IMG/VR virus record: IMGVR_UViG_3300007539_000074
Location: 1 to 35,324 of that record
Length of the DNA stretch: 35,324 nucleotides
Strand: one strand, 5' to 3'
Source of the DNA: a virus
The translations under genes were made by a program, and so were the position numbers. Below are positions 1 to 35,324 of this stretch, piece by piece. Under the pieces are notes generated by a model that worked only from the letters and a program-made list of their open reading frames with translations, made no database searches and was not told the origin of the DNA. Positions within the stretch are counted from its first letter, which is position 1; each line of letters starts with the position of its first letter.

Positions 1-1
1 C

Positions 2-331
2 GAAGATCTCTTAAATGAGGATAAAATCATCAACTCTGACTACGCAGTTCGTAAATCACTAGCTGAAGGTAATGTTACAACATTCATGGGCTTCCGTTTC
101 ATTCACACAGAGAGACTTGATCTCTACACTGGTGGTGATGATGGCGATGAGCGTCGTGTTATTGTTGCTACACCAAAGGCTCTTAAGATGTCTATCGGTG
201 ACGGTCTTAAAGGTGATATGTGGCGTGATCCATCTAAGAAAAACGCTCCTTACTTATATTACAAATTGTGTGCAGACGCAGTTCGTATGTGGGGTGAAGT
301 TTCTGGAGAGATCCGTTGCTCTGAGGCATAA
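2..331 (+). CDS. Major capsid protein, C-terminal part (5' end outside window)
   Basis: An open frame runs from the window edge to a TAA at 329-331, giving about 109 residues with no start inside the window. The tail of the protein (KSLAEGNVTTFMGFRFIHTE, then a run ending in WGEVSGEIRCSEA) resembles the C-terminal end of capsid proteins from marine podovirus-like phages. Its position fits: it lies just before the T7 gp11-like tail gene and a terminator hairpin, where T7-like genomes carry the capsid gene. The identification rests on a weakly diagnostic C-terminal fragment plus synteny, so another head protein is possible. Confidence 0.6.
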   Translation, partial: EDLLNEDKIINSDYAVRKSLAEGNVTTFMGFRFIHTERLDLYTGGDDGDERRVIVATPKALKMSIGDGLKGDMWRDPSKKNAPYLYYKLCADAVRMWGEVSGEIRCSEA

Positions 332-343
332 TCTTATCGAGTT

Positions 344-380
344 ACCTCCTAGCTTCTATGCTAGGGGGTACTCCCTTTTA
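344..380 (+). terminator. Hairpin terminator after capsid gene
   Basis: A 10-bp stem (ACCTCCTAGC at 344-353 pairing with GCTAGGGGGT at 360-369, one G-T wobble) with a 6-base loop TTCTAT lies 12 bases after the capsid stop. It is followed by ACTCCCTTTTA, a weak T-run. The position matches the leaky terminator found after the capsid gene in T7-like phages, where it sets the ratio of capsid to tail transcripts. The short T-run suggests partial termination. This is inferred from sequence only. Confidence 0.65.
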
Positions 381-382
381 AA

Positions 383-1096
383 ATGGCTATAGAACACGGA
401 AAAGTACAAGTTATGAATAACGCCCTACGAATGGTGGGTAGTTATCATCTAGACACTAATGACACAACTAGTGTGACATACCAAATTGCTGATCGTGCGT
501 TTGACGATGCAATGGTATCAATTTTCTCAGAAAATGTTTTTACATACAATACAATCAGAAGGTATTATTCAGATGCTACTGATTTATCTACTTTAACCGA
601 TGCTGAAAAACCAGCAGAACACTGGAAGTATAGAGTTGTACTACCAAACAAAGGACCGAATAACTACCAAGGATTTCAAAGAGTTGTAAAAGTAACAAAC
701 AAAGAAGGTAACGCATTGTTGGATTGGTACGCAGAAGTTTATCAAGCACCCAACACTGCAGTGGTTTATGACGAGCCTTATTATTTATTTACAACAGAAA
801 AAGACTTTCACGTATACTACACATTCATACCTAATGGAGATGGAGGAACTAACAGAGGTGATGGTATAGCGAATATGGATGCTCACCTAGTAAGAGCTGT
901 TACACTGTACATGGCTCAGTCTATGTGCATAGAGTTGTCTGGTTCTGAGACAAGACAGGAATTATTATTTAATCAATATGTCCGTGCAATAAGACGTGCA
1001 CGAGTTATTGAGGGTAGAGGAAACCCAGCACAGAGATACATACACGACGGCAACTCACAGCTAATGAACTCTCATTACGGATATGGCTCGGTATAG
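383..1096 (+). CDS. Tail tubular protein A (T7 gp11-like adaptor)
   Basis: This 237-residue protein has the profile of the T7 gp11-like tail tube/adaptor family. An early LRMVGSYHLDTNDTTS segment is followed by a region resembling the start of T7 gp11 (ADRAFDDAMVSIFSENVFTYNT) that mixes helix and beta. In T7, gp11 forms a dodecameric ring joining portal and nozzle. Length is close to the family (T7 gp11 is 196). An in-frame ATG at 413 (MNNALRMVG) is an alternative start; neither has a clear Shine-Dalgarno. The next gene, a gp12-like nozzle, overlaps its end by 14 bases, matching the usual gp11-gp12 pair. Confidence 0.8.
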   Translation: MAIEHGKVQVMNNALRMVGSYHLDTNDTTSVTYQIADRAFDDAMVSIFSENVFTYNTIRRYYSDATDLSTLTDAEKPAEHWKYRVVLPNKGPNNYQGFQRVVKVTNKEGNALLDWYAEVYQAPNTAVVYDEPYYLFTTEKDFHVYYTFIPNGDGGTNRGDGIANMDAHLVRAVTLYMAQSMCIELSGSETRQELLFNQYVRAIRRARVIEGRGNPAQRYIHDGNSQLMNSHYGYGSV

Positions 1097-4000
1097 TAAC
1101 GTACAATCTAATTTTTCTGGAGGTCTAGTCACAGACCACTTAGTTGGTCGTATCGACATTGATCGGATGGCTAACTCTGGTAGAAAGTTTGAAAACTTCT
1201 TACCAACAGTTCAAGGACCTGCTGAGTACAGACCTGGGTTTCAAAACAAAACAGAAGAGACTAATTTATCCTACTTGAGTAGTGTAAGTGAATCTATAAC
1301 TTTTGCTGGTAATGTTTCTTATAGAGCAGTTTTTGGTGGCAATGAAGTAACAATATATAATAATGAAGGGTTGTTAATTGACACAGTGTCAACACCGTAC
1401 GGTCAAAGTGAGCTACAGGATTTAAGGTTTAGCTCCGAAACAAATGAACTTTATATAGCACACCCACTGTACAAGCCTAGAGTTTTGACAGGCACATCAG
1501 GGTTTACTTTTAACCCAGATTTTTTACACGATAGTGCTGGGGAAAATTTACTTACATCAGAAGGTAAACAACTTACTGTTAATGCAGGTATCGTTCAAGG
1601 ATCAGGGGATTGGAGTTTAACTGAGGTCGATACAAAAGTAGAACCTTTCTTAGAAGCTGATACATCATTAACAAAAGTAAGATTAGTAAAAGACCAAGAG
1701 ATTGCAAAAATTGTAAGCACAGATGCTGCATTAGCAACAATCACAGCTGCAGCAACAGCTACTGATTATTATATAGAGTATGAGGTTGAAGGTAGAAAAG
1801 TTTTAGGTAAAGTATTGGACGCAACTTCATCAACAAACTATTCAGAGGTTGCTGATCCAAGTTATGACGCTGTTAGTGGTGAGTACACAATATATGTGGA
1901 TGCTGTAGATTTTGTAACAACAATAACAGATCCAGATGCAAAATTATATCTACTTGACAACACTGTAACCTACACTGGTACTGATGTAATCAAGACTACA
2001 CAACTTGAACAAGACGGAGTGCCAAGTGGGGATGTAGTTGTTCGGTCTGATGTTGATATATTTAACAACTCTAATGTAAATTCTTGGCTAAGACTTGATC
2101 CAAGTAATAGATCAAACAATGTGGTATTAGGGCAAGACAGTAAATTTAATTTAACTCGTTGGGTAAAGATAACAGACTACAAAGGTATACAAGCACACCC
2201 TGTTGAGTTTTATCGTGGAGCTGCGTATCAAAACAAAGACAATAACAACCCACTTGACCATGACTATACTGTTTATGAGTCTGGTGGTGTGTACAAGGCG
2301 TATGGTAACTCTAAGTACGATATTCATAATTATAGTAATACTAAATCGGGGCATGTTGAAGCTGATAGTGGAAATAGAGTTTTTTCGTGGACAGGAGGAG
2401 ATTTTACAGGTAATCACCACACTGTAGGCGACAACCCAATAGTTGGTAATTTATCTACTGCGATTAGTTTTGAAGTTGTGGAGTGTGATAGTAGTTTGGA
2501 AGTGCAGGAGTATGACGCTGTTTTAAATACTGGTGGTGTACTTGTCAAAACAACAGCAACTAACACAATTGTAACGGAAATAGCTAATGATGTACTGATT
2601 GAAGCATCTGCAGACCTATTTGATCAAACTAGGGATATAGATAGACACATAAGAGTTGAGACCGTAACTGGTATGGTCTATACAAAGATTCTCGCATACA
2701 ATAACGCTAGAGAAGTACGTGCAAGACTTAACACAGCTGTACCAAGGGATGCTGTAACAGGAGAGTATGAGGGGAATGGTGTTGGTATAAGTTTTAGTTT
2801 AGGTGCTTGGTATACAAACAATTACCCTAAAACAGTTACAAAGTATGAGCAAAGAAGGATATATGGAGGTACGCTTACTAATCCTAATCTTGTGTTTATA
2901 AGTCGTTTGAGTGATGATACAGACTTTTCTCCAACACAACCTGATAAAATAGTCTTAGATACAGATGGGATTACTTACTCTTTAAGTAATATCAATGCTG
3001 GTATTTCTTGGATGAAAGCGGCATCGGATTTGATTATAGGTACATCTAGAGGTATTTTTAAACTTGTTATTAACCAATTCCAAGCATCAATCAGTCCAAA
3101 GACAATTCGTTTTTCATTGGTTGATGAGATTGGGTGTTTTAGAGACGGTGTTCTTGCAGGAACATCTGTATTCTTCCCAGATGAATCAAACACTGAGTTG
3201 CTAGAGTACAAGTTTGATAATAATTCTGGAATAGAGGTTACAGAAGATGTATCTAAATTAGTATACCCAACTTTTGTAAACGATACGATTAAAAAAGTAG
3301 TTTATCAAAATAATCCACAACCAAGAATTTGGGTGTTAACAGAAAATGGACTTTTGTACTGCTTAACATACAATAGACAAGAAAATTACTACGCTTGGTC
3401 AAAACATACACATGGTGGTGTTTCTGGAAGCAACAACACAAAAATTATTGATATCACAGTTTTACGGAAGGGTTTTGATTCTAACCTTGATCAAGTTTGG
3501 ATTACAGCTGAGAATGCTGGGGATTTTAGAATAGCGTATGAAGTTATGTTCTCAGAAAATGATGCAGGTAATGAGATAACTTATTTCATTGATTCTGGAG
3601 TAAAAAGAACTATTGACATAGCTACAGCAAAAGTAGGTAATCAAGTTCAAATAGATTTGACTGGTACACCGTATGAATCTGGTGGTCAAGTTTCTGTTGT
3701 TTATGACGGCATTGTTAAAGGAATATATGTTTTATCAGGTTCTACTCTCAACATTGTTGAGTCACGATCTACAGGAACAGTTGAAGTTGTCTTTGGTAAA
3801 AACTATACAGGTACACTGCAGATGATGTACCCAACGTGGGATGCACGAAACAAACCAGCGTTTGGAACAGAGACTCAAAGAGTAATATCACAAAAAATAT
3901 TTGTAATAGACTCCTCAACATTTTCTCAAGGTGTTGACGGACTGGTTCAATCGGTAGATCTACCTGGCTTTGACACTGGTGTTACTTCTGCAAGTGGTGT

Positions 4001-4133
4001 ATATACAGGATTTGATATAGAACGACCATTACGAAACTCTCAGTTTGGGGTTGATAAAATTCCAGAACTAGTACAAACTCAACCATATAGGACTATTTTT
4101 GGATCATTAGTAACGAAAGTGGATTTAAATTAA
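1083..4133 (+). CDS. Tail tubular protein B (T7 gp12-like nozzle)
   Basis: This 1016-residue protein opens with the signature of gp12-like tail nozzle proteins: SNFSGGLVTDHLVGRIDID, then a NFLPTVQGPAEYRPGF segment in the first 55 residues. In T7, six gp12 copies form the tail nozzle. A later segment around residues 590-700 (YEQRRIYGGTLTNPNLVF, TPDKIVLD-like and SWMKAASDLIIGTSRGIF stretches) is also typical of the family. It is longer than T7 gp12 (794), with extra beta-rich, Thr/Val/Asp-rich sequence between about residues 150 and 540 that may be inserted domains on the tail surface. The start overlaps the gp11-like gene. Confidence 0.88.
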   Translation: MARYSNVQSNFSGGLVTDHLVGRIDIDRMANSGRKFENFLPTVQGPAEYRPGFQNKTEETNLSYLSSVSESITFAGNVSYRAVFGGNEVTIYNNEGLLIDTVSTPYGQSELQDLRFSSETNELYIAHPLYKPRVLTGTSGFTFNPDFLHDSAGENLLTSEGKQLTVNAGIVQGSGDWSLTEVDTKVEPFLEADTSLTKVRLVKDQEIAKIVSTDAALATITAAATATDYYIEYEVEGRKVLGKVLDATSSTNYSEVADPSYDAVSGEYTIYVDAVDFVTTITDPDAKLYLLDNTVTYTGTDVIKTTQLEQDGVPSGDVVVRSDVDIFNNSNVNSWLRLDPSNRSNNVVLGQDSKFNLTRWVKITDYKGIQAHPVEFYRGAAYQNKDNNNPLDHDYTVYESGGVYKAYGNSKYDIHNYSNTKSGHVEADSGNRVFSWTGGDFTGNHHTVGDNPIVGNLSTAISFEVVECDSSLEVQEYDAVLNTGGVLVKTTATNTIVTEIANDVLIEASADLFDQTRDIDRHIRVETVTGMVYTKILAYNNAREVRARLNTAVPRDAVTGEYEGNGVGISFSLGAWYTNNYPKTVTKYEQRRIYGGTLTNPNLVFISRLSDDTDFSPTQPDKIVLDTDGITYSLSNINAGISWMKAASDLIIGTSRGIFKLVINQFQASISPKTIRFSLVDEIGCFRDGVLAGTSVFFPDESNTELLEYKFDNNSGIEVTEDVSKLVYPTFVNDTIKKVVYQNNPQPRIWVLTENGLLYCLTYNRQENYYAWSKHTHGGVSGSNNTKIIDITVLRKGFDSNLDQVWITAENAGDFRIAYEVMFSENDAGNEITYFIDSGVKRTIDIATAKVGNQVQIDLTGTPYESGGQVSVVYDGIVKGIYVLSGSTLNIVESRSTGTVEVVFGKNYTGTLQMMYPTWDARNKPAFGTETQRVISQKIFVIDSSTFSQGVDGLVQSVDLPGFDTGVTSASGVYTGFDIERPLRNSQFGVDKIPELVQTQPYRTIFGSLVTKVDLN

Positions 4134-4134
4134 T

Positions 4135-4818
4135 ATGAGTACATCTCCATCAGCAGTTATGAATTTTGCATCAGCAGGCGTTAATTTGTTTGCTGGTCTT
4201 GCCAATTACCATGTTGCCAAATCTCAAGCTAGAATTACAAGAGCTCAAGGTCGTATTGATAATCAAGTTGCTCAAGCCAATGCTACAGCGTTAGAGTTGC
4301 AGGGTGAATATAATGCTCAGATTCAGCTTAATAATGCCATAGGAGCAGCTAATCAGAAGAAGTATGAGAACAGCATTATCAAAGCAAATCGTATTGCGTT
4401 GGCTCAGAGGTCTGAGATTTCAAGACAAAAACTTTTAAGAGATGTTAGAGGTCTACAAGCCGAGGTTGCTGTAAGAAATCCTGGAGTTAGTCAAGATGTT
4501 CTTAATAGCATTGAGCTGGAAGCGTTCAGTCAAATGGCTGACCAAGACATTGAGTTCTCATTACAGATGCAGTCAATGGGTGCACAGCAATCTGAAAATA
4601 CTAGACAAGCAGCTCTTTTAACTCTGAATGGTGAGTTGCAAGCACAAAACACTTTACAAGGTTCTAGAAACAATGCATTCTTCACACGATTGAGTGGACG
4701 GAACGCACAAACTTCGGCAAATTTAAGAGCAGCACAAATGAAAGCTCAAGGCAGGGCGGATTTAATTGGAACGTTCGCATCATCAGGATCAAGTATTGCA
4801 CAAGGATTAAACACATAA
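4135..4818 (+). CDS. Internal virion protein (gp14-like)
   Basis: This 227-residue protein is Ala/Gln-rich and mostly helical. A short hydrophobic N-terminus (NFASAGVNLFAGLANY) is followed by a long polar helix with SQARITRAQGRIDNQVAQAN. This is the look of T7 gp14-like internal core proteins (T7 gp14 is 196 residues), which are ejected into the host and form a pore in the outer membrane. It starts one base after the gp12-like stop and is followed directly by two larger internal proteins, the T7 order gp14-gp15-gp16. The assignment rests on composition and synteny rather than a catalytic motif. Confidence 0.75.
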   Translation: MSTSPSAVMNFASAGVNLFAGLANYHVAKSQARITRAQGRIDNQVAQANATALELQGEYNAQIQLNNAIGAANQKKYENSIIKANRIALAQRSEISRQKLLRDVRGLQAEVAVRNPGVSQDVLNSIELEAFSQMADQDIEFSLQMQSMGAQQSENTRQAALLTLNGELQAQNTLQGSRNNAFFTRLSGRNAQTSANLRAAQMKAQGRADLIGTFASSGSSIAQGLNT

Positions 4819-4819
4819 T

Positions 4820-7366
4820 ATGGCTATAAGAGTATCATCAAACACCCCACAACAAACACAAGCTTCAGCAGAAACTTTTGGATACATTCGTAACTACAAG
4901 AGCCCATTAGAAGGTGTAACACTAGCTAACCCAGGAAGAGGGCTTCAACAAGTTGCTCAATCTATGGGTCAGGTTGCTTCTCTCATGAAAAGAAAAGAGG
5001 ATGAGGCTAACAAAATTGTAGCAGATGGTGCTCTTAATGCATATATGTCTGACTTAGACAATGCAAATAGTTTTTTAGAACAAGCAATCAAAAATCAAAA
5101 CCAAGAGGACATCACTAAGGGTCAAGCTCGGTTCAATGCATTGAATCCTAAGAACAAAGGGTTTAGTCTTGGAAGTTACGCTGAAAAAGAGATTGATTCA
5201 AAATACTATGATGGATATCTTGGAAGTCTAAAAAGAAACTGGAATAAACATGGACTAGCTCATAATAACGCAGAAAACCAGTTTAAGATTACTAGTACTC
5301 TAGATAAAGATTTATTTGGACATTCAAACTTATTAGCGTCACTTAGACAAAAGAACACTCTAAGTGAGATGGAGTTTAACTCATTTGTTAATGCTTCAAC
5401 TGTTAAAGCAAGCAACCCTTCGATAAATGCACTTTCATCTGTGGCGGCTCAAAACGCACAAAGAAATGGTTACAGTAACCTTGTTTTTGAAGCATACACA
5501 GAAAGAGCAACTCGTTCAGAAGATCCAGAAGAATTAAACAACTTATTGTTAGATTTAGATAATAGATTGTCACAAGAAGGGGGTTTGGTCACATATTTAA
5601 ATGAGGTAGACAATAGAGCAATCAGAAGTGCAATATCCTCAAGATTAGAGGATTTAACAACGAATGGTGGTAAATTACTAAAAGAGATAAACACAAGAAA
5701 CTACAAAGCTGGAGCTAATCTAACTAGTCAGATATTTGGTTCTATAAATAGTTTTGAAGACTTTGATCAGTTAAGTGGTAGTATCATGAAAGCTGAGAAC
5801 TATTTACTTTCTGTAGATCCTAGTAAAATAAGTGATCCTGCAGCATATGAGTCAAAGCAAACATTGTTTTCTCTTATGATACCACCAGTTCAAGGTGGCG
5901 TTGCTTTCTCACCTCTTAATATGTATGTACAAGAGTATATAAAAACAAACGGAGATTTTGTAGTACCTACAGATGAGAGACTAACAGCTTCAGATTACAA
6001 CACACTTACAGCTACAGTAAAAAGAATTGGTGATAATGCACTGAGAGAAGCAAATGTAAATGATGACGGAAGAGCCGCAGCTAATATAGTGTACGGAAGA
6101 AACTCAGTTAATGTTAACACAAAAGATATTTTAAATGATCTTGGATTAAAAGGTACAAGTACGGCGGTTGAACCAGTTGTTGCTTATCCAAAAAATGCAA
6201 CAGCAGAAGCCAACGCTGATACATTAAGAACACACGTAAATCAACTAAGTGTAGCAAACAGACCTGCTGATATATTTAGAAAAGCTAATGCTATTGAAAA
6301 GAAAGTAGCAACTAAGGATGATGCAGAGCAAGCTGTGTTGTATAACTTTATTGCAGGTGAAATGTCACGTGGTGGTGAAGCAAATGTTGATGGTATGACT
6401 CTTGCTTTTACTAGTTTCAACAGACTAGCTGAAAATGCATCAGAAGAAGATAAAGCTTTATTTCAACAATATCTTGACCTAGCAAGGGTTCAACCTGAGT
6501 TTATGCAACCTGAGATATTTAAAATCTTAGAGTCAAATGAAGTAAGGGAAAACGCCTTCTTACAAGAAGCGTATAACAAAATGTTTCTTGGATTGTTTTT
6601 ACGAACTACTCAAGGCAAGCCTAAAAGTTTTTGGGTTGATGACAAAGAGGCATTGTTTAACGCAATGGCTCTTGAAGAAGCAAACTTTGTTTCAAGTAGA
6701 TTAGGATTTACTGCAAACACAGACAACATAACAGCGACAATCCCACCTCAACTTATTGACCGTATTGAAATAAAACGTAAAAGGATTGCACCATTTGGTT
6801 TGAGATCATTAAAACAAACTGTTGGTGTATCAGGAGCGTTTACACAACTCTTTGGTGGATATGGAGACAAAAAGATTTTAGCAGACGAGATTGGGCAGAA
6901 TGTAGTTCAGTCAGCACTATATTACATGGTAAAGAATGGTGATATACGTTATCTTACTGAAGCAGGAGAAGCATTACAATTTCAAGCACCGTTGTTAGCA
7001 CTTTTCCCAGAAATAAAAACCGAACTTGAATTATCTAAACTTGATGATAAAGAGTTGTTTGAAGGTTTGATGAGTGCTACCGTTAGAACTGAGTCTGGTG
7101 CAGAATACCCTGCTCTTAGAATTACAAACTATGCAGAGGATGAGGTGTTGAATGAGACTGGATTGTTAGTTGAGTATTTTGACCTAGCTTCTATGCAGTA
7201 TCGCCCATTTAAATATAAGGATAATAGACTTGCTGTCATACCACTTGATGCTCTTGAATCAGGTGTGGATAGAGTCCAAAGTAGTGCAATCAGGTTAATG
7301 AATATTATTCCTTTTGTATCTTATAGTGACGGTCAAGTGTATGACCTATTTGAATCAGCTGAATAA
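4820..7366 (+). CDS. Internal virion protein (gp15-like)
   Basis: This 848-residue, largely helical protein has no motif I can name. Its place between the gp14-like and the very large gp16-like gene, and its size (T7 gp15 is 747), make it the middle internal core/ejection protein. The N-terminus (GYIRNYKSPLEGVTLANPGRG) is followed by amphipathic helices. In T7, gp15 helps build the periplasmic channel for DNA entry. It begins one base after the previous stop, and its own stop overlaps the next start as TAATG, so translation is probably coupled. Confidence 0.7.
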   Translation: MAIRVSSNTPQQTQASAETFGYIRNYKSPLEGVTLANPGRGLQQVAQSMGQVASLMKRKEDEANKIVADGALNAYMSDLDNANSFLEQAIKNQNQEDITKGQARFNALNPKNKGFSLGSYAEKEIDSKYYDGYLGSLKRNWNKHGLAHNNAENQFKITSTLDKDLFGHSNLLASLRQKNTLSEMEFNSFVNASTVKASNPSINALSSVAAQNAQRNGYSNLVFEAYTERATRSEDPEELNNLLLDLDNRLSQEGGLVTYLNEVDNRAIRSAISSRLEDLTTNGGKLLKEINTRNYKAGANLTSQIFGSINSFEDFDQLSGSIMKAENYLLSVDPSKISDPAAYESKQTLFSLMIPPVQGGVAFSPLNMYVQEYIKTNGDFVVPTDERLTASDYNTLTATVKRIGDNALREANVNDDGRAAANIVYGRNSVNVNTKDILNDLGLKGTSTAVEPVVAYPKNATAEANADTLRTHVNQLSVANRPADIFRKANAIEKKVATKDDAEQAVLYNFIAGEMSRGGEANVDGMTLAFTSFNRLAENASEEDKALFQQYLDLARVQPEFMQPEIFKILESNEVRENAFLQEAYNKMFLGLFLRTTQGKPKSFWVDDKEALFNAMALEEANFVSSRLGFTANTDNITATIPPQLIDRIEIKRKRIAPFGLRSLKQTVGVSGAFTQLFGGYGDKKILADEIGQNVVQSALYYMVKNGDIRYLTEAGEALQFQAPLLALFPEIKTELELSKLDDKELFEGLMSATVRTESGAEYPALRITNYAEDEVLNETGLLVEYFDLASMQYRPFKYKDNRLAVIPLDALESGVDRVQSSAIRLMNIIPFVSYSDGQVYDLFESAE

Positions 7367-10300
7367 TGTTTAAAGAAGAAGCAGAAGAGTTAAGAGTACC
7401 AACTAATCTTGCTCAGCAAGGTATTAATGTATATGGACGAGGAAACAGTTTTACTGCTTCTTTTGATGAAGGTATGCGTAGTATGGCACTAGCCGTCACT
7501 CAAGCACCTGCAGTTGGTAATTGGTATTATGGTAAGAAGGATAAGGAGAATGGGCTTGAACCAATTACAAGAGATTACTTTGACAGTATTAACAATCAGT
7601 ATGGTTTAGGGATGGAATATATAAAGGGTGAAACACCATCACAGTTTAGTCTTAGAACCGAACTAGCCATAACAAACCAGATTAGACGTGCACGTGTGAA
7701 TCAACAGTATGGTGCAACTAATATGGTGGGTTCAATGATACCTGAGTTAGCTAACCCTGTGAATCTTGTTCCTTTTGGTCGAGTAATGACAGCAGGTAGG
7801 TTGGTCAACAAAGCAGCTATTGCATCTGCTCGTGGTAAGAAACTTACATCAGCATTTGAAACATATAAAGACTACGCTAGAGAAGCATTTATTGGTAATG
7901 CTGCAGTAGAACCTTTGTATTACATGAGTGCAAAACAACAAGGTGACGATTACAATATTGAAGATTCATTCTTGAACATCGCTGTTGGTTCTGCAGTTGG
8001 TACAGGTTTCTTTGGTAGTATTGGAGCAGGTATGCGTTATAGAAAGTCTAACACGTATCTACGTCAAGCACAGATGTATGAGAATATGTACAACTTTATG
8101 GAAACAGGTCAGTATCGTGACGCTGTCAATGTAGCACTGACCAAGGATCCAAAGTTTGAGCAATACTTAAAAGGATACAGTAATCTAAAAGATGTTGTGA
8201 AAACTCAGATAAAAGAGTATGGCACTATCAAGTTTGATAAGCTTACAACAAAAGAACTCAAGACATTAGAGAAAGCTACACGTAGATACTACGATGATTT
8301 GTTTGACTCTGCGTTACAGAAGACACTTAGTGATAGGATAGTAGAAGATTTAGAAGGCGAAGGTAAGAATGCTAAGATATCTGACTTTGCTTTCAAGTAT
8401 CGTAGAATGTACGCTAACATTGCTACTGCACACAAGAGAGGTGTAACAGATACTCTTACTCCTGAAGAAGCAGACTTGTATAGAACTTTGGATAAGAACT
8501 ATGAAGGACAAACTGTATACGAACAAGAAGAAATTGGTTCTGGTGATTATAAACTAGAACCATCAAAATTTGTAGCTAATGAAAAGGCTGTTAAAAGTGC
8601 TAAGATTATATCAGAAACATTGTATGAGTCAAAATCAAAATCTTTAAATGAAGCTGTTGGAAAGGGTTTTTTAACCAGAGAAGAGGCTAACACAGTATTG
8701 AGAGTTTTTAATGACAACTATATGGCTACATACGGACAAGAGGTAGAACTAGCCAACAGACTTGTTAATGAAATATTTGGAGTTAATTTTAAGATTAATA
8801 AATCTGTATTCAGTGGTAATGCAATGGGTCAGTTTAACGCTAAGTTTCCAGATGAGATAAATGTAAACAGAGCTGAGGTTTTTGCGTATGGTCAAGAGGG
8901 TGGTGTTAGTATTTTTAATACAATTTTTCATGAGGCGATGCACGCTTTAGAAGCACATGATGAGGCATCTTGGAATAAGATATATGGAATAGTTTCTGAG
9001 CACCCTAAATTAAAAGCAGAGCTAGAAAAACGTGCACGTAACTTAGGTTACGATACTGATGCTAAAGTAAGAGCAGAATTACCATCACACATACTTGAGT
9101 GGGCTATAACACAAAAAGAATTTTGGCAAGAATTGCTACAAAAAGATGTACCGCTTTATGAAAAGGTTAGACAATTGATTGTAGAGATATTTAAGAAATT
9201 GAAATATGGTAAAAAAAGCTATGGTAAAATAGCTGAGAGAATGGATGAATTGTTATCAAAGGGCACTCCAGAAGACCTTGCAAGGGAGATTGCAAAGGCA
9301 CTTAATGAAGTGCGAGAACTTAGAAAGTTTGATTCTGATGCAAAAGAAGTTGCTGATATGATTGAACAAAATGTTCGTTATGCAACAAACCCAGAACAAC
9401 CTATCATAACAAAGAAGTCATATCAGTCTAGTAAATTAGAACAAGACTTTAAAAATGTATCTAGCACTCAGTTAGGTAGTAATGTGTTAGTCGATGCTCT
9501 TGATAATTTACTATACTATACAACAGCTTATAGTGGTGATGCTCAGTCAATGTTTGATTCTATTCTTGAGTTCAATGAAGACTTTGGAGCGTGGGTAGAA
9601 AACATAAAACAGAACTTAGAGGACGATACATACCTTCCAAACTCTGTGTATGAAACATTGTATGATGTTACTAGAGAATATAGAGACAACACAAGAGAGT
9701 CTCGTATTAAAGATTTTGCATATGTTGAGTTGTATGACATTGAAGGTGTTGACTTAGACTTAGGTAGAACAGTAAAGATTGCTCTAGCTAATGCACCAGA
9801 AAACTCAAGATACAATGAAGTAGTTTTAAGTACACTACAGAATGAGTACTACAAGAAAGTGTACCGAAGTCTGTATGATGTAATGGTAGAGAAAACTCTA
9901 CGTAGAGATTTAGAAGGACTTAAGGTAGATGGTAAGATTGCTACACTTCGTTCTTTGATTGATGGTCAAGAAAGAAAAGGTGTGAAAACTAAACGCTCAT
10001 TGGAGATAGATATGATATCTCGTTCTGAAGACGATGCTAATGTAATACTTGAGGTTCTTGATGATTATGGATTATGGGATTTATTCTTTGGTGACACAAA
10101 CACTGAGTGGATCAAAGCGTATAGAGGTAATCCTGCTAAACAAGCAGAGTTATCTCAGTTCGGAGCTAATGTAAAAGAAGCATCAACTAAGTTCCACGAA
10201 GAGTTAATGGATGCATTACGACAAGACAGACTGCCTGATGATTGGCGTGGAGTTGATGGGTTAGAAAAACTATTTGAAACAATCCAAAAGTTACAAAACT

Positions 10301-12084
10301 ACCAACTTAACGAGCTAAATAGAGTTGGTGCATTCACTAACAAGAAGTCTGGATTTGCAGGAGTAAGTCAACGTTGGAGTCCAGAAGTTGTAGCTTCTAT
10401 GTCCAAAGCTGAGTTTGTTGCAGATATGTTAGGTCGTATTGATGCAGAAGAAACAAACTACTTGCATCAAGGAACTATGCGTACAAAGGGTGGTGACTTA
10501 GTGCCGTTTGAAATCAAAGCGTACCTTGAATCTTGGTACGATGAGCTTATTAGTGGTAAGCAACCTGATAGTGTAGAACAGAAGATTGACCAAGCAAAGT
10601 CTAGACTTGTACACATCAAACCAGAAGCTGAAGCGGATACTGTGTTGAAGTACAGTGGGTATGACAATATTGGTAAGTTGATGATTGAACAGGTTATGCA
10701 AAAAGCTAGAACTGTTGTAATGGCTGAGTATGGTGGCACAGAGCCAAAAGCTATGTTTGACAAGGTTGGTACTTTCAAACGTTTAACTGGCAAGCAGAAG
10801 TTAAATTACAAGTCTTACAAAGCCACAGTAGATTATTTATTAGGTGACTTAGAAACACCAGCAGATGTTGACTTAGGAACGTTTTTTAAAGGAGTGCGTC
10901 AATTCTCTAATCTTGTGTTCATCAGTGGTTCTGGTATTTCATCAATAACAGATATACCACTAGCTGCTTCAACACTTAAATATCAAGGCATAAACCTTGG
11001 AGAGAACAACAAGATGTTCTTAGAAGCTTGGGCTGAGGCAGTAGAACGTAGATTTATTGGTGATAAGTCTGGCGTAGCAAACTACTTTCGAGCACAGGGT
11101 GCAGGTTGGGATGTTATTCTTAACTCTGTTGCTAGACGACTAACTGCAGAGAGTTCTGATAAGCGTACTGTATTGGACAAAGCTTCAACAATGCTGTTCA
11201 AACTAAATGGTTTGAATGCATTGACTACAGCACACCAAGAAATGTATATTGACTTGTTCACACGTGGTTTAGCTGAGGAGATCAAACTTTGGAAAGAAGG
11301 TGGGCAGATGGATGAGATTCTAAAACAGAACCTTATTGAAGCTGGTATAGAAGAATCTGACTTTGGGGTGTTGTTTAACAGTATTACAAAGACTGGTGAT
11401 GATGTAGATCGTATTGGACCAACATCTGTAGATGATGCAAAAGTTTCAGCTAGTCTTCGTAGCTACATCAAGAAGTACATGAGACAAGCAGTTATTATGC
11501 CTGACGTAGGTACAAATGCTCAAGCTACACTTGGATTCCAAAAAGGTACAATTATTGGTGAGATGGCTAGAGTTGCTACACAGTACCAACCATTCATGTT
11601 AGCTATGTCTAAGTTATTGTACCGTAGATTTGCAAATGGTAACTTTGGTAAGAACAATGTTAACAGACATAAGATGGCTCACTTTATGGGATATCTAGGT
11701 TCTGCTCTTGCTATGGCATATGTAGCTACAGTAATCAAAGACTTGATTCGTGGTAAGAGTCCGATCAACTTACTTGAAATGACATCATTTGATATGAGCC
11801 GTATTGTACAACAGTCTGGCGTACTGGGTGTAGCTGAGGTTGCACTAGATGCTATGGACTACGGACCAATGGAAGCGACGTCTCCACTTATGTCAACAGT
11901 GTTTGGATTAGCTACAAATGTGGCTACAGGAGACACTAAGGGAGCTGTAAGCGATGTTAGTGATCTTACAGGAGGCAACATCATTGGACCAGGAGTATGG
12001 CTACACGGACTACTTGGGGAGATTTTTGGTGAAACTCTGAATGAAATACAAACTTCAGAGCTTGACTATATAGATAAATACTGA
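7366..12084 (+). CDS. Large internal virion protein with embedded zincin-like motif (gp16-like)
   Basis: At 1572 residues this is the largest gene. Its place after the gp15-like gene, and C-terminal hydrophobic helices around residues 1440-1460, fit the T7 gp16 position: the ejected core protein that spans the inner membrane. Another glycine-rich hydrophobic segment lies near 203-224. Unlike T7 gp16, I see no lytic transglycosylase at the N-terminus. Instead residues 522-526 read HEAMH, within FHEAMHALEAHDE, an HExxH zinc-peptidase core with a further H531 and D532. A short Lys-rich helix follows. The protein resembles the large polyvalent proteins of other phages that carry swapped enzyme domains. 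Peptidase activity is inferred from the motif alone. Confidence 0.75.
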   Translation: MFKEEAEELRVPTNLAQQGINVYGRGNSFTASFDEGMRSMALAVTQAPAVGNWYYGKKDKENGLEPITRDYFDSINNQYGLGMEYIKGETPSQFSLRTELAITNQIRRARVNQQYGATNMVGSMIPELANPVNLVPFGRVMTAGRLVNKAAIASARGKKLTSAFETYKDYAREAFIGNAAVEPLYYMSAKQQGDDYNIEDSFLNIAVGSAVGTGFFGSIGAGMRYRKSNTYLRQAQMYENMYNFMETGQYRDAVNVALTKDPKFEQYLKGYSNLKDVVKTQIKEYGTIKFDKLTTKELKTLEKATRRYYDDLFDSALQKTLSDRIVEDLEGEGKNAKISDFAFKYRRMYANIATAHKRGVTDTLTPEEADLYRTLDKNYEGQTVYEQEEIGSGDYKLEPSKFVANEKAVKSAKIISETLYESKSKSLNEAVGKGFLTREEANTVLRVFNDNYMATYGQEVELANRLVNEIFGVNFKINKSVFSGNAMGQFNAKFPDEINVNRAEVFAYGQEGGVSIFNTIFHEAMHALEAHDEASWNKIYGIVSEHPKLKAELEKRARNLGYDTDAKVRAELPSHILEWAITQKEFWQELLQKDVPLYEKVRQLIVEIFKKLKYGKKSYGKIAERMDELLSKGTPEDLAREIAKALNEVRELRKFDSDAKEVADMIEQNVRYATNPEQPIITKKSYQSSKLEQDFKNVSSTQLGSNVLVDALDNLLYYTTAYSGDAQSMFDSILEFNEDFGAWVENIKQNLEDDTYLPNSVYETLYDVTREYRDNTRESRIKDFAYVELYDIEGVDLDLGRTVKIALANAPENSRYNEVVLSTLQNEYYKKVYRSLYDVMVEKTLRRDLEGLKVDGKIATLRSLIDGQERKGVKTKRSLEIDMISRSEDDANVILEVLDDYGLWDLFFGDTNTEWIKAYRGNPAKQAELSQFGANVKEASTKFHEELMDALRQDRLPDDWRGVDGLEKLFETIQKLQNYQLNELNRVGAFTNKKSGFAGVSQRWSPEVVASMSKAEFVADMLGRIDAEETNYLHQGTMRTKGGDLVPFEIKAYLESWYDELISGKQPDSVEQKIDQAKSRLVHIKPEAEADTVLKYSGYDNIGKLMIEQVMQKARTVVMAEYGGTEPKAMFDKVGTFKRLTGKQKLNYKSYKATVDYLLGDLETPADVDLGTFFKGVRQFSNLVFISGSGISSITDIPLAASTLKYQGINLGENNKMFLEAWAEAVERRFIGDKSGVANYFRAQGAGWDVILNSVARRLTAESSDKRTVLDKASTMLFKLNGLNALTTAHQEMYIDLFTRGLAEEIKLWKEGGQMDEILKQNLIEAGIEESDFGVLFNSITKTGDDVDRIGPTSVDDAKVSASLRSYIKKYMRQAVIMPDVGTNAQATLGFQKGTIIGEMARVATQYQPFMLAMSKLLYRRFANGNFGKNNVNRHKMAHFMGYLGSALAMAYVATVIKDLIRGKSPINLLEMTSFDMSRIVQQSGVLGVAEVALDAMDYGPMEATSPLMSTVFGLATNVATGDTKGAVSDVSDLTGGNIIGPGVWLHGLLGEIFGETLNEIQTSELDYIDKY

Positions 12085-12097
12085 TAAATAAACACAC

Positions 12098-12388
12098 ATG
12101 CTTAATCTAACCGCAAACGGAAATTCTACTGTCACAGTTGCACAAGGACGTGGGGGACAATATTACTTAGATGTACATGGTACATTTGGGTCTGGTAAAG
12201 TTACCATTGAGATTAGCCATGACGGAGGTGAAAACTTTTACCCAATCACTACATCAATAGGTGTAGATTTGGAAGTCACTGCTGATTACAACTCTGTTTT
12301 AACTATTCCTGGCTCTTCAAAAGTAAAGTTTATTCTCCAAGACGCAACTAGTACACCTGACGTAGATATTGTCTTAAAAGAAATATAA
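12098..12388 (+). CDS. Small beta-rich virion-associated protein, unknown
   Basis: This 96-residue protein has alternating beta-like segments (GGQYYLDVHGTFGSGKVTIE, then a SHDGGENFYPI stretch) and no Cys. I do not recognise a named family. The pattern of a short immunoglobulin-like or decoration-like fold, with the phrase 'S-hydrophobic-DGG-x-NFYP', is common in small phage structural proteins. It lies 13 bases after the large internal protein and one base before the leucine-rich-repeat gene, in the same late operon, so a virion role is likely. Confidence 0.6.
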   Translation: MLNLTANGNSTVTVAQGRGGQYYLDVHGTFGSGKVTIEISHDGGENFYPITTSIGVDLEVTADYNSVLTIPGSSKVKFILQDATSTPDVDIVLKEI

Positions 12389-12389
12389 T

Positions 12390-13409
12390 ATGTCTATAAT
12401 TGAGCCAGTTGTTAGCTCTGTAGTGCAAAGAGAAGAAAGCTACTTTGAGAAAACTGGTAGATATAGATTTCTGTCATTTAAAGCACCAGCTACTAGTTTT
12501 TCTCTTAGATTTGATTCTACAAATCAAGCAACTAGGGTTTACTGGGGTGATGGTACTAATGTACGAATAAGCAATAGTAGTCCATCTCACTCATATACTA
12601 ACAGAACTATTGGGGAGCAAATTATGGTTGAGTTAGATCAACCGCTTCAGAATGGTATAAACAATGTTAGACTTGTAGACACATCAAATCAGAATATAGA
12701 CTTGGCTGGGACTGATCTCCAAGTGTTTTGGGAGTCATTAACAAATCCTACATTAGATTACATACAACTAAAAGATTTAGATATATGTAGGTCAATTGAC
12801 AGCACAATTTCAAACACATTAACTACTATTGATTTACGAGGTAACAACATAAGTGGTGACTTTCCTGACAATCTTTCTGCACTTACAAATATGTTCATAC
12901 AAGACAACAATTTTGAGGGCAAATTACCTACAGTACATATTGGAATTGATAGGTACCAAGTAAATGGAAACAGGTTTCGTGGTCCTTTACCAAACATAGG
13001 TGGAACAACAGCATTGACATCTTTTTTAGCGTACAATCAAAGTGATGATAGATTACCTACAAATGATCGTGTTATGCTTACAGGTGAGATTTGTAACTTA
13101 GATACTACTATAGTTAACTTTTACCACGTAGGAGCAGGAGCAAGTTGGGCACAGGGCTTTAGGAACGCATTGACTGTAGCATCCGATTTTGATGTACCAA
13201 CAAGAATGTCTAAATTTTATGCAAGTAATTGTACTTTATCTAGTGATGATGTTGATCAGATATTAACAACTTTTGCAGCTAAAGCAGGTACATTCCTTAA
13301 CCCAAACATTATAGACCTAAGTGGTAATAATGGTGCTCCAAGTTCAACAGGACTTGCAGCTAAAACAACCCTTGAGTCAGACGGCTGGACCGTAAACGTT
13401 AGTTCATAA
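12390..13409 (+). CDS. Leucine-rich repeat protein with PKD-like N-terminus, probable tail/adhesion protein
   Basis: This 339-residue protein has two visible parts. Near residues 30-80 a beta region holds YWGDGT (51-56) and SHSYT (66-70), the turn and strand typical of PKD-like domains. Residues about 143-222 carry at least three leucine-rich repeats in phase: LTTIDLRGNNISGDFPDN, LTNMFIQDNNFEGKLP and IDRYQVNGNRFRGPLPN. Their N-x-hydrophobic-x-G-x-hydrophobic-P pattern is that of plant-type repeats. Such repeats bind proteins or glycans. The late-operon position, between structural and lysis genes, suggests a virion surface or host-contact protein. No signal peptide or membrane span is visible. 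Confidence 0.7.
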   Translation: MSIIEPVVSSVVQREESYFEKTGRYRFLSFKAPATSFSLRFDSTNQATRVYWGDGTNVRISNSSPSHSYTNRTIGEQIMVELDQPLQNGINNVRLVDTSNQNIDLAGTDLQVFWESLTNPTLDYIQLKDLDICRSIDSTISNTLTTIDLRGNNISGDFPDNLSALTNMFIQDNNFEGKLPTVHIGIDRYQVNGNRFRGPLPNIGGTTALTSFLAYNQSDDRLPTNDRVMLTGEICNLDTTIVNFYHVGAGASWAQGFRNALTVASDFDVPTRMSKFYASNCTLSSDDVDQILTTFAAKAGTFLNPNIIDLSGNNGAPSSTGLAAKTTLESDGWTVNVSS

Positions 13410-13576
13410 TGGAAGAAACAATCTACAGGTCATCAATCGGAGTTTCAGGGTTCTTTGCTAGTGTAGGTCTGCAGGATTTAAATTTAATATTAAGTATACT
13501 GGTTGGTGCCGCAACTTTAGTATTTATGATAGTGTCTATTATAAAAGTACTGAGAGAGTTGCGTAATGGACAATAA
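13409..13576 (+). CDS. Small single-span membrane protein, probable holin
   Basis: A 55-residue reading frame starts in a TAATG overlap with the previous stop and overlaps the next gene by 11 bases. The protein has a polar N-terminus, one hydrophobic span at about residues 27-46 (LILSILVGAATLVFMIVSII) and a short basic tail ending KVLRELRNGQ. Size, single span, charged C-terminus and place in the late operon are those of small class II/III-type phage holins. The segment GVSGFFASVGLQD before the span also recalls holins of podoviruses. It is the best holin candidate, but several membrane proteins follow, so the pore former is not certain. Confidence 0.7.
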   Translation: MEETIYRSSIGVSGFFASVGLQDLNLILSILVGAATLVFMIVSIIKVLRELRNGQ

Positions 13577-14300
13577 AGAGGCAAAGAAGAATCTACAAGA
13601 CCTTAAAGAGTCACTAGAAAAAGTACTAGGTGATGATGGCTTGCAAGAAGAAGCACAGGAGCACGCTAAAGCAGCAAAGCAGGGTGCTAAAACACTAATA
13701 GGTAGATTAAAAGAACTACCTGTAGTAGAAAAGATATCATCACTTGGGACTGCTGGGACAGTTGCTGTTGGTACAGCTGCAGCTACACAAGCTGAGTTAG
13801 CTGTTAACTATACAGAAATAGTAGTAGCACAAGTAGCAGAAGACGTATACGAAGGGATTATTGAACCTCCGTTTCTTTTTGATATGATAGACTATGAAGC
13901 CTTACATATTTGGGGACAAGAAGTTATTGCTGAAAAGGTCGCCGAGGTTTCCGAACTACAATCGACTTCTCAACCATCTGCTGAGACAGCGGATCCCAAA
14001 CCTGCACCTTCCGCTTCTTCACAAGATACTCCTGCCGATAAGCCTTCTCAGAGTAAACCCACTGAATCAAGCCAAGAATCAAAAGCAGAGAAGTCAGAAA
14101 CAAAAGAAAGTAAGCCATCTAGCGATAACGAAGAAACAAAATCAGAGCCACAAGAAGAGCCCAAGGAAGAAACAAAGCAAGATACTCCATCGGAAGAAAG
14201 TAAAACAAGCGAACCCCCTATTGTCAACACACCTATAGATAGTTTTGATGACGACATAAAACCACACTCTAATGTAAGACCAGTATCACCAACAAACTAA
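13566..14300 (+). CDS. Acidic protein with long low-complexity Ser/Glu/Lys/Pro tail
   Basis: This 244-residue protein has three parts. Residues 1-60 form a charged helix. A short Ala/Gly/Thr-rich segment follows near 58-77 (SLGTAGTVAVGTAAATQAEL), perhaps a weak membrane helix. From about residue 133 the sequence is low complexity, rich in S, E, K, P, T and Q and almost free of hydrophobics. I recognise no family. Its position, starting inside the holin-like gene and coupled by TAATG to another small membrane gene, suggests a part in lysis or envelope contact. The disordered tail could span the periplasm, but this is inference. Confidence 0.6.
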   Translation: MDNKEAKKNLQDLKESLEKVLGDDGLQEEAQEHAKAAKQGAKTLIGRLKELPVVEKISSLGTAGTVAVGTAAATQAELAVNYTEIVVAQVAEDVYEGIIEPPFLFDMIDYEALHIWGQEVIAEKVAEVSELQSTSQPSAETADPKPAPSASSQDTPADKPSQSKPTESSQESKAEKSETKESKPSSDNEETKSEPQEEPKEETKQDTPSEESKTSEPPIVNTPIDSFDDDIKPHSNVRPVSPTN

Positions 14301-14458
14301 TGGAATTTTTTAAACACATATTTAGTACATACAAAGATGATTTATTTGCAGCAGGACTAGCGTATATAGGTATAATGTCTATTATAGCGATGTTTTTGCC
14401 CAAAAATAATATATTTAGTAAGATAATAAAAGAAATAACGGAGGTATTTAAAAAATGA
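14300..14458 (+). CDS. Small membrane protein (52 aa), unknown
   Basis: A 52-residue frame begins in TAATG with the preceding stop and ends in an ATGA overlap with the next gene. One hydrophobic span (about residues 15-33, around LFAAGLAYIGIMSIIAMFLP) is flanked by a polar N-terminus with KHIFSTYKDD and a Lys-rich amphipathic C-terminus. No family is recognised. The tight overlaps on both sides support it as a real gene in the lysis region. An antiholin, second holin or spanin partner is possible but not shown. Confidence 0.6.
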   Translation: MEFFKHIFSTYKDDLFAAGLAYIGIMSIIAMFLPKNNIFSKIIKEITEVFKK

Positions 14459-14697
14459 GTCATGAACTACAATATCCAATAATTGATCCAGAACCTGTGT
14501 GGGAGTGGTACTATTATGTACCATTACTAGATAGAAACGAGTGGGATGGTATACAATATGATAATATTCAATATGGTTGGGACGAACTAGACTACAGATT
14601 TGGGGTAGACTACCCAGCTGTACCAGAATTTGGTTTTACAAGTTTGTTGATGGGGCTTGCAATTTTTGCTATTATCCTTTATAAGAGACTTAAATGA
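14455..14697 (+). CDS. Tail-anchored membrane protein (80 aa), unknown
   Basis: This 80-residue protein has an acidic N-terminal domain rich in Trp, Tyr and Asp (WEWYYYVP, NEWDGIQYDNIQYGWDELDY) and a single C-terminal hydrophobic span at about 61-75 ending in a positive YKRLK tail. That makes it a tail-anchored protein with its domain probably in the cytoplasm. A strong GGAGGT at 14440-14445 lies 9 bases before the ATG, unusual in this genome, where most late genes lack a clear ribosome site, so high expression is likely. Neighbours on both sides are membrane proteins. Function is unknown. Confidence 0.65.
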   Translation: MSHELQYPIIDPEPVWEWYYYVPLLDRNEWDGIQYDNIQYGWDELDYRFGVDYPAVPEFGFTSLLMGLAIFAIILYKRLK

Positions 14698-15098
14698 GTA
14701 CAGAATTATTAGCAATGTTGGGAGGCGGAGCCAGTGGCTTTATATTTAAGCTTATTGGTACGTTAGTACAAAATCAAGCAGCAGTCACTAAAGGGTTGAT
14801 TGAAAAACAACAAGCATCAGATGCAAGTGCAGATGCAGCAGCAGCTAGAGTAGATGCTTTTGGTGCTTGGACTAGACGTATTATTGTTTTTACAGTTTTA
14901 TTTGGTGTTATTATTGCACCGTTTATATTAGCACATAGTGACGAAGGAGTCACTGTTGCTACTGAATACAGTAAGTGGTTTGGCTTTTCTAAAGGCGTAA
15001 CCTACGAAACTTTACACGGATACATTATCCTACCAGAAATTAAAACAGCTATTATAAGTATTATATCTTTTTACTTTGGTAGTGCAACAGTCAAATAA
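14694..15098 (+). CDS. Membrane protein resembling three-span GTA/phage holins
   Basis: This 134-residue protein begins with a Gly-rich hydrophobic segment (LLAMLGGGASGFIFKLIGTL). An Ala/Asp-rich helix and WTRR at about 60-63 follow, then a strong span (IIVFTVLFGVIIAPFILA) and a C-terminal hydrophobic helix near 112-131. The W-x-R-R just before a membrane span and the closing hydrophobic helix recall the 3-TM holin family first described in gene-transfer-agent-like elements. That match is by eye only. The gene overlaps the previous stop as ATGA. It competes with the 55-residue protein at 13409 as the holin; the two may work together. Confidence 0.6.
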   Translation: MSTELLAMLGGGASGFIFKLIGTLVQNQAAVTKGLIEKQQASDASADAAAARVDAFGAWTRRIIVFTVLFGVIIAPFILAHSDEGVTVATEYSKWFGFSKGVTYETLHGYIILPEIKTAIISIISFYFGSATVK

Positions 15099-15100
15099 TA

Positions 15101-15205
15101 ATGCCAAACGTTAACGGAAAAAAATACGCATATACACCTAAAGGAATTGCACAAGCAAAAGCTGAAGCAAAGAAAAAAGGTAAGAAACTAAAATACAATG
15201 GCTAA
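15101..15205 (+). CDS. Very small Lys-rich protein (34 aa)
   Basis: A 34-codon frame starts two bases after the previous stop and overlaps the next start by 8 bases. The product has MPNVNGKKYAYTPKG followed by an Ala/Lys helix, and is strongly basic. Peptides starting M-P-x-V-x-G-K-K-[FY] with such a helix recur next to the basic-protein cluster in marine phages, from my recall of the family. Function is unknown. The tight packing and the same basic character as the next three genes support it. Confidence 0.6.
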   Translation: MPNVNGKKYAYTPKGIAQAKAEAKKKGKKLKYNG

Positions 15206-15323
15206 GGACGCATGTTATCGTAAAGTAAAAGCAAGGTACAAGGTGTTTCCTAGTGCTTATGCTTCTGGTGCGATAGCTAAGTGTCGTAAGAAAGGAGCCA
15301 AGAATTGGGGGAACAAAGCTTAG
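15198..15323 (+). CDS. Small basic Cys-containing protein (41 aa)
   Basis: A 41-codon frame lies between the 34-residue gene (8-base overlap) and the DUF5872-like gene, which starts immediately after its TAG. The protein has two Cys (C6, C29) and many Lys/Arg, with the segment KVFPSAYASGAIAKCRKKGA. This is a conserved motif of small proteins found in marine phages and large DNA viruses (K-hydrophobic-[WF]-P-SAYASG-x2-x-KCRKxGAxNW). The role is unknown. The charge and abundance of such peptides suggest nucleic acid binding, which is inference. Confidence 0.65.
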   Translation: MAKDACYRKVKARYKVFPSAYASGAIAKCRKKGAKNWGNKA

Positions 15324-15596
15324 ATGGCGGTACGCAAGACAGCAAAGGGACTAGCTCTGAAGAGGTGGTTCAAAGAAAAGTGGGTAGATGTCCGCTCTGG
15401 AAAGCCTTGTGGACGACAACAGGGCGAAAAGCGAGGAACGCCATATTGCAGACCATCAAAGCGTGTAAGCAAAAAAACCCCTGTGACTGCTGGGGAGATT
15501 TCAGAGTCAGCCAAACGCAAACGCATTGCTCAAAAGAAACGCTTAGGACAACCAGCAGGGAAACCAAGGAGGGTAAAAGCTAATTACCGAAAATGA
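15324..15596 (+). CDS. Small basic DUF5872-like protein
   Basis: This 90-residue, strongly basic protein contains WFKEKWVDVRSGKPCGRQ followed by TPYCRPSKRVSKKTP. The KW-V-D-V, K-P-C-G-R and Y-x-C-R-P-S-K-R-V-S-x-K-T-P landmarks are those of DUF5872, known from marine phages and giant viruses. No catalytic site is known. It starts right after the previous TAG and overlaps the next gene as ATGA, so four basic proteins (34, 41, 90 and 79 residues) are made from one block. Two Cys could bind metal or form a disulfide. Virion DNA compaction or host interference are both open. Confidence 0.75.
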   Translation: MAVRKTAKGLALKRWFKEKWVDVRSGKPCGRQQGEKRGTPYCRPSKRVSKKTPVTAGEISESAKRKRIAQKKRLGQPAGKPRRVKANYRK

Positions 15597-15832
15597 GAAA
15601 AGAACATAAAAGCAAGACTGGTGGTTTAACTGCCGCAGGTCGTAGATACTTTAAAGCTAAGGAAGGTGCGAATCTAAAAGCTCCTGTAACAGGGAAGGTG
15701 AAACGTGGTTCTAAGGCTTCTAAACGACGCAAATCATTTTGTGCAAGAATGGGTGGTGTCAAGGGTCCTATGAAAGATTCAAAAGGACGTCCAACAAGAA
15801 AAGCACTTGCACTTAGAAAATGGAAATGTTAA
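15593..15832 (+). CDS. Small basic DUF6321-like protein
   Basis: This 79-residue protein, about one third Lys/Arg, has the landmarks of DUF6321: SKTGGLTAAGRRYFKAKEG, LKAPVTG, then AS-KRRKSFCARMGG and the ending of PTRKALALRKWKC. The family occurs with DUF5872 proteins in cyanophages, other marine phages and algal viruses. Its function is not known to me. The two Cys at the C-x-R-M and terminal W-K-C positions are conserved parts of the motif. It is coupled to the previous gene by ATGA and to the first fibre-like gene with no gap. Confidence 0.75.
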   Translation: MRKEHKSKTGGLTAAGRRYFKAKEGANLKAPVTGKVKRGSKASKRRKSFCARMGGVKGPMKDSKGRPTRKALALRKWKC

Positions 15833-16402
15833 ATGGGTGATATAAACTTAACACACGCTGGTGCAGACATAGAAACAGCTTTAGGAAAGGCTGTTAATCC
15901 TGATACATCACCACAACAAGGAAGTGATAAATTTGTTACTAGTGATGGAATTTACAATGCAATTAACAATCTAGATGCTAGTAATTTAGACAGTAATTTT
16001 TTAGTTACTACTTTTACTGGTAATATCTCTGATACAAAAATACCAACAACATCAGCTGTAAACGCTTATGTATCAGGGGTTACTCTTGGTCCTAGTGACA
16101 TACCTACAAATAATGCCACTACTCTTTCAATTGCACATGGTCTTTCAGCTACTCCAAATTATATAAAAGCTTATTTAGTACCACGTAGTAATGTTGATGG
16201 GTTTACTGCAGGGTCATTAATTGACATAGCTACAGATTCTCAAAATGGTTTTATACTGTATGCAGACGCTACTAATGCTTATTTTAGGTGTGTTAGATCA
16301 AATGGCACTTTAGAGATTATAGATCCAGCAATTGGAACAACTGGTCGTATTACTGTAGGAAACGCTAATTATCAAATTAAGCTTGTAGTAAGATCATTTT
16401 AA
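15833..16402 (+). CDS. Fibre-like protein 1 of a three-gene paralogous set
   Basis: This 189-residue protein is rich in Thr, Asn, Ser and Ala and is beta-like. An N-terminal block (AGADIETALGKA, then DKFVTSDGIYNAI) and a central block with IAHGLSATPNYIKAYLV and ADATNAYFRCVRSNG recur in the next two genes. The 'T-hydrophobic-A-H-G-L-x3-P' phrase is common in the C-terminal domain of phage tail fibre proteins. The shared N-terminal block may be an attachment or trimerisation module. The late location at the end of the structural operon fits receptor-binding or accessory fibre proteins. No chaperone or depolymerase motif is visible. Confidence 0.65.
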   Translation: MGDINLTHAGADIETALGKAVNPDTSPQQGSDKFVTSDGIYNAINNLDASNLDSNFLVTTFTGNISDTKIPTTSAVNAYVSGVTLGPSDIPTNNATTLSIAHGLSATPNYIKAYLVPRSNVDGFTAGSLIDIATDSQNGFILYADATNAYFRCVRSNGTLEIIDPAIGTTGRITVGNANYQIKLVVRSF

Positions 16403-16405
16403 GCG

Positions 16406-17107
16406 ATGGCTACTAACCAAAACCTACCTTTTAGTGAGACTGAGGTTGATAATGCATTAGGTTATATGATTCTTGGTGTTAGCCAAACACCTACGCCACC
16501 TCCATCACCTACTAGGTTTGTTGAAAGTGATGTTATTCATACATTTTTTGATAACCCAATTACTTTAAGTCAATTTGTTGATGATGCTATAATTACAAGT
16601 GGTGACGGTTTGACTGAGCAATCAAGTAATGACACATCATTTGCAACAACACAAGCAATTGATGAATCATCCCCTGATTATTTTACAACACTTGTAGAAG
16701 ATTGGCTTCCTTATGGTTTTAACAGTACTATGGTTTATCATGCTGGAGTTACAATACCTCATGGTCTGGGTGCTGTGCCAAAAGAGTTTTGGTTCCATTT
16801 TGAATGTTATAATGTAACAGCTGGTGTTGATGGGTTAAGTTCTTCAATTGCACAAGAGTTGTCAGTTAGAGATATTACTGTAGGTCAATTAAATGATTGG
16901 AGTTTAGATGCACCATATGGTGCTATTACTTGGGCTGATGATACTAATCTTTATTTTAAATTTGATAACAATTTATCTTCGTATCCATCTGGGCACACTG
17001 GTTACGCACTTCCTAGTTCAATTTATATAAATCATAATTATTATCTTGGATACGATCACCCTGTTGTTCCAAACTCTCATAGATTAAGAGCAACTGCAGT
17101 ATTATAA
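16406..17107 (+). CDS. Fibre-like protein 2 of a three-gene paralogous set
   Basis: This 233-residue protein shares its plan with its neighbours: LPFSETEVDNALGYMI at the start, a Pro-rich linker with TPTPPPSPTRF, a FVESDVIHTFF segment, then TIPHGLGAVPKEFWFHF and ADDTNLYFKFDNN. Compared with the first copy it has a longer, aromatic-rich C-terminal region, so sequence conservation is highest in the N-terminal and HGLG blocks. It starts 3 bases after the first copy ends and overlaps the third by one base. A tail-fibre or tail-tip adhesin role is inferred. Confidence 0.65.
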   Translation: MATNQNLPFSETEVDNALGYMILGVSQTPTPPPSPTRFVESDVIHTFFDNPITLSQFVDDAIITSGDGLTEQSSNDTSFATTQAIDESSPDYFTTLVEDWLPYGFNSTMVYHAGVTIPHGLGAVPKEFWFHFECYNVTAGVDGLSSSIAQELSVRDITVGQLNDWSLDAPYGAITWADDTNLYFKFDNNLSSYPSGHTGYALPSSIYINHNYYLGYDHPVVPNSHRLRATAVL

Positions 17108-18063
17108 TGTCTGAAACAAATACACATCAATTACCGTACACAGACTCCCAGCTTAACATTGCTTTTGGGAAGATGATAAACTTTGAACCTAGTTTGTCAT
17201 CAACTAGTACTGATTTTGTTACTAGTGATGGAGTAAACTCAAATTTAGGTACGTATGGTTTTTCTAATTTTACTGGTAATTTTTTCAACACTAACTATCT
17301 TAGTGACACATCTTCTGATATTAGAGTTTTAACTGTCCAGGCAATTGTTAATGGACTTGTTGTTACTAATAGTGAGATTGATACTTGGTGGAACTTACCA
17401 TACGGAGGTAGTCCTCACATAGTAGAAGTTCAGCATGGGTTAGGAAAAATACCATCTAATATACATTGGGGTTTTACTAGCTATTCTAACTTTAATGGTT
17501 ATCCGTCAGGAGGAGCAAGAATAGAGCCTTCAAATGGTTCTGTTACTAATGCTATGATTTGGGCGGATACTGATAAGGCTTATTGGAAGATGTTACCAAG
17601 TGCAGACAGTTCTAAATCACTATACATAACAGAAAATAACCCAACTATTGTTAGTAATGGGACTGCTGATGGTTCACCCTACAGAGGTAGTTTTGAACTT
17701 ACTTACGATTATTTAGGAGGCAGTCCAACTCTTACAAAAGTTTATCAATGGAGTCATTCACAAAGTCAGTGGAGTGGAACTGGTGGTGGTACAGCTAATG
17801 CTTTTGGAGAAAGATTTATATTTGACCCAACCGTTGGTTCAAATGGTAGATGGAAGATTTTTTACTCTGGTAGTAATTATTTAACAGCAGCAAATGATGC
17901 AGACGAGCCGTGGCAGGTTACACAATTTACAGGTAGTGGTGGAAATACAAATGTTTGGTTACAAAACCCTTCATACGATACAACTAATGTTACAACTTTT
18001 GGGCAAGAGTATCCTATAATTAGGAATACATTTACAAAGCTTCAAATAATTGTAGAGGCTTAA
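17107..18063 (+). CDS. Fibre-like protein 3 of a three-gene paralogous set
   Basis: This 318-residue protein is the longest of the three. It keeps LPYTDSQLNIAFGKMI, TDFVTSDGVNSNLG, VQHGLGKIPSNIHWGF and ADTDKAYWKML, the common blocks. It then adds about 130 residues rich in Gly, Ser, Trp and Tyr (SHSQSQWSGTGGGTANAFGE, later a WKIFYSGSNYL stretch) that look like a carbohydrate-binding or fibre-tip domain. It starts at the A of the previous TAATG. Its stop overlaps the stop of the opposing metallophosphatase gene, ending the plus-strand late operon without any terminator hairpin. Confidence 0.65.
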   Translation: MSETNTHQLPYTDSQLNIAFGKMINFEPSLSSTSTDFVTSDGVNSNLGTYGFSNFTGNFFNTNYLSDTSSDIRVLTVQAIVNGLVVTNSEIDTWWNLPYGGSPHIVEVQHGLGKIPSNIHWGFTSYSNFNGYPSGGARIEPSNGSVTNAMIWADTDKAYWKMLPSADSSKSLYITENNPTIVSNGTADGSPYRGSFELTYDYLGGSPTLTKVYQWSHSQSQWSGTGGGTANAFGERFIFDPTVGSNGRWKIFYSGSNYLTAANDADEPWQVTQFTGSGGNTNVWLQNPSYDTTNVTTFGQEYPIIRNTFTKLQIIVEA

Positions 18064-19034
18064 CGATGGGCTTCTCCATCAACAATTCTGTAATTGTCCA
18101 CGCTGAATTTCTTACCAGTGTGAGTGACGACAGCGAAACCGAGGTTCCATTGATTCACAGGCATATAGTCAGGGTCAAGGTCACAGAGACAGCCGATGGA
18201 CCAGCAGCTGACCGTATCGTCATTCATCCGCCTGACGGAATGCTGACTGGTTTTGTGCTTGTGTCCAGCAATGGTACAACATCCTGTTTTGACTTGTAGG
18301 GTACGAGCAAAGTTAACTGGATCAAAAGCTCCTGGGAACTCGTGTCCGTGTAAGATCCAAAGACCGCCAGCTTTTGCAAGCTGACGACCTCCGATCTCCT
18401 CGATACCCAATTCCTCAAACCGTAGTAGTTTAGAAAGTTTAAAGTCTGGTACACCACATATTTCAGGGGCTTTACGCCACAAATATGTTTCCCAACGTTC
18501 TTCGTGATTACCTATTTTAAAGTATATATTTGTATCTGGGAAGCGTTCTCTTAAATGCATAAGGAACTGACGACTAGCTTGTAGCTCACCAGCTAAGTCT
18601 CTAGCATCAGGATCCTTGTCCCAACGACTAACAGCAAAAAAGTCTACAGCGTCACCGTTAAGCAAGATATTAGTAGGATTGTCAATATGAGATAAAGCAC
18701 ACTCTAAAGCATCAACATCGTGATATGGTACGTGTACGTCAGATAAGATAAGAGTGACACCATCAGGGATTTTAACAATGGATTTCTTTTTGTTAAGTGA
18801 TTTAGGTAGCTTATATTCACCAGCTTTTCCTCCTTTTTTAAAGTTTGATTTATCAGGCGTAGTACTCCTATTTTTTACTCCACAGTTGCCTCGTACACGT
18901 CGTACACAAGAACGTGCTGCTTCTAATGTAGGAAATAAATTAGGGTGTTCTTTCGATATTAAGTTTGCAATGGTACGATTACCATGTTTGGGGTACTTTT
19001 CTATATACTTTTTAATACGATCTTGTTTTGTCAT
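18060..19034 (-). CDS. Calcineurin-like metallophosphatase with N-terminal basic region
   Basis: This 324-residue protein has the full two-metal phosphoesterase motif set: DVH at 99-101, NGDAVD at 126-131, GNHEE at 175-179, HGH at 229-231 and GHKH at 257-260. About 90 residues precede it: a helix-turn-helix-like stretch (RTIANLISKEH) and a Lys-rich linker, suggesting DNA association. Phage enzymes of this class can be DNA 5' end or cyclic phosphodiesterases; substrate cannot be read from sequence. It is the last gene of the replication module and overlaps the SNF2-like gene by 4 bases, so a DNA-processing role is favoured. Confidence 0.85.
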   Translation of the reverse strand: MTKQDRIKKYIEKYPKHGNRTIANLISKEHPNLFPTLEAARSCVRRVRGNCGVKNRSTTPDKSNFKKGGKAGEYKLPKSLNKKKSIVKIPDGVTLILSDVHVPYHDVDALECALSHIDNPTNILLNGDAVDFFAVSRWDKDPDARDLAGELQASRQFLMHLRERFPDTNIYFKIGNHEERWETYLWRKAPEICGVPDFKLSKLLRFEELGIEEIGGRQLAKAGGLWILHGHEFPGAFDPVNFARTLQVKTGCCTIAGHKHKTSQHSVRRMNDDTVSCWSIGCLCDLDPDYMPVNQWNLGFAVVTHTGKKFSVDNYRIVDGEAHR

Positions 19035-20437
19035 TGTTTAATAATGTCTATGAGGTTATCAAGCACTTCACCTGAAAGTTCTTTCTTTTCCTCTAATCTT
19101 TTTAAAATTGCTTCATCTATACTATTAGGCACAACTAAGTCTATGTATGTACATTTGTTATCTTGTCCAATACGGTGTATTCTGTCTTGTGATTGAAGTC
19201 TAGTTTCTAGACTATAATTATTACTGTAGTAGACCATAGTGGACGCTCTGGTCAATGTCAAGCCCTTAGCGGCTGCAGATGTAGCAAGGAATACATCAGC
19301 ATTACCTTCTTGAAAATCATCAACAGCTTGGTTTCTGTTGTTACTTGCGTCATCACCAGTGTATGTAACTATACGTAAGTGGTTGCCTAACTCTTTTTGT
19401 ATTTGTTCTACATTGTGTTTGTAAGCACAGAATACAACCACTGGTTTAGCTACTTCACATATTTGTTCTAATGCAGCAATACGATTGTTCTTGAGGTCAA
19501 CAGCTAAGTCACTGTCTGTAATAACAAAGCCAGTTAGTATTTGGTGTAGCTTTACAATCTTTGTAAGAGCCATTGTAGTTGTGATTAAGTCACCATTCTC
19601 TAACAGAGATATACAATCGTTTTTAATTTGTTTGTATACACGTTCTTGTTCTGGTGTAAGTTCTACATACACTTGGTTAAATGTTTTCTCTGGTAGGTCT
19701 AGACAGTCTTTCTTTTCTAGACGTAGACTAAACGGCTCAAGACTCTTAGTAAGTTTGTCAAGGTTTTGATAACCAACTATTTTACGGAACGAGCGATTAC
19801 CCATAGTCATTGTAGTCTCTACAGCATACGCATGTTTAAATGATGTCATTGTAGGATAAGGTAGTGCATCATTAGCCAAGAACTTACACTGGCTAAACAG
19901 ATCTAGAGGACCTTGTGTAATTGGTGTACCATTTAGAATCCATTTACGATCTGCTTGTTTAGCTAGTTTCATAACAGCTTTTGTTTGTTGTGCTTTTGGA
20001 TTCTTGATGCAAGTAGATTCGTCTACCACTATATGTCGTTCTGTACCGTGTGCACCAATTAAGAATGCATGAGCATAATCAAAGCCAGACTTGGTACGTA
20101 GTGCTTCTACATTTATAAGAAAGTATTTGTTGTATGACTCTAAGTTATAAAACCTAGTAAGTTCTTGTTGTTTCTTTTTACTGTTAGGTGGTCCGTTCCA
20201 ACAATACACGTCAGCTTTGTCTGCGTGCTTTGGTATTTCATTCTTTGCCCAGTTGTGGTGTAGACCATTAGGTGCAATAACTAATACACTGATTGGTTGT
20301 TTAGAGTTTTGTAAGACATCTAGTATAATCTTTGTCTTACCTGTACCCATTTCACAGAACAGTGCTCCGTATGGTTCGTTAACAAATCGTTCGGTTGCTT
20401 GTTCTTGGTGTTTGAGAGGTTTGGTTTTATATATCAT
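19031..20437 (-). CDS. SNF2-type DEAD/H-box DNA helicase/translocase
   Basis: This 468-residue SF2 protein shows Walker A MGTGKTK at 30-36, motif Ia VLVIAPNGLHHNW, a DEST box at 139-142 (the SNF2 form of DEAH), motif III LNGTPI at 168-173, motif V with LATSAAAKGLTLT and motif VI QDRIHRIGQ at 417-425. The DRIHRIGQ sequence is diagnostic of SNF2-like ATPases. Phage relatives are compact, without chromatin domains, and occur beside polymerase and UvrD-like genes in marine phages. It probably translocates on duplex DNA to support replication or recombination. It overlaps both neighbours by 4 bases. Confidence 0.9.
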   Translation of the reverse strand: MIYKTKPLKHQEQATERFVNEPYGALFCEMGTGKTKIILDVLQNSKQPISVLVIAPNGLHHNWAKNEIPKHADKADVYCWNGPPNSKKKQQELTRFYNLESYNKYFLINVEALRTKSGFDYAHAFLIGAHGTERHIVVDESTCIKNPKAQQTKAVMKLAKQADRKWILNGTPITQGPLDLFSQCKFLANDALPYPTMTSFKHAYAVETTMTMGNRSFRKIVGYQNLDKLTKSLEPFSLRLEKKDCLDLPEKTFNQVYVELTPEQERVYKQIKNDCISLLENGDLITTTMALTKIVKLHQILTGFVITDSDLAVDLKNNRIAALEQICEVAKPVVVFCAYKHNVEQIQKELGNHLRIVTYTGDDASNNRNQAVDDFQEGNADVFLATSAAAKGLTLTRASTMVYYSNNYSLETRLQSQDRIHRIGQDNKCTYIDLVVPNSIDEAILKRLEEKKELSGEVLDNLIDIIKQ

Positions 20438-21954
20438 GGTAGGTTATAGAATCGGTTGGTTACTGGAGTATGTAAGTAAAGTTTTTGTTTGGCACGAGTG
20501 CATGCAACATAGAATACACGGTGTTCGTTGTCTGGGTCTTTTTGGTACGCATAGTAGCTGGTGGTTGTCATATCAGGCAGCACTACTACATTATCTGCCT
20601 CTCTACCTTTAGAAGAGTGGATGGTATTAACTTCTATATTTGTAGCTTTGTCAAACTTGTTTTCTAGCTCTGCTTTAAGTAGTATATCTTTTGTTGTGTC
20701 TGGTAGTTTAAACACGTGATTCCATTTTGCTGTAGTGCGAAGACCGAAGTTATCGATTAAATCTTTCTTGTCAAACATCTCTGAGTCAGGCATAGATTCA
20801 ATAAGATTCTTAGAACCTTTGGCTACAACTGTATTTGTAGGTAAGTACTCTCTGTACAGTTCTTTTAGTTTAGAAGCTTTAACTTTGTATCCTAGTCTTA
20901 GTCGTTCCCATAGTTTTATGTAGTATATTTGTTTTGCACTAAATAAAGAATTTAACCCACCTGACACAAACAAAATTTGCTTTTTTACTAAATACTGTTC
21001 AAATAGTGGCAATATGGCTTTATTCCTGCATAGGAAAAACCAAGTTCCTTCTGACAAATCTAAATCATCTAGTGTTCTAATTTTATGTACTTGACCTTCA
21101 TTATTCTTACTGCTCACATTGTAGGGTTGTTTCTCTGTTATGCGTTCTGTTATGCACTCGGCATAATCTAGTATTGGTTGTGGTAGTCTGTATGATGTAT
21201 CAAGTATAATTCTATTACCTTTTCTGTTGATAAGAGACTTAGGGTCTCCACCAGAGAATTTGTAAATAGATTGTTTGTCATCACCAGCTATGTAAACCTT
21301 GTTGACTTCTTTACTAATAACATCAACGACTTTCCATTGCAATGGTGACAAGTCTTGTGCTTCGTCTACAAATAAATAGTCAACACCTATGGGTGTATTT
21401 TGTTCTATAAATGTTTCTAGTTGGTCAGTAAAGTCGTATTTGTTTTTTTCTTTTTTAAATTTTGTGTAGAAGTCACTAAACTCTTCTAGTTCTTCTGGTG
21501 TAAATTTTGTGTTGACTTGGTGAGTCAATGCTTCAGCAGCACTCTGTTGCATGTTACGCATAAGACTGTTGTACTGCAGCAGCTTGTCACCTTTACATAT
21601 AGTGGTGTTACCTTTATCTATGTAGTCATACAATGTAGACATACCAGTAATAGTATAGCCAGTTAGTTCTCCAAGTAACTTGTAGTCCTGAAGGTTTAGC
21701 ATTTGTTTACGAGGTATGCGTCTGAAACACAAAGCGTGTAGTGTACTAAATGCTGTAAACTCTTTTTCTTCGTACTTAGTTTTTTCTAATGCACGGTCAA
21801 CAGCTTCTTGTGCACCTGCCTTAGTGAATGTAGTAAAACATATTCTACTAGGTTTAGTAGTTTTAAGATGTTCACTCAATAAGTTTAGCAGTGTTGTGGT
21901 CTTACCAGTACCAGCACTAGCTACATATATTGTTGTGTTATCTTCTGATGTCAT
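20434..21954 (-). CDS. UvrD/Rep-like SF1 DNA helicase
   Basis: This 506-residue SF1A helicase has Walker A AGTGKTT at 14-20, a TTFTKAGAQE motif Ia at 41-50, DEAQD at 197-201, GDDKQSIYKFSGGDP at 224-238, a TIHSSKGREADNVV motif V and FYVACTRAK motif VI near the C-terminus. It is shorter than E. coli UvrD (720), as usual for phage versions that lack large inserts. A 3'-5' unwinding activity is expected from the family. With no gp4- or DnaB-type helicase in the window, it is the best candidate for the replicative helicase of this phage. It overlaps the SNF2-like gene by 4 bases and the transglycosylase by 17. Confidence 0.9.
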   Translation of the reverse strand: MTSEDNTTIYVASAGTGKTTTLLNLLSEHLKTTKPSRICFTTFTKAGAQEAVDRALEKTKYEEKEFTAFSTLHALCFRRIPRKQMLNLQDYKLLGELTGYTITGMSTLYDYIDKGNTTICKGDKLLQYNSLMRNMQQSAAEALTHQVNTKFTPEELEEFSDFYTKFKKEKNKYDFTDQLETFIEQNTPIGVDYLFVDEAQDLSPLQWKVVDVISKEVNKVYIAGDDKQSIYKFSGGDPKSLINRKGNRIILDTSYRLPQPILDYAECITERITEKQPYNVSSKNNEGQVHKIRTLDDLDLSEGTWFFLCRNKAILPLFEQYLVKKQILFVSGGLNSLFSAKQIYYIKLWERLRLGYKVKASKLKELYREYLPTNTVVAKGSKNLIESMPDSEMFDKKDLIDNFGLRTTAKWNHVFKLPDTTKDILLKAELENKFDKATNIEVNTIHSSKGREADNVVVLPDMTTTSYYAYQKDPDNEHRVFYVACTRAKQKLYLHTPVTNRFYNLP

Positions 21955-22300
21955 TATATTTGTGTTTGACAGCTCTCCAGTATCTTAATGTGGATTCTTT
22001 TTTATATCCATCAGGACCGCCGTTATGTATACGAGCTATATCCTGCAGTGTAGGTTTTCTTCCAAGGCGTTCCTCGGTAGCATATCGAGCCATGTAAGCA
22101 CGAAATATTGGTACAGCTGTTTCTGGTTCTAGGCAATCTTCGTGTACCCAGTCTTTTCCAGCAAATTCTGCAGCGTCTTGTACATAAGCTTTGTGCATTT
22201 GTAGCACACCAATAGCACCTCCGTTATCTCCAATAAGTGAAGGATTTAACGAAGACTCAATTAGCATTAAGCACATTATAAAATCAGTAGGTATCGTCAT
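21938..22300 (-). CDS. Small lytic transglycosylase (SLT-like), probable endolysin
   Basis: Starting at the ATG at 22298-22300 gives 120 residues. ESSLNP begins at E15, the expected catalytic Glu. GAIGVLQMH at 28-36 matches the G-x2-G-hydrophobic-[LM]-Q-[ML] core of lysozyme-like transglycosylases, and IARIHNGGPDGY is the later [NH]-x-G-G motif. The fold cleaves the glycan backbone of peptidoglycan. A longer frame upstream to 22405 runs through the primase gene and is less likely. No signal peptide is present. It sits among replication genes rather than in the late operon, and the internal virion protein lacks this domain, so its timing and role (lysis or entry) are open. Confidence 0.8.
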   Translation of the reverse strand: MTIPTDFIMCLMLIESSLNPSLIGDNGGAIGVLQMHKAYVQDAAEFAGKDWVHEDCLEPETAVPIFRAYMARYATEERLGRKPTLQDIARIHNGGPDGYKKESTLRYWRAVKHKYNDIRR

Positions 22301-23819
22301 TTTGTAAGTCTGGCATAGGTTGTGAAGGGTCAAGATGTAAGTTGTCTTTATGTACACGCCAGCAACGGATCTGAGATCCATTAAAAAACACACGTGAAGT
22401 ATCACCCTTCAGGGTTCGTTTGAGAACTGACAACAACTTGTTGTCTGGTAGTTCATTAAATCTTTGTTGGTTAAGATAATCTTTGAGGTCAACCATACGA
22501 AATACATACCAACCATTAGCTTGTTTGACTGCACCATTTTTAATATGATTAATTTCTTCACTAGCACTAGCACAGAAGGTAGATAGATACTCTACGAACT
22601 GACCGACTGGTGTCATTTCAAATGGTACTTCGATGCGTACACAATTTTTTAGTAGTAGGTTCTGTTGTTTAATCCAATCTTCTTGTTTGATTGGTGGGTA
22701 CTTGAACAACAAGCGTTCCATAACACGCTGATTGAACATATTAAAGTTGTCAAATTCTGCAGTGGTTAGTTGAATTTCTTCGTGATCCAACGTAAGAAAC
22801 CAAAGAGGCGGATCCGACTTAAGTTGAATAAGAGATCTGTTATTAGGCAAGAATTCTTCAGTTCCGATGCCATGTCTTCTTTGTCCGCAGAGCTTAGCGT
22901 CACAGAATCTGCATAACGGTTCTTGTGCACATTGATATTTGTAATCTTTCTTTTCATATGAATTTATTATTGCGTCTACTTCACGGTCAGGTAGTGGTTC
23001 AGAAAACTTTTTGTTAAACTTGTGTAGTCCTGACTTCCAATCAGATGGTTGTGCTTTCTTAAGATATACAGCTACATTGGACAATGTAACGTTACGGTTC
23101 TCTGACTCCTGAGTCCTGTGTTCAAAGATGTAATTAAGACACGGTGGACCTTCTGGTAGCAGCTCTGTTTCTATACTTGGTACTTCTAGTTGTTCAAATT
23201 GTTCTTTTGTCAATGTACGTTCTGTTGCGTACTGTATAAATTGTTCAGGGTTAAGTGCATTATTATCTGTAGTTATACCGTATTGTAAAGTTCTTTCTCC
23301 GCTGTATGGCATATTTATCCAGTTACCATATTTGCTGTCATCTTTACGATTACCTATCTTTGGTTGTTTTGGATATATCTCACATACACCCTGACCAAAG
23401 AATGCAGAGAATGACTTTAGTTTGTCAATAACAAGGCGTGCAGCAATTGGCTCTGAAAAGAATAGGTAAACGTGTGCACCGCCTGATTTAGAACGGCACA
23501 CAACGAATGGTAGATTATGGTGGAAAATTGATTTGTTAAGTTCTTCAATGGTATTTGTGTCTTGGTATACATCTATATCTAATGCACCCCAGTGTACTGT
23601 ATTATCTTCACATATTGGAGTGCAGCCAATAAGTCTTTTACCAGATAGATGGTCTTCCCATATGTCAACAGTAAGTTCTGACTTAACTAAAAATGATTTG
23701 GAATCTTGTTTGCCGTCACGTTCTCTAATCTTACCAGTTAACTGTGTCTGACCAAAGACACTAGTGTTAGATTTGAAGAGCTCGGAGAATTGGGTGGCTA
23801 GATGTGTAAGTGGTATCAT
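22284..23819 (-). CDS. Archaeo-eukaryotic-type primase (AEP, TOTE-like)
   Basis: This 511-residue protein has the AEP metal site DIDVY at 81-85 and SGGAH at 112-116, followed by YGNWINMPY at 164-172, a sequence typical of the TOTE-type primases. Residues 226-254 (PPCLNYIF, GNRN-like ENRNVTLSNVAVYL) resemble the PriCT-like region of phage AEP primases. Four Cys at 297, 303, 306 and 311 form a probable zinc site. Known relatives make primers for phage replication. There is no fused helicase domain. The start codon lies 2 bases after the T-run of a terminator hairpin. It overlaps the transglycosylase gene by 17 bases. Confidence 0.85.
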   Translation of the reverse strand: MIPLTHLATQFSELFKSNTSVFGQTQLTGKIRERDGKQDSKSFLVKSELTVDIWEDHLSGKRLIGCTPICEDNTVHWGALDIDVYQDTNTIEELNKSIFHHNLPFVVCRSKSGGAHVYLFFSEPIAARLVIDKLKSFSAFFGQGVCEIYPKQPKIGNRKDDSKYGNWINMPYSGERTLQYGITTDNNALNPEQFIQYATERTLTKEQFEQLEVPSIETELLPEGPPCLNYIFEHRTQESENRNVTLSNVAVYLKKAQPSDWKSGLHKFNKKFSEPLPDREVDAIINSYEKKDYKYQCAQEPLCRFCDAKLCGQRRHGIGTEEFLPNNRSLIQLKSDPPLWFLTLDHEEIQLTTAEFDNFNMFNQRVMERLLFKYPPIKQEDWIKQQNLLLKNCVRIEVPFEMTPVGQFVEYLSTFCASASEEINHIKNGAVKQANGWYVFRMVDLKDYLNQQRFNELPDNKLLSVLKRTLKGDTSRVFFNGSQIRCWRVHKDNLHLDPSQPMPDLQNDDTY

Positions 23820-23821
23820 GG

Positions 23822-23853
23822 AAAAAAACCCCAGGGGCTAGGAGCCCCCAGGG
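23822..23853 (-). terminator. Strong rho-independent terminator before the primase gene
   Basis: Read on the minus strand, a 10-bp stem (CCCTGGGGGC with GCCCCTGGGG, two G-T wobbles) and a TCCTA loop are followed by seven T. This is the strongest terminator in the window. It ends the SSB-like/coiled-coil/polymerase transcript after the TAG at 23886-23888. The primase ATG (23817-23819) begins two bases after the T-run, so primase mRNA needs read-through or a very close start point. It could act as an attenuator lowering primase and helicase levels relative to upstream genes. The stem is also G/C-rich compared with its surroundings. Confidence 0.85.
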
Positions 23854-23885
23854 AAACATATATATATTAACTACATTAATTGATC

Positions 23886-24626
23886 CTAGAAAGGAGCCTC
23901 CGTAGAAACGGAAGATACAAGTCTAGGAGTTTCCTCAGTCTGGAGCAGAGGAGTATCTGCAGCAGAAGAGTAAGTTTCAGAAGCTTTAATAAGCAACGAC
24001 TCATCTTTCTCAAAGTCCAGAGCAACAGGGTTGCTGAACGAGAAATTATAGTAGTCATCGCCGTTTTTACTAGTTTCCAACACTGTACTAATTTCCCAAC
24101 TTTGGGCGTAGAGTGGTGGTACGATTGTGGAGAGTTCGCCATCATATCTAAATCGGTTAATATCTGCGGTTAGTTTACGAGATACACGAAGTTGTGAAGA
24201 AGTAAACGGTATGATCGCTTCTTCCCAATTGCCGTCAACCTCCATCATAACGAACCAGTAAGTAGTGAAACGCAACTCGTTTTCTCCGAGCCACTCGTCG
24301 TATTGACGTTCTCTACCTTTTTCATAGTCCTTATGACTTACAATGGTTAAAGGGTGTGTAGCTACATAGCCACCACCTTTGTTACGTGGAACCCACTCAG
24401 TGTAAACCGAAGATGTATACGTAGGTATAATCTTGGTTGGTGATGGTACAACGCTCTTTGACTTAGCAAAGAACAGATTACCAGCTTCAGCCCCTGGTAC
24501 ATATTCTTCTTTTTGTTTCTTTAGTTGGGGGCTGAGATCCTGTAGGATTCTCACAAAAGGTAAGGATGAACCTGAGTCTAGGTTCTCCATACCTTGTCCT
24601 GATACTTTTGATATATCGAATGCCAT
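23886..24626 (-). CDS. Probable single-strand DNA-binding-like protein
   Basis: Starting at MAFDISKV gives 246 residues. The core is beta-rich with many aromatics (TYWFVMMEVDGNW, YVATHPLTI, YYNFSFSNP). The C-terminus is polar and ends STEAPF, with Phe as last residue, as in bacterial SSB (DIPF) and T7 gp2.5 (EDF) tails that recruit replication partners. I do not recognise the family by name. Size, position between polymerase and primase, and the final Phe favour an SSB or recombination-mediator role. An upstream ATG at 24734 would overlap the previous gene by far and is less likely. It is the last gene before the strong terminator. Confidence 0.55.
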   Translation of the reverse strand: MAFDISKVSGQGMENLDSGSSLPFVRILQDLSPQLKKQKEEYVPGAEAGNLFFAKSKSVVPSPTKIIPTYTSSVYTEWVPRNKGGGYVATHPLTIVSHKDYEKGRERQYDEWLGENELRFTTYWFVMMEVDGNWEEAIIPFTSSQLRVSRKLTADINRFRYDGELSTIVPPLYAQSWEISTVLETSKNGDDYYNFSFSNPVALDFEKDESLLIKASETYSSAADTPLLQTEETPRLVSSVSTEAPF

Positions 24627-24645
24627 GATTCTTATTTCTTGTTTC

Positions 24646-25227
24646 TTAGTTAACCTTTGCACGTTTACCTTGGTAGATACCAAAGGCGTCTTTGGGCAAA
24701 GTTTCTGCCAGCTCTGGATTGTCCAGTGCATCACGACAGAAAGACTTGAGTGTCATGTTATGAATACCAACTCTTACATTAGCTTCAATGTCATGCTTTT
24801 CTTTCAGAGTTGAAATTATTTCTTGTGCAAGTGCATCATCACCACGACCCAAACTTACACTAATCTCATTCTTGATGATTGAGTCATTGTTAGTTTCACG
24901 TAACCATTGGAAGGCTGTGTTTGGATCTTTGATTTTTGCATCTACAAATTCTTGTATAGCAATCTTTTTACCACTAGCTAAACTAAGTGAGTCAATACCA
25001 GCTTGTTCCATAAGCTGTGGTAAATGTTCCTCTGCAATAGTTTTGCGGTTCTGTTTAAGATTGGAAAGCTGAACTTCTACTTCTAGGATTTCAGCGTCGA
25101 ATCTTTCGAGTTCGGTTGCAAGGTCTGTAAGCTCGCTCATTTGAATATTTCTTTTGTCTTTGATATCAGAGGACTTGTCAGTCCAATCAGCGACATTGAT
25201 AATATTTTCTGGTTGTTCTTCTGCCAT
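24646..25227 (-). CDS. Coiled-coil protein of phage replication module, unknown
   Basis: Starting at MAEEQPEN gives 193 residues; the frame extends 13 codons upstream to 25266, but that would run through the DUF6378-like gene. Residues about 31-70 form a coiled coil (ELTDLATELERFDAEILEVE, then a VQLSNLKQNR stretch). A compact second half holds LSLASGKKIAIQEFV, WLRETNNDSIIKNEISVSLG and a conserved-looking HNMTLKSFCRDAL. Similar proteins occur beside polymerase and SSB-like genes in other phages, from recall; no function is established that I know of. It overlaps nothing and precedes the SSB-like gene by 19 bases. Confidence 0.6.
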   Translation of the reverse strand: MAEEQPENIINVADWTDKSSDIKDKRNIQMSELTDLATELERFDAEILEVEVQLSNLKQNRKTIAEEHLPQLMEQAGIDSLSLASGKKIAIQEFVDAKIKDPNTAFQWLRETNNDSIIKNEISVSLGRGDDALAQEIISTLKEKHDIEANVRVGIHNMTLKSFCRDALDNPELAETLPKDAFGIYQGKRAKVN

Positions 25228-25229
25228 AA

Positions 25230-25508
25230 TTATTTTGAGTTGTATGTTGAACAGAGGTCTGCACAATGTGCGTACCCTGCTATGTCAATCCAATTATCTC
25301 TTTTGTTTTTAAATGCAGTCCGAGATAACTTGAGGGCAATCATCATTGCACCCACCTCACTAGAAGTCAAGTCTGTATTTAGTTTATTTTCAAGAAGTGC
25401 TGACCATATGGTTGCAATTCGTTTAAAGTCATCTGCAGGATGACCATAGTCTGATTGTCTGTCACCGTCAACGAGTCGTGCGGCTTCTACTAGTATTGAT
25501 TGTGTCAT
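25230..25508 (-). CDS. DUF6378-like small protein
   Basis: This 92-residue protein carries the pattern of DUF6378: ILVEAARLVDGDRQSDYGHP, DDFKRIATIWSALL and a central segment with SSEVGAMMIALKLSRTAF, then WIDIAGYAH. GDR-x4-YG and D-hydrophobic-AGY are the most conserved parts. Members are widespread in phages and are often placed near nucleotide metabolism genes; they resemble small all-alpha NTP-pyrophosphatase-like folds, though activity is not established. Its ATG overlaps the stop of the 48-residue gene as TAATG. Confidence 0.75.
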   Translation of the reverse strand: MTQSILVEAARLVDGDRQSDYGHPADDFKRIATIWSALLENKLNTDLTSSEVGAMMIALKLSRTAFKNKRDNWIDIAGYAHCADLCSTYNSK

Positions 25509-25654
25509 TAGAAGTTTGGTTCTATTGTTACTTTGCGTTTGTCAAGGTCTGTTTGGACCTCACTAAAATCATCTTCACTAATTGCTTTCTGTACCTCATC
25601 AATAGTGTTAGCTGTGACTTCGTAAGTCTCTGTTATTGTGAATGTTGTTAACAC
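25508..25654 (-). CDS. Small GTG-started protein (48 aa) overlapping polymerase end
   Basis: This frame begins with GTG at 25652-25654 and ends TAA at 25508-25510. A GGAGG (minus strand, 25661-25665) lies 6 bases before the GTG, the best ribosome site in the module, and it falls inside the last codons of the polymerase gene. The product has a beta-like start (TFTITETYEVTANTIDEVQ), an acidic middle (ISEDDFSEVQ) and ends KVTIEPNF. I recognise no family. It overlaps the polymerase stop by 7 bases and the DUF6378-like start by TAATG, filling a gap that would otherwise be empty. Confidence 0.75.
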   Translation of the reverse strand: MLTTFTITETYEVTANTIDEVQKAISEDDFSEVQTDLDKRKVTIEPNF

Positions 25655-27474
25655 CAGGTACCTCCTAGATCTATGTCTGCTATAACTGGTACTTTGAGTG
25701 GGATTGCTTGTTCCATAATTTCTTTCAACTTATTACTCTCTTGTTCATCTGAAACCATAGCATTTATCTCATCGTGTACAGGGAGTCGTAAGTCCATACC
25801 AGCTTTGTAAGCATGGACCATTGCAACTTTTGCTTGGTCTGCTGCTGAGCCTTGTATCAAACGGTTCAAAGCTTTGGAGCAAAATGCTCGGAAAAGTTGA
25901 CCGTCTGGGTATTTGGATTTTGCATAACCATAGGTTTTGACTGGTGTGTTGTTAAAGTCATTAGTCCAGAAGTCAAAGCGTGCACGACGACCCAATATAG
26001 TTTTGATGTAACCTTTGGTACTGGCTCTGTTCATAACATTGTCAAATAATATCTTTAGGAACGGAGCTTCTTTATTAAATTTTCGCATTGTAGTTTTGCA
26101 AAACTCATCCGATATGCCAAGTGTTTTTGCCATTTTTGACATTCCCATCCCATACGAAATCCCAAGGCAAAGCATTTTGCAGGTGTCGTAAGGTAAGCCA
26201 GTCGTTTTTTCAAAGAATGTATATAATTTTTCACCACGTGTAAATGCATCTAATGCTTGTTCTGCTCCTGGCAGCGGTTTACCAAATTGTCCAAGTAACG
26301 CATAGTGCACTTGGAGTCTTGGTTCCTGACTTGAATAATCTGCTTTACACCAGAGGCTGTCTTGTTCAGCAATATAGAGTTGTCTAATTGCTTTTCCAAT
26401 GTCGCTACGTTTGGGGACTTGTTGCATATTAGGATTAGACGATGAAAGTCGTCCAGACCTAGTACCACCTTCGTCAGACGCTGTCTGTCTAAAGTCTGCG
26501 TGGATTCTGCCATTATGATTTTGATTGAGTATGATGTCTTCGATGAACACTTTACGAAGACGATTGATTGATCGTGCCTCTTGTATCTTTTTTACTTGAG
26601 GGTGTTCACAATGTAGTAGAAAGTCCTTAGCAACTGAGTAATTACCTTTCTCGGTTCTCGGCACTACAAGACCCAAGCTTTCGCAGTATTTACCCAGTTG
26701 CTGGGGAGACCAAATATCTAAAGTTTTAAATTCATTTAACAACGCACTCTCTTTTATTTTGAGGTCATTGTTTAGTTGTTCTGCAGCGTCCAGGTTTACA
26801 GGGACGCCCATCCGTGACATATATACTAGTACAGGTATAAGTTCACATTCTAGTTCCCAGACTGTCCAGAGTCCTTGCTCTTTGAGGATTGGAATTTGGT
26901 GTTGGTAGGCATCATATGTAAGTCTTGCATCAGCTTCAGCATACTTGCCGACGTGTCTGGCAGGGAGCTTCCACATATCGCTCTTAGCATTGATTCCGTA
27001 GGTATCTGCGGCGTTTTGTAATCCATCTTCTTTTTTTCCTTTCTTTAAGTATTTCTTTGCAATTGAGTCTAGTGAATAAGAAAACTTTTCTTCATCAATC
27101 AGTGCTTCGGCAACCTGTATGTCTCGGACTGGACAGGAGACAGAAAGAGAAAGGGTCTCCAGCCAGCCGAGATCATACGTGGCGTTAGCCATTATGATTT
27201 CATCTGCTTTGTTTATTGCACACTTGACATATGAAAGAATAGTTTGCTTATCTAGGTTGTCACCACCGAAGTGGTCAAACGGTAAATATAATTGATGATG
27301 CTTATCTGCGATAGCAACACCAACCACTTTACCATCTCTTCTCTTGTAACCAGGACCAGACTTCTTGATGTTTGGATCGTGAGTTTCAAGGTCAATAGAG
27401 ATAACACTGTCAAGCTCAGGCAACACGGCAGGCGGTCGCCATTTTGACTGTGGTTCAAATAGTGGAATCTGCAT
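25648..27474 (-). CDS. polA: Family A DNA polymerase with 3'-5' exonuclease
   Basis: This 608-residue replicative polymerase has Exo I DLE at 28-30, Exo II ANATYDLGW at 96-104 and Exo III YAEAD at 178-182, so proofreading is likely. Polymerase motif A is KADYSSQEPR (D379), motif B is TCKMLCLGISYG (K433 to G442) and motif C is VHDE (566-569). In motif B the residue four after the Lys, equal to E. coli Phe762, is Leu437. That choice affects dideoxy discrimination and fidelity, and in marine phage surveys Leu is linked with a slower or less virulent style. No DnaJ insertion is visible. It copies the phage genome together with the primase and helicases downstream. Confidence 0.95.
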   Translation of the reverse strand: MQIPLFEPQSKWRPPAVLPELDSVISIDLETHDPNIKKSGPGYKRRDGKVVGVAIADKHHQLYLPFDHFGGDNLDKQTILSYVKCAINKADEIIMANATYDLGWLETLSLSVSCPVRDIQVAEALIDEEKFSYSLDSIAKKYLKKGKKEDGLQNAADTYGINAKSDMWKLPARHVGKYAEADARLTYDAYQHQIPILKEQGLWTVWELECELIPVLVYMSRMGVPVNLDAAEQLNNDLKIKESALLNEFKTLDIWSPQQLGKYCESLGLVVPRTEKGNYSVAKDFLLHCEHPQVKKIQEARSINRLRKVFIEDIILNQNHNGRIHADFRQTASDEGGTRSGRLSSSNPNMQQVPKRSDIGKAIRQLYIAEQDSLWCKADYSSQEPRLQVHYALLGQFGKPLPGAEQALDAFTRGEKLYTFFEKTTGLPYDTCKMLCLGISYGMGMSKMAKTLGISDEFCKTTMRKFNKEAPFLKILFDNVMNRASTKGYIKTILGRRARFDFWTNDFNNTPVKTYGYAKSKYPDGQLFRAFCSKALNRLIQGSAADQAKVAMVHAYKAGMDLRLPVHDEINAMVSDEQESNKLKEIMEQAIPLKVPVIADIDLGGTWC

Positions 27475-27703
27475 CGTTCAATTCTTCATTTCTTCTTATT
27501 ACTTTGTTCATCTTTAACCAAGGTTTCTTTGCACATTCTGCGTCTATTTCTTCTTGAGTCTTTTTTCTGATTAGTCCTTTTGCAATAGCTTTTTGGGCTA
27601 TGAGTTTATATTCGTAATACGGATCTTGTTTATAGAGTTCAGGTGCCTTAGCATCAATCATCTTAAACATCCGTTTTATTGATTCATTGCTTGATTCGTA
27701 CAT
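27455..27703 (-). CDS. Small charged protein upstream of polymerase, unknown
   Basis: This 82-residue, mostly helical, highly charged protein (FKMIDAKAPELYKQDPYYEY, then a KLIAQKAIAKGL stretch and KKTQEEIDAECAKKPWLKM) has no family I know. It overlaps the polymerase start by 20 bases, so it is the first gene of the replication module as transcribed. A 151-base gap with two hairpins separates it from the VRR-NUC gene. Start at 27701-27703 has no strong ribosome site. Confidence 0.6.
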   Translation of the reverse strand: MYESSNESIKRMFKMIDAKAPELYKQDPYYEYKLIAQKAIAKGLIRKKTQEEIDAECAKKPWLKMNKVIRRNEELNDADSTI

Positions 27704-27854
27704 AGATAATGATTTGTAAATTGGCTGGGTTGCCCCAGTTTATCTGGATAGTTCTATTGATACATGTTCCTCGGAACGGTCACGAAGAAGTCCAGACCAC
27801 ACAATTTGTTCGATGCTGTGTGGCGTCGCATAGTTTCGAAGGCGTCCTTTGTGG
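27704..27854 (-). other. Intergenic gap with two hairpins between cassette and replication module
   Basis: No convincing gene lies here. Two inverted repeats are visible. CCACACA (27796-27802) pairs with TGTGTGG (27816-27822) over a 13-base loop. CTGGG/CCCAG (27725-27729 and 27734-27738) encloses a tetraloop that reads GCAA on the minus strand. Neither is followed by a T-run, so they are not ordinary terminators. A processing site or leader structure for the polymerase transcript is possible. Confidence 0.4.
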
Positions 27855-28268
27855 TTAGACCAGCTTGGAAGCGAGTTGGAAAGTGTTGAGAAATTTTGTA
27901 AAACCATCTTTGTTGAGTGTATACTTGTCTGTCTTGATTGGTTGTATACCATCTTCACCTAAGCTATCTTCATCATACACATTAGCAATCATTGTATTAG
28001 ACTTGGGGTATGCACATAAAGATAAGACGTAGGTAGGCATTGAGTCAATAACTTTATTGGTTTTTATTTGCCAGGCATATTGTTCCGCACGAAGCTTAAT
28101 AGTTTGGAACTTGCTTTCAATAATGAAAACCTGATTCGGCGTGATGATGAGCAGATCAGGGACTCCATTCCCTGTAGTAGTTTCGATGCGTTGCGTAACA
28201 ACTTTTCCTTTATAGTATTCATAGAATTGTTTAGTGATGTATTGATTAAAGTGTTTCTCGGTAGTCAT
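27855..28268 (-). CDS. VRR-NUC family nuclease
   Basis: Starting at MTTEKHFN gives 137 residues, the usual size of stand-alone VRR-NUC proteins in phages. GNGVPDLLII (34-42) with D38, then FIIESK with E51 and K53, form the PD-(D/E)xK site, and AEQYAWQI follows as in the family. Relatives are structure-specific nucleases, some resolving Holliday junctions. The longer frame upstream to 28583 is a shadow of the protease gene. It overlaps the JAMM protease gene by 23 bases, so it is translated with the ubiquitin-like cassette, though its substrate points to DNA metabolism. Confidence 0.85.
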   Translation of the reverse strand: MTTEKHFNQYITKQFYEYYKGKVVTQRIETTTGNGVPDLLIITPNQVFIIESKFQTIKLRAEQYAWQIKTNKVIDSMPTYVLSLCAYPKSNTMIANVYDEDSLGEDGIQPIKTDKYTLNKDGFTKFLNTFQLASKLV

Positions 28269-29379
28269 GTACAGATAGGTTCTCCATTTCTTGGAGAATG
28301 TCATTTTCTGTAACACGGTAGCCAGTCTTTTTACAAGTGTCAAGCTGTTCCGAGAAGAGTTTGTAGAAGTAAGAGCCTTCTGTTGTGGCAAGGAAGATGG
28401 AGTTGCTGAGCATTGCGTGTATGACTCGTGCATACTCCTGGTCTTCCGTTTTGCCTGACGCCAAGTCCATGATGAGCTTGGATGAGTCTTTGCTTTCAAA
28501 CTGTCTATAATAGTCAGTAATAAGTTCCTCAGCGTCAAAGTCCAGCTTAAGATTGAAAAGAATTTCGTCAGCCACATCAGCATTATCTAGTATAGGCTCC
28601 TCCGTAGTTTTTTTTACTTGCATATCTCCCCAATCAGACCAATAGTCTTGATAAGGTCTTTTTGATTTGTATGTCTTGTATGCTGGTATTGTAGCTTTAG
28701 ATACATTGTCCATATAACCAGTAAACTCATACTGCTTGAGGTCAGGTATGATTGCATACTGTTCGTTCATGTACTCTACTTCTAGCTCGTGCATGTCAGC
28801 TGTAAGTTCTACATCATCTTTGAATGGTGACTCAGCACCATCAATAGCTACAGATAAATCGTCTAGCTCGTGACACTGATTGTCAAGACACCAACGGAAG
28901 TGAATGTCAATATCAGGTTTGTTTAGATTACCAATGGTAAAGTGAAAGCCTTCTCGGTTTGTCTCGTCGGCTTCGTCTGTACCAGATTGGAATGCAGATG
29001 TACTACAGTGGTGGTGTACAGTACCAAACATAATGTCTGGATACTGTGCACGCTGTGCTTGGAAGTTGATATGCTCAGGGTCAGACTTAACAGTCATACC
29101 GCTGGTAATCTGGGGTGGAACCCAGAATGACCAAGGTTGTTTCTGCTTCTCGTCATAGTACAAGAAACACATAGTCTCTGACTTTAGCACATCATAGCTG
29201 TGTTTCATAAAGGCAAGGATTTCTTGCCACATAGCGAGAGGGATCTTCTTACCGTGCCATTCAGGCGTAAGGTCTTGAACGACAGGCAATTCAATTGGTT
29301 TATAGGTTGTGAACAGCTTGTTCTTAACCTCCTCGTGAAGTTTGCTTTCGGATATAACATAGTATTTTTTCTTAGGCAT
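28246..29379 (-). CDS. JAMM/MPN+ metalloprotease of ubiquitin-like cassette (JAB)
   Basis: This 377-residue protein holds a perfect JAMM motif: H122-x-H124, seven residues, S132-x2-D135, in TVHHHCSTSAFQSGTDEAD. A Glu upstream in a helix (E53, WQEILAF) is a candidate for the catalytic Glu. SGTDEAD and the following GFHFTIGNL match the Prok-JAB proteins found with phage and plasmid ubiquitin-like genes. These remove or process ubiquitin-like tags. About 200 residues beyond the MPN core form an acidic C-terminal extension of unknown role. It overlaps the E1 gene by 8 bases and the nuclease by 23, showing co-translation with both. Confidence 0.85.
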   Translation of the reverse strand: MPKKKYYVISESKLHEEVKNKLFTTYKPIELPVVQDLTPEWHGKKIPLAMWQEILAFMKHSYDVLKSETMCFLYYDEKQKQPWSFWVPPQITSGMTVKSDPEHINFQAQRAQYPDIMFGTVHHHCSTSAFQSGTDEADETNREGFHFTIGNLNKPDIDIHFRWCLDNQCHELDDLSVAIDGAESPFKDDVELTADMHELEVEYMNEQYAIIPDLKQYEFTGYMDNVSKATIPAYKTYKSKRPYQDYWSDWGDMQVKKTTEEPILDNADVADEILFNLKLDFDAEELITDYYRQFESKDSSKLIMDLASGKTEDQEYARVIHAMLSNSIFLATTEGSYFYKLFSEQLDTCKKTGYRVTENDILQEMENLSVHDYRETL

Positions 29380-30097
29380 AGGATGGTACGGTTATGTCAG
29401 CGAGGTCGCCGAGCGTGATTGTTTCTATTTTACTGAATGTTGTTTGATACTCAACAGGATACCAATCTCCTCGTTCTTGTTCGTCGATTAGATACGGTGC
29501 CCACATATGAATCATCAGATTGCCAAGGGACGCACTCACTTGATTTGCAATAGCGAGTTGTGGAGTTGCTTCGAGTGCATCACCCTGACAGCTGATTGGT
29601 GAACCTTCGTTCGATGTGGTAATCTCAGGATACCTCAAGAACGGATTCATCATAGGATACTGTTGTCCAAGTTCAGGTAGAAAAATGTACGCCTGACTTG
29701 TTGAGTACTCGTTAGCACAAACCAGAACAGGTTTGTTGAGGTCAATAGCAGTGTTAATAAGGTCTCTGCGTGCTGGATGATTGTCTGCATTGCAGATCAG
29801 AATGTCAGCCTGGTTGAACCAGTATGCATATTCTGTTTCCAGCATTTCTTTGTCAAAGTATTGTTGAACTACATTGCATTCGCCTTTACGGAAAGTGTAA
29901 GTCTTTGCGAGTGCGAGTGCTTTGTTCATTCCTACGTGGTTGTTACGAAACAACTGACGGTCAAGGTTTCTTTTCTCAAGAACATCGCCGTCGATCAGTG
30001 TGACCTCAAGGTCAAAACTGTTTTTAAGTGCAGGTAGCATGTATGATGTTACACCACCAGCACCAATGATAAGTGCTTTTAGTTTTGGTTTAGCCAT
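29372..30097 (-). CDS. E1/ThiF-like adenylating enzyme of ubiquitin-like cassette
   Basis: This 241-residue protein has the ThiF/E1 Rossmann signature GAGGVTSY (12-19), the DGD acidic loop at 36-38, the RNLDRQ motif with R43, N44, R47 and Q48 that contacts ATP, and NADN at 103-106. A Cys at 170 (SPISCQGDALEATPQLAIAN) sits where PRTRC-type ThiF proteins have a conserved Cys; it could form the E1 thioester. No zinc-binding CxxC pair is present. Enzymes of this family adenylate the C-terminus of a ubiquitin-like protein. It overlaps the 121-residue gene by 8 bases and the JAMM gene by 8. Confidence 0.9.
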   Translation of the reverse strand: MAKPKLKALIIGAGGVTSYMLPALKNSFDLEVTLIDGDVLEKRNLDRQLFRNNHVGMNKALALAKTYTFRKGECNVVQQYFDKEMLETEYAYWFNQADILICNADNHPARRDLINTAIDLNKPVLVCANEYSTSQAYIFLPELGQQYPMMNPFLRYPEITTSNEGSPISCQGDALEATPQLAIANQVSASLGNLMIHMWAPYLIDEQERGDWYPVEYQTTFSKIETITLGDLADITVPSYA

Positions 30098-30455
30098 TGC
30101 GTTTTAGATATTTGTGAAGTTGTTTACCAGTTACTGGAGCTGGTTTGTGTTGTGTTTCTTGGAAGTGCTTAATGTAGCGAAGTATTGCACCACGCTTACG
30201 ACCAACACCAGTGTCGGAATCATAATAACGACCTAGTATTTTAAATAGAATACGCAGTTCATCGTCTTCAAGACCGTGATGAATTTCGTGCACATCAGCC
30301 AATCTTTTATTCTCAGTGTTGAGTTCATTAGATAAGTTCTGAATATGATGCGGTGAAACCATTTGACCTGGATTCTCATTTGCATATTCAAATGCATAAC
30401 GCAATGATTTATCAGCACTAGGCTTTTCAATTAGTTTGTTGTAGACTGTAGACAT
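30090..30455 (-). CDS. 121-aa helical protein between E2-like and E1-like genes
   Basis: This protein is predicted mainly helical, with HHIQNLSNELNTENKRLADV, DDELRILFKILGRYYDSDTG and a basic C-terminus (KQLHKYLKRNG). I do not recognise it. It lies exactly between the E2-like and E1-like genes, overlapping the former by 25 bases and the latter by 8, so it is made with them. Possible roles are substrate adaptor, E3-like factor, regulator or target of the tag. No Cys or RING-like pattern is present, which argues against an E3 of the RING type. Confidence 0.7.
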   Translation of the reverse strand: MSTVYNKLIEKPSADKSLRYAFEYANENPGQMVSPHHIQNLSNELNTENKRLADVHEIHHGLEDDELRILFKILGRYYDSDTGVGRKRGAILRYIKHFQETQHKPAPVTGKQLHKYLKRNG

Positions 30456-31312
30456 GATGCGAAATCTATAAGGTTGGAGTTAGTAATATCTTGGAAGAAA
30501 CGATTAGATGGTTTGTAGTCTTCATAGTAGTCTGTCATTGCAGATGTAGGTACAGTAACAAAGTCGTTGTCTTTTTTGTACCATACGCAGTGTTTGTAAA
30601 CAAAATCTTCGTAGTACAAGTCACGATTACATTTTGATTTGAATAGTACATCCATTAGATTGGTGACTGCTGTCTGAAGGTAATAGATAGGCATAGGACC
30701 TTGAACTAGTCGTTCATCTCTGAAGTCTCGACCACCGCATAGTCTGCCGTCATCATAGATGTTAGGTAGATTAAAGGTGACAAGGTTTCTAGATGCTTTG
30801 TGTATACCAAACAAGTAAGCTGTTGTTGGGTCAGGAGACTGGTGTAACTTAGCAGTCTTAGAGCCAAGATAACGACAAGGGAGTCTCACCATCAACCACA
30901 TAGAGTAGTCAGTGTTGTTGTACATTGGTATGTCATTTGGCTCGATCATACTTTCAGGTAAGGGTCCTTCTTCTCGTTCTCTTCCAGTTGGTATGAACAG
31001 CTTCCATAGATTGTTGTCGACGTCAGATTCTATGAAACAGGCACCAGGTAACGGAAAACCGTCAGCTAGATTGACGAATGCATAGCAGTATTCTGGATTG
31101 ATACCAGAGTTGTGTGCATAGTAGCAGTGATACTCCTTGTTTAGTACAGGGATTGATACAGGTATGTTAGACATACGGAGAGTATCGTCACGCATACAGG
31201 CAGTAATAGCTGTATCTGCGTCAGCAATGACAGATTCTCTCGTTTCTCGCTTGATAAATTTGCCGTCAGGTCCGAGAATGATTTCCTGACGAAGCGGTAG
31301 TGTTGTTGACAT
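30431..31312 (-). CDS. E2-like conjugating protein (Prok-E2 family D-like)
   Basis: The start at 31310-31312 (MSTTLPL) gives 293 residues; a start at 31339 adds nine poorly placed codons. The landmark is LPNIYDDGRLCGGRDF (182-197), matching the P-x-[VI]-Y-x-x-G-x-[VL]-C-x-G signature of Prok-E2_D/PRTRC protein B, with C192 the candidate catalytic Cys. AYLFGIH at 165-171 is the preceding strand and LMDVLFKSKCNRD at 219-231 the following helix. The family normally has a His after the Cys, but none appears in the KSKCNRD segment; H241 is the next. These proteins occur with E1, JAB and Ub-like genes, as here. Confidence 0.75.
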   Translation of the reverse strand: MSTTLPLRQEIILGPDGKFIKRETRESVIADADTAITACMRDDTLRMSNIPVSIPVLNKEYHCYYAHNSGINPEYCYAFVNLADGFPLPGACFIESDVDNNLWKLFIPTGREREEGPLPESMIEPNDIPMYNNTDYSMWLMVRLPCRYLGSKTAKLHQSPDPTTAYLFGIHKASRNLVTFNLPNIYDDGRLCGGRDFRDERLVQGPMPIYYLQTAVTNLMDVLFKSKCNRDLYYEDFVYKHCVWYKKDNDFVTVPTSAMTDYYEDYKPSNRFFQDITNSNLIDFASCLQSTTN

Positions 31313-31326
31313 AATAATAAAAGAGG

Positions 31327-31388
31327 ACCGATGGCACAATACCTAGATTCTTAGAGATCCATATAAGGTTGTCATATGTACCATCGGT
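31327..31388. repeat. Inverted repeat between Ub-like and E2-like genes
   Basis: ACCGATGG at 31327-31334 is the reverse complement of CCATCGGT at 31381-31388. They flank a 46-base loop in the 83-base gap between the Ub-like stop and the E2-like start. A copy of GTTGTCATAT lies in the loop at 31368-31377. In the mRNA the 8-bp helix would sit 14 bases above the E2-like start codon and could set the ratio of tag to enzymes. It is not a terminator: no T-run follows. Confidence 0.5.
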
Positions 31389-31395
31389 TGCATTG

Positions 31396-31653
31396 TTAAG
31401 CTTTACTTGATGCTTGACGCTCAAGAGTGATCGATGAGTAGTCAGCCACATATGCATCATTGCATAATGTTTGACCGTTTGAAACAGCAACGCATCCCTC
31501 TGGTGCAGACAATGCACCTAAGATGGATGTGTCACGTAGCAAAGAACCTACTGTGAGGTTCTCGTCGAAGGAACGACTAACTGAGTTAGACATTCCATAT
31601 CTGATTGTTATTGTGTTGTTATCCATAAATTCAATTGACAAATCTCTTTTCAT
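31396..31653 (-). CDS. Ubiquitin-like beta-grasp protein
   Basis: This 85-residue protein has the layout of phage/prokaryotic ubiquitin-like (beta-grasp) proteins: a strand ITIRYGMSNSVSRSF, a TVGSLLRDTSIL helix at about 34-45, LSAPEGCVAVSNGQTL, and a last strand SSITLERQASSKA. The pattern 'D-x-T-V-x-x-[LI]-[LI]' followed by 'x-V-x-[NV]-G' is that of ThiS/ubiquitin-fold tags. The C-terminus ends SSKA, not GG. Immediately downstream are E2, E1 and JAMM genes in the same direction, which strongly supports the tag role. It has its own upstream promoter-like site and a terminator before it, so it may be expressed independently of the genes to its right. Confidence 0.75.
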   Translation of the reverse strand: MKRDLSIEFMDNNTITIRYGMSNSVSRSFDENLTVGSLLRDTSILGALSAPEGCVAVSNGQTLCNDAYVADYSSITLERQASSKA

Positions 31654-31667
31654 TTAGTATAAGGGTC

Positions 31668-31708
31668 ATTATATATTTTGTATGAGTTGTCATATAGTGT
31701 TGTCATAA
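31668..31708 (-). promoter_or_regulatory. Candidate promoter with repeated ATGACAAC sites for the Ub-like cassette
   Basis: On the minus strand a perfect TATAAT (31668-31673) lies 14 bases before the Ub-like ATG. ATGACA, one base off TTGACA, lies upstream at 31688-31693 with a short 14-base spacer, and a second copy of the same ATGACAA sequence is 13 bases further (31701-31706). A third copy of GTTGTCAT lies at 31368. The repeats could be operator sites. The start point would be about 8 bases before the ATG. Confidence 0.4.
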
Positions 31709-31714
31709 AAATGA

Positions 31715-31750
31715 GCTACTAGCCCACTTGTTGAGCTAGTAGCCTTTTCT
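31715..31750. terminator. Bidirectional hairpin terminator upstream of Ub-like gene
   Basis: A perfect 9-bp stem GCTACTAGC (31715-31723) / GCTAGTAGC (31735-31743), loop 11 bases, is followed on the plus strand by CTTTTCTTT and on the minus strand by TCATTTTTAT. It separates the membrane protein gene (stop at 31807) from the Ub-like promoter. It should end the upstream minus-strand transcript and isolate the ubiquitin-like cassette as its own transcription unit. Confidence 0.7.
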
Positions 31751-31806
31751 TTACAGTGGTTCATCTCCGCCTTCTGTTACTCTTTAGAACTCTAAACGCA
31801 ATACGG

Positions 31807-32145
31807 TTAAGTGTACATTTCATTACATCTAGAGCGAGTGGGATGAGCACCACTGATATCATCTTTGCTATTTTGTGCTTTTGCATACGGAAAACTAAAC
31901 TTGAACAACGGTTTAGGTTTGGGCACGAGCACGGATAGAAAGAAAGTTACGAGGGAAAACATTACACCAGAGATAAAGGCAGTAGCCATACCGCTGAATG
32001 TACCAATAAATAGAACAGGCAGACCGAATGTGAATAAGATGTCCAACAGGACTTGCATTCTTACCACATTCGATATGCCCATTGCTTTACACAATATAAT
32101 AACATATGAAAGTGAGCAGATAAAACTGAGAAATAATATGTCCAT
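31807..32145 (-). CDS. Multi-span membrane protein (112 aa), unknown
   Basis: Taking the ATG at 32143-32145 gives 112 residues; the longer frame to 32208 overlaps the upstream gene by 64 bases and is less likely. Three or four hydrophobic segments are visible: an N-terminal one (ILFLSFICSLSYVIILC), LLDILFTFGLPVLFIGTF, and FISGVMFSLVTFFLSVL, then a polar Lys-rich tail from about residue 81. No enzyme motif. The start overlaps the preceding stop as TAATG. Small membrane proteins of this type occur with ubiquitin-like cassettes in some phages (recall, not checked), so it may belong to the system. Confidence 0.6.
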   Translation of the reverse strand: MDILFLSFICSLSYVIILCKAMGISNVVRMQVLLDILFTFGLPVLFIGTFSGMATAFISGVMFSLVTFFLSVLVPKPKPLFKFSFPYAKAQNSKDDISGAHPTRSRCNEMYT

Positions 32146-32969
32146 TATGATAGCTTGTTGAGTAGTTGTGTGCGTTGATTGCGACGGCGTGCGACCTTGG
32201 TAGCCCACTCTGCATCTGACTCATCTCTACGAGTTGGTGTAGTCATAGCGAATAGCATCTCGATATCCTGTGGATTGTCGGATGTGCGAAGCTGACGAAG
32301 TACCAGCTTGCGATTGTAGTAGGCAGGCTCTGGTAGTGTGTTCTCGTATAGACCAGCAAGAACACCGACGGAACCGTATGGCTTGCCACGATTGCGACGG
32401 AATGTGTCACCGATACGAAGCGAGTTGTCTGGATCACACTCTGGTTCTTGATTGAAAGACTCACGATACTCTTGTATAGATATATACTGCTCGGTGTCGG
32501 ATAGTGGCTCGACAAAGTCAGCCTTGGAACCGAACTCCTCGTATGTCTCGAATGGTACAGAGCGAATGTTTGTGGCGTTCTCTTCGTCATATAACTTGCG
32601 TAAACGCTTAGCAATGTTGAGATACTCACGACGAACCTTGAAGCTGAACTTACGATTGTTAGCCTGACGAATAGCAGTGATGTACTGATTGCGAATGTCG
32701 GCTAGGAACTCAGTCTGTTGTTGACGCATTGCCTGCATACACGACATATCACCAGCGACTTGGTCATCGGCTGGGTTACAGTGATCGATAGTGTCTTGAT
32801 GCTCAGCTACCCAGTCATCGACTAATGTAGCAGGGTCCAACTTACGGTTGGGGACAGCCTTGCAGATAGCCTCGGCTTGACGGAACAATGCACGCCAAGC
32901 GGACTTGTATGCATCGGAATAACGCTCTGCATCGAGAGCTGTATGTACGAGAGATTTGATGTTGTTCAT
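32145..32969 (-). CDS. 274-aa charged helical protein, unknown
   Basis: This protein is rich in Arg, Glu, Asp and Gln with long helices (SDAYKSAWRALFRQAEAICK, AMRQQQTEFLADIRN, then RKFSFKVRREYLNIAKRLRK). A mid segment with RIGDTFRRNRGKPYGSVGVL looks like a small beta domain. I do not recognise the family. By eye its codons are more GC-rich than those of the genes to the left, for example many CGN Arg codons, which could mean later acquisition. It is translationally coupled to the membrane protein downstream and lies upstream of the ubiquitin-like cassette on the same strand. Confidence 0.65.
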   Translation of the reverse strand: MNNIKSLVHTALDAERYSDAYKSAWRALFRQAEAICKAVPNRKLDPATLVDDWVAEHQDTIDHCNPADDQVAGDMSCMQAMRQQQTEFLADIRNQYITAIRQANNRKFSFKVRREYLNIAKRLRKLYDEENATNIRSVPFETYEEFGSKADFVEPLSDTEQYISIQEYRESFNQEPECDPDNSLRIGDTFRRNRGKPYGSVGVLAGLYENTLPEPAYYNRKLVLRQLRTSDNPQDIEMLFAMTTPTRRDESDAEWATKVARRRNQRTQLLNKLS

Positions 32970-33013
32970 AATGTGTAAAGGACAGTTTAGTCACATATCC
33001 AGGTGGGTTAGAG

Positions 33014-33304
33014 TTAAGCTGTAAAGAAGTCAGTAGGTACAGCATAGACTGAATGATAGTGATCACCGTTGTCACGCTTGCCATCTTCTGTGGTTACGAC
33101 AATGTCAATAACATCACCTGACTTGCCAAGAGGACGGTTGTCCCTGTGCCAGAAGGTGTGAGATTGTTTGTCTCGTGTGATAACTTTGGTAAGTGCGAGA
33201 GGCTGAGTAGGATCAGAGTTGTTAGGTATGTCTGAGCTAGCCTCGATAACAAGAACTGTTGCAGTTGATGTTGTGTTTGGTTGATTAAGTGTGATTGTAT
33301 TCAT
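33014..33304 (-). CDS. Small beta-rich protein (96 aa), unknown
   Basis: This 96-residue protein begins with a Thr/Asn-rich stretch (NTITLNQPNTTSTATVLVIE) and later has LTKVITRDKQSHTFWHRDN and GDVIDIVVTTEDGK, a plausible small beta fold. Many of its residues are polar and it has no Cys. No family recognised. It lies 44 bases upstream of the 274-residue gene and 6 bases below a candidate 50-residue gene, on the strand and in the position of first genes of the minus-strand transcript. Confidence 0.6.
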   Translation of the reverse strand: MNTITLNQPNTTSTATVLVIEASSDIPNNSDPTQPLALTKVITRDKQSHTFWHRDNRPLGKSGDVIDIVVTTEDGKRDNGDHYHSVYAVPTDFFTA

Positions 33305-33310
33305 AACGAT

Positions 33311-33463
33311 TTATTTATCTCTTGTTGAAGTGAGTGAGAGAGTAGAGTTGTTCATCTTGTTGATGTGTTGATTGACCTTGCGATCAACGATAATATCTCT
33401 AAGCTTAGATAGGATAGAGATAGAGTGATTGAGTAGTGATATAGTAATCATTGATAGTTTCAT
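33311..33463 (-). CDS. Possible leader-position small protein (50 aa)
   Basis: A 50-codon ATG frame (MKLSMITISLLNHSISIL, then KLRDIIVDRKVNQHINKMN, ending STRDK) stops 6 bases before the 96-residue gene. There is no strong ribosome site, and the sequence is simple. Spacing to the next gene and the stop of non-coding GC-rich DNA just upstream favour it as the first gene of the minus-strand unit. It may equally be chance. Confidence 0.35.
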   Translation of the reverse strand: MKLSMITISLLNHSISILSKLRDIIVDRKVNQHINKMNNSTLSLTSTRDK

Positions 33464-34010
33464 ATTGTATAGTAGTTAATGTGTCCTGAATTGAACACAA
33501 CCCGAAGGGCTAGGCAACGACCGCTAGGTCAAGGAGGAACGTACGGCTGACTGAGCGAAGCGAACCGAAGGACAGTGCTCACCGAGGCACGAGGTATAAT
33601 GGCACTGGGTCAGACGGCGTAGATCCTTGCAGTTGACTGGCTTGTTGTGTTAGGCACCACGCCGATTGAGTGGTTGCCCAAGTGGCAACGGAACGCCGTA
33701 CACAACGCCCTACGTATACTTGAGTCGGAGAGCCTAAGTGCCTGAGAACCAAGCACATACAAACAAGTAGGGTTTGTTCCGAACCACAAACACACAAACA
33801 CCCACCAAAACAGGACACAAGGTCCTGAAGAACAACGACTTATGGAACAAGCCACACATCTCTGGGAGCTGTGGACATCGTAGGTGCGTGCACAAAGTTA
33901 CACGAAACGGGGGGGCAATGGGGGAAAACGCCACGAAACAAGAAACAGGGACCCTACTAGCGTATAAATTTTTCAGTTTTTGGGCAAACTAGTGTACAAA
34001 TGAGCACAAA
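33464..34010. other. GC-richer intergenic region with hairpins, no convincing gene
   Basis: About 550 bases with no supported gene. The left 300 bases look GC-richer than the genome. Hairpins seen include GTTGCC/GGCAAC at 33673-33689, CAGGAC/GTCCTG at 33811-33827 and a GTGCTC/GAGGCAC hairpin at 33575-33590 with one bulged G. A longer-range pair is ACGGCGT (33614-33620) with ACGCCGT (33693-33699). An AC-rich stretch (33755-33815) and G runs (33909-33915, 33920-33924) follow. It could be an untranslated leader, a structured RNA or part of a packaging site. The only open frame of note begins with TTG at 33774. Confidence 0.5.
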
Positions 34011-34263
34011 ACTAGACGGACTAGACACCTACTAGACAGCAAATGGACCCTAGGTGGCTGTTATTAACTTTAAGGATTATCAACGACTTACGACTTACTA
34101 GACGGACTAGACACCTATTTGACCCCCCTATAGAAAAACTTTTGTAAGGGGTAGATTTGGTGTCTAATGTGTCTAGTATTCCCTAAGTCCCTTATATTCA
34201 TATATGTTAACGTTAGACACTACCCCCTTTTTAGGTGTCTAGTAGGTGTCTAGTGTGTCTAGT
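34011..34263. repeat. Iteron-like array of CTAGAC motifs in both orientations
   Basis: CTAGAC occurs at 34012, 34021 and 34032, then at 34098 and 34107 with a degenerate TTTGAC at 34118. Each triplet has steps of 9 and 11 bases, and the two triplets share an identical 21-base core. The inverse GTCTAG occurs at 34171, 34237, 34248 and 34257 with the mirror spacing 11 and 9; GTCTAA at 34162 and TTAGAC at 34213 are near-copies. The centre-to-centre steps place sites about one helical turn apart, typical of multi-protein binding. The array ends about 22 bases before the small-terminase start, and C/G runs lie between the blocks. Confidence 0.85.
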
Positions 34264-34284
34264 AACTTGACAAATGCTGTAAAT

Positions 34285-34824
34285 ATGTTCATAACAATAA
34301 GAGTGCCAGATAGAAGAACCAATGCCGCAGGTACACCGAAACAGGTGAAGAAGCAACGAGAAGCCAAAAGAGCTCGCTGCACACGTAAACGTATGAAAGC
34401 TGAGATCGACATGAAAGAAGCTCAGAAGGAACTTGCTACTGTGGAGAAGGAGCTAAACATTAAACAACAATTTTTGGATGTAATGTCTAAAGCTCCCACG
34501 CCTGCGGAACAGAGGAAGGCACTACTCTCGTTATTCGCAGAGCGTGGGATCAATCCAATCGAGGAGCTTATGACCTATGCAAATGATCCAGAAGTAGCCA
34601 AAAGGGACAAGATAGCGATTTGGAAAGAGCTCGCCAGCTTTACTCAACCTAAGCTCAAAAGTGTCGATGTACAGGGAAGTATCTCTGGTGAAATGAAGAT
34701 CATGACAGTAGATTATTCCAAAGTAGCTAAATCGGAGCTTGCCAAAACCGTAGAAGCTGAGATAGTAGATGAAGAAGGATACGACGAATTTTTAAGCGAA
34801 GAGGAAAAACATGGCGATAACTGA
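34285..34824 (+). CDS. Small terminase subunit-like protein
   Basis: The ATG at 34285 gives 179 residues. Residues from about 15-70 form a Lys/Arg-rich region and coiled coil (KKQREAKRARCTRKRMKAEI, then EAQKELATVEKELN). The rest, with ERGINPIEELMTYAND, KIAIWKELASFTQPKLKSVD and a final acidic tail, fits the layout of small terminase subunits, which bind the packaging site and hold oligomers through a helical core. An in-frame GTG at 34246 lies inside the repeat array and adds 13 codons made of the repeat, so it is not preferred. It is followed by the acidic gene and the large terminase. Confidence 0.65.
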   Translation: MFITIRVPDRRTNAAGTPKQVKKQREAKRARCTRKRMKAEIDMKEAQKELATVEKELNIKQQFLDVMSKAPTPAEQRKALLSLFAERGINPIEELMTYANDPEVAKRDKIAIWKELASFTQPKLKSVDVQGSISGEMKIMTVDYSKVAKSELAKTVEAEIVDEEGYDEFLSEEEKHGDN

Positions 34825-35053
34825 GGATCATGATGAATTGTTTGATAGAGTCCGAGGCAATCTCGGAGAGCACTTCACTAATTACATGTTTATTGTCATG
34901 GATGACGACGGCGATTTATTTTATGATTACTCTAACTTCAGAGTTGGCAGGATGCTAATCAAGGAGACACATGAAGACATGGAAGGTAAGACTGATATGA
35001 TTGATGTGCTCTGGGACGCTGAAGAAGAGGACGACGAACCAGAATACGAATAA
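34811..35053 (+). CDS. Small acidic protein between terminase genes
   Basis: This 80-residue protein is strongly acidic, especially at the end (WDAEEEDDEPEYE). Its middle (NYMFIVMDDDGDLFYDYSNF) looks like a compact beta-alpha fold. I do not know a family. It overlaps the small terminase by 14 bases and couples to the large terminase as TAATG, so it is made with the packaging motor. The acidity could mimic DNA or keep a partner soluble; this is inference. Confidence 0.6.
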   Translation: MAITEDHDELFDRVRGNLGEHFTNYMFIVMDDDGDLFYDYSNFRVGRMLIKETHEDMEGKTDMIDVLWDAEEEDDEPEYE

Positions 35054-35324
35054 TGGAAGTACAAGTGCCAGCACAGGGATGGGAGCCTAGGAACTACCAG
35101 CTGCCCCTTCTTAAATACATGACTCAATCGAAGCGTGGACTGAGAGCTGTCGTCGCATGGCATCGTCGTGCAGGTAAGGATCTGACTTGTGTGAACATCG
35201 TAGCCATCAAAGCACTGCAGCGTGTTGGTACATATTGGTACGTGTTGCCGTATGGTAATCAGGCACGTCGTATTGTTTGGAATGGTATGACAGGTGAAGG
35301 TAAGAAGTTCATTGATTATTTTCC
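35053..35324 (+). CDS. terL: Terminase large subunit, N-terminal part (3' end outside window)
   Basis: Only about 90 codons are present before the window ends. PRNYQLPLLKYM is followed by RAVVAWHRRAGKD with the Walker A variant of terminases (W-H-R-R-x-G-K, residues 36-42), then WYVLPYGNQARRIVW, a phage terminase feature. The ATPase pumps DNA into the prohead. The start overlaps the preceding stop as TAATG. The nuclease domain is outside the window. Confidence 0.85.
   Translation, partial: MEVQVPAQGWEPRNYQLPLLKYMTQSKRGLRAVVAWHRRAGKDLTCVNIVAIKALQRVGTYWYVLPYGNQARRIVWNGMTGEGKKFIDYF

What the first reader, a model, noticed from the sequence alone, without database searches (positions are those of the whole stretch)
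27855..31653. Apparently complete ubiquitin-like conjugation cassette encoded by a podovirus-like phage
Seen: a beta-grasp Ub-like gene, an E2-like gene with candidate Cys192, an E1/ThiF-like gene with the RNLDRQ and DGD motifs, and a JAMM protease with exact H-x-H-x7-S-x2-D. From the E2 to the protease and on to a nuclease, the genes overlap by 8-25 bases. Known: Ub-like, E2, E1 and JAB genes co-occur in the PRTRC cassettes of plasmids and in bacterial antiphage operons. Inference: this phage tags a protein with its own modifier, as a virion, replication or counter-defence factor. The nuclease and the 121-residue protein may be effectors. No ParB-like gene, normally part of PRTRC, is seen here.
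Basis: partly seen in the sequence, partly recalled or inferred. Interest (0 to 1): 0.9.

Follow-up and report, generated by a model that had tools for sequence, protein, structure and literature searches.

The report
Phage-encoded ubiquitin-like protein-tagging system
A lineage of marine viruses of bacteria carries, as a near-constant part of its genome, a complete miniature ubiquitin-type kit (tag, activating enzyme, conjugating enzyme and tag remover), so these viruses probably tag proteins inside the infected cell with their own near-lysine-free modifier.

Summary
The window is an IMG/VR virus record with podovirus-like tail genes. Its minus-strand replication arm holds Ubl - E2 - p121 - E1 - JAMM, then a nuclease and polA. 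The 76-aa Ubl folds as ubiquitin. The E1 matches E1/ThiF profiles, and the JAMM matches PRTRC protein A with an intact zinc site. The E2 matches the PRTRC_B/Prok-E2_D set profile-to-profile at its Cys, although its predicted structure hit no known E2.

The cassette is complete in 36 other IMG/VR contigs and one MAG contig, and in 27 of 29 polA-anchored loci with enough flank (one is cut by its contig end, one lacks the whole block). Catalytic residues persist where E2 identity falls to 23%. The Ubl always ends in Lys-Ala-stop, its body is almost lysine-free, and in two clades a terminator-like hairpin separates it from the E2. Related sets occur, uncharacterised, in large phages (Vibrio D69, Salmonella Arash, Bacillus KLEB27-3).

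It works like, and shares ancestry with, the PRTRC-type (Iyer 2006 row 6d) cascade but is not a PRTRC cassette. The nuclease is probably not an effector. The target is unknown; the replication-arm position favours host or replication proteins over virion parts. Verdict: new variant of a known kind.

The parts
31396..31626 (-). Ubl: 76-aa ubiquitin-like modifier ending ...ITLERQASSKA-stop (first-reader ORF 31396-31653; relatives start at the ATG at 31626)
   Evidence: AF2 pLDDT 89 with a ubiquitin-like fold; C-terminal Lys-Ala in 38/38 distinct family ORFs with synonymous codon variation; body 6 Lys in 2635 residues
31313..31395 (-). Ubl-E2 spacer with a terminator-like hairpin (ACCGATGG...CCATCGGT then T-rich tail)
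   Evidence: Hairpin with compensatory changes in the window clade, and an unrelated GC-rich hairpin at the same place in a second clade; weak or absent in a third
30431..31312 (-). E2-like conjugating protein, 293 aa, candidate catalytic Cys192 in NLPNIYDDGRLCGG
   Evidence: Profile match to the PRTRC_B/Prok-E2_D set E = 3.6e-7, plasmid-only set 1.7e-5, controls >= 0.036; Cys motif in 43/45 distinct ORFs; no PDB fold match
30090..30455 (-). p121: 121-aa cassette protein with conserved GRKRGAILRYIK core, unknown role
   Evidence: Conserved between E2 and E1; not detected in L126, which lacks the cassette
29372..30097 (-). E1/ThiF-like activating enzyme, 241 aa; GAGGVTS nucleotide site, RNLDRQ, ADNHPAR, candidate transfer Cys170 (ISCQGDALEATPQLAIAN)
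28246..29379 (-). JAMM/JAB metalloprotease, 377 aa; H122-x-H124-x7-S132-x2-D135 zinc site; variable C-terminal part
   Evidence: PRTRC_A 1e-7; zinc motif in 54/55 distinct family ORFs
27855..28268 (-). VRR-NUC/NERD-like nuclease (137 aa), part of the replication arm rather than of the cassette
   Evidence: Weak Pfam/PHROG nuclease hits; retained next to polA in the cassette-less relative L126
25648..27474 (-). Family A DNA polymerase used as the lineage anchor (not part of the cassette)
   Evidence: PF00476 1.4e-56; polA-anchored scan

Best explanation
The five genes Ubl-E2-p121-E1-JAMM encode a self-contained, reversible ubiquitin-like protein-modification pathway that belongs to the phage. 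Inferred steps: the E1 uses ATP to adenylate the C-terminal alanine of the Ubl and takes it as a thioester on Cys170. It passes the Ubl to Cys192 of the E2. The E2, probably with p121, puts it on lysines of target proteins. The JAMM protease removes it; since the Ubl gene ends directly at the mature tail, the JAMM is more likely a deconjugase than a maturase. The modifier has almost no lysines in its body, so it would be used mostly as a single tag rather than as chains. The hairpin after the Ubl gene in two clades may let the modifier be made in excess of its enzymes. The genes lie with primase, helicases and polA, so the likely target is a host or replication protein early in infection (host take-over or counter-defence). 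Shown here: the parts, their conservation and the gene order. Inferred: every catalytic step, the target and the purpose.
For: Ubiquitin fold of the Ubl. E1 and JAMM assigned by HMMs. E2 assigned by profile comparison with controls. Catalytic motifs kept while the E2 falls to 23-33% identity between clades. C-terminal Lys-Ala invariant in 38/38 distinct ORFs with synonymous codon changes. PRTRC-type Ubls of plasmids and of phage D69 end in Thr-Lys-Gly, so [ST]-K-[GA]-COOH is a shared end. Complete cassette in 36 other IMG/VR contigs and one MAG contig (counted by contig name). The set is present or absent as a unit: L126/G001 lacks E1 and Ubl anywhere in 42.9 kb. Lysine depletion beyond 1000 tree-based simulations. 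In phage Arash the proteins matching E1, JAMM and E2 were listed by mass spectrometry of a particle preparation (PMC10585845), so the equivalent genes are translated there.
Against: No biochemical data. The AF2 model of the E2 finds no E2 in the PDB. The Ubl does not match PRTRC_C-type sequences by profile and ends in Ala, not Gly. No E3 or substrate identified. One near relative lives without the cassette. One copy has a stop codon inside its E1 (G008).
Confidence: 0.65

Rival explanations
1. The cassette is a phage-borne defence system against competing phages (superinfection exclusion), like bacterial Bil or BUB systems that tag incoming phage proteins.
For: Similar gene content in bacterial antiphage operons (own knowledge; Bil is mentioned in the paper read). 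E2 and p121 evolve fastest, as expected for contact with changing targets.
Against: Present in 27 of 29 loci of the lineage with enough flank, at a fixed place in the replication arm, not patchy like typical carried defence genes. No PADLOC match other than the E1 to generic E1-E2 profiles.
Confidence: 0.15
2. The Ubl works as a sulphur carrier (ThiS/MoaD-like) and the E1/JAMM serve a small-molecule pathway, not protein conjugation.
For: The best single-protein NCBIfam hits of the E1 are ThiF and MoeB.
Against: The Ubl has no Gly-Gly end. No rhodanese, ThiG or MoaE-like neighbour was identified. An E2-like protein is present with a conserved Cys motif. Among solved structures the E1 family profile scores best with SUMO/NEDD8 E1s.
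Confidence: 0.07
3. The set modifies phage structural proteins during assembly (a virion role).
For: E1, JAMM and E2 homologues were listed in the Arash particle preparation. Lambda-type tail genes also use Ubl+JAB pairs (PMC1779556).
Against: The genes lie on the replication strand opposite the structural genes. The Arash particle list also holds many enzymes, and its authors note that some may be abundant infection proteins still present in the preparation.
Confidence: 0.13

Closest known systems
PRTRC-type cassettes of plasmids (Iyer et al. 2006 Table 1 row 6d; TIGR03735 PRTRC_A, TIGR03736 PRTRC_ThiF, TIGR03737 PRTRC_B, PRTRC_C)
   Same: Separate genes for a small Ubl, E2 (PRTRC_B, Prok-E2_D), JAB (PRTRC_A) and E1 (PRTRC_ThiF); E1 and JAMM match these models as homologues; E2 Cys motif and E1 Cys region shared; Ubl ends [ST]-K-[GA].
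   Different: All scores far below the family cut-offs; no ParB-related gene identified; no PRTRC E/F identified; gene order Ubl-E2-p121-E1-JAMM instead of C-(F)-B-A-ThiF; Ubl ends in Ala and is almost lysine-free; lies in a phage replication arm.
PRTRC-like sets in large phages: Vibrio D69/D181/D148, Salmonella Arash, Bacillus vB_BauM_KLEB27-3; partial in Acinetobacter ME3 and crAss-like cr106_1
   Same: E2/JAMM/E1 neighbours with the same Cys and JAMM motifs; D69 also has a three-repeat Ubl ending GTKG.
   Different: Different order (E2-JAMM-E1), additional genes, lysine-containing GTKG Ubl repeats or no recognised Ubl; larger genomes (about 100-235 kb), not a 35-45 kb podovirus-like lineage.
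Bacterial antiphage ubiquitin-like systems (Bil, BUB, CBASS Cap2/Cap3)
   Same: Ubl or protein-tail activation by E1, transfer by E2, JAB removal (own knowledge; E1 profile matches Citrobacter BubCD at 9.5e-5).
   Different: Encoded by a phage rather than against it; separate E1 and E2 genes rather than the E1-E2 fusion of Cap2; no direct sequence comparison with Bil proteins was possible here.
Lambda/T1 tail-assembly TAPI (Ubl) + TAPK (JAB) genes (PMC1779556)
   Same: Phage Ubl and JAB.
   Different: Those lack E1 and E2 and lie in the tail module; here the full cascade lies in the replication arm.

Membership tests
PRTRC cassette | ThiF-family protein at PRTRC_ThiF level (TIGR03736 cut-off 144.75 bits) | tested here: not met
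   32.3 bits, E 6.3e-8: homologous but far below cut-off
PRTRC cassette | JAB protein at PRTRC_A level (TIGR03735 cut-off 101.8 bits) | tested here: not met
   31.7 bits, E 1e-7
PRTRC cassette | PRTRC_B / Prok-E2_D E2 | tested here: inconclusive
   No NCBIfam hit; 4 of 19 family members weakly hit PF14460 (best 0.067); profile-profile E 3.6e-7, 1.7e-5 against plasmid-only members, controls >= 0.036
PRTRC cassette | PRTRC_C-type Ubl with conserved C-terminal Gly | tested here: not met
   No hit, hhalign not significant, tail ends in Ala; only the [ST]-K-[GA] end is shared
PRTRC cassette | ParB-related gene | tested here: not met
   No ParB-like hit among the window proteins scanned; a few window proteins were not scanned and the record may be incomplete
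Ubiquitin-like (beta-grasp) modifier | beta-grasp fold | tested here: met
   AF2 pLDDT 89, best PDB hits are ubiquitin-family proteins
Ubiquitin-like (beta-grasp) modifier | C-terminus joined covalently to targets | not testable with these tools
   Needs biochemistry; the invariant tail is consistent
E1/ThiF activating enzyme | Rossmann ATP site, RxxxRQ-type motif, DN..R motif and a conserved Cys | tested here: met
UBC/E2 fold | UBC fold with catalytic Cys | tested here: inconclusive
   Cys motif conserved; AF2 secondary structure has strands 136-148, 153-156, 164-171 and 177-180 before Cys192 and a helix 210-225 after; no Foldseek E2 hit
JAMM/JAB protease | H-x-H-x7-S-x2-D zinc site | tested here: met
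   54 of 55 distinct family ORFs
Known antiphage Ubl systems (PADLOC) | System-specific E2, JAB or Ubl profiles | tested here: not met
   Only the E1 matched generic E1-E2 profiles; the library is from 2023 and may lack Bil/BUB models

The most novel reading that the evidence does not exclude
A whole phage lineage relies on its own reversible protein-tagging pathway. Its modifier has evolved to be almost free of lysine and to end in Lys-Ala, so that it is not consumed by self-modification, and it marks host or replication proteins early in infection.
Probability: 0.4. Interest if true: 0.9.

Novelty: new variant of a known kind. Interest (0 to 1): 0.74.

Why it matters
Bacterial ubiquitin-like systems studied so far are mostly defences against phages (own knowledge). 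A full E1-E2-Ubl-JAMM set that is part of the core genome of a phage lineage would show the same chemistry used by the attacker. It also offers a compact system with an unusual Ala-ended, near-lysine-free modifier for asking what the uncharacterised PRTRC-type cascades do. I found no paper in the library describing a complete phage-encoded cascade of this kind; most subscription papers and all preprints are outside that library.

Tried and rejected
(1) Direct HMM assignment of Ubl and E2: no usable hits, so fold and profile comparisons were used. (2) Foldseek of the E2 model against the PDB: nothing; against viral models one uncharacterised phage protein at 3.3e-7. (3) PDB sequence searches with the E2 profile, the PRTRC_B profile and the active-site fragment: nothing. 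(4) Profile match of the Ubl to PRTRC_C-type Ubls: not significant. (5) The AimR hit of p121 was rejected: below cut-off and mostly outside the conserved core. (6) The nuclease as effector was rejected because it stays without the cassette. (7) Promoter scan: no excess over shuffles. (8) Host assignment: only a 19-kb contig binned as a Sneathiella MAG, too weak. (10) Literature searches for a phage-encoded E1-E2-Ubl system found only Iyer 2006 and tail-protein reports.
Full report
What the window is. The window is a 35,324-base IMG/VR virus record, 39% G+C. The plus strand carries tail and virion genes (PHROG tail and virion hits), and its tail tubular B-like protein is 26-28% identical to those of Pelagibacter podoviruses such as HTVC024P and Greip. 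The minus strand carries helicases, a primase, family A DNA polymerase and, upstream of it, the cassette. 'Podovirus-like' is therefore fair. The host is unknown.

The parts. E1 (29372-30097) matches ThiF (9.7e-18) and PRTRC_ThiF (6.3e-8); the family profile finds SUMO- and NEDD8-activating enzymes at 1e-8 to 1e-9 and bacterial BubCD at 9.5e-5. JAMM (28246-29379) matches PRTRC protein A (1e-7). Neither Ubl nor E2 matched any library directly. The Ubl, 76 aa from the ATG at 31626 where relatives start, was modelled from 19 aligned sequences with pLDDT 89, and its best PDB matches are ubiquitin, NEDD8, ISG15 and archaeal ubiquitin. The E2 family aligns profile-to-profile with a set of PRTRC_B/Prok-E2_D proteins (plasmids plus phages D69 and Arash) at E = 3.6e-7, with the Cys motif in register. 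With plasmid members only the value is 1.7e-5, whereas 60 column-shuffled versions gave at best 0.06 and the reversed profile 0.036. The E2 model (pLDDT 76) found no PDB E2, so the UBC fold is supported by sequence and context but not by structure.

Conservation. I collected relatives by E2, E1, JAMM and polA scans of IMG/VR and one genome scan. Counting contig names, Ubl, E2, E1 and JAMM occur together in the same order in 36 other IMG/VR contigs and in one contig of a Sneathiella MAG. Anchoring on polA (at least 52% identical, at least about 4.6 kb upstream), 29 loci have enough DNA. Twenty-seven have the complete cassette, one (L069) starts inside the E2 gene, and one (L126, a 42.9-kb record) lacks it. 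In that record no E1 or Ubl match exists anywhere, while the membrane-protein gene, nuclease and polA remain. Cassettes are therefore near-universal but present or absent as a unit, and the nuclease does not go with them. Loci with polA at about 37% identity showed no cassette.

Active-site conservation is strong. The E2 Cys motif is in 43 of 45 distinct ORFs, the JAMM motif in 54 of 55, and the E1 Cys/Q/N segment in 45 of 48, the others being fragments or failing the pattern. Between clades the E2 falls to 23-33% identity and p121 to 26-46%, while the Ubl keeps 45-78%, E1 40-73% and JAMM 34-52%. The two fast proteins would suit target handling; that is inference.

The modifier tail and lysines. 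All 38 distinct Ubl ORFs end in Lys-Ala and then a stop; the Ala is written with four codons and the neighbouring positions also vary synonymously, so the selection is on the protein. PRTRC-type Ubls from plasmids and phage D69 end in Thr-Lys-Gly, so the shared end is [ST]-Lys-[Gly/Ala]. The rest of the Ubl is almost lysine-free: 6 lysines in 2635 body residues, none in 31 of 36 proteins, against 6.1% in neighbouring proteins. Simulation on the Ubl tree with neighbour composition gave a median of 155 and a minimum of 26 lysines in 1000 runs. Limits: the model uses one composition for all sites, Trp is also absent, and one structural protein of this phage also has few lysines (0.9%), so other reasons for depletion are possible.

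Spacer. Between Ubl and E2 the window and four close relatives have a hairpin with compensatory changes (CCGATGG/CCATCGG, CCAATGG/CCGTTGG, TGTCCT/AGGACA) followed by T-rich DNA. A second clade has an unrelated GC-rich hairpin in the same place, followed by a run of T in at least one member; a third clade has a weak hairpin or none. A leaky terminator that lets more Ubl than enzyme be made is a plausible inference, not shown. A further terminator-like hairpin lies just upstream of the Ubl gene in the window (31714-31744).

Other phages. Vibrio phage D69 (identical JAMM in D181 and D148) has a three-repeat Ubl ending GTKG, an E2 (PRTRC_B 0.0057), a JAMM (PRTRC_A 4.2e-20) and an E1. Salmonella phage Arash has E2, JAMM and E1. 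Bacillus phage vB_BauM_KLEB27-3 has E2-like, PRTRC_A and ThiF genes. Acinetobacter phage ME3 and the crAss-like phage cr106_1 have partial sets. In Arash the corresponding gene products gp246-gp248 were listed by mass spectrometry of particles (PMC10585845), although that list contains many enzymes. So phage-borne PRTRC-like sets are not unique to this window, but I found no paper describing one as a conjugation system.

Comparison with known systems. Iyer et al. 2006 (PMC1779556) described the row-6d operons (Ubl, JAB, E1, E2 and an alpha-helical protein); that these correspond to the PRTRC families is my own reading. The window set works like these and shares ancestry for E1, JAMM and E2, but it fails PRTRC membership: every model scores far below cut-off or not at all, and no ParB was found. 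Direct comparison with Bil proteins was not possible with these tools.

Mechanism and verdict. I judge an active conjugation cascade likely (about 0.8) and the specific early-infection, host- or replication-directed reading about 0.65 overall as stated. Every catalytic step is inferred. The result is a new variant of a known kind, notable because it is a near-constant part of a phage lineage and because of the unusual modifier.

Noticed in passing
L126 (record G001, 42,895 bp): A relative with polA 57% identical carries about 6 kb of unrelated small genes where the cassette would be and has no E1 or Ubl anywhere; p274 was not found either.
   Followed up: yes
L112 / G008:C1:2237-2935: The E1 match spans one in-frame TAA stop; sequencing error, alignment past the gene end, or a decaying copy.
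   Followed up: no
window 31714-31744 (-): Thirteen-pair terminator-like hairpin between the small membrane-protein gene and the Ubl gene.
   Followed up: partly
window 31807-32969 (-) and 33014-33304 (-): Three unknown genes (96 aa, 274 aa, and about 110-130 aa with membrane segments) precede the Ubl in many relatives where flank allows, with no family match.
   Followed up: partly
window 22284-23819 (-): Primase-like protein matching the archaeo-eukaryotic primase domain of TOTE conflict systems (1.7e-14).
   Followed up: no
window 23886-25266 (-): Two genes match proteins of phage Pam3 (gp34-like 7.2e-38, gp33-like 2.4e-25).
   Followed up: no
window 16406-17107 (+): A 233-aa protein on the structural strand has only 2 lysines.
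   Followed up: no
L132 (contig 3300017732_000017): Most divergent complete cassette (polA 53%); p121 not detected by profile but a 159-codon ORF sits in its place.
   Followed up: partly
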